Source: Bradyrhizobium sp. CCBAU 53351
GTDB lineage: Bacteria; Pseudomonadota; Alphaproteobacteria; Rhizobiales; Xanthobacteraceae
NCBI RefSeq assembly: GCF_015291745.1
Contig: NZ_CP030060.1
Location: 1-64,000 of the forward strand
Length of the DNA stretch: 64,000 nt
Direction: 5' to 3'
Shown: positions 1 through 64,000 of the stretch, in pieces
Layout of the letters: every line of letters starts with the position of its first letter
How positions within the stretch are numbered: position 1 is the stretch's first letter
Made by a program: the position numbers and the translations under genes
Notes under the pieces: model-generated
Seen by the model: only the letters and a program-made list of their open reading frames with translations
The model's database searches: none
What the model was told of the DNA's origin: nothing

Positions 1-1
1 A

Positions 2-862
2 AAGCTTCAAATCATCACGGTCGCTAATTTCAAGGGCGGCTCGGCCAAAACAACGACCGCCCTGTATCTGGCCCAATATCTCGCCCTTTCCGGCTTTCGA
101 GTTCTGGCCATCGACCTCGATCCGCAAGCCTCTTTGTCGGCCATGTTCGGCTATCAGCCGGAATTCGACATTGGGCAAAGCGAAACCATTTACGGCGCCA
201 TCCGCTATGACGACCAGCGCCGCCCCATGCGTGAAGTTGTGCGGCCGACCTATTTCGAGGGTATAGGCCTAGTGCCTGGCAATCTCGAACTCATGGAGTT
301 TGAGCATCACACGCCGCGCGCCATGGTCGAGCGCCGCGAACGTGGACATGATCTTTTTTTTCGCCGCCTAGCGAGCGCAATCGATCAGGTAAGCGACGAC
401 TATGATGTCGTGGTGATCGACTGCCCACCTCAGCTCGGCTACCTGACGATGGGCGCTTTGAATGCGGCGACGGCGATGCTGGTGACAATCCACCCGCAGA
501 TGGTCGATGTCGCATCGATGAGCCAATTCCTTCTGATGACGTCGGATTTGATGTCCGTCATCGAGGAGGCGGGCGGCCGCCTCGATCACGATTTCATCCG
601 CTATGTGATCACGCGCCATGATCCGAATGACGTGCCTGAGGCTCAGATCGTTGCGCTGCTGCGCAATCTGTTCCGCGAAAACGTGCTGCAAGCGACAGCC
701 TGGAAATCCACTGCGATCTCCAATGCTGGCCTGACAAAACAATCGCTCTATGAGCTTGACCGCGGATCCGTCGGACGCGGCGCCTATGACAGGGCGGTTG
801 AATCTGTCGATGCTATCAATGCGGAGATCGTGCAGCTGCTGAAGAAGGTGTGGGGACGATGA
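2..862 (+). CDS. repA: RepA partition ATPase, 5' end outside the window
   Basis: ParA-type ATPase that partitions repABC plasmids and, with RepB, represses the operon. The open frame runs in from the window edge in frame 2 with no start codon; 286 codons are visible of about 400 usual for the family, so the N-terminal DNA-binding part is missing only because the window is cut. A deviant Walker A motif (KGGSAKTT) lies at bases 32-55, followed by the conserved aspartates of DLDPQAS and the Walker B segment VVVIDCPPQLG near base 410. The stop TGA overlaps the repB ATG (ATGA, 859-862), so the two are translationally coupled. Intact within the window. Confidence 0.95.
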   Translation, partial: KLQIITVANFKGGSAKTTTALYLAQYLALSGFRVLAIDLDPQASLSAMFGYQPEFDIGQSETIYGAIRYDDQRRPMREVVRPTYFEGIGLVPGNLELMEFEHHTPRAMVERRERGHDLFFRRLASAIDQVSDDYDVVVIDCPPQLGYLTMGALNAATAMLVTIHPQMVDVASMSQFLLMTSDLMSVIEEAGGRLDHDFIRYVITRHDPNDVPEAQIVALLRNLFRENVLQATAWKSTAISNAGLTKQSLYELDRGSVGRGAYDRAVESVDAINAEIVQLLKKVWGR

Positions 863-1878
863 GCAAGCGCACGGATGCTATCAGGGGGCTTTTTACTGCC
901 GCACCTCAGACGAGTCCGTTGTCAGCTGACAACACAGCACCAGCGCCGCTGGCGCGGGTGTCGTCAGGTGCTGTGCGCTCGCTGAAGGAATCTTTCTCAG
1001 AAGTTGAGAAGGAGAATCAGGAGCTTCGGGACAAGCTCACATCTGGCGCGACGATCGTAGAGATCGATCCCGGTCTGATAGATCCCTCGCCCGTGTCTGA
1101 TCGTTTTCGCGACGACGACACGGCTTCTTACGAACTTCTCAAGCAATCGATTTCGCAGATCGGCCAGGAGGTTCCTGTCCTCGTCCGCAAGCATCCGACA
1201 ATGCCGGGACGATATCAGAGCGCTTATGGTCATCGCCGGGTGCGTGCCGCGCGCGAGCTGGGTATTGCCGTCAAAGCGATCCTAAAACCGCTCTCCGACG
1301 AAGCCCTCGTCGTGGCACAAGGCCTTGAGAACGCGCCGCGGGAGGATTTGAGCTTCATCGAGCGCGCGATGTTCGCAATGCGCATCGAAGATGCCGGGCA
1401 CAAGCGCGCAGTCGTTCAAGACGCGCTCGCAGTCGATAGGGCCGAAGCGTCAAAACTGATTGCGGTTGCGAGATCCATTCCGCCCGACATTATCGATGCT
1501 ATTGGCAAGGCCCCAAAGGTTGGCCGCGGGCGATGGCAGAGCTTTGCTGATCTCTTGGCGGATGCGTCGGTGATCGACCGCGTAAGGGCGGCGATCGGGG
1601 ACGACAAGTTCGCCGGCCGTGAGTCAGACGACAGATTTCTGACGGTGTTCTCGGCCGCGAATAAACCTGCTGCAACTCGCCAATTCGCGCGATCGTCTGC
1701 TGTGCTCGCCTCAGATGGACAGCGCATCGCTCAGGTCCGTCAGGGCGATCGAGAACTCAAGTTGACCATCGACAAGAAGGTCCCGGCGTTGTTCGCGGAC
1801 TTTCTTATCACCCAGCTTCCGAACCTGTTCGAGACGTTTTGCAAATCGGACAGATCCGAGGAGACCACCGGGGCTTAG
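859..1878 (+). CDS. repB: RepB, ParB-type centromere-binding protein
   Basis: Binds parS sites and works with RepA in plasmid segregation. The ATG at 859 overlaps the repA stop and gives 339 aa, the usual RepB length; an in-frame GTG at 850 is less likely. A ParB/Srx-like domain occupies roughly residues 70-160, with the box GHRRVRAARELG near residue 127 and ENAPREDLSFIERA near residue 157. It is followed by a helix-turn-helix region around DRAEASKLIAVARSIP. The gene contains a perfect parS palindrome near its 5' end. Intact. Confidence 0.95.
   Translation: MSKRTDAIRGLFTAAPQTSPLSADNTAPAPLARVSSGAVRSLKESFSEVEKENQELRDKLTSGATIVEIDPGLIDPSPVSDRFRDDDTASYELLKQSISQIGQEVPVLVRKHPTMPGRYQSAYGHRRVRAARELGIAVKAILKPLSDEALVVAQGLENAPREDLSFIERAMFAMRIEDAGHKRAVVQDALAVDRAEASKLIAVARSIPPDIIDAIGKAPKVGRGRWQSFADLLADASVIDRVRAAIGDDKFAGRESDDRFLTVFSAANKPAATRQFARSSAVLASDGQRIAQVRQGDRELKLTIDKKVPALFADFLITQLPNLFETFCKSDRSEETTGA
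918..933. promoter_or_regulatory. parS: parS partition site inside repB
   Basis: GTTGTCAGCTGACAAC is a perfect 16-bp palindrome and fits every fixed position of the repABC parS consensus GTTNNCNGCNGNNAAC. It lies inside the 5' coding part of repB. In other repABC plasmids parS can sit upstream, between genes or downstream; an intragenic copy is a less usual place. Confidence 0.85.
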
Positions 1879-1921
1879 CCGCCTCATGAACAACCGCGAA
1901 CCAGGAGCAGCACGGCAAAAG

Positions 1922-1975
1922 AAAAAAGGCCCCCGCAACGTCACCGTCCCGGAAGCCTCTCTTCGTAGTTTGGCG
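1922..1975 (-). ncRNA. incA: Counter-transcribed antisense RNA of the repB-repC gap
   Basis: repABC plasmids encode a short antisense RNA between repB and repC that limits RepC synthesis and sets copy number and incompatibility. On the minus strand a stem pairs CGGAAGCC (1950-1957, plus-strand sense) with GGCCCCCG (1928-1935), allowing two G-U pairs, followed directly by a run of six U (1922-1927): an intrinsic terminator. A -35-like TTGACT lies upstream on the same strand. The predicted RNA is about 50 nt, close to the usual size. The exact 5' end is inferred. Confidence 0.75.
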
Positions 1976-1980
1976 ACTAA

Positions 1981-2009
1981 AGAGAATCACTTCCGCGCAC
2001 CATAGTCAA
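1981..2009 (-). promoter_or_regulatory. Predicted promoter of the antisense RNA
   Basis: On the minus strand TTGACT (2009-2004) is followed by 17 nt and then TTCTCT (1986-1981). The -35 is good and the -10 poor; spacing and position before the terminator hairpin fit the antisense RNA. Confidence 0.5.
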
Positions 2010-2050
2010 GAGTCTTGTGAGAGACGGCGCCGTTTCGGCGAGCAGATTTT

Positions 2051-2071
2051 CTTTGCCCGCATAAGGCAAAG
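2051..2071 (+). promoter_or_regulatory. Hairpin in the repC leader covering the ribosome site
   Basis: CTTTGCC (2051-2057) and GGCAAAG (2065-2071) form a perfect 7-bp stem with a 7-nt loop, ending two bases before the repC ATG at 2074. It contains the only Shine-Dalgarno-like bases (AAGG). This fits the known model in which the antisense RNA changes folding of the repC leader; the regulatory effect here is inferred. Confidence 0.6.
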
Positions 2072-2073
2072 AC

Positions 2074-3306
2074 ATGCAATCACGTGCCCCAACGACGCCC
2101 TTTGGGCGGCGCTCGTTGAAGCTTGCCCATGTGGCAACACAAGTCGCAGTATCGACCAGGCCATCGGAAAAGATCGTCCATAAATGGAAGATCTTTCAGG
2201 CCATCTGCATCGCAAGGCCGCGCCTCGGTATCTCTGAGCGTGCGCTGACGGTGCTGGATGCTCTGCTCAGCTTTCATCCCGAGACTACGCTCACGGGTGA
2301 GGGTGACCTCATCGTGTTTCCGTCAAACAATCAGCTGACGCTGCGAGCTCACGGCATGCCGGTGTCCACGTTGCGGCGTCATCTCGCTGTGCTTGTCGAC
2401 GCCGGGCTCATCGTTCGCAGGGATAGTCCGAACGGCAAGCGCTACGCTCGCAAAGGCAGCGGCGGTGACATCGAGCGCGCCTTTGGCTTTGACTTGTCGC
2501 CACTCGTCGTTCGCGCCGAAGAGTTCGAGAGGCTGGCTGAGGAAATCAAAGCGGAGGCTCGTGCTATCAAACATGCGCGCGAGCGCATCACACTCTGCCG
2601 TCGTGACATCGCCAAGATGATTGCAACGGGCATCGAGGAAAACGTGCCGACCCACAGGGAATGGAAGGGGCCGGCTGATTGGGACGAGGTGCATCGGGCA
2701 TTCCGTTCGATCGTCGAGACGATTCCACGCCGGGCGACCTGCCAAGAACTTGAGGCGATCGCCGACGAACTATCGCAGCTTGCCGACGACGTCCTCAATC
2801 TGCTGGAAACTCACGTCCAAGCAGCAAATATGAGCGCCAATGAGTCCCATACTGAGCGTCACTTACAGAATTCAAACCCAAACACTCTTACTGAACTTGA
2901 ACCTAGCCTCCAAGAAGGCAGGGCGGCGAGTACCGAGCCGCAACCACAACCGGCGCGATTTGCGGAAGGCTCCTATCCTTTGGGTATGGTCTTGAGCGCA
3001 TGTCCAGACATCGTCGACTACGCCAAGGGAGGGATTTCAAACTGGCGCGATTTCATTGCGACTGCGGCGGTCGTTCGATCCATGCTTGGCATCAGTCCCA
3101 GCGCGTGGGAGGAGGCGCAGAGCGTCATGGGGGAGACTCAGGCTGCAATTGTGGTCGGCTGCATCCTGCAGCGAGGGGAGGTCATCCGTTCAGCCGGCGG
3201 ATATCTGCGGGGGCTGACGCGAAAAGCCGAGGCCGGCGAATTCTCGCTCGGGCCAATCCTAATGGCGCAGATCAACTCACGACTGCACGAAAAACGAAGG
3301 GCCTAA
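2074..3306 (+). CDS. repC: RepC replication initiator
   Basis: Initiator protein of repABC plasmids, sufficient with the origin for replication; in this family oriV lies within the repC coding region. The 410-aa length matches RepC. The N-terminal domain has the typical winged-helix segment (ISERALTVLDALLSFHP near residue 50; HGMPVSTLRRHLAVLVDAG near residue 92, the recognition helix region). The C-terminal domain follows a polar linker rich in N, S, E and Q (about residues 250-300) and begins near residue 300. The ATG at 2074 is chosen because the leader hairpin abuts it. Intact. Confidence 0.93.
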   Translation: MQSRAPTTPFGRRSLKLAHVATQVAVSTRPSEKIVHKWKIFQAICIARPRLGISERALTVLDALLSFHPETTLTGEGDLIVFPSNNQLTLRAHGMPVSTLRRHLAVLVDAGLIVRRDSPNGKRYARKGSGGDIERAFGFDLSPLVVRAEEFERLAEEIKAEARAIKHARERITLCRRDIAKMIATGIEENVPTHREWKGPADWDEVHRAFRSIVETIPRRATCQELEAIADELSQLADDVLNLLETHVQAANMSANESHTERHLQNSNPNTLTELEPSLQEGRAASTEPQPQPARFAEGSYPLGMVLSACPDIVDYAKGGISNWRDFIATAAVVRSMLGISPSAWEEAQSVMGETQAAIVVGCILQRGEVIRSAGGYLRGLTRKAEAGEFSLGPILMAQINSRLHEKRRA

Positions 3307-3996
3307 CGGCTAGTCTAGGTAAGTGTCTCTTGGGCCCAGCGGCTCGGGCCGTCGCAGGTTTGATGTTGAGGTTCAATTTGAAGAGGTCTTGGCTAACGGA
3401 CTGGGCGCGAAGGCGACAGCACCTCAAGAAACGTCAGGCCAACATTGCGTACGGGCTAATGAGCGGTGACACCCACAGATTAGATCGTATGCGCCGTCGT
3501 TTTGCAACGACCTCAAGGCGCCTGATTCGTTCGCCGCAGCGCAGCAATTATCCGCCGCCAATTAAGCCCTTCGAATCTGTCTTGGCCTTGCATCGCTGTC
3601 TTTACGTCATGGCGCGCAGCCACGGCTGGCGCCATGGCGTCGACCACCGCCGGTACGAACTGCGGAACGTCCGCTTTTGTTGCCGGCGCCAGGTAAACAC
3701 CTGTTGCGGTATCAGCCCGTGTCGTCGGGCATCTCGTCGCCGCCAGCGCCCACGAGTTTTGGCCGAGTGATATGCCTCGATAATGCTGCGCCGCGCTCGA
3801 GCATAGCTCTATAAGCCGCGCGACCATGCGTCCGCGAGTCTAAACGAAATGCTCAGGTCCGAGAATTATAAGGCTAACGTTTCTCATCTGCGACCTGCCG
3901 TGTGGGTAAACAAAAACCTGATCTGACGATCAGCCAAGGCACGAAGGCAATGCGCAACGGAACCAATCGTGCCGGCCGTTTAGACGGTCCACGCCT
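3307..3996. other. Non-coding stretch after repC
   Basis: No convincing gene. A 104-codon minus-strand frame at 3513-3827 is open but has no recognisable domain or clear ribosome site. A short GC inverted repeat (GGGCCC..CGGGCC, about 3331-3350) follows repC but lacks a U-run. Confidence 0.4.
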
Positions 3997-4030
3997 AAAA
4001 AAGGGTAACCCCGGCATTGCTGCCAGGGTT
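3997..4030 (-). terminator. Intrinsic terminator of groESL
   Basis: On the minus strand an AACCC-TGGCA stem with a GCAA loop and TGCC-GGGGTT partner is followed by ACCC and then six T. It lies about 85 bp beyond the groEL stop codon. Confidence 0.75.
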
Positions 4031-4113
4031 TGTGCTGTTGGATTTTGCTCAGCGAGATCCCGGATCGGCGGTACACCGCTTGCGCGCTGCACCGCGTCCG
4101 GGACGACTCGTCG

Positions 4114-5766
<1,653 letters not shown>

Positions 5767-5800
5767 TTAAGGTGTTTGACTGGAGGGAGGAGGGAGGCTC

Positions 5801-6115
5801 TTAAGCCGCCTTCTTCTTGGACTCGGCGACCTCGAGAACGCCCATCACGTCGCTCTCCTTCATGATCAGCAGGTCCTGGCCGTCGATCTTGACCTCGGTG
5901 CCGGACCACTTGCCGAACAGCACGCGGTCGCCGACCTTCAGGTCGATCGGGATCAGCTTGCCAGCTTCGTCGCGGCCACCGGGGCCGACGGCGACGACTT
6001 CGCCCTGGGAGGGCTTTTCCTTGGCAGTGTCGGGAATGATGATGCCGCCAGCGGTCTTCTCTTCTGCGTCGATGCGCTTGACCACGACGCGGTCGTGAAG
6101 CGGACGGAATTTCAT
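5801..6115 (-). CDS. groES: GroES 10-kDa co-chaperonin
   Basis: Lid of the GroEL folding chamber. The 104-aa protein begins [14 protein letters not shown] and has the mobile loop [18 protein letters not shown] (about residues 17-34), both diagnostic of GroES. A strong ribosome site AGGAGG sits 5 bp before the ATG. It is the first gene of the operon with groEL, 46 bp apart. A CIRCE-like repeat lies 43 bp upstream. Intact. Confidence 0.98.
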
Positions 6116-6157
6116 GCAGTCCTCCTAATATTTGCACGAGTTGAGACTTCAACCTTG

Positions 6158-6184
6158 TGAGCAATCGATGCCTACGAGTGCTAG
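6158..6184 (-). promoter_or_regulatory. Degenerate CIRCE element (HrcA operator) upstream of groES
   Basis: TGAGCAATC, nine bases, then GAGTGCTAG. The CIRCE consensus is TTAGCACTC-N9-GAGTGCTAA; the left arm matches 7 of 9 and the right arm 8 of 9 with exact spacing. It lies 43 bp upstream of groES. HrcA/CIRCE control of some rhizobial groESL operons is established; whether this weakened site still binds HrcA is open. Confidence 0.6.
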
Positions 6185-7360
6185 CGCAGACGCAGCTGAA
6201 ATAGGACGGGGCTTCTACAGGAGCAAGAGCTTCCAGCAAAAAATCACACTCAGAAGTCGTCTCTGCCAGAATCATTTATCGTAGCTAACTGGCCCGGCCG
6301 CTATTAGCGCAGTGTGAGGTTGCCCTGCTCGGCCGAGGTCTGCACGATTTCGCGGCGGATGCTCTTGGCCTGGAAGAACGCTCAGACATTGGTGCGCTCG
6401 AGAGTCTTAGTAGTTGCTAAAGCCATTCTTGGTCTCATTGACTGCTCGGATACGGCTCCGGCCGAAACGAACCCTAGCGCTGATGAACGCGCGACGTAAC
6501 AGGAGTTCGCCGGGCTTGCTTCAGTGGACGGAATTCTCATCGAGTTAGCCGCGACATCCGCAACAGCCAAGGAGTGTGAACAGGTTCGGGATGCCGTCTC
6601 GTTCTAGGCAAGCCGATCTTGAAAAATAGCGCCTTTTTTCATCTCGCTCCATCGCTAACCTTGGCAGTTGACCGGAGCTGGATGAAAGCGGCCAGGGGCC
6701 GGCGGCGACCTCTTCAAGGAGCTGAACGAAACGCCCGCGCGGGAGAACTGAATCAAGACGAGATCAGCGCTCACGCAAAGTTCAATCGCGCTTCGTCCGC
6801 CCTTCTTCCGCGGTGATGCTGATGATCGTATACGCATGCTTCTCGCGTCTTATATTGCGACGAGATGGGCTTCCGGGGAGGCAACGAGATGCAACGCCCC
6901 CGGTTTCACCGCATCTTCTTCAGACCGCTCGCGAAGAGTGGGGGCGGCACACGACTGGATCGGGGGATACGCCGAGTCCGCCCCCGCATCACCTTGAGAG
7001 GATTGGTGACGCGAGTTTGAAGGTAGCAAACAAGGCGATAGCGTAGCTACTGCAACTATCTCACACCAGGATGGCTCGCATGAGGGTTGAATCGGCCGTG
7101 GCGATAGGTTGTATGCTGTTGGGTCCTCGGGTGTCCCGGCTGTGCGGAGAGAAGAAATGCCGATTGTCACGACAGCGAGCGCAAGTGACGGACAAAGAAC
7201 ATTGCAGACAAGACGAAAGATGTGGTTCGGAGCCTAACATCCATCAGCAACAATGCTTCGATTTTCGCCGTTAGTCGCCCCGCTCAACGCGGTCTTCAAT
7301 CTCGATAGTGCGTCAGACTGACCTCTTTTTGCGCTCTGATCTTCCCCCGAGAAAGCGGAC
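6185..7360. other. Gene-poor stretch between groES and an IS3 relic
   Basis: Only short frames under 110 codons, none with a recognisable domain. Probably decayed sequence. No terminator, repeat or RNA gene recognised. Confidence 0.4.
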
Positions 7361-7369
7361 GGGTTTAAG

Positions 7370-8250
7370 CGGCTTTTAGCTCCATCTCGATCGGAGGGAT
7401 ATATCCGATGGCGGAATAGAGCCTGGTTCGATTGGAGAAGCCCGCGATGAAGGCGAAGATGTCGCGCCGGGCTTCGGCACGGGTCTGGTACTGACGATGA
7501 TGAACGAGCTCGGTCTTGAGGGTGTGGAAGAACCTCTCCATCGGGGCATTGTCGTAGCAGTCGATGCGTCAGGCCCGCGGCGGTAAGGGCCGCGCGATAC
7601 TCGTGTGAAGCGTACTGCACTCCGCGATCGGAATGATGGACCAATCCGGCGTCCGGCCGCTGCTGGCGAAGCGCCATCGTCAGTGCGGAGGAGACGAGTT
7701 CGACCCGCATGTGATCCGGCATCGCCCAACCGACGATCTTGCGGCTGAAGAGGTCCATGACGGCTGCCAGGTACAGCCAGTCCTCCGCCGTGGGACGTAG
7801 GTGATATCGGCCAGCCAGACCCGGTTTGGGGCCGCGGCGGTGAAGTCGCGCGCGATCAGGTTTGGTGCGATCGGCAGATTGTGGCGACTGTCGGTGGTGC
7901 GGACGCGACATGGCGGCGCCATGATCGCCCGAATGCCATGCCGTCGCATCAGCCGTTCGATCCGGCCACGGCTGGCCCACGTCCCCGCGTCCGCAGGGCG
8001 GCGTGGACTCGAGAACTGCCGCTGGCTGCTCTCGCGATGGACCTGCCGGATCTCGGCATCGGCGTCGCCTGCGTGGTGGGCCGCCACGCCGCCGATGCCG
8101 GCTCCTGCCGGAATTTGTCTATCCAGCGGCGCAGCACCGCGCAGACCGAGCTCCTTGGCGACCGATCCGATCGATCGACCACTCGATACCGCCAGTTCAA
8201 CGGCCTAGCGTTTGTAGTCCTCTGTGAACCATCGAAGTTGACGTTCTGGC
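7370..8250 (-). pseudogene. IS3-family transposase relic (orfA plus orfB)
   Basis: Reading on the minus strand, an orfA-like start (FTEDYKR, then SIGSVAKELGL near 8160-8230) is followed by an orfB integrase region with GWAMPDHMRVELVSSALTMAL and LVHHSDRGVQYASHEYRAAL (about 7560-7720), which hold DDE catalytic aspartates. Several frameshifts and stops break both frames; the reading passes between at least three frames. No confident terminal inverted repeats were found. Inactive remnant of an IS3-type element. Confidence 0.8.
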
Positions 8251-8484
8251 ATTCGATACCTCCGGGCTCTCTGAGCTACTACAGGTGTCCACTTATTCGG
8301 AGGAGGTGCAGAAGTCCTATCTCACGAGCGTCAGAAAGGCGCCGATGCATCAGCCGCTCAGAGCAGCCGTCATGGATTTTGAGGTGGTGCATGATCGCGT
8401 GCTGCGCGATCACATTGGCGTTCGAGGTCATATGTCCCTGCAACTTCCTGGCCGCAGAAACGATCTCCGGGGGGCTGCTAAATA

Positions 8485-9290
8485 GCCCAGTCGCCAGCGA
8501 GTGATCGCCAGTTCCTTGGAGAAAGCGTTGACCAGGATCGTCCGTGAACGTACGCCGGGCTGCGCCATGACAATCGATTCATGGCGCTCACGAGTGAATA
8601 CGAAGCTGGAATAGCATTCGTCGGAAAAGATCCATAACTGGTAGTTGATGCGAGGCCTCCGATAGCTCGAAGGGTACTTCGATCATAGACTGCACCAGTA
8701 GGATTGTTGGGCGAGTTGACGATAATGGATTTCGTGCGCGGTGTACCAGCGGCGCGGATTGCGTCAATATCGGAATTATATCGGGGCGGGCGGGCATCAA
8801 CGAACACGGGTTTTGCGCCAGCGAGAAGAACCTGGGACGGGAATGTCGGCCGGCAGGGACGAATGGCGATGGCCTCGTCACCCGGATCCAGCAGAGCCAA
8901 CGCAACATTGAGCAGCCCTTGTTTTGCATCCGCTTCGAGACTCTAACTGCCGCTGGATGAACATTCAGTGGCAGGTCAGCAGTTATAACGATATCGTTCA
9001 AATGCCAGCCGATGCCGGTTTCCGATGACAGCTTTTCGGCAACGGCGCTGCGAAGCGGCGTCAGGCCGATGGCATCCGTATAGCGGTTTATCTTGGCCTT
9101 GATGGCGGCAATTGCCCCCTCGCGGGCCGATGATGGTGGATCGATGATCACTTCACCCGCCGCCAGATCGATGATCGGACGGCGCCATCGGCAGCTAACT
9201 TAGCTGCGTCACGAGCGGCGGCAGTGCCCGAACCTAAAAGCAAAGACAGTGGTTGCGCCAGCAGGCGCTCCTCCTGAGCTGATTGTGGTC
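8485..9290 (-). pseudogene. Broken class I/II PLP aminotransferase
   Basis: Minus-strand pieces in different frames join into an aspartate-aminotransferase-like protein: QPLSLLLGSGTAAARDAA, then IIDLAAGE (from about 9280), INRYTDAIGLTPLRSAVAEKL (about 9060), LLDPGDEAIAIRP, and the motif IIVNSPNNPTGAVYD (about 8700). Frameshifts lie near 9180 and 8940 and again near 8660. The frame ends shortly after the expected position of the PLP lysine region, so the C-terminal third is missing. It lies just downstream of a relic of the PEP-mutase gene on the same strand, so the two may once have been neighbours in one pathway (inference). Confidence 0.75.
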
Positions 9291-9589
9291 TTTCACGATC
9301 GAACCACTCGGCCGCATTTCGCGATCTGCTCAGTCATAGGTCGCGCTTCGATTACGGCGAACTCCGCAGCAGATGAAGCCTCATAGCCACTCGAGATAGG
9401 CGCTCCCTCCTCAATCCAGGCAATGCGTCCTTTCGATTGAAAAGGGCAGCAGAACGTCCTCCCGCCGGAGTATCGGAAACCGCAACGCCAAACCAATGTG
9501 CTCGAAACCGCTACTGAGGCGGTGTTCACCAACAGCGCGCGAGCGACTCCGTCGTGGCCAATCGGCGTGGCACATCGGTGGAATGTGGA

Positions 9590-9740
9590 ACCTGCGCGCC
9601 GGATGATCGTGTCAGCGAGCCGATCACGCCCTTCCACGCTAAAGGAGAGGACGCACTGACCGTGCTGCATTTCTGCGGTCGATTGTACAGCGCATTGATC
9701 ACGTGCATTGGCAAGAACAGACTGTGATTCGGGTCGCATG
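9590..9740 (-). pseudogene. Relic of the 5' end of a PEP-mutase gene
   Basis: The minus-strand DNA from the ATG at 9740 is alignable with the start of the intact PEP-mutase gene at 11225. Shared blocks include AATCACAGTC followed by GTTCT, GCAGAAATGC, and CCTCTCCTTT followed by the GTGGAAGG block. Similarity extends a little upstream of the start and stops near 9590, where unrelated sequence begins. The larger open frame covering this (9293-9859) therefore looks like chance coding over decayed DNA. Confidence 0.6.
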
Positions 9741-10310
9741 CGGAATTCCTTGCAAGTGACGTGTGAGCAGTCGGGCGCACGTCGGTCAAATATTTGATGC
9801 ACCGACGCCACCATATCAATTGATAAGTGTGGTAGTTGATCGCACAACCTGTAAGGCATTGGCTTCAGTGGAATGCGCTCTGCAATTCAAAGATCTTCGG
9901 TGCTGTCGATGGCGTAACGCCTGAGATCGTCGCATGCATGGCTGCGAGCTGCAACTTTCGAACAGACAAGCAAGAAGCTTTTCTGTGCGGGCCTTGTAGC
10001 TCCGGACTCGATGATATCGTGCAGGGCCGCAACGATTGTCGACCTCGGGGTAGCGCCCAGAATTGCACCTGGTTCATCGTCTTAAATGGTCGTGGTCTAT
10101 TGGCGAGAGGGTTGCCGCGGTTTGTTTCGTGCGGAAACCCGGAAATCGAGCCACGATCCGACAGGAGAAACGATCGACCCTTTCATTAACGGAGCTGCTG
10201 CGGCGACATCCGTTGCCTGGCCGATCATCAGATACTTTAAGCGGGACTATCGACAAGGGCGATTGAACCGCAACAATCGATCGAGAACGAGATATCGGGT
10301 GGATGAAGAC
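9741..10310. other. Gene-poor stretch upstream of the PEP-mutase relic
   Basis: No frame with a recognisable product on either strand. A weak sigma54-like sequence at 10101-10116 (plus strand) has no gene behind it. Confidence 0.4.
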
Positions 10311-11225
10311 CTATCCTGGGTCAAGATATCGCTCTTCCGCGCGAGCGAGTTCGTCGTACCTTAATAACTCGAAGATCTCTTCAAGGGTCGCGATAGCTGG
10401 CTCAATGCTGGCAACGCCTTCCTCAGCGATAATGCGGCCGCAGACGTGCCGCATTGCCGCAGTCGCAGCTCGCATGGAGTGATTGGCCCAGATCACGGTA
10501 GAGATGCCGGCATCACGGTATGACGAGACCGGCGTTCGATAGTATTTTGTTGGAACGATTACGACAGGTCGGTGGTTCTGCCAGGAACTCGCGAACGAGA
10601 GTATCTCGTCCGCCGTGCTCTTACGCGAGTGAATGAGGATCGCGTCGGCTCCCGCAGCGGCGTAAGCACTAGCGCGTACCAGTGCTTCGTCCATTCCATG
10701 GCCGGCGATCAGGGCTTCGATCCGAGCCACGAGGACCAAGTCTTCCGCCACTGTATCCTTCACTGCCCGCAGACGGCCGGAGAATTCATCGATATCTGCG
10801 AGCGGATGCCGATCGCCAATGAACGAGTTCATTTTCGGAAAGCAGCTGTCCTCAAGCGCGACGCCGGCAGCGCCGCGCTGACGGAGTTTCCGTGCCAGCA
10901 GGCGTGCATTGTTGAAGTTCCCGAAGCCGCCATCACCGTCAACGAGCACAGGCAGTTCGGTCGAGTCGACGATCCGCTCGACCACGTCGACGAGTTGGCT
11001 CCATGATGCTTCGTTGGCATCTCGGTAGCCAAGAGAGGAGGCGATTGCGAGGCCCGACGCCCACAGACCTTTGAATCCCGCGCGCTTGGCGATTGCGCCG
11101 GAGAGCGCATCGTGAGCTTCCATGAGGAAGGAGAGGTCGCGGTTGGAGCAGATCTGAGCGCGCAGCATTTCTGCAAGTGAGGCGCATGGTTTAGGGCGGT
11201 TGCCGAGAACTGACTGTGATTGCAT
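10311..11225 (-). CDS. Phosphoenolpyruvate mutase family protein (isocitrate lyase superfamily)
   Basis: PEP mutase interconverts PEP and phosphonopyruvate, the first step of phosphonate synthesis. The 304-aa protein, from the ATG at 11225 with AAAGGAG 7 bp upstream, resembles authentic PEP mutases along its whole length: GFKGLWASGL (residues 50-59), RDANEASWSQ (68-77), the metal/substrate aspartates in DGDGGFGN (96-103), NFNNAR, VARIEALIAG, and VIVPTKYYRTP. The catalytic loop, however, reads EDSCFPKMNS (125-134) where PEP mutases have EDK: the key lysine is serine (S127). No decarboxylase or other phosphonate gene is adjacent. It lies 225 bp downstream of the 348-aa gene on the same strand and may be read from the same sigma54 promoter. 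Activity may be changed or lost; fold assignment is firm. Confidence 0.85.
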   Translation of the reverse strand: MQSQSVLGNRPKPCASLAEMLRAQICSNRDLSFLMEAHDALSGAIAKRAGFKGLWASGLAIASSLGYRDANEASWSQLVDVVERIVDSTELPVLVDGDGGFGNFNNARLLARKLRQRGAAGVALEDSCFPKMNSFIGDRHPLADIDEFSGRLRAVKDTVAEDLVLVARIEALIAGHGMDEALVRASAYAAAGADAILIHSRKSTADEILSFASSWQNHRPVVIVPTKYYRTPVSSYRDAGISTVIWANHSMRAATAAMRHVCGRIIAEEGVASIEPAIATLEEIFELLRYDELARAEERYLDPG

Positions 11226-11334
11226 CGCGACTCCTTTGTTGGGACATGTGACCGGCGGACATTCTCGGGATGTTCTGCCAGTTCTCGATCGAGGTAAGCC
11301 GATCGCGCTCGTGTGGCTCAAGCGATAGCTGACA

Positions 11335-11353
11335 TGCATTATCTAGATAAATG
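11335..11353. promoter_or_regulatory. Palindrome upstream of the PEP-mutase gene
   Basis: TTATCTAGATAA (11339-11350) is a perfect 12-bp palindrome, flanked by GCA and ATGC that nearly extend the symmetry. It lies about 115 bp upstream of the PEP-mutase start. An operator is possible; no regulator is indicated. Confidence 0.35.
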
Positions 11354-11450
11354 CTTAGACGTGGCAGTTGACCGAACGACCAAATTATTGGCGAGCGCTG
11401 TGGGATACTTCGGGGAGTTCGGTTAAGCCCTAACATCGCACCTGCCCTGA

Positions 11451-12497
11451 TTAACTCGCCGATCTGCCGCTCGAGCGCTGCCCGCTTGCATACTCCCTTA
11501 ACAGCCACTTGGTGGTTCTATAGCGGCCGACGTAAAGCTTGTAGTTGCGGAGCCGCGCCCGCCTCTTGGCGGATTGCCGGCCGGTGCTGCCGTCCTCGTA
11601 CAGTGGCTCCATGCTTATGTCGAAGTCGAGGTATGGCATCACCGTAAGCTCGAGGAAGCGAGCGCCTTCGAAGTCTTTGCCGCTATGGGCTGGTTTGTAG
11701 CTGGCACGAATCAGCATCGAGCGCAGCAGCATGTGATCCTCGCCATAGATCTGGGTGAAGATCTTGCGCTTCGGCCAGACGATCGACCGGGCGATGATTT
11801 CATTCTTGCGTTCCACATAGGCGCAGGCCAAATCGCCGGCGCCATAGGCGCGCGCCGGGTGCTCCGTGGCATTGCCGTAGCCGCCATACTTGCCGAGCTT
11901 TTCGACCGGTCCTGACATGCAGCTGGACGGGCCGACAATATAGACATGCTCGATCTCGTCCGGTGTTCGCGCTAGCTTCAGTTCGAGGCCCTGCTGATCG
12001 GCCGCGAACAGGTTGGCGAGTTGGGTGATCTCGTCCGCGCCGACGAAGTCGGCAAGGTACTTCTGCAGGTAGGTTCCGACCTTCATCTGAGTGTGGAGGT
12101 CTCGCTCACCATTTTCCACGCTCTCGGTGAAGGCAATCTTGCTTTTGTCCTTCCTGGAAACATGCAGAAAATGGTCTTTGGGAATCTGGTCGGCCCACCA
12201 GACGCCGGACGCAAAGAATGGTTTTTGATATTCGCCCCGGTCGAAGCGGGCCTGCTCGCGGCAGCGCCAGTTCGGGTCCGGTCCCTTGCGCGGGATCAGT
12301 TTACGGTTGAGGGTATTGGAAAGCCCGATCTTTTTCGACCCCCGCGTCTCTGCGATGGTTAGCGCCGCCTTGCTGGCACCGTCGACGAACGGCACGAATG
12401 TCCCGGGGGCGGGCATTTCGACGATCTGGTACATCAGGCGATGCCCGGTGCCGGCGAGCTGCGCCAGATCGGCCTCTGTGATTTTATTGTCGCTCAT
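11451..12497 (-). CDS. Unknown 348-aa protein coupled to the thioredoxin/TPR gene
   Basis: Not recognised. The protein is soluble, with no signal peptide or membrane segment, and has a basic, arginine-rich C-terminus. Its most structured stretch is in the second half: VYIVGPSSCMSGPVEKLGKY, followed by HPARAYGAGDLACAYVE and FTQIYGEDHMLLRSMLIRASY. This resembles conserved phage or prophage proteins of unknown function (from memory, low certainty). The ATG at 12497 overlaps the stop of the upstream thioredoxin/TPR gene (ATGA), so the two are translationally coupled and the operon is headed by a sigma54/NifA promoter. Intact frame. Confidence 0.7.
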   Translation of the reverse strand: MSDNKITEADLAQLAGTGHRLMYQIVEMPAPGTFVPFVDGASKAALTIAETRGSKKIGLSNTLNRKLIPRKGPDPNWRCREQARFDRGEYQKPFFASGVWWADQIPKDHFLHVSRKDKSKIAFTESVENGERDLHTQMKVGTYLQKYLADFVGADEITQLANLFAADQQGLELKLARTPDEIEHVYIVGPSSCMSGPVEKLGKYGGYGNATEHPARAYGAGDLACAYVERKNEIIARSIVWPKRKIFTQIYGEDHMLLRSMLIRASYKPAHSGKDFEGARFLELTVMPYLDFDISMEPLYEDGSTGRQSAKRRARLRNYKLYVGRYRTTKWLLREYASGQRSSGRSAS

Positions 12498-13668
12498 GCG
12501 TCATTTTCACGCGTCTGAATACTCGCCCTTAGCTTTGGCGGTGAGGCGGAGCCAAACAAAAGCGCCTCTAAAGCCTTCTCAGTGCTGTACTTGGCCAGGG
12601 CCTGAATTAACGGCCGCACATAATACTGTCTCTCTTCTTCCTGTATGAGCTTCGAATCGCTCAGCGAGGTCAGTGCCAGTTCGATCAACTCGATCGCCCG
12701 TTCCTTGTTGCCGCTCTCGTAATAGTACTCAGCGATCGCCCCATAAGACCGGAACTTATAGCCATCGGCTTGCGGTGGATTCAGCCATAAAATGTGTTCA
12801 GCCAAATCCCTGCCCATTGCAAAGCGCTCGGCAAGGGGGAGGTGCGAGGCATCATTTGCCGGATCGAAGAGTTGGGTTAGAGCCACCGTCATCAATTCCT
12901 CGGACCCTTTATCGATCGCGTCACGAACCAATTGGCGCATGACGGGCAAGCCGGCCCGTAAGTCGCGAATTTTGTGAAGCAACAGATTGACATGAATCTC
13001 ACGAAGGTCGATTTCGTCCGGCATCAAGACGAGCCCCTCTTGGACCGCCGAGAGCGCCGTCGTCCAATCCTTTGCCCACAGCGCCGCCCGAAGTTTAGCG
13101 TAGATTGGCGAGGTGGGCGTTAGCTCGCGGGCTACCCGTTGGTTCTGCTCAATCCGCTTCGCGTCGGCGGCTTTAGCTTCTTCGCTGGTTCGCCAGACCC
13201 CTTGAAGAACCTTCGGCAAAACATCATTGAGTTGCATTGGATGTCCTATGAACGCGATGTGGCCGTCGCGATCGACGACGAAAGAGATGGGAATCCCGGA
13301 GCAAAACTGGGGTCTCCCCAAAGCTGCTTCATCTCGCCTGTGAAGTCGAACGCAATCCGATAGTTCAGTTTCGGAGACGTTTCGGTCAACCACGCCTCCA
13401 ACTTGGTTCTGGCCTCGTCCGCCGTTGGTGCTTCTTCGCCACATGCGACTCCGATGACCTCAACTCCGCAATCTTTATATTTCTCCTGCAGTTGAACGAG
13501 ATAGGGCATCGCCGCCGTCATACATCGTCCGCACCTACTTGCCCAAAATTCGACAATGTAGACTTTCCCGCACTCGAAGTTCGCAAGGGGCTGGCCACGC
13601 AGCCAACTCCCCACCTTGATGGGAGGAGCCAAAGATTCCATGCGCAGCGCCACGTTGCTGTCCGACAT
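12494..13668 (-). pseudogene. Thioredoxin-fold protein with TPR-like tail, one frameshift
   Basis: The first 120 residues form a thioredoxin/TlpA-like domain with YIVEFWASRCGRCMTAAMP; the CxxC pair is C46 and C49. It has no signal peptide, so a cytoplasmic location is expected. After IPISFVVDRDGHIAFIGHP the protein continues into a helical region of about 230 residues with TPR-like spacing (for example NKERAIELIELALTSLSD). The two halves are in different frames: the shift lies near 13296-13310, where one G appears lost in the codons for PGIPISF. If this is a sequencing error the gene encodes about 390 aa. It starts 90 bp after a perfect -24/-12 promoter and overlaps the 348-aa gene by ATGA. 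Confidence 0.8.
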
Positions 13669-13770
13669 ATTATCAAACCCTACGCGACTTATTTTGACCG
13701 CTTGTCTCTAAGAAACGGGTGGAGAGCATCGATCGCGTGCGTGCACTCAGCACTCTTAGTACTGCGTGTT

Positions 13771-13786
13771 TGCAATGAGTGTGCCA
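13771..13786 (-). promoter_or_regulatory. Sigma54 (RpoN) -24/-12 promoter
   Basis: On the minus strand TGGCAC-ACTCA-TTGCA, identical to the TGGCAC-N5-TTGCA consensus, with the obligatory GG-N10-GC spacing. Predicted transcription start is near 13760, about 90 bp before the thioredoxin/TPR start codon. Confidence 0.9.
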
Positions 13787-13880
13787 GCGGTCGGAGCGCG
13801 TTAGGCCTATGATCGCACTTTTGAAAACCCCCCGGCGCCCAATTCGGGCAGTGTTCTGAACCAGACGCGTTTGGCGCCAA

Positions 13881-13896
13881 TGTCACAAACTAGACA
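13881..13896. promoter_or_regulatory. NifA upstream activator sequence
   Basis: TGTCACAAACTAGACA matches TGT-N10-ACA exactly. Its centre lies about 128 bp upstream of the predicted start of the sigma54 promoter, within the usual range for NifA sites. Together they predict expression in low oxygen and in nodules. Confidence 0.85.
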
Positions 13897-13899
13897 CAG

Positions 13900-14600
13900 A
13901 TCGCGCCTTGCGCCGCCTACAAACACTGGTGTGGCGGTTGTGAGCCGACTTACAAGTATAGCTGGTGAGCTAGACGGATGGTCCGACAAAGACGAACAGT
14001 GTGTCCGCCAGCATGGCTTGCTTCGATAGCTCCGACCAGCGCGCGACTTCGTTGTGTTGCACGTCTTAGGTTTAAAGGCATGCAGAAGGGAGCTACGCAC
14101 GGCATGAGAAAAGCGGGGTAACGAGGCCAGTGCCGAAGCATGCCAGAAGCTCTCAAGGAGAGCGATATGCCGCGAAGGAGATTGCAAACATATCCCATTT
14201 CGTCAGCCCGACGAGATCGACGACCCAGTGACCAATGTCCTGCGCGCCGCGGCAACTTCTGGGCAAGCTATCACGAAATTATCTTGCCACGGTAAAAGGA
14301 GTTGAAGCCGACGAAAGCGCCGTGTCCTGTGGCATGGTTATGGTCCGTCGCGAACGATCAGGCCGGCAGCGGCCCGATCGAAGTAGCGCGGCCGAATGTC
14401 GCAACCGCGGGGCGGCTCGAGATGGCGAGCTGATTCCTGCGTGAGGTTTGTCTGGCGCCGAACCGGCGTCCGGCGAAGCGGCGATCGACGTCTTAGTGGA
14501 AAATTACCGCGCCAAGTAGGGCCAGGTGATCAGATTGTCTATCAATAATCGTGCCGCGCTGCTAACCTTCTACGGCTCTCTAGCCGAACATGGGATTCAC
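13900..14600. other. Gene-poor stretch with decayed sequence
   Basis: Only short frames without recognisable domains on both strands; no RNA gene or repeat recognised. Confidence 0.4.
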
Positions 14601-14636
14601 TTGCGCACGACCACCCGCAACTTCCGAAACGACGAG

Positions 14637-15770
14637 ATGATGAAGCTTCGCGCGCCCGTGGAGAAGGCCCCAGACCTGCGCGAGATGATTGGCTTTGCCG
14701 CCAACGGCTGATGAAGCTGGAGGTCGCCGTACAGACCGGAGCGGCCTACGGCGAGCAGAGTGCCAGCGGTTGAACTACGCATTCCCAAACTGCGCAAGGA
14801 AGCTACTTCCCGGGTTCCTGGAGCCGCGCCGCATGGCTAAGAAAGCGCTGAGCGCAGTGACGAGGAGGCCTACGTGCAGGGCGTCTCGAACCGCTCGGTG
14901 GATCATCTCGTGCAGGCCATGGGCATGACCGGGATCTCCAAAAGCCGGGTCAGCCGGCTCTGCGGTGACATCGAAGACAAGGTGTGAAGGCTTTCCTCGC
15001 CTGCCCGATCGAAGGCGACTGGCCGTATTTGCGGACCGACGCCACCCACCTGAAGGTGCACCAGAATAGCCGCATCGTCTCGCTCGCGGTGTTCCTCGCG
15101 GCCGGTGTCAACGGCGACGGCCGGCGCGAGATCCTCGGCATGGACATGGGCCCGTCCGAAGCCGAGGCGTTCTGAACGACTTTTCTGCGCAAGCTCGCCC
15201 ACCGCGGCCTACGTGGCGTAAAGCTGGTTGTGTCCGATGCCCATGAGGGCATCAAGGCCGCCGTCAGCAAGGCGCTCAACGCGACCCGGCAGCGCTGCCG
15301 CGCGTCCCCTTCATGCGCAACGTCTTCGCGCATGCGGCAAGAGCCGGCCGGCGCGTCGTGTCCGCCTTCATCGCCACCGCGTTCGCCCAACACAATGTTG
15401 AAGCGGCCAGGGCGCAGTGGCGCAAGGTCGCCGATCAGCTCCGGCCTCAAACTGTCCAAGCTCGCGACCCTCATGGACGAAGCCGAGCTCGGCGTGCGAG
15501 CCTATATGAGCTTCCCGGCTCCGCACCACGCCAAGCTCCACTCGACCGATCCGATCAAGGGCCTCAACGGCGGAATAAGCGGTGGACCGAAGTCGTCGGC
15601 ATCTTCCCAATGAAGACGCCATCGGTCGCCTCGTTGGTGCGTTTTTGCTCGAGCAAAACGACCAATGGGTCCTCCAGCGCGCCCGCTACATGACACTGGA
15701 AACCATCGCGTCATTGAGCGATCATCGTCGTTCTGCCCGCTGTGGCAGGCTGATGCCTTCCGACCCGCCG
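14637..15770 (+). pseudogene. IS256-family transposase relic
   Basis: Plus-strand pieces in several frames follow an IS256/mutator transposase from start to end: REMIGFAAN with RLMKLEV, FPGFLEPRRMA, VDDLVQAMGMTGISKS, the block DWPYLRTDAT (first catalytic Asp), VNGDGRREILGMDMGPSEAE, VVSDAHEGIKAAVSKALNAT (second Asp), FMRNVFAHA, and LLEQNDQWVLQRARYMTLE. At least five frameshifts or stops. The 3' side adjoins a PEP-mutase relic. Confidence 0.85.
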
Positions 15771-15857
15771 GAACATCGGCGGTGACCTGCCGCCAGCTAC
15801 ACCACGCCACGGAACACGATCCGCCCAAAACGCCGTGATCGACGGGCTGAGCCGTCG

Positions 15858-16190
15858 CCTACAGAACTGCCGCGCGCTCAGATATGCTCCACCAGCGAAC
15901 TCTCCTTTTCCATGGAAGCTCACGATGCGCTCTCCAGCGTGATCCCAAGAACGCAGGGTTCGAAGCCCGTGGGCGGCGGGCCTACCAATTCTGCCTGCTC
16001 TTTCGGCTCGCGAGACGCCAATAAGGATCATGGAGCCAACTCATCGACATGGTCGAGCGGATCGTCGACTCGACCGCACGGCCTGTGCGCGTTCACGGTG
16101 ATGGCTCCTTCGGCAATTTCAATAATGCGCGCCTGCTAGCACGAGAACTTCGTCAGCGCGGGCGTCCCGGGTGTCGCGTATGAAGGCCCC
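15858..16190 (+). pseudogene. Second PEP-mutase relic, plus strand
   Basis: Translating across frames gives RAQICSTSELSFSMEAHDAL, then DMVERIVDST, and GSFGNFNNARLLARELRQRG, clearly homologous to residues 22-118 of the intact gene at 10311-11225 (there RAQICS, MEAHDAL, VERIVDST, NFNNARLLARKLRQRG). Frameshifts and an internal deletion are present and the last two thirds of the gene are missing. It is in opposite orientation to the intact copy and adjoins an IS256 relic. Confidence 0.8.
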
Positions 16191-16286
16191 GGTGAGAGCC
16201 GACGCGAACTAGTTGCCAAGGCTCGCATGATGCCATCCACGCAGCATTCCCGGGACTTGAGGCCGTCGCGAAAGCTCGACGTCGCG

Positions 16287-16530
16287 CTAGTCCTTATCCT
16301 CGTCGCGCTCCTGCGACGGATCTGAGATCAGCTTGAGGCGTATCGCCTTGATGATACCCAGGACGCGGGTCCTCGTATCAAGCTCTTGCCGGGCGTTCTT
16401 AACATGATAATTGACCGTATTCTCGGTGATCTTCAGTTCCTTCCCCATGACGATCTCCCTTCTGCCCCCAACTGGAGGCATTGTTTTTCGCGCTCGGATA
16501 GCTTCACTGACGTATCGTGGTTCATGTTTT
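16287..16530 (-). pseudogene. C-terminal LuxR-type helix-turn-helix relic
   Basis: Minus-strand frames give EREKQCLQLGAEGRS followed, after a frameshift, by ELKITENTVNYHVKNARQEL and LGIIKAIRLKLI: the C-terminal DNA-binding domain of a LuxR/quorum-sensing-type regulator. The autoinducer-binding part is absent, so it is a fragment. Confidence 0.7.
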
Positions 16531-16889
16531 AGGCGCTCCGTATTACGACCAGATCGCAATCTCTAACCAGCAAGCCGCATGCCAGTTGGGGGCTTGAGAA
16601 AATCAGGCGACAAATGCTTGAGAAAGGGCGGACGATCGATTTGCGTCGCCTTAGCGGTCGAAGCATCGCGACATAAGTCGGAAACTCAACGTCCCCTTTG
16701 CAGCACCGGCGACATCAGTCGATATCGATCAAGAAGAGCGCGGCCTAGAATGGGACCGTTTTGCTCTCTTCATCTGCGGCGACGGCGCGGTGTGTAACTG
16801 AACAGTAACCGGCATGTGGCCCCCACCGAGCCGCCGCTCGGTTTGCGCTCGATAAAGCCTGGCATGAGCTGATCGGTGGAGGTGGAACG

Positions 16890-17351
16890 ATGGCAAATGC
16901 CATGCTTGATGCCAGGCAGGAAGATGACGCCTATCGTCGCGTCGAGGTGATCACCGGGGAGCGCCGACGGCGTCGGTGGACTAGCGAGGAGAAGGCCCGG
17001 ATCGTGGCAGAGAGCTTTGAGGAGGGTGCGAACATCTCCGAGGTTGCGCGGCGCAATGGCGTTTCGCGCGGGCTGCTTACGGTGTGGCGCCGCCAAGTTG
17101 CGGCGGCGGTGGGGGGCAAGGCACCGAACTTCGAGCCAATCGAAATTGGTCCCGGGATCGATAGCGGGACAGCGGGCGAGCATGAACGTATTTCCGGGCT
17201 ACAGACGAGGCCTTTGGAGATCGCCGCGCCGCCGGCCAAGGTTTGCGGAGTTGTCGAGATCGAGGTGAACGGGGCGCGCATCCGGGTCGAGCCGGGCGTT
17301 GAGCTGGCGACGCTGTCGACCGTGCTGGCGGCGCTTCGGGGTATCCGGTGA
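16890..17351 (+). CDS. tnpA: IS66 accessory protein TnpA
   Basis: 153 aa with an N-terminal helix-turn-helix of the transposase_8 type: RRRRWTSEEKARIVAESFEEGANISEVARRNG in pieces, about residues 25-56. IS66 elements need TnpA, TnpB and TnpC for transposition. Its stop overlaps the GTG start of tnpB (GTGA). Intact. Confidence 0.92.
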   Translation: MANAMLDARQEDDAYRRVEVITGERRRRRWTSEEKARIVAESFEEGANISEVARRNGVSRGLLTVWRRQVAAAVGGKAPNFEPIEIGPGIDSGTAGEHERISGLQTRPLEIAAPPAKVCGVVEIEVNGARIRVEPGVELATLSTVLAALRGIR

Positions 17352-17701
17352 TTGCGCTACGCTCTGACCTCAAGGTGGTGCTGGCGACACAGCCGGTCGA
17401 TTTCCGCAAGTCGGTGCATACACTGTCGGCACTGGTGAGCGAAGCGCTGCGTGCGAATCCGTATTGTGGTGACGTCTTCGTGTTCCGCAGCAAACGCACG
17501 GACAGAGTGAAGCTTCTGGCGTGGGACGGCAGCGGCATGGTGCTGGTGACGAAGTGGTTGCACCAGGGGCACTTCACCTGGTCGCTGATCCGCGAAGGCG
17601 TGGTGCATCTCAGTGCGACACAGCTCGCAATGCTGCTCGACGGACTCGAGTGGACGCGCGTCTCGGCCAAGCTCGTGAAGCAGCCGGCAATTGTCGGCTG
17701 A
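17348..17701 (+). CDS. tnpB: IS66 accessory protein TnpB
   Basis: 117 aa with the diagnostic IS66 Orf2 motifs VDFRKSVHTLSALV (about residues 17-30) and RTDRVKLLAWDGSGMVLVTKWL (about 52-73 in pieces). Starts at GTG overlapping the tnpA stop. Intact. Confidence 0.93.
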   Translation: MIALRSDLKVVLATQPVDFRKSVHTLSALVSEALRANPYCGDVFVFRSKRTDRVKLLAWDGSGMVLVTKWLHQGHFTWSLIREGVVHLSATQLAMLLDGLEWTRVSAKLVKQPAIVG

Positions 17702-17740
17702 GAGGAGAGGATTTCGCTGGAGCCTGCGGCGCGCGGAGGT

Positions 17741-19304
17741 ATGGTCCATTTATGGCGATACGCCCCGGGACGTTTCCCGACTGATCCAGCCGCTCTAACG
17801 GAGATGGTGCTCGCGCTCGACGCCCAGAACGAGAAGCTGCGTGTTGCGGTGCAGACGCTCAAGGAGATGATCTTCGGGAAGCGCTCGGAACGCCTTGCCA
17901 CGCTCGTGGCCGAACAGCTTGCGCTTGAGCTTGACGATCTTGAGACCAGTGTCACGCCGCCTGCAGCTGCCAACGACGATGCACCTGCGGTGAAGCCGTC
18001 CGATAAGCTACGTAAGAAGGCGCGCCGCAACATCGGCGCGTTGCCCAAGCATCTGCCGCGCTGTGAGCAGGTCCTGGAGCCGGAGGTGACGGCCTGCCCG
18101 TGCTGCCAGGGCCAGCCTCACAAGATCGGCGAGGACGTCAGCGAGGTGTTGAACGTGATCCCGGCGCTCCTGCGCGTGCTGCGCACGATCCGTCCCAAAT
18201 ACGGCTGCCGCGGCTGCACCGATGGCGCGGTCCAGCCAAAGTGCTGCCGCGCCTGATTGAGGGCGGTATGGCCTCGACGGCCCTCGTGAGCCATATGGTG
18301 GTCTCGAAGTTCGCCTGGTATTTGCCGCTGTACCGGTAAGTTCAGATCCTGGCCGGCCACGGCATCCATCTTGACCGCGCGACACTCGCCGGTTGGGTCA
18401 AACGTACCGCCTGGTGGCTCAGGAGCCTTTATGAGCTGTAGCTGCGGATCATTCAGGCTGCGCCGCGCGTGTTCTGCGACGAGACGCCGATGCCGGTGCT
18501 TGATCCAGGACGACATCGTCCCCGCATCTGCCAGTTCTGGGCGCATGCTATGGATCACCGGCCATGGGGTGGCCCCTCGCCGCCGGCGGTTACCTACGTA
18601 TTCGCCGACGGCCGCGGCACCGAGGAGATCGCCGGACAGTTGACGGGCTTTTGCGGCGTTCTGCAGGTGGACGGTTATGCCGCCTACAAGGCCGTGGCCC
18701 GCCGTCATGGCGGCGCGATCCAGCTCGCCTTTTGTCTCGTCCATGCTCGACGCAAATTCGTCCAGGTGTACAAGTCCACGCAGTCGCCATTCGCGCGCGA
18801 CGTGATTGAACGGCTGCAGGCGGTCTATGCGATCGAGGCAGAGATCCGCGGCAGCAGTGCGGAGCAGCGGCTGGCCGCCCGCCGCACCAGGAGCGCCCCG
18901 TTGATGGTGGCGCTCAATGCGCTACTGATTGAGATGAGCTGTTTTCCCAATCGAAGCTGACAGAGGCGATCAACTATGCGCTCAATCACTGGGACGGACT
19001 GACGCTGCTTCTCAGCGATGGCCGCGTCGAGGTCGATTCCAACACGGTCGAGCGTTCCATGCGCCCGATTGCCATGGGAAGACGCAACTCCTTGTTCAGC
19101 GGGAGCGAAGGCGGTGCCGAGAGCTGGGCCATCCTCGCGTCGCTCATGAACACCGCAAAGCTCCATGAGCTCGATCCGCAAGCCTATCTGACCGACGTGC
19201 TGGAGCGCATTGTCTCCGGTGGAACCAAGAGCCATCAACTGCGCGAACTGCTCGCCTGGCACTGGAAGGCGGCGCGCCAGCGCACCGCACAGGCCGCGGC
19301 ATGA
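17741..19304 (+). pseudogene. tnpC: IS66 transposase TnpC, frameshifted
   Basis: The N-terminal coiled coil and IFGKRSERL (about 17865-17895) are followed by the zinc-binding CPCCQG region and a YGCRGC motif near 18205. A shift near 18235, stops near 18338 and 18439, and a further shift near 18945 break the frame. The catalytic core (VFCDETPMPVLDPGR near 18470, GFCGVLQVDGYAAYKAV near 18650, and the terminal VERSMRPIAMGRRNSLFSGS near 19050) is recognisable, so the gene is dead but nearly full length. Confidence 0.9.
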
Positions 19305-19924
19305 GCCCGGGTCGTCATAAAGCAGCGTCGTCAATGACGGCAGCCGCGATGCCACTCGAGGAGCTCGAGCGATGGCTGCAGGCTAGGGTCGATCAGCATC
19401 CTGACGCCACCAATCTCCCCATGCTCGACGGCTACGTCGCCGCAATCGTGGCCGGACCGGTGTCGATGAGCCCACTCGACTGGATCTGCCCGCTGCTCGC
19501 CATCGATGCCGATGCCTTCAACCACGGCGGCACCCCGGAGTTTGCAGCCATATCGGCTGTCGTCCTGCGTCACAACGACATCAGCAACACCCTCTCGACC
19601 GCACCCGACAGGTTCGCGCCGATGCACCGGCGTAAACCCAGTGGAGACGTCGATCCGCGACCATGGTGCCAAGGCTTCTACGCCGCGATGCGGCTCAAGC
19701 TATTGGCGTGGGCACCGTTGCTGGACATCGGCAACGTCAATCACGGCCTACTTCTACCTATCCTGCTGCACTGTCGCGACGATCAGGGCCGACCGCTGCT
19801 TGGACCGCCACGAAGCGGCCGCGAGACCAAGAAACTTCTGCGTAACGCCCACGCCGATATTCCCACGGCGGTCGAAGCCTTGCGGCAATACTGGATGCCG
19901 ATCCGCTACGCCCGCGCTCACTGA
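19301..19924 (+). CDS. UPF0149 (YecA-like) family protein carried by the IS66
   Basis: About 200 aa, related to the UPF0149/YecA family: LPMLDGYVAAIVAGPVSMSP near residues 40-59, and WCQGFYAAMRL near residue 122. Such genes are frequent passengers at the 3' end of some IS66 elements; their role in transposition is unknown. The start overlaps the tnpC stop (ATGA); an ATG at 19334 is an alternative. The frame is open to its stop inside the right end of the element. Confidence 0.75.
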   Translation: MSPGRHKAASSMTAAAMPLEELERWLQARVDQHPDATNLPMLDGYVAAIVAGPVSMSPLDWICPLLAIDADAFNHGGTPEFAAISAVVLRHNDISNTLSTAPDRFAPMHRRKPSGDVDPRPWCQGFYAAMRLKLLAWAPLLDIGNVNHGLLLPILLHCRDDQGRPLLGPPRSGRETKKLLRNAHADIPTAVEALRQYWMPIRYARAH

Positions 19925-20047
19925 TCACTGCGGACGTGGGAGCTCATGCCGGTTACCTTCAAAATAACCGCGGCAGCGCAACCTACGGGAATCTCGCAAT
20001 GCATCCCCGCTTTGGGACTGAAGGCCGTGGGGAGGGGGCCAAGGTCC

Positions 20048-20490
20048 TCACGCGTGTGTGTCGCCTGACCCCGGCAGTACAATGGTCAAACACTTGATCA
20101 ACGCAGCCGTGGAAAACGGTTTGGCAAGAAAGCAGATCCCGCCAGCCTTGATCGCTCGTGCGCGCACCCCATCGCCGTGATGAAGATGAACGGCATACGA
20201 TGACCGGGGCTTCGCATATGCATCAGCAGGTCAATTCCGCTCATCATGGACATTTGGACGTCGGTAATCACGCAGGTCGTCTCGGCCAATGCCGCAGCGC
20301 GCAGGAACTCCTCGGCGGAGGCAAAGGCAAGGACCGCGTATCCGTACGATGCCAGAAGATTGCTCGTTGCACTGCGAACGGATGGATCATTGTCGATGAC
20401 CGAAATGATAGAAGGCTTTGACAAACTGATTGCTCGTGATCCGGGCTGCTCCGCCTGCGGAATGTTCACAGTAGAGGGGCTACGAGCCAC
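20048..20490 (-). pseudogene. Single-domain response regulator, frameshifted
   Basis: CheY/FixJ-type receiver domain: ISVIDNDPSVRSATSNLL with the acidic pocket (about residue 30), phospho-acceptor in CVITDVQMSMMSGIDLL (about residue 77) and FIFITAMG. The conserved lysine motif FLAKPFSTAAL is found only after a +1 change of frame near 20172; in the annotated frame the protein ends early. No output domain. Probably inactivated by one indel. Confidence 0.75.
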
Positions 20491-20752
20491 ATCAGAGGTT
20501 TGGGAGCAGCTTGAGTGTCGGGAGAAGGAGACGCTGCAAGACGCGGAACGTCTAACCGAGCAACTTCTGGACCGGCTGATTTCCGAAAGTTTGCCGGACG
20601 AATCCGTAACCCAGGATCATGTCAATGTACTGTATCGGCATTGGCCATTGCCGATGTACAATCTCGACCTCCATCCGATCCCGGTATCTCTCGAAGAGCT
20701 GAAGGCCGAGCAGGAGCGCCTCCTCTGGGCAGAGGTCGGCGACCCTCGATGA
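20406..20752 (+). CDS. Possible small unknown protein opposite the response regulator
   Basis: An open frame of about 115 codons, rich in E and L, with no recognised domain; the larger frame (from 20246) is antisense to the response regulator. The part after 20490 (ECREKETLQDAERLTEQLL, then HWPLPMYNLDLHPIPVS) has a natural composition but no clear ribosome site. Low certainty. Confidence 0.25.
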
Positions 20753-20889
20753 CACTGACGATTTGAGTGATCAATCCGATATCAGCATGAGTTTGCGAGG
20801 TTTGAGCTGGTCCCGCAAATCTGAACAGCGCGATAAGTGGAGTTTCTGCCTGACGGCGGGCAAGATTGACCCGCGAATCAGGAGCGACG

Positions 20890-21201
20890 ATGAGCAGACG
20901 AGCACGGCGGAACGACACTGCGGCTTTCACGGCGAAGGTGGCGCTTGCCGCCCTCAAGGGTGACGGCACGCTGGCACAACTGGCGGAGCAGTTCGACGTT
21001 CACCCCAATCAGATCACATCGTGGAAGGCGCAGCTCGAAGGCGGCGCTGCCGATGTGTTCGGTCCGGACGGCGGGAGTCGGATCGCCGAACCCACCATCG
21101 ACGTGAAGTCGCTGCACACCAAGATCGGCGAGTTGACGCTGGAGAACGAGTTTTTAGAAGGAGCGCTCACCAAGGCGGGATTGCTGAGCGCAAAGCGATG
21201 A
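20890..21201 (+). CDS. IS3-family OrfA
   Basis: 103 aa from ATG 20890: transposase_8 helix-turn-helix (FTAKVALAALKGDGTLAQLA, QFDVHPNQITSWKAQL) followed by a leucine-zipper-like segment ending LENEFLEGAL. Overlaps the start of orfB, as usual for programmed frameshifting in IS3 elements. Intact. Confidence 0.9.
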   Translation: MSRRARRNDTAAFTAKVALAALKGDGTLAQLAEQFDVHPNQITSWKAQLEGGAADVFGPDGGSRIAEPTIDVKSLHTKIGELTLENEFLEGALTKAGLLSAKR

Positions 21202-22023
21202 TCGACCGTGAACACGATCTGCCGATCAGCAAGCAGGCGGAAGCCCTGAGCATCAGCCGCGGCAGCGTCGATTACCTGCCGCGTCCGGTGTCGCCCAAAG
21301 ACCTCGCGCTGATGCAGCGGCTCGACCGGCTGCACCTGGAGTTTCCATTCGCCGGTTCGCGTATGTTGCGACGCCTACTGGCTGCAGAGGGGTGCAAGAT
21401 CGGCCGCCGGCATTTCAAACCGCTGATGCGGCGGATGGGGATAAAGGCGCTGTACCGCCGTCCGCGCACCACCCAACCCGAGCCCGGGCACAAGATCTAT
21501 CCATAGCTGCTGCGCGGTATGGAGATCACGCGTCCGAACCAGGTTTGGGCGATGGACATCACCTACATCCCGATGGCACGAGGCGTCGTTTATCTGGCCG
21601 TGGTGCTGGACTGGGCGACCCGCCGGGCGCTGTCGTGGCGGCTGTCGATCACCATGGAGGCCGCATTCTGCGTCGCGCCACTGGAAGATGCCATGGCCCG
21701 TCACGGCAAGCCGGAGATCTTCAACACCGACCAGGGCTCGCAGTTCACCGGCGCGGCGTTCACCGGAGTGCTCGCTGACAATGACATCGCCATCAGCATG
21801 GAGGCCGCGGCGCCTGGCGGGACAACGTGTTCGTCGAGCGGCTGTGGCGCAGCGTCAAATACGAGGAGGTGTATCTGCGGGCCTACGACAGCGTCAGCGA
21901 AGCTCGCGCCTCGATCGGCCGTTATTTGGACTTCTACAATTGCCGCCGTCCACATTCGAGCCTTGACGGCGGCACACCGGATCAAGCCTACTTCACCTCG
22001 CTGCCGCTTCGCACGGCAGCCTA
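21198..22023 (+). pseudogene. IS3-family OrfB transposase, broken
   Basis: Begins MIDREHDLPISKQAEALSIS and carries the integrase core: VWAMDITYIPMARG (first Asp, about 21545), NTDQGSQFTG (second Asp, about 21723) and FVERLWRSVKYEEVYLRAY (Glu region, about 21830). An in-frame TAG at 21504 and a frameshift near 21815 inactivate it. C-terminus RRPHSSLDGGTPDQAY is intact in another frame. Confidence 0.9.
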
Positions 22024-22251
22024 AACCCGGCAGAGGCTCCACTTATCGACGCGCAGTTGCTGTTCAGACAACCGGGACCAGGTCAGTTACGCGGCCAAGG
22101 TCATTCGAATGGGACGCCTTCTTTGGTGTACCCAAGTTTGTCGGCGGCGACCACTAGTTCGTCTCAGGGTGGGTCGCGCATTTATATGGCTTGGTCACGC
22201 CTTGGTCGAAATGCATCTCGCCGAGGCACGAAGAGACACCCGCTATAGGGG

Positions 22252-23170
22252 CTATGACCGCAGCTTTTCGATCTCCGAACGCAACTGCGCATGTTTTTCA
22301 GGATTTTGCGTTTTCAATTTTGCGATATTGAGCAGCTTCCGCCGAACCGCCGGTAATTGCGCGGCCTGCGGTAAGCCGATAGGCCTCGAAGTCCGGCTCG
22401 CCGTCATGGAGCGTTAGCAGAAAGCGCATCGCCGCGTCGTCGAGCCGTGCAAGCATATCGGACAATAACCGCGACCGCGCTGCCTTGAGCTCGTTGAGGC
22501 CGACGGGCGGCACCGTCACTCCCTCGAACTCCTTGGCAAAGATGTCATCAAGTTCTGACAATGACGGACGGACGAGTTCATGCGGAGGACGCCCCGAACT
22601 TGCGACGTAGACGAGGAACGTGCGGTAGAGCGCGTCGGTCAGTTCTTCATTGTCATACAGAAACTTCACCTCGAAGAGGTCGCGCGGATGCTGTCGGTCG
22701 ACAGCAGCATTGAGCTTGCCGCCGAAGAGATCCTCGAATGCCACCACTTGCATCTCCGCAAATCCGAAGGCTTCGGCGGCCGGATCGCTGACGACGCGAA
22801 GCTCGGGAGCGTGAACCTTGCCGCATGCGACAGGTGACGTCTCGACTTTGATTTCGGCGCCAGCCTGCCGGACGAGGAGCCGCGTGTCGTTATTGTCGCT
22901 GCCGGCGATGCGCTGAACGCTGACGCCGCGGAGATCACGCTGAATATCCTCGCGAATGCGATCAAGAGCGGCGTCGATCCCTGCGAGGGTTGCGTCGCGG
23001 TCGCCGATCGGCAAGTAGACGAGGTCAATATCGACCTACAGTCGTGGCATGTCGCGATAAACGAGATTGATCGCGGTGCCGCCTTTCAGAGCGAAGCTGT
23101 CCTGACTCGCGATGTAGGGCAATGTCCGGACCAGCAGCTCCACCTGGCGCATGTATCGTTCACGCGCCAT
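22252..23170 (-). pseudogene. abiEii: AbiEii/AbiGii-type nucleotidyltransferase toxin, broken
   Basis: Type IV toxin of an AbiE system, a nucleotidyltransferase. From ATG 23170 the product begins MARERYMRQVELLVRTL and reaches FALKGGTAINLVYRDMPRL, the GG-T and following segment of the catalytic site. There TCG appears changed to TAG (23038-23040), cutting the protein before VDIDLVYLP, which holds the metal-binding aspartates. A second lesion, a frameshift near 22385, separates the body from the C-terminus LPQAAQLPAVRRKLLNIAKL. The start overlaps the end of the abiEi fragment, as in intact abiE operons. Dead copy. Confidence 0.85.
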
Positions 23171-23620
23171 CGACCGTTTCCTGTGGCACGAGCTCGGCCG
23201 GAACTGTCATGCGACAGGTCGGGTGAAGCCGCCCGCCTTGCACAAGGCTGCGGTCACCGCGGCCCAATTCTATATGGGCGGTGTCGATGTGCTTTCGCCA
23301 CGGATGTACATGCTTGTCCGCATAAATGAAAAACAAGCGCTTGACTTTGATGCTGCGGCACTCCTCGAGCAGTTGGTTCAGCAGTTTTGGTCGCAGGCTC
23401 ACCAAGCCCTCGAACAGCGTATCGACCTTTTGGAAGCTTTCATCCGCAGGGAGCTCATCCAGCATTTCGAGAATCGCTCTCTCAGGCGAAGACATCCTGA
23501 TCGGCCATCTCCAGGGGCTGAGCGCAAGTTCGCTGTTATCGTTGTCCGACAGGCTGAATGCGGCATCCTCGACGCCGACCGGCTGAGATCCAAACGGTGC
23601 GTCGGATGTCTGAGCGGTCA
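23160..23620 (-). pseudogene. abiEi: AbiEi-type antitoxin, 5' truncated
   Basis: The C-terminal 150 residues fit AbiEi antitoxins: FSLSDNDNSELALSPWRWPI, SSPERAILEMLDELPADESF, LLNQLLEECRSIKVKRLFFI, and GGRLHPTCRMTVPAEL. The N-terminal winged-helix domain, which binds the operator, is missing: near 23620 homology changes to the sbcD-like gene on the other strand. The longer open frame up to 23948 is antisense to that gene and not real. Stop overlaps the abiEii start. Confidence 0.8.
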
Positions 23621-23624
23621 GGAA

Positions 23625-24841
23625 GGTCCCGCGGCTGAAAGAATCCGAACGGCGACCCGAGCAGCCTTCGAGGACCTTGTCACCCAAGCGATCAACGGAC
23701 AGGTTGCTTTCATGATCATCGCCGGCGATCTCTATGATGGCGACTGGCGCGATTTTCAGACCGGGCTCCTTTTCGTCCGGCAGATGGGGCGCCTGCGCGC
23801 GGCGAACATCCCGGCTTTCGTTCTTCACGGCAATCACGACGTTGAAAGTCAGATCACTAAACGGTTGCCACTCCAGGACAACGTGCAGGTGTTCAGCTAT
23901 CGCAAATCCCAGACCTTCAAACTCGACGATCCTCGCGTTGCGATCCACAGTCAGAGCTTCCGTATGCAGGCGACGACGGATAACGCGGCGGCGGCTTATC
24001 CACCGCCCGTGAAGGGGTATTTCAACATCGGTGTTCTACACACCGCCCGTGGAGGACCGAAAGGCCCCCATGAGAATTACGCACCGGGTACGCTCGATGA
24101 ACTGGTAAACAAGGGCTACGACTACTGGGCTCTTGCACACGTGCATCAGGGCGGCGTGCTGCACGAGCAGCCGCACGTCTCTGCGGCAACCTGCAAGGCC
24201 GCCATATCCGCGAAGCCGGCGCAAAGTCGGCGCAGTTGATCACGGTGAGGGACGGCGCGCTGCAAGGCATTGAGCCATTGCATACCGACGTCGTGCGATG
24301 GATATATCTCGACGTGCCGGTTGGCGAACGCGCACGATTTGGGGACGTCATCGATCAAATCAAGAGCATCATCGGCGAGGCCACCAGAAACGCAGAGGGC
24401 CGGTTGCTGGCCTGCCGCATCCAGCTGAGCGGCGCGACCGCTCTCCATGGCGAGTTGCTGGCCTCCGGGCTGCAATTGCTGGCGGAAGCGCGCGCCGCAG
24501 CCCTCGCGCTCGGTGAAGAGGTCGCCTGGATCGAACGCGTTATCAATGTGACCAGATCGGCATCGGCGGTCTGCATTCTGTCGGATGGGAGCGCGATCAA
24601 CGATCTCCCTGTCCTGCTGGCTCATGCTGCGGACGACGCTGACTTGCAGGCGGAGATCGCGAGCGATCTGGGCGATCTCGTCCGCAGGCTTCCGCATGAT
24701 GCCGCGCTGGATATCGACGATCCGCTTCTGGAGGCGGCGATCAACAAAGACTTTGGCGCGGTGATTGAGCAGGCAGGCGCATATCTGAGCGCGCGCTTGG
24801 CTGCGAGAGAGGCGGTGATCCATGCGTGTCCGTTCCCTTGA
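23625..24841 (+). pseudogene. SbcD/YhaO-like exonuclease, 5' truncated and frameshifted
   Basis: Metallophosphoesterase of the Mre11/SbcD group. The frame starts abruptly at GPAAERIRTATRAAFEDLV, so about 25 N-terminal residues with the first metal motif (DxH) are missing. Remaining motifs are MIIAGDLYDGDW (second metal motif), FVLHGNHDVESQ (GNHD), VLHT and HVHQGG. Near 24180 the frame shifts, so GNLQGRHIREAGAKSAQL and the C-terminal domain (24236-24841) are read in another frame. The end overlaps the start of the ATPase gene by 20 bp, as in SbcCD-type operons. Confidence 0.85.
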
Positions 24842-27800
24842 CCTGATCCGGTACGGACACTTCACCGAAGCCTCGCTTCATATTCCGTCTGAAGGGCCCG
24901 ATTTTCATATCGTGTATGGCGAGAACGAGGCCGGCAAGTCGACGACGATGTCGGCGATTGAAGAGCTGCTGTTCGGGATTCCGGGTCAGTCTGCAAGAAA
25001 CGTTCTTCATGAGAACGCGGCGTTGCGCATCGGCGCGACGTTGGAACGTGAGGGAACGGAGCTATCGATCCGGCGGCGCAAGGGCAACAAGGACACGCTG
25101 CTCGGCCTTGACGAGCTGCCTCTTCCTGCGGGCGACGGGCTGCTTGGACCGTTGGTCGGCGGGATAGATCGCGCATTCTTCTGCCGGATGTTCTGTCTCG
25201 CCCATGAGCGCCTGCGCGATGGCGGCCGGGACATCATCCAGGCCAAGGACGATGTCGGCGCGACCTTGTTCGCCGCGGGGGCGGGCGTCTCCGGTCTTCG
25301 CGATCGACTGGCGGCGATGCAGGAAGAAGCGGACGGGCTGTGGGGCAGCCGCAGGGCGGGGCACCGGAAATATTACCAGGCGGAGGAACGTCTCAAAGAG
25401 GCCGAAGCGACGTTGCGCCAACACACGGTCACCGCGACCAAATGGCAGGAGCTGAAATCCGCCTATGAAGAGGCGCGCGACGCTGTGTCCAGATCGAGAA
25501 AGAGATCGAAGAGCAAGTCGCCGAGCTCGCCAAAATCGTGCGCGTCCGGCGCGTTTATCGCAACGTACGGCGTCTCGGCGAAATCGAATACGAGATAACG
25601 GCCCTCGGCGTCGTTGCCGATCTGCCCGCTGATGCCGCGAAGCAATTCGACAAGGCGTCGGCCGATAACGCCGCCGCGGAGGCGCGCATCACAGCCTTTC
25701 AGAAACAGATAGCAACGTTCAGCGCTGAGCGCGCCGCGATCGCGATAGACGATAACGTTCTGCTCCATGAGGCGGAGATCGAACGCCTGTCCAAGCTCAG
25801 AATCCAGCTCGCTTCGGGAAGAGCTGATTGCCAAAGCGGCGGGCGGAGCTCGCAGCGGCGGAAGACGCTCTCAAGTGGGCCGCGTCCGAACTGGCTTGGA
25901 CGGGTGAGACCGCCGAGCTGGTTGATAGAATCCCGCCGCGTGCCAAAGCTTCGGCCGTGCAAGGCTTGCTGACCTCTCGCGGCGGCCGCTTTGCGGCCGT
26001 CGAGAATGCCCAGAAGACCCTTGAAGACGCGGGCGAAAAGCTGGCCAATCTCCAGGCTCGCATTGAGGCGATCGGGACCCCCCAGGATCTGTCGGGCTTG
26101 GCGGGCGTGGTCAAATCCACTTCCGCCTTGGGCGATCTTGACGCTCCTCTCCTGGCTACCCAGCGAGAGTATCGGGACGCGGATGAACTATGTCGGCAGC
26201 AAATGGCGATGATGAATCCCGCGGTCGTTGACGAGACGAGTTTGCGCGCCATGAAAATCCTGGTCGAAGCCGCAGTGAAGGCACATCGCGACGCGGTGCG
26301 CGATCTTGAAGGCCGTACTCAAAGCCAGCAAGCGGCTATCCGCGATCCGACTCGGGCTGTCGAGAACAATCGAAAGTCCTACGCGCGGTTGGTATCCGAT
26401 GAAAAGATCGTGTCGGCCGAGGATTTGACGAAGCTGCGGGAACGCCGGGACGCAGGATGGCCTATCATCAGGCGTCGGCATGTCGACAATATCGCAGTGC
26501 CGGAATCGGAAGAGCGCGCCTTCGCAGATGGCGACGCGCTGCTCCACGCCTATGAAACGGCTGTCGGCCATGCCGATGCGGCGGCGGATCAGCGGTTTCA
26601 GAACGCAGAGTCGACGGCTGCGGCCATGGTGCTGGCTCGGCAGATCGCCGACCAGCAAGACGCTCTCGACTCCAACAAGCAAGAACTTGCCTCGTTAGCT
26701 GCAGAGCGGAGCGCCTTGGCCATGCCTGGGCCGGCATGTGGAACGGTGTCACGGATGGCCCGTTGCCCCCTGACGAGATGCTCGACTGGCTCGACGCGAG
26801 GGCCGATCTGCTGGATCAGATCGCCAAGCGCGACGGCGCAGCTCGCTCGGCAACGTCGCTGCAACACGAAATCGCAGAAGCCAAGCGACAGCTAGTGGGC
26901 TTGCTGCAGGATACGGCGATTGCGGCCTCGGCAGGCAGCCTGCCCCTGAACGGCATTTTGGCGACGGCGGAAGTGCGCATCCGCACGGAAGAGGCGAATG
27001 CGCAAAAGCGGACCGAGCTTGCGCTCGATGAGCGGAAGCTCAAGGCCGACGTCGAGCGCAAGCGCGGTGTGGTCGAGGGCGCCGAGAAAGAACGCGCCGC
27101 CTGGAATGCGCAGTGGAAGGACGCCTTGGCGGCGCTCAGTCTTTCGGCTGAAGGTCCCATTGAGACCATTCAGGAGCAAATCGACGCGATCGACCAGATG
27201 CGCGAGACGTCAGTTAAGATTGCGGACTTGCAGCACGAGCGAATCGGAAAGATCGAGCGCGACATCAAGGCGTTTGCAACGGAGGTCGAAAGGCTCGTTG
27301 CATCGGTGTCGGTGCAGCTGGCGGGTGAGGACGCAGACGAGGCCGCCCTCAAGCTTCATGCACGATTGAATGCGTCGAAGCAGGCGCGTGACTCACTTAA
27401 CGAGAAGAGTGAAGCGGTTGAAAATCTTCAGAAGAAGCTGGACGACTGCGACAGGTCGAGAAATGACGCGCGGGTCATTATGACAGGGCTCCAACGGGCG
27501 GCCGGCGCTGGAACGATCGACGCGTTGCGCGAAGCTATTCAGCGGTCTGACCAACAACGCGCGCTCAAGGATGAACGGGCGCGGTTGCGCGACGCTCGAA
27601 GCCGATGGTGACGGTCTTGGCCTAGTGGTTCTCGCCGAGGAGTGCCACAGCAACGATCCCGACCAGGCTGCGGCGCGGGAACAGACTTTGAAGAAATCGC
27701 TCGAAGAGGTCCGGGAGCGGCAACTGACCAATATCCAGCACAGTAAAGATACCGAGCGCGTATTCGAGGCCGTCGGCGGCGACGCTGCCGCGCAATATGC

Positions 27801-28302
27801 GCGCGTTCGTTCGGCGTCGGTGATCCTCAGATGGGCGATCGAGCGGTTCCGGCGTGAAAAGCAGGCGCCGCTGCTCAAGCGAGCCGGGGAATTGTTCTCG
27901 ATCCTGACCGCCGGTTCCTTCGAACGGCTTACGCTCGCATACGATGAGAAGGATGTTCCGCACCTAGCGGGTCTGCGCGGGGATGGAGGCGCCGTCCCAG
28001 TATCAGGACTGAGCGAAGGCGCGGCCGATCAGTTGTTGATGGCCTTACGCATCGCTGCCGTAGAAGAGTATCTTACGCATTCCGCGCCAGCGCCATTTAT
28101 CGCCGATGATCTTTTCATCAATTATGACGATGCGCGGGCTGCGGCTGGTTTCAAAGTCCTGCAACAGCTGGCGGAAAAGACGCAAGTGCTCTTCTTCACT
28201 CATCATCAGCATCTGGTCGGCGTTGCCCGCACAGCTTTCGACGGGCATGTGGCGACCGCGGTTCTCGAACCCCGCGGGGTTCCGATAAAGAACGTGGCCT
28301 GA
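24822..28302 (+). pseudogene. SbcC/YhaN-like coiled-coil ATPase, multiply frameshifted
   Basis: Partner of the exonuclease upstream. N-terminus MRVRSLDLIRYGHFTEASL is followed by Walker A YGENEAGKSTTMSAIEELLF (about residues 31-50). A long coiled coil follows in changing frames (shifts near 25495, 25820, 26735 and 27590), then the C-terminal lobe with signature VSGLSEGAADQLLMALRIAA, Walker B FIADDLFINYDDAR and the H-loop VLFFTHHQHLVG. Total about 1150 residues, the family length. Four or more indels make it a pseudogene unless the assembly is at fault. Confidence 0.85.
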
Positions 28303-28654
28303 CGGGTAGACGGCATCAGCGCGAGGGATCGAAGCCGGACGGCGGGTGGGCTCGTTCACGAGCCCGGCCGGTGAGCCAGCACGCGGAGCGCGCTGCCGAG
28401 GCTATTCCTCAAGCCGCCATCGGCTATGCAGGGGCCTTGCCGATGGTAATCGCATCGCCGACAAAGCACCGCAGCGGCGTTGATCTTCTTTAGGATCTCG
28501 ATGGGCGAGGTTGAAATTGGATGAGATTGCGGGCGACTTCAATTTCGGGAACTGCAAAGACTGGCCGATAGCAGTGAGGCGACTATCTGCACTCTCTGTT
28601 AGAAAACGGGCGTTCGGTGTACCTGCGAACGATCCGAACGACTCCGTCGCCTGA
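28303..28654. other. Gap between two converging ATPase pseudogenes
   Basis: No gene recognised. A hairpin GGGCTCG-TTCA-CGAGCCC at 28348-28365 follows the upstream ATPase stop and could terminate transcription, though it lacks a U-run. Confidence 0.4.
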
Positions 28655-31600
28655 TCACGCGCAATCATACAGCACGCCAACGACTCCTCGCGCAGTGACC
28701 AAGGTCGGTATCACGCCGAAGATATCGGTCGCCTCGGTCGCGAGGACAATCGACGAACCGAGGCCGCCGATCGTCTCGAATTGGCGGAGGTGAGCCAACT
28801 TACCGGGCAGACGGGCACCGACCCGCTTGAGAATGCTCGTACCATCATCGAGCGTTACTGCGACAAGTGTGTTCTCCCATCGATCGAGATAGCCAATTGT
28901 TAGCTCGGCGCCGCCCAAAATGATCTGACCGGGAAGCGCGAGTGGAACGGCGCTGTCCTCTCTGACGCGGTAAGCGACGACGACGTGCGCAAGCTCCGGC
29001 ACCATATCGACAGGCGTTGCCTCGCCACTTCCAGGCGGCGGCGGCATATCGGTGAAGATTGCGCCGACAATGCGGTGCACGCGCAGCTTGCTCTCGTCGA
29101 ACGTCAGTGTCGGGCGCGAGGTCCGCGGGTCGGGCATCTGCGCAGCTAGCGAGACACCGATTGCGCCACGTGACGTCACCAGCCGTCGTGCCAGCACTCG
29201 ATTGCGATACTGAGCAATCACAAGATGTTGGTCGCGGCCAGGATAAGGTTCAACCTCGACGATCGCGACCGCGCCGCCGGGGATAGCAAAGCCCAACGTG
29301 TCGCCGCGGACGTAGAAGAGCGCTTTGCCCTCGAACCATTCGCCACTAAGCCGTTCGACAGCAACATCTTGCGTCCCGCCCACGGGCAATTCGCCGACGA
29401 ACGCGGCGATTTCTGGGCAGAGCGGAACGGAAAAGGTGGGGCGGATGATCGGCCGCAAGGGCGCGACGTCCGTTCTGCTCTCGGAAGGCGCGAGTGGCTC
29501 GCGCCACCGGTACAAGCGAAATTGTTCGTGGACCTTTTCGATGCTGGTCCGCAGCCGCGCGAAGTCGGCTTCGACAGCCTTTACGTCCATGTAGCTGATC
29601 GACGCCTTGTCGTGGTGCGACGTGTTGAGGACACGCCGCGGCTCCGCCCCTTCGGCGAGGGCGGTATCCTCCGCGAACCGCTTGACGACCGGATTGGCAA
29701 ACAGTTCGCCTGTCCCGATCGAGACGAGCCCGCGCAGCTTGTCCATCAGAGGGATGAGCGTCAGCGGCTTCGTCGATGTGGCATACGCGGGATGAGCAAC
29801 ATCATCGAATAGATCACCGAGCCGCGATTCGAGGAAGACGCGCAGGCCGCATAGTTCTGTGCGTCAGAAGCGGAATCGGAGTTCATATGAAACGCGTGGC
29901 GCCCGCGATCGATCTCCTCGATCGCTGGCGAGACGATGAGAGTCGGCCGCACCGCGTTCACCGGGTGGACAGATAGATGCTCAACGCGGTCGGCGGCACG
30001 ATTCTCGGCAACGAGCGAGCGGGCGAACTTGCGATCGTGGGTGGTCACTAGAAGCTGAGCGCCCGCCTCGGCGAGCCCAGCCAAACCTCGCGCGAGGCGC
30101 TCGCGATTGTCGTTGTCGAGCATTCTGCGGGTCGTCGAGCACCAGCAATGACAGACCGCCGCGGGTTGTGAGGACGTGCTCGCGGAAGGCGAGAAAGAAG
30201 CCGAGCAGCGCGCCGCGCAGCGCAGAAGCGTTGGAGACATGCTGGGCAGGTGCGGTCACGCCCTCGCGGCCGACCTTGAGCTCAAGTACGCCCCGTGCGT
30301 CCATACCAGTTCCGGTAAGGTCGGGAGCAAAGCCGGTCGCGTTGCGGTAGATCGCGCGCCGCCAGTGCTCCGACCGGTTGTGCAGCTTCGCCCGTAGCGC
30401 CTCAACCTGAGACTGGGCGAGCTCGGCGAGTGGCACAAGCAGATCAAGCGCGGATACGGCCCTGCAGCAGGCGTCCATACGCGCCTGCTTCGATGCATGT
30501 TCCACGCGGGCGGCTTCTATCCGGCGAACATATTCGATCGCGGTATTAAGCGGCGCGACGCCCTCAACGATCGCGAGCAGCGATGACAATCGGCGGCCGA
30601 TCGCCCGGCTCGCGTCGGCGGCACCGTCCTGGCCGCGCCGAACGGCTGGAGGAAACTCTTCAGTGCTGCGGCGTTGGCTCCGCGCCATTCGGCGAACGCC
30701 AACGCACGCACAGTGCGGTCGACTATCCGCTGCAACGCCGTCGTTCCAGTCACCAATACGGCAGGCAGCACACGAGTGTCCGGTTCTTCGAAGGCAGGCA
30801 AAGTCGCGAGGCGCTCATCCACGAGCGCCGAAGCATCGGCGCGAAGCGCCGATAGCGCACCGCGGAACGATTCCGTCCCGAACAGTTCGTCAATCAATCC
30901 AGCTCTCAATAAGTCGATGGGTGACCCTGGCAAGTCGCCGCGGGTTTCCTTCGCGAGGGTAGGCGGAAGATCTTGGAGGAGGCGACTGCACCAGTGCGAC
31001 GACATTCGGCGACGGTGCGCGCGATAACCTCGCGGTCTCGCGTGGCTTCCGCTAGGTGGTCGCTGACCGTATTACCAGTAACCGGATCGCATTCCCCGTG
31101 GAGCGGGCCGACGCAAACCGGGCACATGCCGTCATCGGCATGGCCATGCTCGTGCATCCAGGCGGAAAGCCTAGCGTACAGCTGCGCCCGCCGCGCGCGG
31201 TCGGGGCTCGCAGCAAGCGCGGCCAGCGTCGCCGCCTCGGCATCGATCTGCGCCAACAGTCTGGCGACCACCGCGATCTCGTCGGCGCTCGCCGACAGGG
31301 CCGAGAGCCGCGCGATGGAGGGCAACTCGCTGAGATGCTTCGATAGCTGTTCGATGGCTGGCCGAATGCTCGCCTCGAGGTCGTCGCGGGCCTTCTTGTC
31401 CTCGGGGTTGAATTGTTCGCCCAATACTTCGCGCGCCTTGGCCAGTGCCGTCGCCTTCAGGGCCGCGAAATGCTCATTGATCTTCTGGATTCCGCCTTTG
31501 GAATCCTCAGCATCGACCGCAGGTGCATCTCCTTCGAATGCGATGGCGGGAAATTCCGCGACGGCGCCGGCGAGGTCGTCGGCAGCCTGCTGGTAGCGTT

Positions 31601-32574
31601 CTACGACTGATGCGTTGGGCTTCGAGTTCCTTGGTCGTGCGCTTGGCAATCCGCTCGGACGCTTTACCGGCATGCTTGGCGAGATCGACGAGGTCAGCGA
31701 GGCCGGTCAGGCGGGCGACTGCCTCGCCGAGTTGCGACGTAGAGCCGACCGCCAGAAACGGCAGCAGCGCGGGCATGGTCGTCGCAATGCGCGAGGCAAT
31801 TGGGTCGATGCCGATTGCGTCGAGATCGGGCGGTGTCTCGGTGATCTTGCCGCGCGGGGTGCGGCCCTCCTGGTGGCGGAGGGGTGGCAGCGGGTCACCG
31901 TGGGCGTCGACGAAGGTTAGCTCGACCCAACTGTCGGCTGGAATCGCCTCGCCGTCCGCAGGCAGATCGCTAGCTTTGTGTGGCATAGGCGTGATTGCCG
32001 ACATCGGGTGCGTCGTTACCGTGTCGTCGTTGCGCGCGGCCTCGCAAACGAACTCGGTCGGTCCCTCCTCGGGTGGGCGCTGGGAGCGGATGAGGTGACC
32101 GGTCAAACACCAGACGATGGCGTTGGCGATGGACGTCTTGCCCGAACCATCGGCGCCCTAGGTGACAGTCTTGCCAGATTCGAAGACGAACGTGTCGGGA
32201 GGCGCGGTGGAACGACCGTAAACGTGCAGCCCAGCAAACCGGTGTGCGACGACCTTTACCAGCCGCAACACTTTGACAGTGCGAGCTTGACCATCATCAG
32301 CCGCGGTCTCCAGCGTCGGCGGCTCCGTCCCAATGACGTTGATGATTGCCTCGACGTCGCCTGCGGAAAGATTACCGGCCCACTTGCCCCGATTGCGGCG
32401 ATACCAATCCAACACCGCGCGGGCATCGTCTGAGTCTATCGAAAGATGGTCGCCCGCGGCGACAGCGACGGCTCGCCCGCCGATCAAATCGGCGAGCAGT
32501 GTGTCGGTAGTAAGCAGATGAATGTCACGCGGTGCCGGTGAGTCTTCGTTCACGTTTGCCCCCTTTGCCGGCAC
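28655..32574 (-). pseudogene. Rad50/SMC-like ATPase with S24-like C-terminal part, broken
   Basis: Minus-strand pieces in several frames join into one protein of about 1300 residues. After about 138 N-terminal residues an amber codon (32158-32160) interrupts the Walker A region GADGSGKTSIANAIVWCLTG. A coiled coil follows with a zinc-hook-like CPVC (DDGMCPVCVGPL, about 31120). Then come the signature region SNASALRGALLGFFLAF, Walker B LSLLVLDDPQ (about 30130) and LLVTTHDRKFARSLV. Shifts lie near 31615, 30960, 30600, 30130 and 29830. The last 250 residues (YVRGDTLGFAIPGGAVAIVE, VLARRLV, VHRIVGAIF) recall the LexA/S24 fold, with Thr and Arg where Ser and Lys are catalytic. A defence or repair role is inferred from the neighbours. 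Confidence 0.7.
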
Positions 32575-32679
32575 TTACCCTGTGAACGCTTATCAGTCCA
32601 GCGAATTGAAGGTCCGGCAGCGGCGATGTTCCTTGCGGATCCAAATTCAGGACCGGCAACTTGAGTACAAGGCTGACCG

Positions 32680-33120
32680 CGCGCGGCTTGAGGCCAACAA
32701 GATCGCTGATGCTCGCCAAGTCGTTTCGGACGACCTCCGTTGCTTGATCAAGCTCGCGGAAATAGCGGGCAATGTTGAAGGCGAAGGAATCGTAGTTGTC
32801 AATGATGGCAATCAAAGTGCACCAGCTGCTTCAGCACGAAATGCATCAAAGATCCGCTGAGCCTTGGCGAGCGTCTCCTCGATTCGGCCTCTGGGTCCGA
32901 CAGCACCGTTATTCCACCGCCGGCATGAAATACGGCCAGGTCGTCGTCGATCGTGACAGTGCGGATCGCAATGTTCGTGTCCATGTGCCCGTTGAAGCCG
33001 ATCGCCCCGCAATATACCTCTCGCGCCACGCGCTCGATTTCCGCAATAATTTCCATCGAGCGCACCTTCGGTGCCCCGGTGATGGAGCCGCCGACGGCGC
33101 ATCCACACGACAATACATCA
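32680..33120 (-). pseudogene. Fragment of chorismate aminase genes (pabB end and pabA start)
   Basis: Minus strand: CAVGGSITGAPKVRSMEIIAEIE and AIGFNGHMDTNIAIRTV with FHAGGGITVLSDPEAE are the C-terminal part of an anthranilate/aminodeoxychorismate synthase component I. After a frameshift and stop it is followed by MIAIIDNYDSFAFNIARYF, the N-terminus of the glutamine amidotransferase partner. Both genes are cut, upstream of the GAPK region and about 50 residues into the second, so this is a transferred or rearranged fragment. Confidence 0.75.
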
Positions 33121-33539
33121 TTGCGCGATCGATCAGCATCACGCGGCCCTACTGCGCAGGGCGGTATCACTACCGGGGGTTGACACGCAAAGATTTGTTG
33201 CACCACTATGGCCAACCGATACTAGGATGCAGACCAATCGAGCGCGGACGCGAACTTGACGATCGAAACAGCCACAATCCCCATCGTCCGGACACCGAAA
33301 ACCAACGGCATCGTCCCCCTCGATCTCGTCGAAGCGATGTCAGTGGTCGCCGCCTCTCGCGCCACCCTCGCGATCATCAAAGCCTACGAAGCGGCCGGCG
33401 TGACCGGCAATGTCATGGTTCCGCTCGTCACAGACTGTCCAGTTGATCCCGCCACACTCGGCCGGGCAATACGGCGGGTCTGGAAAGCCGCATTGGAGGA
33501 TGTTGGAAACGGAGGCTCCGTACGGGTCGAACTCCGACC

Positions 33540-35812
33540 TAGAGCGGTTCACAGATTTATTGAATCGGAAGGGATCCCGGATCTGGGGCGAATATGATTC
33601 AAGATGCTGGCTGGGCTGGAGGCCAGCATCTGATGGTCCGACCAATTTCCAACGATTTGCGTAAGCGCGCGGTATCCGCTGTTGCCAAGGGTGAGAGCTG
33701 CCGATCTGTGGCGGAACGGTTTGGCGTTGCGGTCTCGTCAGTCGTGAAGTGGTCTCAGCGTTATCGAGCGACCGGCTCGGTAGCCCCCGGCAAGATGGGT
33801 GGTCACCGCAAGCCTGTGCTTGATCCGCACCGGGCCTTCATCGTCGAGCGGATCACCGAGACGCCGCACCTGACGCTGCATGGTCTGAAGGCAGAGCTGG
33901 CAGCCCGTGGGGTCAAGGTCTCACACAACGCAGTCTGGCTGTTCCTGCGCCGGGAGGGGCTGCGGTTCAAAAGAACACTGTTCGCCCTCGAACAGGCTCG
34001 CGCCGACGTCTCTCGTAGGCGCCTGCGTTGGCGATCTTGGCAGGCCGGGCTCGATCCGGGCCGGCTCGTCTTCATCGATGAGAGTGTGCTGCAGACAGCG
34101 GAAGGAGTTCAAATGAACTAAGACCGATGGTGAAGCTGCGAGAAAGATGGGGGCGGGCCCCCGAGATCAGCTTTCAGGGGCGGGTCTCAAACCAATCCGA
34201 GCTGCTGCGGTAAAGAGCTGTGGTGGTGAGCGTCGGATCAGAAGTTCGGAATATACCGAGCAGGTGAGTGTCCGAAAGACGAACGAAAGTGAACCCTCCT
34301 GAGACGCGTCGTTATTAATTCAAGTGTCGTCAAAACCAGGACCGTCTCGTCAACCTGGGACACGTCCGCCAGATGCCTGACGACTGGGCGGGCGGCGACC
34401 GGCGTAGAGGGGGCGTGAGTCGGACACAGGCTTTCGCGTGGAACTGCAGGAACCAGGCTCTTGATGCCAAGGGAGAAGCGCAAGCGGTGCCAACCGCGAG
34501 GCGGGAGTACCGATGCAAGAGACTGGGGCGGACCGATCCGTAGGAGCGTTGAGGGCCCTGTAATGGGGACGGAGCAAAGGGATCGGGTCAGGTAGTCGTA
34601 CTCTTGGACCAACTGGAAACAGGATGACTTCGAACAGTGCGATAAACAAGCCGTTCTCGATTGAGAAGCGGCGAGTGTACGAAGCGTACAAGGCGGTCAA
34701 ATCCAATCGCGGAGCGGCTGGAGTGGACGGACAGACCTTCGAGATGTTCGAGAAAGACCTTGCAGGGAATCTCTACAAGATCTGGAATCGGATGTCGTCG
34801 GGGGTGTACTTTCCACCTCCGGTGCTCGCCGTCTCCATTCCAAAGAAGACCTGCGGCGAAAGGACTTTAGGTGTGCCCACTATCAGCGATCGGATGGTGG
34901 TCAAACGGATGATTGAGCCGGAACTGGAATCCATCTTCCTGCCGGACTCTTACGGTCACAGGCCAGGAAAATCGGCTCTGGACGCCGTGGGCGTCACGCG
35001 TCAGCGGTGCTGGAAATATGATTGGGTCCTGGAGTTCGACATCAAAGGACTGTTTGACAATCTCCCGCATGATCTTCTTGCTGAAGGCGGTCCGGAGACA
35101 CGTGAAATGCAAATGGGCGCTGCTCTACATCGAAAGATGGCTGACGGCATCAAGGGAAAAGGACGGGAAGCTCGTTGAGCGGATCCGCGGAACCCTCAAG
35201 GGGCGTGATCAGCCCAATACTGGCCAATCTGTTCCTGCATTATACGTTTGATCTCTGGATGGCGCGGACACATCCCGACCTTCCTTGGTGTCGGTATGCC
35301 GATGACGGACTGGTGCACTGCCGGACCGAGCAAGAAGCAGAAGCCATTAAGGCGGAGCTTCAAGCGAGGCTGGAAGTGTGCGGACTTCAGATGCATCCGA
35401 CGAAGACGCAGATCGTTTACTGCAAGGACAACTCACGGCACCCTTCGTCTTCGACGGCCCGATCAATGGCGAATGCTTCCGCGCTTACGTGAAGCACCTG
35501 CTCCTGCCGACCTTGCGCGAGGGCGATATCGTCATTCTCGACAATCTCGGAAGCCACAAGTCGAACGCTGTCAGACAGATGATCAAGGCGGCTGGCGCCA
35601 GGCTCTGGTACCTGCCGCCATACTCGCCCGACCTCAACCCGATCGAGCAGGCATTTTCCAAGATCAAACACTGGATGCGGCAAGCCCAGAAGCGCACCCT
35701 CGAGGACACCTGGCGCCATATCGGTCACCTCGTCCAGGAGGTCCAGCCCCGCGAATGCGCCAACTACTTCGCAAACTCAGGTTATGCTTCAATCAAAATG
35801 TGAAACGCTCTA
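33540..35812 (+). mobile_element. IS630-family element interrupted by a group II intron fragment
   Basis: Left end AGAGCGGTTCACAGATTTATTG and the inverted right end AGAGCGTTTCACATTTTGATTG are related inverted repeats. TA dinucleotides lie at both edges (33540-33541, 35811-35812), the target duplicated by IS630 elements. The transposase starts at 33627 (MVRPISNDLRKRAV), runs to VFIDE (first catalytic Asp, about 34080), is then broken by intron sequence, and resumes near 35428 with LTAPFVFDGPINGECF, ILDNLGSHKS (second Asp) and SPDLNPIEQAFSK (Glu) to 35803. About 50 codons of the middle are missing. Confidence 0.88.
34090..35428 (+). mobile_element. ltrA: Group II intron, 3' truncated, with broken reverse transcriptase
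   Basis: About 500 bp of non-coding sequence with intron domain I style (GTGTG near 34083; CGAAAGACGAACGAAAGTGAACC-like block near 34270) precede a reverse transcriptase that begins at 34624. RT motifs: SNRGAAGVDGQTFEMFEKDL, VSIPKKTCGERTLGVPTISD, DSYGHRPGKSALDAV, LEFDIKGLFDN, GVISPILANLFLHY and the catalytic CRYADDGLVHC (about 35295). Frameshifts near 35085 and 35180 break it. The protein stops being RT-like after TKTQIVYCKDN, where IS630 sequence resumes, so the maturase domain and intron domains V-VI are gone. It cannot splice or move by itself. Confidence 0.85.
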
Positions 35813-35903
35813 ACGAGGACGCGGTCGATATCATCGCAGGACCTGCAACGGACATCCGTCCCGACAAGTCGAGCAAAGCCAGCTTCCCGCAGCCGTCGTC
35901 CTC

Positions 35904-37002
35904 TTAGAATCCATACGGCCGTTCGGCCCAGCGCAGAAGCACTCGAGCATCCCGATTGGGCAAGATGACACGCTGATCGCGGAGGCCCTTGGCGATGGTT
36001 TGACCAACCTCCGGCTCGACGCGATTGCCATGCGTAATCAGAAAAAACCAGCCGAATGGAACGCCGACTTCACGGTCGATCGCTTCCACGCGGTCCATCA
36101 AGAAATGGACGGACGCACCTCCCACGCCAAGCCTCTCGTCCGGCAGATGAAGGGGACGCGGCACAAATCCAACCTCGCGCGTGCCTTTGTGGTCGTAGTC
36201 GCAAATATCGAGGGCCCAGTGCGCGTAGACGCGTTCAGCCGAGGCGCTCGATTCGTCCCAGTCCTGGAAGAAACGGTTCTCCCGCGGTACGAACTCGAAC
36301 CAGTCCGGCACCAGTTCAAGAAACGGCGTCTCGGTTGTGCCCTCCCGTGTCACTTCACGCACCGCACGACGTTCCATCTCCGGCCGCTGCGCCTCGCGCC
36401 TCTCGCGCTCGAGTCGGGCGCACCGCGTAAGGTAACTCCGAACGTAGATGACGCTGCTGCCCGCGCGCCCAAGCATCCGATAGAGCGGACCCGCGATGAC
36501 CTTGTTGTCGGACATCTCTTCGTGCGTGATCCATGACGGATCGAGTAATTCGTCCTTGCCCCAAGGGCGGTACGTCGATTGACGATCGGCCCCGCACGCG
36601 ATTCGACTTCCCGGCCGAGACGGATTTGCACATAGTCCGCCGCGCCCGATCCAGTCGGCGCGAAGGCGTAGACCGTCTTACCGCGCCATTCAGAAGTCTG
36701 AAGATCGCTCTGGCGCAATCGCGTCCAGAGCGCGCCGATGTCGCCGTTGTTCTTGGCAAGCTCGGCTTCCATCCACGACCGGTATTCTGCGATCCGTGTC
36801 CCGTCAGCGGCGATCACCGAGCGTCTGTCGCGCCAATACTGGTCATCGATGGCCGCCGTCGAAAATGGGAATCCAGCAAACGTCTCTGTCAGCGCGGCCG
36901 CCAGCGCCGTTTCGTTAGCTCCGATCGGAAGACGGGCGAGGACCGCCTCGATCGTGGCGGGATCGGGCAGTCGTGCGGAACATTCTCCGGAGGCTCATCC
37001 AT
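35904..37002 (-). pseudogene. Unknown protein of about 366 aa, frameshifted
   Basis: Not recognised. After a shift close to the ATG (37002) the frame reads LPDPATIEAVLARLPIG and continues through ETFAGFPFSTAAIDDQYWRD and WRGKTVYAFAPTGSGAADYVQ. A second shift near 36545 leads to LDPSWITHEEMSDNKVIAG, then VPDWFEFVPRENRFFQDWDE, with C-terminus VLLRWAERPYGF. No membrane segment or signal peptide. It follows a small gene whose stop overlaps its ATG and the DUF6088 gene before that, so these three form one minus-strand operon. Confidence 0.55.
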
Positions 37003-37219
37003 GACTTGATCCCATCATCGGAGCCTGTTTCGCCGCGCGCTCGATCTCTTCCATTGACGCCAGGATGTGCTCGAACCGAAGCCCCGCCGCAAGATCATTG
37101 GCGTCATGTTCGCATAGTCACGCGCGAGCGCGTCGATCGGCGCACGAGGCCGGTTCGCTGTCGTTAAGAAAAGATCGAACTTCTCGCCGGATGACCTCCT
37201 TGCAAGCTGCGCTGCTCAC
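36995..37219 (-). pseudogene. Small unknown gene in the DUF6088 operon
   Basis: About 70 codons, starting at GTG 37219 that overlaps the DUF6088 stop (GTGA) and ending in a TGA that overlaps the next ATG. The first part reads VSSAACKEVIRREVRSFLND; the second, in another frame, GLRFEHILASMEEIERAAKQ with end MMGSSHG. One or more indels near 37120. Function unknown; the overlaps indicate a former tight operon. Confidence 0.5.
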
Positions 37220-37880
37220 GAGCCATCCTCCGGTATGGCGTCGTCACGCTCGAGCAAGGGCCTAAGGAAATCCTGCATCCAGATCGGCATAGCTGACAGA
37301 CCTGCGCGAAGATCGTCGCGAATCACCCTTCCATGCTGCGGATTTGCAAACAGTCTGTTCAGGAGGTTCACTATTGGCTGTCGATCATACCTACTTGTCA
37401 TCATGTCCTGCATCCAATAGAGCGCCTGCACGACGCGCATGCCTGGACGTCCGGCCCAATAGAGACGGCTGGGCGCTGCCGACTTGAAATGGATGACCTG
37501 CTTTCCAAGGATGATCGGCTTCAGGCGGGCGTCGATCAGGACCTCGATGCGCGATGGGACGGCCCTGGTGAAGCCGAGATCATTCGCGGTAGTCATCCCG
37601 TCAACCACGACGCGGGCTTGGTCGCGGCGCGCCACGGCCTTGATGACGGCGCGATAGTCGGGGATTCCCAGCTTGCCCGTGAAATTGCTCTTTCGCGGCC
37701 GGTCGTAGAGGCCACGATCGAAGCGGCGTAGTTCGCCAGCCACGACCAGGCGCTGCAACGCCTTGTCGACGGTCGCACGGCTTCCGAAGTCGGCGAAATT
37801 GTCCATACCTCTGTGGGTGCCGCGTCGATGCGGGCAATGAGCCGCGATCGGAGGTCCGGGGTCGGCTCCTTGAGCGTGTC
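37216..37880 (-). pseudogene. DUF6088 family protein (AbiEi-like antitoxin fold), frameshifted
   Basis: The 196 C-terminal residues are typical of DUF6088: GSRATVDKALQRLVVAGELR (winged helix, near the N-terminus), RFDRGLYDRP, DQARVVVDGMTTANDLGFT and SRLYWAGRPGMRVVQALYWM. The N-terminal residues (DTLKEPTPDLRSRLIARIDA, then APTEVWTI) are in another frame; the shift is near 37800. The family is related to AbiEi antitoxins of type IV systems. First gene of a three-gene minus-strand operon and divergent from the winged-helix operon at 38038. Confidence 0.75.
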
Positions 37881-38013
37881 CGAAATATGATGTAAATTTC
37901 GGTCGGAAGCAACTCAGCTGCGATGGAATCTTTGACTGGAACTCGCCCGTTTTGAGCGGTCAAAGGACCTAAGACCTCGGACCAGTTGACGGACACCCGT
38001 CTGCACGCATACT

Positions 38014-38037
38014 GTCCTCAGTCCTAGGACAGAGGAC
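38014..38037. promoter_or_regulatory. 24-bp operator-like palindrome abutting the 38038 start
   Basis: Arms GTCCTC and GAGGAC enclose the perfect core GTCCTAGGAC; only the two bases between arms and core (A and A) break the symmetry, so 22 of 24 positions are palindromic. It ends at the base before the ATG and lies in the divergent gap between the DUF6088 and winged-helix operons, fitting a self-regulated operator. Confidence 0.6.
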
Positions 38038-38610
38038 ATGCGCGCGGAACCCATGAAAAGTCAGGATATTGTCGTCCTGCTGAAGCTCGTGTGCTTGCAG
38101 GATCATGAGCACGCCGGCGGGGTAGGCCCCTTTGGCCAAGATGGCGAAGACCCATACTCGGTGCGGGGACTCGAGACGTCCCTCGGAATCAGCAAAACCG
38201 AAGTCGCCGCCTCGATCAAGCGCAGCCTTGCATCGGGTATGGCAATTAAGCGCCCGATGACGAGCCGTCCCGATCCCAATCGCAGGAACCTGCGCGACTT
38301 CATCACATACGGCCTGAAGTTCGTTTTTCCGGCAAGCCCGGGTCCCATGCAGCGCGGCATGCCAACGGCATTCGCCGCCCCGGTCCTGAAGGACTTACTC
38401 TACAGCGCGGGTAGCCTGATTCATGTTTGGCCTTATGCGCGCGGCCGCGAGATGGGGCAGTCCGTCGCGCCGCTGTTCAAGACTGTGCCGAAAGCCGCCG
38501 AGAGGGATGATCGCCTCTATGCCTATCTGGCTCTCGTCGACGCAATACGGCTCGGCAATCAGCGCGAAGCGAGTCTCGCGGCCAACTTGCTCAAGGAGAG
38601 ACTAGGGTGA
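38038..38610 (+). CDS. Winged-helix regulator-like protein of a putative NTase module
   Basis: 190 aa. N-terminal winged-helix-like segment: VLLKLVCLQDHE, YSVRGLETSLGISKTEVAASIKRSLASGMA (about residues 40-70 in pieces), then a mixed C-terminal half (DFITYGLKFVFPASPGPMQRG, SLIHVWPYARGREMGQSVAPL). No known enzymatic motif. An ATG at 38053 is an alternative start, since the palindrome abuts 38038. The GTG of the nucleotidyltransferase gene overlaps its stop, so the genes are coupled. Likely DNA-binding partner or antitoxin of the next gene (inference). Intact. Confidence 0.65.
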   Translation: MRAEPMKSQDIVVLLKLVCLQDHEHAGGVGPFGQDGEDPYSVRGLETSLGISKTEVAASIKRSLASGMAIKRPMTSRPDPNRRNLRDFITYGLKFVFPASPGPMQRGMPTAFAAPVLKDLLYSAGSLIHVWPYARGREMGQSVAPLFKTVPKAAERDDRLYAYLALVDAIRLGNQREASLAANLLKERLG

Positions 38611-39307
38611 CCATCCAGGGGCATCTCAAGGAAATGCTGAAGACAGTCGCCGGCGCACTCGGCGATGAGCTGCGTGCGCGATTGGTCTTCGTCGGAGGCT
38701 GCACAACCGCTCTCTACATAACGGATCCGGTCACCCTCGAAGGAGTCAGATCGACAGATGATGTCGACCTGATCGTGGATCTCGTCGGCTTCCCGGAGTG
38801 GGCAAAGCTGGTGGATCAGTTGCGAACGCAGGGTTTTTCCGAGACACCCGAGGACAATGTCATCTGTCGGATGAAGCTTAATGAACTCAAGGTCGATTTC
38901 ATGCCCGACGACGAGAAGATCCTCGGTTTCAGCAATCGTTGGTACGCAAAGGGCATCGAAACAGCTGTTGAGACGCCCCTGGATGATGCCATTACGATTC
39001 GTCGCCTCACGCCGCCCTTGTTCATCGCAACGAAGCTGGAGGCTTATCGCGGAAGAGGTAGTGGGACCTTATCGGCAGCCGCGACGCCGAGGACATTCTC
39101 CTGCTCGTCGACGGGCGGGAGGAACTGCTTGACGAAGTTGCCGCCTCCGATGCAGACATTAGCTCATACATTGCCGAGCAATTCGGAGCGCTGCTCGCAG
39201 ATCGCGACTTCGATCATTTCCTCGAAGGAAATATTCGCGGCCCGGTGGGGCGTGCTGACATTGTTCGCGACCGATTCGTTGCATTGAGCCAGTTGGGCAA
39301 CGGCTGA
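38607..39307 (+). pseudogene. Nucleotidyltransferase (AbiEii-like), one frameshift
   Basis: Starts at GTG 38607. Nucleotidyltransferase core: LVFVGGCTTALYIT (GG..T) and RSTDDVDLIVDL with the catalytic DVD (about residue 50), then LKVDFMPDDEKILGF. After ATKLEAYRGRG the frame shifts near 39055; the true C-terminus in the next frame is DLIGSRDAEDILLLVDGREE, later ALLADRDFDHFLEGNIRG, ending at the TGA at 39305. The restored product of about 232 aa matches the AbiEii/AbiGii superfamily size. The PP2C gene starts 1 bp after its stop. Confidence 0.75.
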
Positions 39308-39308
39308 T

Positions 39309-40095
39309 ATGGCGTTTGCAATCCAATGGCACAGCCAGCAGGGAACGAGGACGACCGACAACCGGGATTGCGCCGGGATCGGCATACGCCAGACGTCGGC
39401 CCTCGCCATAGTGCTCGACGGTTCGACCTCTGGAGCAGAGAGCGGAGCCTTTGCCCACGAGATTGCGCGTCGGATGGTCGATTGGTACGTGTCGACCGAC
39501 GAAAACATCACCGCGGGGGTTCTCACAGCTCAACTTCGCGCGACGCATGCTAAACTGTCGAAACAGTTTCGGAGGGATTCGGCGAGTTACCTTCTGATGC
39601 ATGTCGGCGCTGCTCAAACAGCTCTCGTTCTGCACGCAGGCGATTGCCTGGTTGGCCGTCAGGCGCCGGCGGGTCCGATGTCCTGGCTAACCCAGCCGCA
39701 CACGCTTGCCAACTCGGTGTCGCAGATGACGATCGGCGACCTTGCGAACGATAGCGGTCGTCATCGCCTCACGCGAAGCTTCCGCTCGCGAGAATTCGTC
39801 GAGCCAGCTTTCTGTTCAATTGCGCTGGACGACACGCCAGTGCTCGTGGCGACTGACGGGTTCTGGGCCGAGCTGGATCATCGCCAGCAGAGCGCTTTCA
39901 TCCATGGTCGCGTTCCGGAGAACGCCGGAGAGAGACGACCGCAGCGTACTTCAGATCACACGACTCGGAAGAGGCGGGTTGTCCAAGGTCTCACGGAGCG
40001 AGCCTCCTCGCAGAATCTACATGGTCTGCAAGCGCAAAATTGTCGCAAATTTTGCCCCTCTCGATCGAGACAAATTTCGTGGCGTTGAGACGTGA
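39309..40095 (+). pseudogene. PP2C-type protein phosphatase, frameshifted near the end
   Basis: Metal-dependent Ser/Thr phosphatase fold: DNRDCAGIGI and AIVLDGSTSGAESGAFA (motifs 1-2, about residues 18-50), VLHAGDCLVGR (GD motif, about 111), VLVATDGFWAELD (DG motif, about 180). The last motif, RDDRSVLQITRLG, with the metal-binding DD, is in a different frame after a shift near 39910; the restored end is at 40095. It is the third gene of the winged-helix/NTase operon. PP2C genes next to nucleotidyltransferases are not a standard toxin-antitoxin arrangement. Confidence 0.75.
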
Positions 40096-40204
40096 CAGAT
40101 TTTGTGTGGAATTGACCTGGCATGGACGAGTTTTTGGCTAACGAGATTCTAAATTTCTTCTCTTACGGTGCCCGCGGGCAATTGAAGACCGTGGAGTGTT
40201 CTGG

Positions 40205-40534
40205 ATGTTTGCCAAGTTGATGCTTCGCGTTCGTGGTCAGCTGATTGCGGGTTTTGCAGCGGAATGTGCGATCATAGCGCTCTCATTCGGATATGCGGTT
40301 TTCGCAGTTAGCGGAGTCTCAACCACCGTCAATGAGATGGTGGGTCTTCGTACGCCGGTTGCGATCGCCAGTGCCGAGTTGGCCGGCAATACCGTAGTCT
40401 TTGTCGCTTCCGAGAAGGCTTCGGCTAACCTAGAGTCGGTTGCCTGCGCCACTGAGCAGATGAGCTCATCAGTGACCGAAATCGGCCGCCAAGTGTTGGA
40501 TGCCGCGCGCATTGCGAGCGCCGCGGTTCGATAG
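40205..40534 (+). pseudogene. Chemoreceptor (MCP) relic with internal deletion
   Basis: The first 60 residues are an N-terminal transmembrane segment (LIAGFAAECAIIALSFGYAV) and start of a sensory domain. They are joined directly to SEKASANLESVACATEQMSS and SVTEIGRQVLDAARIA, the beginning of an MCP signalling domain. Several hundred residues between and the rest of the signalling domain are missing; an IS110 fragment follows at once. Confidence 0.75.
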
Positions 40535-40836
40535 GTGCCGTCGGCGACATTCGGCGCTTTGCCGATCCGACCAGGCTGGTGAGCTACCTGGGGCTGAACC
40601 CGAGCGTCAGGCAGTCTGGCGAGGGCCCCTACCATGGCAGGATCACCAAGCAGGGCTGCGGCCAAGCTCGCGGAATGCTCGTCGAAGCAGCATGGGCTGT
40701 AGCCCGTTCGGCGGGACCGCTGCGTGCATTCCTTCAACGTGTCGCTGCACGACGCGGCAAGCACATCGCGGCAGTCGCGACGGCGCGGAAGCTGGCGATG
40801 ATCATCTGGCATATGCTGACCAAGAGCACTGACTAA
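40535..40836 (+). pseudogene. IS110-family transposase, C-terminal fragment
   Basis: GDIRRFADPTRLVSYLGLNP, GRITKQGCGQARGMLVEAAW and ARRGKHIAAVATARKLAMII are the C-terminal transposase_20 domain of IS110/IS1111 elements. The N-terminal DEDD domain is missing. Confidence 0.85.
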
Positions 40837-41057
40837 ATCTGGACGAGGCCGGCCCTGCTGGCGCACAAGTTCCGGAGCATCGAACTGCGCGCTGGACTAC
40901 CCACCAGCCATGCCAAGCGTGGATCGGCCTATGATACAACATCCCCGCGAAGAGGGCTGAGGAACGAGCAGGCGTGGAATGCGCCGAGAAGGAGTATACG
41001 AGATTGGCGGCCAAAGCCGCGATCCCGACACAGCAAGGCTTCTGCAACATAGGGCTT

Positions 41058-42055
41058 GTCTACAACATCCGTGTCGGTCGGCTTGCCGGGCTGCGAGAAG
41101 TCCAGCATGACGCCGCGCTGGTAGGCCCACAGGTCAAGATCGCGCGACACGAACTCGCTGCCTTGATCGACGCGGATCGTGGCCGGGAAGCCCGCTTCTT
41201 TGCAGGCCCTTTCCAGCACCGCCACGACGTCGGCGCCGCGGAAGGTGAACCGTGGCGCCAGCGCCGGTGAGAACCGTGAGAAGATATCGACGATTGTCAG
41301 CACGCTAAGCTTGTGTCCTGTTGCCAACTGGTCATGGACGAAGTCCATCGCCCAGGTCTCGTGGATCGCGTCGCCGGCTTGCGATCATCGCGCAGCTTGA
41401 CTTTGACGCGGCGCTTGGGCCTTTTTGTTGCGCAATTGCAGGCCCAACTCGCGATAGACGCGCCGGGTCTTGTTCTGGCACGGCGCCCATCCTTCACGAC
41501 GCAGCAGCACGTGAACGCGGCGATAACCGTAGCGAATGCGGGCATGACAGGTCTCCTTGATCTTCTGCTCGAGGGCAGCTTGGCCGGAGCGACGGGACTT
41601 GTAGTGGTGGGTCGACCTGTCAAACTAAAACGCCGCACAGGCCCTGCGGATCGAGACCTGCCATTCGTTGCGGACTTCGTCAACCAGCTTGCGCTTCCGG
41701 CAAGGCCTCATAGCCTTCGGCGGATCACGTCCTGCGGCATCTCCTTGTCGAGCGACAGGCCCGCGACCAGTTTCTTCAGCTTGCCGTTCTGGGCCTCGAG
41801 CTGCTTCAAGCGCGGCATCTCCGTCGGCAGCAGTCCGTCACACTTCTTCTTCCAGTTGAAGTAGGTCGCTTGGCTGATCCCGACCTTGCGGAAGATCTTC
41901 GCAGCCGGGACGCCATCGTTGCCCTGCTTCAGGATGAACGCCTTCCGGGCGTCCGAGAACTTCGAGGCCTTCATCGTCCTTCGCTCCTCCCAGCCGAGGG
42001 GATTCGGCAGCGAAAACTCTAGCCAAAGTGGTCCAGCTTGCCGGCCTCAGATCAT
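41058..42055 (-). pseudogene. IS3-family element relic (orfA intact, orfB broken and cut)
   Basis: On the minus strand orfA (41974-41708, 88 aa) reads MKASKFSDARKAFILKQGND and GISQATYFNWKKKCDGL. OrfB follows in broken frames and is readable at WAMDFVHDQLATGHKLSVLT (first Asp), TIRVDQGSEFVSRDLDLWAY (second Asp), stopping near 41058 before the catalytic Glu. The end-proximal sequence 41985-42055 recurs at 51240-51310, marking the element's left terminus. Confidence 0.8.
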
Positions 42056-42590
42056 GTCGTTGAACCGACACGCACGATGGTTTCACCGAAAGGGTTAAGT
42101 GTTGGCGCCCTGCCTTCGGTCATGAAGCGCTCGAAATTGAGCGATCTTAACGTCGCTACCGTGTTGCCCCGTTGCGAGCGCTTCTAAGCCTGCTCGTTGT
42201 CGTCGCGCTCGCGCACAACCGTTCGGCGCGGCGAAGGACGTTGATCATCGAGAGGAGATCGTCAGCGTCGGCTTCAATGCGGCTCTTCACTCGCATCCCA
42301 GTCGGAAACTGAAGATGTCGGCGACCGCGTCCAAGACCTGCTCGCCATCTGTCTGGAGCCTCTGATTCCGATCCTGCGGTGTTTGAAAAGGCGGTAGGCC
42401 TGAAGCAGGTGCTCGATTACGACTCGGTCGCCGGATCAGAAGGCCTGGTGCGGCTCGAAATCGTCATGCTCGCGCATGTGAGGGGACTGCGTCGCAGGCA
42501 AGCTCGAGCGGGTCCGTGGGACCATAGGACACCGAGAACCAACAGTCAGAGCTTGGCTCTTTTCGTACCAACGCGTCGCGCTTCAGACAA
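42056..42590. other. Gene-poor stretch upstream of the PurF-like operon
   Basis: Short frames only; no domain recognised. Sequence looks decayed. Confidence 0.4.
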
Positions 42591-42592
42591 CG

Positions 42593-42608
42593 TGTCGGGA
42601 GTCGGACG
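42593..42608. promoter_or_regulatory. Weak NifA-site-like sequence
   Basis: TGT-N10-ACG, one mismatch from TGT-N10-ACA, about 100 bp upstream of the sigma54-type promoter of the PurF-like operon. Suggestive only. Confidence 0.3.
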
Positions 42609-42694
42609 ACGCGAAATCATCGCTGGCAAACCAAATGGCCAACTCTTTTCGAATTCCGTCGGCTCTGGGGGCGCGAGCCGAGTGATCTAAGGGC

Positions 42695-42710
42695 TGGTAT
42701 GGCGCTTGCT
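42695..42710 (+). promoter_or_regulatory. Sigma54-type promoter of the PurF-like operon
   Basis: TGGTATGGCGCTTGCT keeps GG-N10-GC spacing exactly (GG 42696-42697, GC 42708-42709) and the TTGCT -12 element; the -24 element has two mismatches from TGGCAC. It lies about 100 bp before the operon's start codon. Confidence 0.6.
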
Positions 42711-42809
42711 TAAAGAGAGGCGGAACCACGTCTACGCCCCCTGGCGATTAAATACCTTCGCCTGCGATGGACCTAGGAGATCGGTTCTTTAGCACGAGGA
42801 GCTAATAGC

Positions 42810-44399
42810 ATGTCCGGTGTTGCTGCTGCGTTTCTATGCTCTTCAAGCAAGTCACGGGCGACGGTTTATGATCGGCTCAAGCACATGGTTCCGAAACTTG
42901 CATTTCGCGGTCAGGCGGGGGTCGGCATTGCAGCTTTCATGCACAAGGAAGGTGTTCGATATGCGAGAGCGCTTCAGTCCTCATGCGACTCAGTGCGCAT
43001 TGAGCACGATGAACAGGATCCGAATTTTAGGCCCCATGTTGCAATCGCCCATATCCGTAGCCGATGCCGCGGAATCAGCGATGGCGGGGACCTTCAGCCA
43101 ATTCACAACAATGCGGGCACCAGCCGCAGTTTGGCAATTTCTCTAGATGGAGCCTTGGTCAATGGCCGTGAACTCAGGGGAGAATTGCTTGCCCAGGGCT
43201 ATAGGTTGGGCAGCAACACAGATGCTGAGCTCTTGCTCAAGTGGATTGAAGGCTCTTGTGAAAGAGACTATTGGCGGCACGGTCTGCCCGTCAATTACGA
43301 AAACATCTTTCGCGACATTGATGACCGAATTGATGGCGCTATTAGCGCGATTCTCCTGGACGGAGAAGGAAATCTGGTTGCATACCGTAATCGATGTGGT
43401 TTGCGTCCATTGGAAACTATGCAAACAGATGACGGGTTCTTGCTGGTTGCTTCGGAAAATTGTGCCTTTGCCGATCTGGAGGGTAAGACACAGCAAATCT
43501 TACCAGGGCACATCAGGTATGTAGACGGGAAAATGGGGTACTGCGTTGATCGTTCCGTGAGCAACGGGCAATACAAAGCCAAACTCTGCGCCTACGAAGC
43601 TCTTTACTTAGGAAATCCGAACACATCGGTCGAAGGCCAATCACATTTCGAAACCCGTTACAACATCGGAGCCGCCCTTGGTGGCCTTGTTGCGCAGCGA
43701 CTGCAAGGAGAACTAGGCTCCACACTCACAATCGTTTCCTCCATGCCGCATACTGGCGGGCCGTACGCTGATGGTCTGTTTGCATCTCTCGTCGAATACG
43801 GCGTGTTCGCCCAGCGTCGGGAAGTAGTCTCAACGCAATTTTTTCAGCGAACTCTAATCGGTACACCCAGCGAGCGAAAATGTCTCATTGCTCAAAAGTA
43901 CCGCGTATCGGAAACGAGCCTTGCTGAAGCCGCGATAATAATTGTCGACGAGGCCCTCATTCGTGGCGATACCAGTCAGGCTGTCACGAATATGCTGCTT
44001 GCCGCTGGGGCCAAAGCCGTACATTGGGCGATCGGTTCGCCGCCCATAGTGGCTCCTAACTACTACGGCATGGGTATCGACACACTAGATGAGTTGGCAT
44101 TCTGGCAGATATGGAAACAATTGCCGCCTGAACAGCGCACGCAAATCCTTCGCTTTCACAAGATGGAGCCGCAAGATCTCAAAATCATCGAAAGCAATAT
44201 CGCGGCATCCATCAACGCGGCCACGATAACGTATCTGCCGTTTCCACTTCTAGTATCGTTGTTGCCCTGCAGGCAAGACGGCGTCGATTTGTCACCGTTT
44301 ACATTCGAGATGCCAACCCCTGCGGGGCAGAAGCGCGCGAATAGGAACTTGCGCGAATTAGCGGCCGATCTTCCCTATTCGGAATCGATCCTTGCTTGA
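42810..44399 (+). CDS. PurF-like amidophosphoribosyltransferase lacking the glutaminase cysteine
   Basis: PurF makes phosphoribosylamine from PRPP and glutamine. This 529-aa protein has both PurF domains. Ribosome site GAGGAG precedes ATG 42810 at normal distance, so the N-terminus is reliable: MSGVAAAF, where PurF needs Cys directly after Met (CGI). Oxyanion Asn-Gly is Asp-Gly (D113-G114 in SLDGALVN), and the HVRYPT motif is HIRSRC (R83 kept). The PRPP loop VDEALIRGDTS (about 379-389) and SPPIVAPNYYGMGIDT of the synthase domain remain. It therefore probably cannot use glutamine, and may use ammonia or another amine, or do a different PRPP reaction (inference). First of three genes, 9 bp before the HAD gene. 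Not the housekeeping purF. Confidence 0.85.
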   Translation: MSGVAAAFLCSSSKSRATVYDRLKHMVPKLAFRGQAGVGIAAFMHKEGVRYARALQSSCDSVRIEHDEQDPNFRPHVAIAHIRSRCRGISDGGDLQPIHNNAGTSRSLAISLDGALVNGRELRGELLAQGYRLGSNTDAELLLKWIEGSCERDYWRHGLPVNYENIFRDIDDRIDGAISAILLDGEGNLVAYRNRCGLRPLETMQTDDGFLLVASENCAFADLEGKTQQILPGHIRYVDGKMGYCVDRSVSNGQYKAKLCAYEALYLGNPNTSVEGQSHFETRYNIGAALGGLVAQRLQGELGSTLTIVSSMPHTGGPYADGLFASLVEYGVFAQRREVVSTQFFQRTLIGTPSERKCLIAQKYRVSETSLAEAAIIIVDEALIRGDTSQAVTNMLLAAGAKAVHWAIGSPPIVAPNYYGMGIDTLDELAFWQIWKQLPPEQRTQILRFHKMEPQDLKIIESNIAASINAATITYLPFPLLVSLLPCRQDGVDLSPFTFEMPTPAGQKRANRNLRELAADLPYSESILA

Positions 44400-44408
44400 G
44401 GTCAAATC

Positions 44409-45089
44409 ATGAAACCGGTTCTCGTCTTTGATTGGAATGGAACGCTGCTCGATGATACGTACGCACTGCTCCAAACGACAAATGCCATACTAGATCGCTT
44501 TGGTCATGCAACAATCGACATGAGCACCTTCCGGGAACATTGCGATGTTCCGCTATCTCTTCTTTATCGCAGTCTCGGAATGTCGCAAGACGAGGTTGCG
44601 ACGGTGGATCGCGATGGCAGTGCAATCTTTCACGACACGTACGAACCTCTTGCGGGTAAAGCCGATCTGCGCGAGGGCGCGCGCAGGGTGTTGGAGTTAG
44701 CGCACCAAGAAGCAGCTTCGTCCATCATCGTGAGCAACCATATAGTCGATCCTCTGCGCTCCCAATTGAGAAGACTTGGGATCGACGACTACATCAACGA
44801 TGTGCTCGCCTTTGAAAACCGCACTACCCAATATAAATCGATGAGCAAGGGAGAGCGGCTTCGTCTATACATGCAGAAAAACAACCTGAAGCCGGCGTCA
44901 ACCTTCATCATCGGCGATATGCCGGTCGAAACGGATATCGCGCGCAATCTCGGACTCGTAAGCATATCCATTACCGGTGGATTTGTTTCGGAGTCGCGCT
45001 TGCGCGCGGCGCGTCCTGACTACACGATTAACAACCATCATGAGCTGTTACCAATCTTACAAAGGCACGGGTTTTTTCGGAATGCATAA
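44409..45089 (+). CDS. HAD-superfamily hydrolase
   Basis: 226 aa, phosphoglycolate-phosphatase-like HAD fold. Motif I is FDWNGTLLDD (nucleophile D8; the usual acid/base Asp at +2 is Asn, as in a known HAD subgroup). Motif II is IIVSNH (about residue 103), motif IV FIIGDMPVETD (about 170-180). The cap lies between motifs I and II. Cytoplasmic. It sits between a PurF-like and a dehydrogenase-like gene (gaps 9 and 3 bp), so it likely dephosphorylates an intermediate of the same pathway (inference). Intact. Confidence 0.85.
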   Translation: MKPVLVFDWNGTLLDDTYALLQTTNAILDRFGHATIDMSTFREHCDVPLSLLYRSLGMSQDEVATVDRDGSAIFHDTYEPLAGKADLREGARRVLELAHQEAASSIIVSNHIVDPLRSQLRRLGIDDYINDVLAFENRTTQYKSMSKGERLRLYMQKNNLKPASTFIIGDMPVETDIARNLGLVSISITGGFVSESRLRAARPDYTINNHHELLPILQRHGFFRNA

Positions 45090-45092
45090 ATC

Positions 45093-45998
45093 ATGATTGG
45101 CGAGGAATCATCACCCAACGTCGCTCCTAAAACGGCGAAGCAGAGAATAGGCCTTATCGGAGCTGGACGCATGGGAACCGGTATCGGTATCAGCCTATTG
45201 CGTCACCAAATCGAGCTGCATATCAAAGCGAACAAAACTCGCTTCGGTGCGGATCGCTTGACTGGTGCAGGTGCCCATGAACATCCTTCGATCGCCGAGT
45301 TGGCGCGGCATGTAAACGCCGTCGTGTTATCCTTGCCTTCCAGCCGCGAGGTTGAGGCAGTATGCCTTGGGCAAGATGGGCTGTTCGTCCATATGCCCCG
45401 AGGAGGGTTGATAATTGACTGCTCGACGTCTTATCCTGCTTCAACGGTCGCACTGGCTGAGCAGGCGCAAAAATGCGGCCTAAGCTTTATGGACGCTCCA
45501 GTAACGCGGAGCCCCGAACAAGCAGAGCTAGGCCTTCTCAACGCGATCGTTGGATCGAATGAAAAGCTTTTTCCTGTCGCTGAGGGCATTCTTGGTGCGT
45601 TTTGTGAGACCGTTCTTCATGTCGGAGATGTCGGACAAGGTCACAAGCTCAAGCTTGTTTACAACAGCATGACTATGGGGATAGCGGCGGTAGCCGCGGA
45701 GGTTTGCCAGTTTGCGTGCGGCCTTGACGTCGATCTCGTAACACTCCGCTCTCTGGTTAGTCGGGGCTCCACCAATAGCGGAATATTTCAAGCCTTCGTG
45801 TCCTTTTTGTTAGGCGAGAAACCCGATGTTCTGGCAATCTCAATCGCGAATTCCGCAAAGGATATTGAGTGCGCTGTGCGCCTGGCAGGCGAGAGCGCAG
45901 TTCCGGTGCCGGTCTTGGCTGCCGCCGCACACAAATTAAATGTCTCAGTTGTTGCGGGCAAAGGCGAACTCACACTACCTCATCTGTCTCGCCCATGA
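45093..45998 (+). CDS. 3-hydroxyisobutyrate-dehydrogenase-like oxidoreductase
   Basis: 301 aa, beta-hydroxyacid dehydrogenase family. NAD(P) motif IGLIGAGRMGTGI (GxGxMG, residues 23-28), substrate motif MDAPVTRSPEQAELG (the family DAPVSGG motif, altered after the first T), and the catalytic-lysine motif GQGHKLKLVYN (about 189-199). An N-terminal extension of about 17 residues precedes the Rossmann fold. Third gene of the operon, 3 bp after the HAD gene. Substrate unknown: a 2- or 3-hydroxy acid expected. Intact. Confidence 0.85.
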   Translation: MIGEESSPNVAPKTAKQRIGLIGAGRMGTGIGISLLRHQIELHIKANKTRFGADRLTGAGAHEHPSIAELARHVNAVVLSLPSSREVEAVCLGQDGLFVHMPRGGLIIDCSTSYPASTVALAEQAQKCGLSFMDAPVTRSPEQAELGLLNAIVGSNEKLFPVAEGILGAFCETVLHVGDVGQGHKLKLVYNSMTMGIAAVAAEVCQFACGLDVDLVTLRSLVSRGSTNSGIFQAFVSFLLGEKPDVLAISIANSAKDIECAVRLAGESAVPVPVLAAAAHKLNVSVVAGKGELTLPHLSRP

Positions 45999-46149
45999 GC
46001 TCCTCGGCCTATTCATAGCAATCGAGAGCGGGCTCTAACCGCGGAGCGAGTGCAGATCGTCGTTATGGAGAGGTGTAGCTGGCGGGGCCGCGGCCCTCTA
46101 TCGGTCTGCGCATTTTCATCGATGCAGTGTACGCATCCGGGCAACCCTA

Positions 46150-46500
46150 CGATTACCCACATTTTTTGAGGTGTACTGTGCCGAAAAACTTGAGTCGCCA
46201 GAAACGCTTGTGATTCTTTGACGGGTACCTGATTCGAGAAGAGGTGCTCTATGGACTGACTTCACGCGCGCGGGATGAGAAGGCGGATCGGTTGACGTCT
46301 GACGCGGTGACCTGGTTTGACCGTGAAGCAGCGCTTTGCGAATTCCATGACACTCGGCTTGGCGAGAGAATTCGCATGCTGCTGAAGCAGATCGGCGGAG
46401 ACATCGGACAGAGCATTCCGATGGTGTGCCAAGACTGGGCTAATACCAAGGCGGCCTATCGTTTCTTTCTCCAATGAACGAGTAAGCGAGGCCGACATCC
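46150..46500 (+). pseudogene. IS4-family (Tn5-like) element, left end and 5' fragment
   Basis: A terminal repeat at 46150-46170 (CGATTACCCACATTTTTTGA plus one base) is followed by a transposase N-terminus: TWFDREAALCEFHDTRLGER and SIPMVCQDWANTKAAYRFF. It is cut near 46500 after ERVSEADIL. The inverted partner repeat is at 53525-53545 beside another copy of the transposase. Confidence 0.8.
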
Positions 46501-46639
46501 TGTCACAGTGCCGGCCTTTGGCATGAGTTGCATCGTGTCGAGACATGATGCATCCGCGCCACGTCCGCGTTTCACCGTATTGGCGACCGGCGCGAGTACA
46601 TCTGATTGGCAGCTTCATTCCACGAGGCGACCTAAGTGC

Positions 46640-47110
46640 GGCAAGGCCGCCGCTTTTGTTGACCAGGCGATTGCCGGCATCTGAGCCGCTTCGCGCGAGA
46701 AGATCGGTGCTTTCCCGGTACGACGTTTGGAATTGTGCGAACGGATTGTCGGGCGGAGGGAGCTCCAGCCACTCGTCGTCGTACTCGGGACGGTCGTGCT
46801 CGAGTCCGTAGTCGAAATCTTCGACCACGTGGTGGGAGCCGGTGTTGGTTTCCTGATGGTTCTCGACGCCCTCCGGATACTCCCAGACCCTAGGGAAAGT
46901 CTTCCCAATTCCGGATGCTTAATAACGGCTTCATGGTGGAGCTCCGGTCCCATCTGTCGCTCGTCGCTGCAAACGGCGTTCCAGTCCAGCAGGTCCGAAT
47001 CGATTTCGTGTATCTCGCCAAAACGTCGATGTCTGATACGGGCGGTTCCATTGCAGTAGACGTACATCACCAGCGATTTCCCGACTCTTTCCGATGGCAT
47101 CATACCATCG
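46640..47110 (-). pseudogene. Unknown protein, frameshifted
   Basis: Minus-strand reading: VYCNGTARIRHRRFGEIHEI, VCSDERQMGPELHHEAVIKH, then after a shift near 46882 WEYPEGVENHQETNTG, EDFDYGLEHDRPEYDDEWLE and DNPFAQFQTSYRESTDLLAR. The composition is natural and the pieces join sensibly, so I take it as a real but broken gene of an unnamed family. The larger minus frame at 46615-47406 mixes this with out-of-frame sequence. Confidence 0.5.
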
Positions 47111-47385
47111 GAGCGCGCCCGCGGTCGAAGCGGATTGTCGATCGCCGATAACCGACGAAGGAGTGCACGACCGGCGTCGAGCAATGGACAGGAGTCGGAT
47201 CCCGCGCCCAACATACGGCCATGAAGAAGGTCGTGAAAAGCGATGTCATCGGACAGCAGGGAATGTCCCTCATCGAGGGAATCGTTCTCTTGGAGTTCAT
47301 GTTCTATCCGACCGGCGGCGTCGAAGCGGAGATCGACGGCTTCATCGAGTTGCGTGACGCCGAAACGGGCGAGGTCGCAACTGGT

Positions 47386-50085
47386 AGTGTCCAGTATCTT
47401 TCGCACATTGATCAGGCGACGACTCCGGTCTCAGAGAGTTGCTGCTGATAGAGCGGTCGCATATTCATGTAGCATTTGGTCGACCACGCGTTCCGGCAAT
47501 GTGCCGCAGCCGTGCCACTGCCAAGTTGAGACAGGATTGACCGTCAGGAAAGGCGCCGATGACACGGGTTCGTCGCCGGATCTCCTTCATGATGCGCTCG
47601 AGCGGATTGTTAACCGGTATGAGGATGGCGCGGTCACTGTTTCCGCTACTGGCTTTTCGAACTGGTGGCATATGCTGCGAGTATCCGGGATAGAGGCTCC
47701 GGGAGCACGAAGGTGCGGGCGGCCGGTTCGTACGATGAGCTGCGAGCTCGTTTTGTTAGGTGGCCGCCTCTTACGACTCGCCCGGTTGCGCCGAGAGCGC
47801 GAATCCGTAGTTGTCGTGTCGCCCGCCGCTCTCGTTATCAACGTGGCGGGTAGGAAAGACGGACATGCGACGCGTAATCGGAATGGATATCCACCGCACC
47901 TTCTGGGAGGTGGCGATTTGGGAAGGAGGCGTGCTGCGGCACGCAGGCCGGGTCGACATGACCCGCGTGGCACTTGAAGGCTTCGGGAGGACGCCTAAGC
48001 CGACGGACGAGGTCGTTCTGGAAGCGACTGGCAATAGCATGGCAGCGTCGCGCGTACTGTCGCCTTTCGTCGCCCGGGAGGTGATCGCCAACCCGCTGCA
48101 GGTGAAGGCGATCGCCCATGCGCATGTGAAGACCGACAAGGTTGATGCAGGCACTCTCGCGAACCTTTACGTCGCGGGCTACTTGCCCGAAGTGTGGACG
48201 CCGGACGCGGTTACCGAGCGATTGCGCCGGCTGGTGGCGCGGCGTTACCAGATTGTACGTCGTCGAACACGCGTAAAGAATGAGGTGCATGCGATCCTTG
48301 CGTCGCATCTTGTTCCGAAGTGCCTTCACTCTGACCTGCTCAACCAGCGCGGCCGAGTGTGGCTTGCACGGCAGGTCGTGCCGGCAGATGAGCAGCCGGC
48401 ACTTGAGCGGAATATCCGTGAACTCGATCGGCTCGCCGAAGACCAGGCGGAGTTGGACCGCGAGATCGCACTGAGTGTCATGGGCGACAGTCCCGTGCGA
48501 AGGCTGATGACGATCACGAGCGTCAACCTAACGGTGGCCGTCGGCATCATCGCGGCGGTCGGCGACGTCACGCGAGTCAAGAGCCCACAGAAGCTGGTGA
48601 GCTACTTCGGCCTGAATCCACGGGTACGCCAGTCGGGCCTCGGCGCTGCCCATCATGGGCGCATCAGCAAGGTTGGTCGCAGCCACGCGCGGGCGATGCT
48701 GGTCGAGGCGGAATGGGGTGCTGCAAAGAGGCCTTGTTCGTTCGCATCAGGGCGAAGCGGGGGCATCAGATCGCGGCGGTCGCGCTTGCCCGTAAGCTCA
48801 CTGTCCTATGCAGGCATCTGCTGACCAAGCAGGAAGACTATCTTTGGGCGCGGCCGGCTCCGGTGGCGAGCAAGATGCGCGCCATGGATGGAGGCTCAGG
48901 CGGGGCGGCCGCAGAAGAAAGGCAATCGCCGGGGGGACCACTTACGCCTATAACGTCAAGTCTCTGCGCGACCAGGAACGTCAGGTCGCCGAACTCGCCG
49001 AGAAGAGTTACGTACGATTTGTAACGTACTGGAAAGTATGTCCGCCGAGGGCGCGGCGCGCGGACGCCTCAACCCGATAAGGCTTGAATAGGCTGCCTGG
49101 CCGCGCTTCCAGCCGACACGCCGCTCTTCGCCACGAGGTCGCCCGCGCCAACCGCGGCGCGGCTCTCTTGGGTATGAATGGCCTTGAGCATGTGGCTCAC
49201 CTCGCGGACCCGGGTCGACGGCACGAGGCTGAAGACATTGCGATAAAAATGCACCATGCGGCGCTGATAGCGTACCCCCCGTAGTAATCCGTAACGCTTT
49301 CGGCAAGACCTCGGCAGGCATCGGAAACCACCAACTGCACGCCCTTGAGACCACGATCGACGAGATGCCGCAAAAACGATGACCAGCCGGACTTGCCTCC
49401 GTGGCACCTTCACAGATGCCGAGGATCCCCCGGAATCCCTCGGCATTGACGGCCGAGGCCATCAGCAGCGACACGTTGCGAACTTCACCGGCCCAGCTGC
49501 GCTTCATCACAATGCCATCGAGATAGAGATACGGATGCTCGTCCTCGATCCTGCGATTCCGCCATGCCTCGATCTTGGCATAGATCTTCTTGTTCAGGTT
49601 CGACACTGTGCTCGGGCTGACCCGGGTGCCCCACAGCGCCTCCGTGATGTCTTCGACCCGGCGAACTGAAATCCCGGCCAGATACATCTCGATCAGCGCC
49701 TCCTCAACCGAGCTCTCCCGCCTCTGGTAGCGCTCGATAGTCGCCGTCTCGAAGGTTTGCCGCCGTAGCTTCTGGCCTTCAAATTGACGTCGCCCGCCTT
49801 GGTTTGCAGCGTTCGTTCGTAGCTGCCCGCCCGCGTGTCCTGCTGGGCCTGGCTCCGCTCATAGCGTCCGACACCGCACAGCAGGTCCGCTTCGGCCTCC
49901 AGCATGGCATTCAGCGTCTCTTCTACCGTTCCGCGGACCATCTCGCCCAGGTGATCGCGAATCCGGGCTTCATCTATCTGGATCACCTGACCCATGGCAT
50001 TCCCATCGTTCATCCAAAGCTCCTTCATTCTAGAAGAAGCCGTCAGTGCTGAAAGAGCGAAAGATTCTGTACGCAACCTGCTCCT
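47386..50085 (-). mobile_element. IS256-family element interrupted by an IS110 element
   Basis: Ends share the block ATCTTTCGC near the edges as inverted repeats. The transposase is on the minus strand: GQVIQIDEARIRDHLGEMVR and TLNAMLEAEADLLCG (about 49990-49860), GISVRRVEDITEALWG, YLYLDGIVMKRSW (first Asp), RRMVHFYRNVFSLVP (about 49260). After the IS110 insertion it resumes with NPLERIMKEIRRRTRVIGAF at about 47600. Frameshifts are present on both sides. Confidence 0.85.
47865..49020 (+). pseudogene. IS110-family transposase inside the IS256 element
   Basis: Starts at ATG 47865 (MRRVIGMDIHRTFWEVAIWE; DEDD first Asp). Contains VVLEATGNSMAASRVL, HVKTDKVDAGTLANLY (catalytic D-x-x-D region), and the C-terminal transposase_20 domain (LMTITSVNLTVAVGIIAAVG, LVSYFGLNPRVRQSG). 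A frameshift near 48725 moves the last part (RIRAKRGHQIAAVALARKL) to another frame. Nearly complete but inactive unless the shift is an error. Confidence 0.88.
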
Positions 50086-50416
50086 GCGGGTCCAGGGCAA
50101 GGCCACTGAGCGCGAACGACTGCAGGTGGAGACCGAGGAAACGTTCGAATTCGCGTGCGCCGACGCTGACATCGAATACTGGACCAAAGGCACGGCTCCC
50201 GTCCTGCTGATCGTCGTGGCTCTGAAGACGCGGAAGGCCTACTGCAAATCGCTGAAGGAGTGGTTTGCGGATCCGGAGCGCCGTAAGTCCCGCAGGTCGT
50301 CTTCGAGAAGGCGAACCTACCAACGCTAAGGGGTGTCCCAATGGGGCGATCTGAGTACAATAGGACCTATGCTTGGTGGCAGGATTAAGCCGCCACACTA
50401 AAAGCGAGGACTACGC

Positions 50417-51127
50417 ATGCGCCCGAATTATCTTTTCGGAATGAGGCAAGCCGCGAGGCAAGCAAAGGCACTCCAAATTCCCGAAATCGCCGCTATCGAG
50501 TTTGGCGTCGCTGGCGGTATGGGACTGCTGGAGATGGAACAAGTCGCTGAGAGTCTTCAGGCTGAAACGGGAGTTCGCTTCCGACTCTACGGCTTCGATC
50601 TGGAAACTGGCTTGCCACCCTCTGACGATTACCGAGATCTGCCATACCTCTGGCGCGCCGGTTTTTTCAAAATGGATAGGGCTAAATTGGAGCGTCAATT
50701 AAAGCGCGCCACCCTGATAATCGGCAACGTCGGCGAGACGGTTCTGGCGTTTATCGAACGCTATTCGCCACCTGTTATCGGCTTTGTGTCTTTCGACCTC
50801 GACCTCTATACAAGTACTAAGCCGGCACTAAACCTTTTCAACTCTGCTGCATCTCATTTTCTACCACGGACCTTCTGCTACTTTGACGATATCGTCGGTG
50901 ATCTTGATGAAGTACACTGCGAATGGGTTGGGGAACTTCTGGCAATCCGGGAATTTAACGATGCTCACGCAGCGCGGAAAATCGCAAAGATAAACGGTCT
51001 GTCTTGGAAGTTTGGCGCACCAACGCAGTGGCATGACCAGATCTTTGTGTTGCACCTGTTCGATCACCCCGCCTACAAGCAATACATCAATGAGCGGACG
51101 GACTGGCAACTGCCCCTACCAGAATAA
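50417..51127 (+). CDS. Unknown 236-aa protein with methyltransferase-like fold
   Basis: N-terminal part IPEIAAIEFGVAGGMGLLEM (residues about 22-41) has the glycine-rich strand-loop-helix of Rossmann-type SAM-dependent methyltransferases. It is followed by FRLYGFDLETGLPPSDDYRD, VGFVSFDLDLYTSTKPALNL and FCYFDDIVGD. I know this as a recurrent family in bradyrhizobia and other bacteria without assigned function. GAGG lies about 8 bp before the ATG. It lies alone between IS relics, intact, while its neighbours are broken. Upstream is an imperfect repeat TGGTGGC/GCCGCCA around 50382-50393. Confidence 0.6.
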   Translation: MRPNYLFGMRQAARQAKALQIPEIAAIEFGVAGGMGLLEMEQVAESLQAETGVRFRLYGFDLETGLPPSDDYRDLPYLWRAGFFKMDRAKLERQLKRATLIIGNVGETVLAFIERYSPPVIGFVSFDLDLYTSTKPALNLFNSAASHFLPRTFCYFDDIVGDLDEVHCEWVGELLAIREFNDAHAARKIAKINGLSWKFGAPTQWHDQIFVLHLFDHPAYKQYINERTDWQLPLPE

Positions 51128-51139
51128 GTTAGCTGGTCC

Positions 51140-51298
51140 CGGCCTTGCGGCAGATCTCCGCCACCGCAACCCCGTCACTGCCCTGCTTCAGGATGAGCGC
51201 CTTCTGGGCGTCCGAAAACTTCGAAGCCTTCATCGTCCTTCGCTCCTCCCAGCCAGGGAACCGGTGCGAAAAACTCTAGCCAAAAATGGTCCAGTTTG
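51140..51298 (-). pseudogene. IS3-family terminus and orfA start, fragment
   Basis: This stretch repeats, with changes, the end of the IS3 relic at 41900-42055: minus-strand FEASKFSDAQKALILKQGSD-like orfA start and the terminal sequence with CTCTAGCCAAA. Only about 150 bp remain. Confidence 0.7.
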
Positions 51299-51598
51299 CC
51301 GGCCTCAGATCAGAAGATGGACGGGCAAGGTTCACGGAAGAGCAGGTTATCGCAGTGTTGAAGGAGCATGAGGCTGGAGCGACGACAGCAGGCCTGGCTC
51401 GCAAACACGGGTCTCCGAGGCGACGATCTACAATTGGAAGGCCAAGTTCGGCGGCATGGAAGTCTCCGAAGCCAAGCGGCTGAAGCGCTCGAGGAAGAGA
51501 ACGCGAAGCTGAAGAAGCTGCTGGCCGAGCAGATGCTCGATGCGGCGGCACTGCGCGAGCTTTTGTCAAAAAATGTATGGTTCACCCCGTCCGTGTAA
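51299..51598 (+). pseudogene. IS3-family orfA relic, plus strand
   Basis: In two frames: RARFTEEQVIAVLKEHEAGA with TTAGLARKHG, then ALEEENAKLKKLLAEQMLDA and AALRELLSK: an IS3/transposase_8 OrfA with one frameshift near 51415. OrfB is absent. Confidence 0.8.
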
Positions 51599-51849
51599 GG
51601 GTTCGTAACAACGAAAATGACACTTCCAGTTGCATAAATGTATCCGGCCTCTCGTGAGTGGACTGCTGTTGCAGCCAGGCCATGATGAGATCTGCGCACG
51701 CCGTTCCCAATAAATGGTTCGGGCACGAAGCCCGTTTTTTGCACAGGCCTTACGGCATGTTGATCCACTGTTTCGTCATCACTGTTCCCGAGCCATGCAA
51801 TCGAAGCCAGCGTCAGGTGAAAGCAGGATCTCTGCGTTCGTAGAGAGCT
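51599..51849. other. Short stretch without recognised features
   Basis: Nothing recognised on either strand. Confidence 0.4.
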
Positions 51850-52125
51850 CAAGACCACCCAGACAATGCGTGCGGATTCCGAGATGATGGTGCGCACCGT
51901 ACCGACTTGATGGCGCGCAGGGTTCCGAAATGATCGCGCCCAGCATTCCGAGCATTTTCCGCGCAGCATTCGGATTTGATCGCGCGCAGATTCGGATGGT
52001 GTGAGGCCCGATCGTTGGGCCAATTCTCCGGCTGGAAGCAGCTGGGAGGATTGGATGCCGACGAGGAGGGTTATCATGCGCCAGGTGCGCGAGATTGTGA
52101 GGCTGAGCCTTGCATCGGGAGGCGT
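51850..52125 (+). pseudogene. IS21-family left end with istA start
   Basis: Tandem degenerate repeats of the kind GATTCCGAAATGATCGCGC (51860-52000) resemble the multiple terminal repeats of IS21 elements. They are followed by ATG 52054 with MPTRRVIMRQVREIVRLSLA, an IstA N-terminus, which is cut after about 24 codons where IS4-family sequence begins. Confidence 0.65.
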
Positions 52126-52129
52126 CCGA

Positions 52130-53545
52130 CGCGATGACCTGGTTTGATCGTGAAGCAGCGCTTTGCGAATTCCAGGACGCTGGACTTGGCGAGAGATTTA
52201 CATGCTACTGAAGCAGATCGGTGGAGACATCGGCCAGAGCATTCCGATGGTTTGCCAAGACTGGGCGAATACCAAGGCGGCCTATCGTTTCTTTTCCAAT
52301 GAACGAGTAAGCGAGGCCGACATTCTGTCTGGTCTCTTTAAATCGACGCGGGAACGTATCGCGGCTGCGAAAGGTCCTGTTCTTGTCCCGCATGATACGA
52401 CCGAGTTCACCTATCAAAGAGAGCGCCCGGATCTGATCGGGATGATTAAGCGCATCCCCAAAAGCAACTCCCGAAGATTGGACGGAAAACCCAAACGTAC
52501 ACGACATGCGGAATATTGATGCATTCGAGCTTTGCGGTGACCCTCGAGGGGCTTCCACTGGGGCTCAGCGCCGTGAAGTTCTGGACCGAAAGAAGTTCAG
52601 AGGGGGCGCCGCGCTCAGGCGCGAGGTCAACCTGACACGGATCCCCATTGAAACCAAGGAGAGCATTCGGTGGCTGGAGAACCTCAAACAATCCACGGAG
52701 CTTTTCGAGAAGCCACGCAGTGCATCCATATCGGTGATCGTGAGGCCGATATTTATGACTTGTTGTGCGCCGCCCAAGAGGTTGGAACGCATTTCTTGGT
52801 AAGGACCTTTGTCAATCGCCTGGCAGGCGATGGCGATCATACCGTTGCAACGATAATGGACGAGGTCGTGGTCAAAGGCCTCCACCGGATCGAAGTCCAG
52901 GATAGCAAGGGCAATCCAGACCAGTCTGTTCTTGAAATCCGGTATCGTAAAATCGGTACTTTGCTACCGATCGGCAAGCAGTCGCGGTATCCAACTTTGA
53001 CTATGACAGTGATCCACGCTGATGAAAGAGGAGCGCCAAAGAACAGAAAGAAGATTGAATGGAAACTCCTGACCGATCTTCCAGTGCAATCGGCGCAGGG
53101 CTGCGATCGAGAAACTCGAATGGTATTCCCTGCGATGGAAGATCGAGGTCTTCCACAAGATACTCAAATCCGGCTGTAGGGCAGAGGAGGACTCGCAACT
53201 GCGGACTGCTCAGCGATTGACGAATCTGATCTCGGTATTCTGCATTGTGAGCTGGCGCATTTTTTGGATGACGATGCTTAATCGTTCAGCGCCAAATGCC
53301 TCACCGGATTTGTGCTGACCAAGGCTGAAAGCCAATTGCTTGATCGGCTCGTCGAAGACAAGAATCCAGTCGACACACAACGAAAGACATTGTCGCATTA
53401 TCTTATCAAGATCGCCAGGCTCGGCGGCTATCTCGCCCGCGCCAACGATCCGCCACCAGGGAATCTGATCATATGGCGCGGATTATCGCGATTCATCGAT
53501 ATCGCAACGGGAGCGAAACTCTGACTCAAAAAATGTGGGTAATCG
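52130..53545 (+). pseudogene. IS4-family (Tn5-like) transposase relic with right end
   Basis: Pieces in several frames: SIPMVCQDWANTKAAYRFFS, VLVPHDTTEFTYQRERPDLI (first Asp), CIHIGDREADIYDLL (second Asp, about 52720), LEWYSLRWKIEVFHKILKSG (YREK-type motif with Glu, about 53130), and the C-terminal helical domain to 53524. Right terminal repeat at 53525-53545 is the exact inverse of that at 46150-46170. At least three indels. Confidence 0.85.
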
Positions 53546-53720
53546 CAAGCATCACCGGACGGATACCATCAAGCTTGGCCCACGGCGAGTTCGGGCGCCT
53601 TTCGGCCGAGGGCAGGCTGCTCGTCAGCCGCGCCAAACGCAGCATTGCCGCTAGCGCGCAGAACGCGCCGGTCGCGATGAAAAAGAGCGGCCCTCGCAGG
53701 ACTCTGGATACTGCACAGTC
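53546..53720. other. Gap before the LacI-type regulator gene
   Basis: No gene or terminator recognised; the regulator's stop codon is at 53721. Confidence 0.4.
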
Positions 53721-54683
53721 TTAGATGTTGTATTTCGTGTGGACGGTAAACGATACTATCCCGGCCTCGGGCGCGTGAGCCGTTAGGCCGAAGCGGGCTA
53801 AGAGAAGAGCTACCGACCTCGATGCTTGTTCTTCCGGGTTCTGATCAATCGCCAGAGCAACGACGCCGGTCTTCATCATCTGTCTGACCTCGTCGCTAAG
53901 GTCGTGCGCGATCACGATTGGTGCTCTGGCCAACCACGGTGCCACTGTGTGGGCAAGCCCATTTTTTGATCCCGCGACGTAGATACCGCTGACAGCATCC
54001 TCGGACATTCCTTTAGGGCACTCATCGCTCTCCATTATCTCGACGTGTATCGGAGAAGAAAGTTCTGCCTTCACACCGTCTCGAAATCCACTAATCCTAG
54101 AGGCCTCCGCTCGGTATTTCAGATCGGAGCAGACCGCTAAGTAGATTCCCCGATTGACCATCCGGGACATGAAGAATGCCGCAGCTCGTCCGGCTCCGTA
54201 GTGGTCAATCCCGACGTAGGCCAACCGTGGTGTCGTCGGCAGGTCTGATCCGAGAGTAATGACAGGGGTCCCCGATGAGGTCACCGAGGCAATCGCATCT
54301 ATCATTTGATCTGTCTCGGGTCCGTACACTATCACCGCGTCTGCCTTGGCCGCGCGAATCAGACCCGGGACCGCTTCCGCATGCCGCTCCTCGAATAGGA
54401 CGCGTTCGATCACAAGGGATTTTGTAGTTTGCGCGATTTGGCTTTCAAACGCTCGGGCAAGCCGCAACAGAAGGGGCGTCCTTTGCGAAGGCATTATTAC
54501 CTTGACTCGAAAGAGCCGACGATGGGGCGATGGAAGAGTCCGACTGATCCCCAGCTGACGAGCAGCTTCGATGACTTTCAGCGCCGTCTTCGGGGATACA
54601 TTAGCTCGTTCATTGAGGACGCGATCGACCGTTGCAATTCCGACGCCAGCGAGCTTGGCTACCTCGTTCAGCCCAGGTTTCAT
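53721..54683 (-). CDS. LacI-family transcriptional regulator
   Basis: 320 aa. N-terminal LacI helix-turn-helix: LNEVAKLAGVGIATVDRVLN with ERANVSPKTALKVIEAARQL (residues 5-44). It is followed by a periplasmic-binding-protein-like sugar domain (VKVIMPSQRTPLLLRLARAF; YVGIDHYGAGRAAAFFMSRM; GFRDGVKAEL; VVALAIDQNPEEQASRSVAL). Divergent from the ferredoxin reductase gene at 54787; a TGTTGAC...GTCAACA inverted repeat lies between. Probably controls the catabolic locus in response to its sugar or inositol-like substrate (inference). Intact. Confidence 0.92.
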   Translation of the reverse strand: MKPGLNEVAKLAGVGIATVDRVLNERANVSPKTALKVIEAARQLGISRTLPSPHRRLFRVKVIMPSQRTPLLLRLARAFESQIAQTTKSLVIERVLFEERHAEAVPGLIRAAKADAVIVYGPETDQMIDAIASVTSSGTPVITLGSDLPTTPRLAYVGIDHYGAGRAAAFFMSRMVNRGIYLAVCSDLKYRAEASRISGFRDGVKAELSSPIHVEIMESDECPKGMSEDAVSGIYVAGSKNGLAHTVAPWLARAPIVIAHDLSDEVRQMMKTGVVALAIDQNPEEQASRSVALLLARFGLTAHAPEAGIVSFTVHTKYNI

Positions 54684-54712
54684 TCGCTTCGGCTTTCGTT
54701 TTGCGGTATGTT

Positions 54713-54741
54713 TGTTGACGATAGCCCATCGCAGGTCAACA
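54713..54741. promoter_or_regulatory. Inverted repeat between regulator and reductase genes
   Basis: TGTTGAC (54713-54719) and GTCAACA (54735-54741) are perfect 7-bp inverted arms 15 bp apart in the 103-bp divergent gap; candidate operator for the LacI-family regulator. Confidence 0.5.
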
Positions 54742-54786
54742 CCGCACTTCGCACCAAGATGTCATGGATGCACAGGATTATAACTG

Positions 54787-56022
54787 ATGACTGAGCGATG
54801 CAGAATAGTCATCGTTGGAGGGGGGCACGCCGGCGGCAGATTGGCGCAACTCTTGTCTCGCGGCCCCGATCGCGTCCACGTGACCCTCGTCGGGGCCGAG
54901 CCTATCTATCCCTACGAACGACCTCCGCTATCTAAAGGAGTTCTCCTGGGCACCAGCGGGCTCGATGACTGCGTGTTGTGGAAGCCTAACGACCCAGTTT
55001 GGGAGCGTGTAGAGACCCATCTCGGCGTCGCCGTTGAAGATGTTGATCGCGTCCGGAAAAACATCCGACTTAGCGACGGTAAAGTGATTAGATACGATCG
55101 ATTGGTTCTCGCTACCGGCTCTCGAGTTCGCGGGTTTCCGGTGCAAGGAAGTCAGCTCCGCGGCGTCTTTAGCCTTCGAAGTTACGCCGATGCTCAAACC
55201 GTTTCTAAGTACTTCCTGGCATCAAACCGAGTGGCCGTCGTTGGTGGCGGATTTATCGGCCTCGAAGTCGCGGCGGCCGCCGCACAGCGCGGCATCCAGC
55301 CACGAGTGATCGAAGCTTCCGACCGACTGCTTTCTCGCTTGGTGCCGCGACTGGTAGCAGATCGCCTTGCCGAGACGCACCTCCACGCTGGTGTGCAATT
55401 GACGTACGGGGCCATGGTCGAGAGGTTCGTTTCCAATGGCCATGGTAGCCTAAAGCGCGCTGTTCTCAGCAATGGAGATGCTGTTGACTGCAGTGTCGCC
55501 GTCGTTGCCGTTGGTGTTGAACCTGAGATATCCCTTGCGATTGGCGCCGGCTTGGAGATCGACATTGGTGTAATAACTAACGAGCAGCTGCGTACCTCTG
55601 ATCCCAACATATTCGCCTGTGGCGACATTGCCGCCTTCTGGCATCCACTTTACCAACGGCATATACGTTTGGAGTCGTGGCAAAACGCGGAGGATCACGC
55701 AAGAATCCTAGCCGCCGTACTGCTGGGCGAAGAAGTTACGGCGCCGTCAGTCCCATTCTTTTGGTCTGACCAGTACGACCTCTCCCTTCAAATAATGGGG
55801 TTACCTCATCTCGGTACGTCGACAAGGCGAAAACCGACAGCGTCTGGAAGCGCGATCTTGCTTCACTGCGACGCACTTGAACGACTCGTCGGCGCGACCG
55901 CCATCGGACCCACGGCGCTCATCGGGCGAGAGCTGAGAAAAATGCGTCAGCTGATTGCTTCACGCGCTATCTGCAACTCTGTCACGCTTGACGGAGCCGA
56001 GTTAGAGGTCGTTGCGGGTTAA
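54787..56022 (+). CDS. FAD-dependent ferredoxin reductase (MocF-like)
   Basis: 411 aa, NADH:ferredoxin reductase of the type serving Rieske and other oxygenase systems. FAD motif IVIVGGGHAGGRLAQLL (GxGxxG, residues 11-16), YPYERPPLSKGVLLG, NAD motif RVAVVGGGFIGLEVAAAAAQ (about 149-168), and the second FAD motif IFACGDIAAFW near residue 277. Its stop overlaps that of the converging Rieske ferredoxin gene within TTAA. With the ferredoxin and the membrane oxygenase at 60956 it forms a plausible electron-transfer chain, as in rhizopine mocDEF. Intact. Confidence 0.88.
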   Translation: MTERCRIVIVGGGHAGGRLAQLLSRGPDRVHVTLVGAEPIYPYERPPLSKGVLLGTSGLDDCVLWKPNDPVWERVETHLGVAVEDVDRVRKNIRLSDGKVIRYDRLVLATGSRVRGFPVQGSQLRGVFSLRSYADAQTVSKYFLASNRVAVVGGGFIGLEVAAAAAQRGIQPRVIEASDRLLSRLVPRLVADRLAETHLHAGVQLTYGAMVERFVSNGHGSLKRAVLSNGDAVDCSVAVVAVGVEPEISLAIGAGLEIDIGVITNEQLRTSDPNIFACGDIAAFWHPLYQRHIRLESWQNAEDHARILAAVLLGEEVTAPSVPFFWSDQYDLSLQIMGLPHLGTSTRRKPTASGSAILLHCDALERLVGATAIGPTALIGRELRKMRQLIASRAICNSVTLDGAELEVVAG

Positions 56023-56375
56023 GCCCGTCGAGGTACCAAAACGGTGACCGCTCCATCCTCGATTCTCACCTCGTACGTGCGCAGGTTTATGCATACCGGA
56101 GCGCCAAGTGCCTTTCCCGTCATATAGCTGAACCGTCCAGAGTGACGGGGGCACTCCACCGTGTGGCCCTCAACATAACCATCGGACAGGTGGGCGTGTT
56201 CATGAGTGCAAATATCGTCTGTTACGAAGATTTCGCCCTTCGGGGAGCGAAATATTGCGTATGAATGCCCGTCAAACTCCCAGCGACGAACGTCTTGAAG
56301 CCGAATATCCTCTACCTTGCACGCAAACACCCATGTACGAGCGGTGTCGTCAACCATCTTCAAATCTAGGCTCAT
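56019..56375 (-). CDS. Rieske [2Fe-2S] ferredoxin (MocE-like)
   Basis: 118 aa from ATG 56375, chosen because a purine-rich ribosome site (GAGGGAAGAG) lies just upstream; upstream in-frame ATGs would add up to 32 residues. Cluster ligands C56-T-H58 and C75-P-R-H78 in ICTHEHAHLSDGYVEGHTVE and CPRHSGRFSY. Soluble electron carrier of an oxygenase system. Closest by memory to MocE of rhizopine catabolism. Convergent with one reductase gene and downstream, in the same direction, of the isomerase and second reductase. Intact. Confidence 0.88.
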   Translation of the reverse strand: MSLDLKMVDDTARTWVFACKVEDIRLQDVRRWEFDGHSYAIFRSPKGEIFVTDDICTHEHAHLSDGYVEGHTVECPRHSGRFSYMTGKALGAPVCINLRTYEVRIEDGAVTVLVPRRA

Positions 56376-56800
56376 GTTGAACTTCTCTTCCCTCTTTAGA
56401 ATATGCTGAACGTCTGGCGCCATCACTTTTGCACCTGACATCGAACCCTTCGTCGATCGATCCGGCGGCAAAGTCGGGCTATCATTAGGTCGACTTCTAG
56501 TTCTCCCGCGTACCCGTCGACCTCATTGCACCTTTGGATCTTCTCAATAGACCATGTATGCATGCGCCGCTTCCGGCCGGGCCCCCCAAACCGATGTCGA
56601 CCAAGATCCCAGCGCTCTCATAGCTCAAATCAACAGAAAGAGGCCATCTGGATCAGCACACGAAGCGTGTATCGACGATACAACAAATCGCGATCGCCTT
56701 GATCTGGACACCTACATCTGCAGTCTACAGTTTGCAGTCTTCAGCAGCGGAGCAGTAGTGGGCTGTAACGTTTCCTGAGTTCAAGCGCTGTCGTTGTGCT
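56376..56800. other. Gap between ferredoxin and isomerase genes
   Basis: No gene recognised; the ferredoxin promoter is probably here. A short run of near-repeats (CTACAGTTTGCAGTCTTCAG) at about 56726-56746. Confidence 0.35.
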
Positions 56801-57652
56801 CTACGCGTTGTCTTCCAGGTGGGCTCCAGACTTGTCCCAAGCCTTCCTGACGCATTCTCGAAGCATCAGGGCTTCGCTCCAGCGATCCGTTGTATCTTCA
56901 CCATCTCGACCGGTTATCGCGTACGGCCGCGGCCCCAACTCGCAAGTAAACGCCAATGCCTCTCCGTCCGCCGCGCGCCGGCGCCAACTCCGAAAGCCGT
57001 AGCCCCACCACTCTAAGAACTGGTCGAGCCACATTTGGTGCTGCGGGAAGCTAATCTCGATTTGTATTTGCTCGCGGCTTGCTACCCTACCGTGGAACGC
57101 CCAACACCTATCCAAAACTTGATGGATGTGGCTGTTATTCTCCTCGGTAATTGGCCATGAGAACTCGCGCCCAACAACGAAGTGCGAAATATCCCCCAGC
57201 AGCTTGAGATCGGGGATTCGTTCAAGTAGATCGAGTGTAAAGAACAGGTCGGTCGTCATCCGGTCGCGATGTGTCTCTATATAGACGGGAAAATCGACCT
57301 CCTCGGCAAGCCGCAGCCATCCTTCTAAAAGCGGGATGCAATCATCCAAGCGACGTGGCCGTACATCTGGTTGAATCTCAAGATGATGAAGACCGAATTC
57401 CGTTGCATTTTCGAGCACTGGCTTGAGCTCATCGATGGTCTTCGGAAAACACTGGCCTTCGGCTGTCAACCCGTTCGCCTTCAACAGGCCATGCAGCTCG
57501 CGTACGTACTCCCGGCTCCGCCAATCTGCGCTAACGCCGTCATAGCCGGCATCTTTGATCATTCGGATGTTTTCCTCAAGCCCGCGTTCTGGCTCCGTCG
57601 CGCTTCGCAATTCCATGGCCCAAAGCGACTGAAAGAACAGGATGGTGTTCAT
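56801..57652 (-). CDS. TIM-barrel sugar isomerase/epimerase-like protein (MocC-like role)
   Basis: 283 aa from ATG 57652, with GAAGG about 10 bp upstream; the longer frame to 57715 overlaps the previous gene. Xylose-isomerase-like TIM barrel: FFQSLWAMELR at the start, IRMIKDAGYDGVSADWRSRE, LHHLEIQPDVRPRRLDD, FPVYIETHRDRMTTD and LKLLGDISHFVVGREFS with acidic and His residues placed as metal ligands. Starts 7 bp after the second reductase stop, so they are co-transcribed. An isomerase or dehydratase step on an inositol derivative is likely by context. Intact. Confidence 0.8.
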   Translation of the reverse strand: MNTILFFQSLWAMELRSATEPERGLEENIRMIKDAGYDGVSADWRSREYVRELHGLLKANGLTAEGQCFPKTIDELKPVLENATEFGLHHLEIQPDVRPRRLDDCIPLLEGWLRLAEEVDFPVYIETHRDRMTTDLFFTLDLLERIPDLKLLGDISHFVVGREFSWPITEENNSHIHQVLDRCWAFHGRVASREQIQIEISFPQHQMWLDQFLEWWGYGFRSWRRRAADGEALAFTCELGPRPYAITGRDGEDTTDRWSEALMLRECVRKAWDKSGAHLEDNA

Positions 57653-57659
57653 GTAGTGT

Positions 57660-58949
57660 CTACCTTCGAACTGCTGAGAGAGCGGCTTCATGCGTTGAGT
57701 GGGCGTTGACGGCATCTGACTGCAAGAGCTTTCTCAAATCGTAGCTTGGGTCCTGCAGGACGGAAGGCGACGGGCGAAGGCGCCTCTCAATTATCGAGGT
57801 CGCGACTCGGACGATCTTTGCTACTTGCGATAGGCTACCGAACGCCGCCGTGGCCTCTAGAACGCCAAATCTGTCTAGGAGAAACGTTACTATACCCCCA
57901 TCGTCTAAACTACGATTTACCTCGACCTGCGATTTGTTCGGAATGCCAGCAACTTGGAATACTTTGTCGAATTGATCAGACCACATCCATGGAACTGCCC
58001 TATAGGAAACCTTTCGTCCCAAAATGTTCAACGCGGCAGTGCCCCCCTGGTCCAGCGCATTCTTCCATGCCTCCAATCGTATCGTGTCTTTACCCGTCGA
58101 CGCCGGATATCTTGCTGCGTCTCCGGCGGCGAAGATCCGAGAGTCTGCAGTTTGGAGGTATTCATTGACGAGAATGCCGTCGTCAGTGGCAAGGCCAGCC
58201 TTCTGCGCCAATTCAACGTCGGGATCCGCGCCAACAGCAACCAGAACTGTGTCGGCTACGAATTCCTGTCCTGATCTGAGTCGCACGCCCTCGACCATGT
58301 CGCAACCAATGATCGCCTCCACGTCCGCTCCGAGGAAAACCTTGGTGCCGTTGGAACGATGCAGTTCTAAGATTCTATCGGACGTCGAGATCGGCATCAC
58401 GCGAGACAGCAGAGCGGGTGCCTTTTCCAAAACTGTTGTGTCAACACCTCTTGCCCGGGCAGACGCCGCGACTTCCAATCCGATCAGTCCTCCGCCGATA
58501 ACGACAAGCCTTCGTGCCGGCATCAATCTCTCTCGGAGAACGGCGGATTGATCCAACGACCGCAGCGCGATCACTCCCTTCGAGCCGACGCCAGGCAACT
58601 GCGGAAAACGCGGTTTTGCTCCTGTCGCGAGCAGGAGGTAGTCATACCGAAAACGATCTCCTCCAGCGAGTGTAACGCTCTGTGCGTCCCGGTCGATTGC
58701 TTCCGCTCTGACCCCAGAGCGGAAAAGGATTCCGTTCTGGTCAAGCCAACCTGGGGCAAGAGCCGCTACGCCGCTGAAGCTCTCCTCTTGAGTAAGGACT
58801 GACTTGGACAGAGGCGGACGCTCATAAGGGGCGGACCGTTCCTCCGTTAGGAGTACAATCTCGTCGGACCACCCATGCTCCCGTAGTGCGCGAGCTGCAC
58901 TCGTCCCAGCATGTCCAGCACCAACTATGACAATTCTTCGAGCCATCAC
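57660..58949 (-). CDS. Second FAD-dependent ferredoxin reductase
   Basis: 429 aa. FAD motif IVIVGAGHAGTSAARAL (residues 10-15 GxGxxG), PYERPPLSKSVLTQEE, NAD motif LVVIGGGLIGLEVAASARAR, and IFAAGDAARYP. Same family as the protein at 54787 but divergent from it, so not a recent duplicate. ATG at 58949 or 58946 both fit. First gene of a minus-strand operon with the isomerase. Why one Rieske ferredoxin should have two reductases is unclear; one may serve another ferredoxin. Intact. Confidence 0.88.
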   Translation of the reverse strand: MMARRIVIVGAGHAGTSAARALREHGWSDEIVLLTEERSAPYERPPLSKSVLTQEESFSGVAALAPGWLDQNGILFRSGVRAEAIDRDAQSVTLAGGDRFRYDYLLLATGAKPRFPQLPGVGSKGVIALRSLDQSAVLRERLMPARRLVVIGGGLIGLEVAASARARGVDTTVLEKAPALLSRVMPISTSDRILELHRSNGTKVFLGADVEAIIGCDMVEGVRLRSGQEFVADTVLVAVGADPDVELAQKAGLATDDGILVNEYLQTADSRIFAAGDAARYPASTGKDTIRLEAWKNALDQGGTAALNILGRKVSYRAVPWMWSDQFDKVFQVAGIPNKSQVEVNRSLDDGGIVTFLLDRFGVLEATAAFGSLSQVAKIVRVATSIIERRLRPSPSVLQDPSYDLRKLLQSDAVNAHSTHEAALSAVRR

Positions 58950-59033
58950 ATCAAGTCCGAACTGTGCGAGCTTGGAGGTTAGTCGCCGACATCTGATTTA
59001 GGCTATTCTGAACCTGATGTTTTTCCATCATGT

Positions 59034-59225
59034 TTACGATTCGTAGACTCGCTCGTGTGCGGGGCGCCCCGAGTCGGCGGCCTGCCGGCGTAGGATCAAC
59101 GCCATGTAGTGTGGCGTGTTCGCCGTCAGCGCCTCTGAGACCAGGACTTCACGAAGGAGGATTTCTGGTTCATCGTTGCCGTACGGAGCGAAGTTGAAGC
59201 AGAAATCCGGGCCGGACAAAGCCCC
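59034..59225 (-). pseudogene. C-terminal fragment of an unknown protein
   Basis: Minus-strand end of a frame reading DFCFNFAPYGNDEPEILLRE and VLVSEALTANTPHYMALILR, stopping at 59034. The part above about 59225 is antisense to an IS relic. Not recognised; probably the tail of a gene cut by the IS. Confidence 0.4.
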
Positions 59226-60371
59226 GGCAGAACAAGTGCTGAAGGACAACCGACGCCAGGCACCTCGGCAGTATTCAGCGGAAAAGAATATCCGTATCGT
59301 GTTGGAAGGATTTGCGCGACGAGGAGAATATCTCCGAGCTGTGTGGCCTCGATGTATTATGGCCGGTCCAAGGAGTTCCTTGAGGCTGGCAAACGCCGCC
59401 TTGGGGGGCGACACTGCCCGCTCAGCCACGTCCGGCGAGGTCAAGGATCTTCGTCGTGAAGCCTCCGAATTGAAGGAGGTGGTCGCCGATCGTACCCTGG
59501 AGAACCGCTTACAAAAAAGAGTTGAGCGCGGCTGGGGAGGACGAGGCATGAGGTATCCTGCGTTCGCGAAGGCCGAGATCATCGCGCTGGTCGAGCAATC
59601 ACCATCTGCGTGCCAGACGCACGCTCGAGAAGCTCGGCATCCCGCGAGCCGCATTTTATCGGTGGTACGATCGCTACCGTGCGGTTGGCGTTGAGGTACT
59701 GGCTGAGTATCGCTCGAAGTCGGACATGGTCTGGAATCGGGTTCCTGACGAAGTCCGCGGTCAGATCATCGATCTGGCGCTGGAGATTCCCGAGCTGTCG
59801 CCGCGCGAGCTGGCGGTGCGCTTCACCGATGACAGAAAGTACTTAGTCTCCGAGGCGCTGGGTCTATCGGCTGCTGAAGGCGCACGACCTGATCACCAGC
59901 CCCGCCTATGAGGTGATCAAGACGGCCAACGAGTTCAAGGACAAGACCACGGCGATCAACCAGCTCTGTCAGACTGACTTCGCCTACCTCAAGATCACCG
60001 GCTGGGGCTGGTATTATCTGTTCACTGTGCTCGCTGACTTCTCGCGTTATATCGTGGCGTTGAGGATGAGCCCAACCATGTGCGCCTCCGACGTTACGGC
60101 CACGCTCGACCGGGCGCTTGTCGCCTCAGGCCTGGAGTACATCAATATAAAGCAGCGGTCACGGCTTCTCAGCGACAACGGATCAAGTTACGTCGCGGAT
60201 GATCTGGCCACCTGGCTCAAGGGCAAGGACATACGGCCTGTGCGCGGTGCGCCAATCATCGCCAGACCCAGGGCACTGGCATCAGACCTTGAAGAACCGC
60301 ATCTTGCTGAGCGCATCAAGCGCGAGACCATCGCAATCCGTCGCTTGCGGCATCGACTGCAGGCAGCTTAA
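59207..60371 (+). pseudogene. IS3-type element relic (two-ORF transposase)
   Basis: OrfA remnants (SKEFLEAGKRRLGGDTARSA, EVKDLRREASELKEVVAD) precede orfB, read in several frames: MRYPAFAKAEIIALVEQSP, PRAAFYRWYDRYRA, EIPELSPRELAVRFTDDRKY, TDFAYLKITGWGWYYLFTVL (first Asp), RLLSDNGSSYVADDLATWL (second Asp). Between 60260 and 60290 about 70 codons with the catalytic Glu are missing, then ERIKRETIAIRRLRHRLQAA ends the gene. Dead copy of an IS common in bradyrhizobia. Confidence 0.82.
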
Positions 60372-60950
60372 CCTCTAGCCCAAGATGATCCGGAGCCTCC
60401 CTTCTCGAAATGCATGAGCGGTCTCAAATTATCTGACGACGGACACAACGCGAACATTGCGGCGCCGTGGTCGAAGTTGGCGAAGAGTTCGGCCGCGGCG
60501 GTGAAGGTCGTGTGGTCCGTTGTGAGCAAGACGCCAAAGTTCGTCGCCGGTGGCGCAGCCCTCAGCGTACAACGGTTCGCTGCTAATAACGCGAGCGACC
60601 GGTTCGCGGCGAAGTCGTTCACCTCGAAGTGGCGCCCGGCGCAATCCGTTGTGGCCGCTCAGATGCTGCATCGCGGTTCGAAAGGCAGTGATGTCTGGTG
60701 TACCGGTGTTTCGATAGCGAGCACGCTAAGTTGCATCAGTTGCCGATCTGCAATCTATACTCTCGACCGCTATACGTAGCGTGCAGGGGAGCAAACGAGC
60801 CGTACAATGACGAGCGTTTAGCGGCCGTGGCGACAATGCAGTAAGCCGTAGCTCGACATTTTGATGGATTTCAATCAACCTAACCATCGAGCCATCCAAC
60901 GCTCTGCCATATACTGAAGAAAATATAGGGGTGGATTGCGCGCCAGGAGG
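60372..60950. other. Gap upstream of the membrane oxygenase gene
   Basis: No supported gene. A 121-codon plus frame (60414-60779) has no recognisable domain. The oxygenase promoter should lie in the AT-richer 60840-60940. Confidence 0.4.
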
Positions 60951-60955
60951 AAGCG

Positions 60956-61969
60956 ATGATGGAGGAAACTAAATTCGGCCGTCGCGACGAGTTTGGTCAC
61001 TACGCGCCTAAGGAGCTCATCAGTTATGGGCCGTTGTTCACGTTGCCTCCGAAACCTATGGCGGTGATAAAGTGGTTGCCAGGGTACTTTTTGCCTTGGA
61101 ACCTGCTGCTTATCGTGTTCGGGATCGGTTATTGGCTCTTTCTTGCGCCGTCTCTTGAACAAATGAAGACACTCGAGATCGGCTGGGTACTTTATCTCGT
61201 TCTCCTCAACTATGCCATCGTCGTCCTTTGGTATGGCGCCTGGCACTCTTGGCTCTACGTTTTGCGACGGCAGGAGACGCGCTTTAAGTACAACCCGCGT
61301 TGGCCCACGGCCAGAGCTACTGTTTTCGTCTTCGGCAAACAGGCTTTGGACAATATTTTCTGGACGATAACGAGCGGCGTTCCGGTCTTTACAGCATATC
61401 AGGTCGCGGCGTTTTATCTTTATGCCAACGGCTACGTGCCTCTCATCACCTTGTCAGACAACCCAATATGGTTCATCGTCCTGCTGTTACTCGTCCCATT
61501 CATTCATGAGGTCCACTTTTACGCGGTTCACCGCCTGCTTCATACTCGTCTCCTCTACAAGTACGTTCATTCATTGCACCACAATAATACGAACGTGCTT
61601 CCCTGGTCGGGATTAGCGATGCACCCGGTCGAACACATCCTGTATTTTTCTGTCATCGTGTTGATCGCTGTCTTCAATTCACATCCAATACATATGCTTG
61701 CCATGGTGATGCGCGCGGGCCTCGCTCCAGCAATTGCCCATACCGGTTTCGATCGAACCGAGCTGGGGGGCGAGCGCACCGTCCCATCTGGAGTCTACGC
61801 TCATTATCTTCACCACAAGCTTTTCGAGGTGAATTACGCTGATGGGGCGGTCCCACTAGACAAGTGGTTTGGCAGCTTTCACGACGGCAGCCCTGAAGCC
61901 GATGAGCGTCTAAAGCTTCGTATGGAACGGCGTGCTGAAGCTTATGCCAAGAAGGACGCTCGAGCCTGA
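60956..61969 (+). CDS. Membrane di-iron hydroxylase/desaturase (MocD-like role)
   Basis: 337 aa, sterol desaturase/fatty acid hydroxylase superfamily. Several membrane segments (LLLIVFGIGYWLFLAP, WVLYLVLLNYAIVVLWYGAW, IWFIVLLLLVPFI) and the His clusters that bind two irons: HEVHFYAVHRLLH (about 183-195), HSLHH (about 205-209) and HYLHH (about 284-288). AGGAGG lies 6 bp before ATG 60956. With a Rieske ferredoxin and reductases nearby it most likely forms an oxygenase acting on the imported substrate, parallel to MocD, which demethylates the rhizopine 3-O-methyl-scyllo-inosamine together with MocE and MocF. Substrate inferred. Intact. Confidence 0.85.
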   Translation: MMEETKFGRRDEFGHYAPKELISYGPLFTLPPKPMAVIKWLPGYFLPWNLLLIVFGIGYWLFLAPSLEQMKTLEIGWVLYLVLLNYAIVVLWYGAWHSWLYVLRRQETRFKYNPRWPTARATVFVFGKQALDNIFWTITSGVPVFTAYQVAAFYLYANGYVPLITLSDNPIWFIVLLLLVPFIHEVHFYAVHRLLHTRLLYKYVHSLHHNNTNVLPWSGLAMHPVEHILYFSVIVLIAVFNSHPIHMLAMVMRAGLAPAIAHTGFDRTELGGERTVPSGVYAHYLHHKLFEVNYADGAVPLDKWFGSFHDGSPEADERLKLRMERRAEAYAKKDARA

Positions 61970-62063
61970 CTGGGTGCTCAACGTACCCTAGAATCCTATT
62001 GAAGAACTCAAGCCGCACGGAGAACTCCGCGGCCAAGCACCACGTCAGCAAAGGGGAAACGTT

Positions 62064-63155
62064 ATGATTGTGGCAAGGATTGTTCGTCGCGCATTTCTCG
62101 CAGGCGTCGCGGGGATCGCCCTTACAAGTGTAGCGTTCGCAGACGGGCCCACTCCGATTCGAGTTAAGTCGGACGCGCACGCCGAGGTACCGCAAAAGTT
62201 TAAGAATCACGCGGTTAAGATCGCGGTTGTCCGCCAGCTCAACACTGGCGACGTGTATCAGGAGTGGATTGCCGGCGTTGAGGCTGAAGCGAAGAAGCTC
62301 GGCGTCAAGCTGACGGTCTACAACGCCGACGGCGACAATGCGAAGCAGGCGCTGATGCTGCAGCAGGCCGTAGCCACTCAGCCGGATGCCATCGTCATTG
62401 GTTGGGGATTTGGTGATAGTCTGCGCGACGGCATCAAGGCGGCCGCTGACGCCAATATTCCTGTCGTGACCTACTACGTTTCGGTCGAGCCGTCGGACAA
62501 GGTCATCACCGTTGATCAGGGCGACAAGCTGATGATGACCGGCATCCTTGGTGCTCTGAAGGCCCATATCGGCGGCGACGGTGCAAAGGCTGACGTCATC
62601 TATGTCTATGTGCCAGGCTATCAGGCGCTCGATCTGCGCAACGAAGTCTGGAAGGAATTCTTGAGGGCCAACCCTGGCGTCAATACGGTAGCGACGATCG
62701 GCGTCGTCAACGCCAACACTGCCGCCCAGACGGCCGATCAGGCCAAGGCAGCGCTGACTGCCCATCCAAACGTCAAGGCGATTGTCGCGCCGTATGATGA
62801 GTTCACCAAAGGCGCATCGCTAGCGATCAGCGAACTCGGTCTGGCGGACAAGGTTAAGACCTATGGCATGGACATCTCAACTGCCGACATCGCGGTAATG
62901 ACGAAGCCACACAGTCCTTGGGTGGTCACGGCTACCACCAACCAGTCCAATGTCGGCTCGGTCGTACTGCGGGTGGCCGCGGCCAGGATTGCCGGCGACC
63001 TCATCGGCAACACGCTGAGCGTGCCGCCGCTGGTTATCACTCAGGAAGAGCTGCGCACGAACAAAGTCGAGAACATCGAACAGCTTGGTGCGGTCTTTCC
63101 GGATCTGAAGACGCCGGACGTGGCGAAGGCCCCTTGGATGGATAAGATGAAATGA
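62064..63155 (+). CDS. Periplasmic sugar-type ABC substrate-binding protein (MocB-like)
   Basis: 363 aa with a signal peptide (IVRRAFLAGVAGIALTSVAF, cleavage near AFA-DGP). Ribosome site AGGGG lies before ATG 62064. Periplasmic-binding-protein family 4 features: YQEWIAGVEAEAKKLGVKLT, LMLQQAVATQPDAIVIGWGF, IPVVTYYVSVEP, PNVKAIVAPYDEFTKGASLA. First gene of an ABC importer; the ATPase gene starts 38 bp downstream. Fits a rhizopine or inositol-like substrate by context. Intact. Confidence 0.9.
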   Translation: MIVARIVRRAFLAGVAGIALTSVAFADGPTPIRVKSDAHAEVPQKFKNHAVKIAVVRQLNTGDVYQEWIAGVEAEAKKLGVKLTVYNADGDNAKQALMLQQAVATQPDAIVIGWGFGDSLRDGIKAAADANIPVVTYYVSVEPSDKVITVDQGDKLMMTGILGALKAHIGGDGAKADVIYVYVPGYQALDLRNEVWKEFLRANPGVNTVATIGVVNANTAAQTADQAKAALTAHPNVKAIVAPYDEFTKGASLAISELGLADKVKTYGMDISTADIAVMTKPHSPWVVTATTNQSNVGSVVLRVAAARIAGDLIGNTLSVPPLVITQEELRTNKVENIEQLGAVFPDLKTPDVAKAPWMDKMK

Positions 63156-63193
63156 ATCGGTCCACGCAGGAAAGCCTCGCTGGAGGTTGCCCT

Positions 63194-64000
63194 ATGTCCG
63201 AGCGAACGAGAGCCCTCGTCGAGTTCCGCAACATCACCAAGCGCTTCGGTGCCACGCAAGCGCTAAAGGGTGTGAGCTTCTCGATTATGCCGGGCGAGAC
63301 GCTGGGTCTGCTCGGTGCCAACGGCGCCGGCAAGTCCACGCTCATCAAAGTGCTCTCCGGCAATTTCCTGCGCACGTCCGGCGAAATCCTGATCGAGGGC
63401 GAGCGGACCGAAATCCGCTCGCCGACCGAAGCGCGTGACTGCGGCATCGCGACCGTTCACCAGAACATCGACGATGCCGTGGTGTTCGGCATGACAGTGG
63501 CAGAAAATTTGCTGCTCGACGATCTCTCGACCGCCGACTCGCCCTTCTTTCTCAACCGCCGCAGCGTCATGGACCGCGCGCAGCAGGTGCAGCAGAAGTT
63601 GGGCCTCAAGCTACCGCTGGAAGCTCCGGTGGAGGAACTGTCAGCGAGCGGTCGGCAGGAGGTGGCGATCGCGCGCGCCCTAGTGAAGAACCCTAAGCTG
63701 TTGATCCTCGACGAGCCGACTTCGACGCTGTCGGCGCGTGAAGCGGAAAAATTGTTCGAGGCGGTGGCGGACCTCAAGCGGCGCGGTATCGCGGTGCTTT
63801 ACGTCTCGCACCGCATGAGCGAGAGCCAGCAACTATGCAACCGCGCAGTCGTTTTGCGCAATGGTCAGATCGTTTCCGAGCACCAGTCACCGCTCGATAC
63901 GAATGCGATAGCGACATCAATTCTCGGCGATCTGATCTTGTCGGCGAAACATGTCATCCGCCGCTCGGACCAGGTGCCGGTGTTTGTCGGACGCGGCTTG
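63194..64000 (+). CDS. Sugar ABC transporter ATP-binding protein, cut by the window end
   Basis: The ATG at 63194, with GGAGG 7 bp upstream, opens a frame that runs out of the window (269 codons). Walker A GANGAGKSTLIKVLSG (about residues 39-54), Q-loop VHQN, signature LSASGRQEVAIARAL, Walker B LLILDEPTST and H-loop VSHRM. RbsA/MglA-type proteins have two such domains in about 500 aa; only the first and the linker are seen. A permease gene is expected next. Confidence 0.93.
   Translation, partial: MSERTRALVEFRNITKRFGATQALKGVSFSIMPGETLGLLGANGAGKSTLIKVLSGNFLRTSGEILIEGERTEIRSPTEARDCGIATVHQNIDDAVVFGMTVAENLLLDDLSTADSPFFLNRRSVMDRAQQVQQKLGLKLPLEAPVEELSASGRQEVAIARALVKNPKLLILDEPTSTLSAREAEKLFEAVADLKRRGIAVLYVSHRMSESQQLCNRAVVLRNGQIVSEHQSPLDTNAIATSILGDLILSAKHVIRRSDQVPVFVGRGL

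Follow-up and report, generated by a model that had tools for sequence, protein, structure and literature searches.

Rhizobial proteins of ~385 aa that appear to join an N-terminal TlpA/ResA-like thioredoxin domain (CXXC, cis-proline) to TPR-type helical repeats, here the thioredoxin-TPR family, share with TlpA and ResA the Redoxin/thioredoxin domain, the CXXC motif and the G-I-P proline. PDB sequence matches of one intact relative (P0001) include DsbE, ResA (4nmu) and TlpA (1jfu). The family differs from TlpA and ResA in its extra helical-repeat half and in having no membrane anchor by eye. Identity with the TlpA equivalog (NF047696) was rejected for the copy examined here, the 140-aa N-terminal piece reaching 21.5 bits, far below the cut-off of 230.

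NifA activator sites typically lie 80–150 bp upstream of the promoter. The locus described here shares with the NifA/sigma54 regulon of rhizobia an exact -24/-12 element, a TGT-N10-ACA site ~110 bp upstream and the presence of nifA and nifH on the same replicon. It differs from the regulon of Mesorhizobium loti R7A, for which the promoter account in PMC3538637 has no thioredoxin-TPR gene among 16 promoters, and the copy examined here is moreover broken. Candidate NifA sites have been predicted for ahpC1, ahpC and ahpD [PMC4999443], and some thioredoxin-TPR relatives (e.g. P0032, P0055) are likewise named alkyl hydroperoxide reductase. Because of that shared name, ahpC1 might belong to the family; the likeness is one of gene name, and the passage on ahpC1 in PMC4999443 gives neither sequence nor domain make-up. 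In Rhizobium leguminosarum UPM791, RLV_1843A is a 153-aa redoxin numbered between nifH and a diaminobutyrate aminotransferase gene; the protein data excerpted from PMC7950203 have it abundant in pea bacteroids, undetected in vegetative cells and 0 in lentil. We infer from its neighbours, not from a comparison of sequences, that it belongs to the family. No functional study of the family was found in the literature searched, and the peanut-strain papers PMC7324677 and PMC13429744 make no mention of the terms looked for.

Plasmid setting and the NifA-type promoter

The 64,000-bp stretch analysed (the window) belongs to contig C2, a plasmid of 979,291 bp, in the two-contig, 8.14-Mb genome of Bradyrhizobium sp. 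CCBAU 53351. The same plasmid carries nifH, nodA and nifA, the last at C2:490071-491681 with 652.8 bits against a cut-off of 528.85. Five named plasmids of peanut Bradyrhizobium share a 6-kb region with the window at 100.0% identity. Positions 11400-13960 are letter-identical in the two of those plasmids that were fetched (L003, L004), in genome G036 and in B. zhengyangense (L002), where the 11,802-bp contig agrees with the window at every position. Features of the locus are listed in Table 1. Elsewhere in the window, a groEL/groES pair of the symbiotic plasmid (4114-6115) has neither a -24/-12 element nor an activator site in the 700 bp upstream in the same scan. A phosphoenolpyruvate mutase gene, aepX, coding for a phosphonate-synthesis enzyme, lies at 10311-11168 (TIGR02320, 337.4 bits, cut-off 319.55) with no obvious phosphonate pathway adjoining it.

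Table 1. Features of the locus, in window coordinates.
Feature	Position	Strand	Evidence or remark
sigma54 -24/-12 promoter TGGCACACTCATTGCA, TGGCAC-N5-TTGCA	13771..13786	minus	11/11 scored positions
NifA upstream activator site, exact TGT-N10-ACA, TGTCTAGTTTGTGACA	13881..13896	minus	starts 110 bp upstream of -24 element
Second exact TGT-N10-ACA	13939..13954	minus	168 bp upstream of -24 element
First piece of broken TlpA-like thioredoxin-TPR gene, 140-aa ORF	13246..13668	minus	Redoxin E=3.8e-10
Active site RCGRC with one extra residue after	13519..13533	minus	WCxxC in aligned relatives; both cysteines remain
Second piece: thioredoxin domain end and helical repeats	12494..13303	minus	comparison with relatives
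348-aa ORF, phage protein family	11451..12497	minus	overlaps preceding ORF by ATGA
Stretch 76% identical in DNA to gene of Bradyrhizobium viral contig L051	11521..12435	minus	DNA comparison

A sequence-only reading of this DNA had proposed a consensus-perfect -24/-12 promoter with a perfect, correctly spaced activator site, and both were confirmed (Table 1). On its own, TGT-N10-ACA is no commoner in the window than expected by chance (6 found, 6.85 expected), and the second such site may be a chance match. Among 2000 shuffles of the 900-bp upstream stretch, one contained an 11/11 promoter and none an 11/11 promoter with a spaced activator site. A search of the 8.14-Mb genome for the exact combination of activator site and promoter gave three matches, all of them on the symbiotic plasmid C2, and a reversed-genome control gave none; the exact pattern is a strict test rather than a list of the regulon, and nifH is not among its matches. 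The other two matches in the genome are not at known nif genes. One, near 442591 of C2 (L134:1501-2600), stands 44 bp before an ORF of 308 aa that by eye resembles an AAA+ ATPase bearing a DECV repeat at its N-terminus and could possibly be a further NifA target. The third has no clear gene behind it.

With the C-terminal ORF as query, the thioredoxin-TPR gene was detected in 40 of 197 related genomes, all of them Bradyrhizobium. Leaving aside the window's own genome and G036, 38 genomes carry it, and the best locus of 28 of these was fetched and read for the promoter, a check at orthologous loci that the sequence-only reading had suggested. In all 28 a -24/-12 element (10 or 11 of 11 positions, 22 with 11) precedes the start by 97-494 bp, and in 20 the -24 element is itself preceded, at 96-116 bp, by TGT-N10-ACA, counts that are not independent because the relatives share ancestry and several loci are near-identical. 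Of 1120 shuffled copies of these upstream regions, 12 reached a score of 10, 1 reached 11 and 0 had the pair. With nifA and nifH on the same plasmid, this agrees with the NifA/sigma54 control proposed for the thioredoxin/helical-repeat protein.

A second set comprised 36 loci, 34 from Mesorhizobium and 2 from Bradyrhizobium that were read again; several of them are near-identical and thus not independent of one another. A score of at least 10 was obtained for 24 of the 36, and 24 of the 36 have an activator site; 10 of the other 12 carry TGGCATGG(T/C)TTTTGAG, the nifH-type TTGA form, together with activator sites, and the final 2 score 9 of 11 without an activator site. An A at that place in the promoter is reported for the nifH promoters of M. 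loti and R. etli in the relevant text of PMC3538637. Of 13 copies on named plasmids, 4 (1 Bradyrhizobium, 3 Mesorhizobium) have promoter and site, 2 from Rhizobium have a weaker pair ~530 bp upstream, and 7, of which 6 are from Sinorhizobium or Rhizobium, have no promoter-plus-site pair within 700 bp; these last include Sinorhizobium meliloti pHRC017 and Bradyrhizobium 62B. Since 7 of the 13 lack the pair, NifA control is not universal in the family, and is predicted to be a feature of most of the Bradyrhizobium and Mesorhizobium copies read rather than of the family as a whole.

The NifA/sigma54 promoter at 13771-13896 is accordingly taken, from its sequence, to be real. Only the chance frequency of TGT-N10-ACA on its own speaks for a fortuitous match at 13771-13786, and we give this hardly any credence in view of the element upstream in 28 of 28 relatives read and the three exact pairs in the genome against none in the control, on which grounds a chance promoter was rejected.

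The two reading frames behind the promoter

The first gene is present in two pieces. The first, annotated as a TlpA disulfide reductase family protein in the same plasmid, loses the frame before the cis-proline strand. Relative to 6 of 6 aligned relatives the frame is lost near 13300 and again near 12570, and the CXXC active site has a 3-bp insertion and a W->R change. Because of the loss near 12570 the copy has different residues in its last ~20 positions, where most relatives carry a cysteine pair. The two CXXC cysteines are kept in an altered motif and the G-I-P segment falls beyond the first frame loss; Redoxin domain and helical repeats are both present but in different frames, whereas relatives such as P0001 have them in one. 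A single frameshift near 13300, in need of verification, had been noted. The frame change at this place stands, as the same sequence was found in the five named plasmids and in B. zhengyangense and is therefore no sequencing slip (an error at 13300 was rejected, with six other records reading the same), but it is not the only lesion, given the second loss near 12570 and the 3-bp insertion at the active site. No second thioredoxin-TPR copy was found in the window's genome.

Eight of 93 positions that are invariant in 28 relatives are changed in the window copy. This is within the range of a leave-one-out comparison, in which the most divergent relatives change up to 9 of 102 invariant positions. 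Values of dN/dS between the window copy and eight relatives are 0.24-0.42, and 0.24-0.41 among the relatives themselves. As dN/dS is not raised, the gene was under constraint until recently; dN/dS was rejected as proof of long decay, no relaxation being seen. From its sequence the copy appears to be a recent pseudogene, long constrained and then recently lost, though unrelaxed dN/dS would also fit a gene that is still used, by frameshifting or as a fragment. In four other genomes (G070, G098, G075, G110) 5-10 stretches match the gene, some with internal stops, and the family seems to multiply and decay often.

The second gene had been described as phage-like, and the nearest relative found for the 348-aa protein is indeed in a viral contig, L051. 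Its protein identity to the gene in L051 is 74%, and the DNA similarity stops at both ends, at 12435 and 11521, which are likely to mark the borders of the relic. A search gave 25 matches at E <= 0.001, one of them to a fragment of the window protein itself; in viral contigs 87 stretches matched, from at least 79 loci. Neither Pfam nor NCBIfam has a family for the protein, and the best PHROGs matches have E values of only 0.34 and 0.45; a longer relative (P0123) matches phrog_6980, a family of unknown function, at 2.9e-16. In an alignment of 25 sequences including the window protein, the invariant core residues are kept, and this conserved core is common to phages Pasto (Rhizobium) and BDU-MI-1 (Bradyrhizobium) and to L051. 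The C-terminal cysteine clusters of the long forms are absent from the 348-aa protein and from the short form in L051.

In BDU-MI-1 and Pasto the gene has rIIA and ArdA genes nearby and lies ~2 kb from the start of the record, a setting suggestive of an early region. The long form has a zinc or M28-type peptidase gene behind it in Pasto, a Sphingopyxis plasmid and L051. The locus in the window differs from this phage arrangement, as no peptidase gene follows and both N- and C-terminus have been replaced. The closest copy, in L051, is 310 aa and stands after a DUF6876 gene, and the first 21 residues of the 348-aa protein resemble the start of that DUF6876 protein (9 of 15 positions by eye). Because of this N-terminus the ORF looks like a deletion fusion, an inference from the sequence.

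The 348-aa gene was detected in 5 of 197 genomes. Besides that of the window and another that carries the same plasmid these are three in which it is not beside the thioredoxin gene: the two are 76 kb apart in G078 and on other contigs in G070, and G053 has no thioredoxin-gene match. A conserved gene pair was therefore rejected, and the search for the pair in rhizobial genomes that had been suggested places it in this plasmid lineage only (197 genomes). The ATGA overlap of the two ORFs is present at 12497-12494, as had been stated. The translational coupling read from it looks fortuitous, because the TGA of the overlap is read outside the frame used by the relatives.

Explanations for the locus

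The arrangement is very probably that of a real NifA/sigma54 promoter before a recently broken gene of a conserved family, with a phage relic behind it. The promoter would thus drive the remains of a gene. In strains with intact relatives, NifA would be expected to switch the gene on in microaerobic bacteroids, and the product may be a thiol-disulfide reductase of the cytoplasm whose helical part selects the clients. In this plasmid lineage, transcription in bacteroids is to be expected, no complete thioredoxin-TPR protein is predicted, and the 348-aa protein would be at most a passenger. The promoter predicted by eye was real; the operon proposed with it found no support.

A new symbiosis factor formed by the operon, as the sequence-only reading had suggested, does not hold here, with the first gene broken twice, the second a phage remnant and the pair restricted to this plasmid lineage. 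A working two-gene operon, both proteins being made in bacteroids and acting together, would account for the exact promoter and activator site, the ATGA overlap and the open 348-aa frame. It is nevertheless very improbable in the face of two frame losses in the first gene, of a second gene whose nearest relative found is in a viral contig, and of a pair seen only in this lineage, the 3 other genomes of 197 with the second gene never having it beside the first. Slightly less improbable is that the phage gene was captured and is usefully expressed under NifA, its domestication being in progress. The frame has no internal stop in 348 codons and opens with a new N-terminus similar to the beginning of a DUF6876 protein, and the gene is directly behind the promoter unit; against this, both ends are chimeric relative to L051, and selection cannot be measured on a gene whose sequences are identical and come from one lineage.

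Somewhat more room, though still little, has to be given to a first gene that works despite its lesions, either via a ribosomal frame shift or through the 140-aa thioredoxin piece alone. There is a run of four T at the first frame-loss site, dN/dS is not relaxed, and the second loss touches only the last ~20 residues; R. leguminosarum Vaf-108 has a short, 165-aa N-terminal version, and the 153-aa redoxin numbered next to nifH is, in the PMC7950203 data cited above, abundant in pea bacteroids. However, any complete thioredoxin domain needs a shift at the first site, the 140-aa piece stops before the G-I-P segment, the proline of which is invariant in 36 relatives, and the active site is altered by W->R and the insertion. 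A real promoter before a broken gene and a phage relic remains the preferred reading.

The intact family in nodule bacteria

The best 120 of 323 matches to the family are mostly 373-408 aa, are named TlpA, redoxin or alkyl hydroperoxide reductase, and come from Bradyrhizobium, Mesorhizobium, Rhizobium, Microvirga and a few others. The Redoxin domain occupies residues 24-136 of P0001, and C41, C44 and P121 are invariant in 36 aligned relatives. In an AlphaFold model (mean pLDDT 81.7, pTM 0.66, residues 105-119 poor) nine helices come after a thioredoxin-like half. Pfam TPR scores are below cut-off for the window piece (best 17.1 against 26.2 bits) and for P0003 (20.1 against 27), P0001 and P0051 have no TPR match, and precomputed TPR models exist for some relatives, e.g. 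P0081. The thioredoxin domain is hence established, as is the promoter, and the model and weak family matches support the repeats. Inspection of the N-terminus by eye points to a cytoplasmic location.

Among 117 Bradyrhizobium genomes, a thioredoxin-TPR match is present in 40 of 64 with nodA and in 0 of 53 without, where only strong nodA matches were counted (eight weak ones were scored as absent), some of the 40 are fragments, and Fisher values for the link treat species as independent, which they are not. The family tracks nodulation. When only nifH-positive genomes are considered, the figures are 40/62 with nodA and 0/11 without. Matches were found in 81 of 146 Mesorhizobium genomes and in 6 of 397 genomes in an even draw of the order. 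Of 112 plasmid records at E 1e-15, 110 are from Rhizobium, Sinorhizobium, Bradyrhizobium or Mesorhizobium.

Mesorhizobium copies are in or beside nif clusters: the gene is between nifENX and fdxB in M. amorphae and M. huakuii, and fdxB follows it in Mesorhizobium AR02. In Rhizobium sp. 007 it adjoins groESL and two pitrilysin genes. The copy on the S. meliloti accessory plasmid pHRC017 (L206, 15001-16107) is 2.8 kb from ectB; this gene has no NifA-type promoter pair, and nearby genes are annotated as acetyl-CoA carboxylase biotin carboxylase subunit family.

The family is widespread, has NifA/sigma54 promoters in two genera and accompanies nodulation, not nitrogen fixation alone; its intact members look like candidates for an unstudied symbiosis protein common in nodule bacteria. 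Tentatively, and with more doubt than confidence, the intact family might constitute an undescribed bacteroid-specific thiol-reductase system, controlled by NifA in Bradyrhizobium and Mesorhizobium and mostly by other means on the symbiotic and accessory plasmids of Rhizobium and Sinorhizobium. As the family tracks nodA and not nifH, the system would have its role in life within the plant cell and not in nitrogenase function itself; its substrates could, for instance, be cysteine-rich peptides from the host or oxidised proteins of the bacteroid. This is made less probable by the chance that ahpC1 of PMC4999443 is of the same family. If the family does work in bacteroids, it may represent a new layer of redox control in nodules, and its function would have been lost in these peanut bradyrhizobia.

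Which legumes make NCR peptides is known, and host names were compared on this background. A link between the family and NCR-peptide hosts is not claimed, because Argyrolobium, Indigofera, Lotus, Robinia and Acmispon are among the hosts as well.

The promoter account of PMC3538637 includes one NifA promoter of M. loti R7A, the reverse of msi281, that is not followed by any annotated gene. This promoter is letter-identical in 43 of 146 Mesorhizobium genomes. In one Mesorhizobium locus (L183) the msi281-type promoter region is homologous over 135-290 bp to the promoters of ten thioredoxin-TPR genes; the gene itself is absent within 1.5 kb behind it, and an ORF with a radical-SAM-like CIVGCSYC motif (by eye) is ~300 bp downstream. 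A thioredoxin-TPR gene is behind the msi281-type promoter in 9 of 30 Mesorhizobium loci read (among L175-L204).
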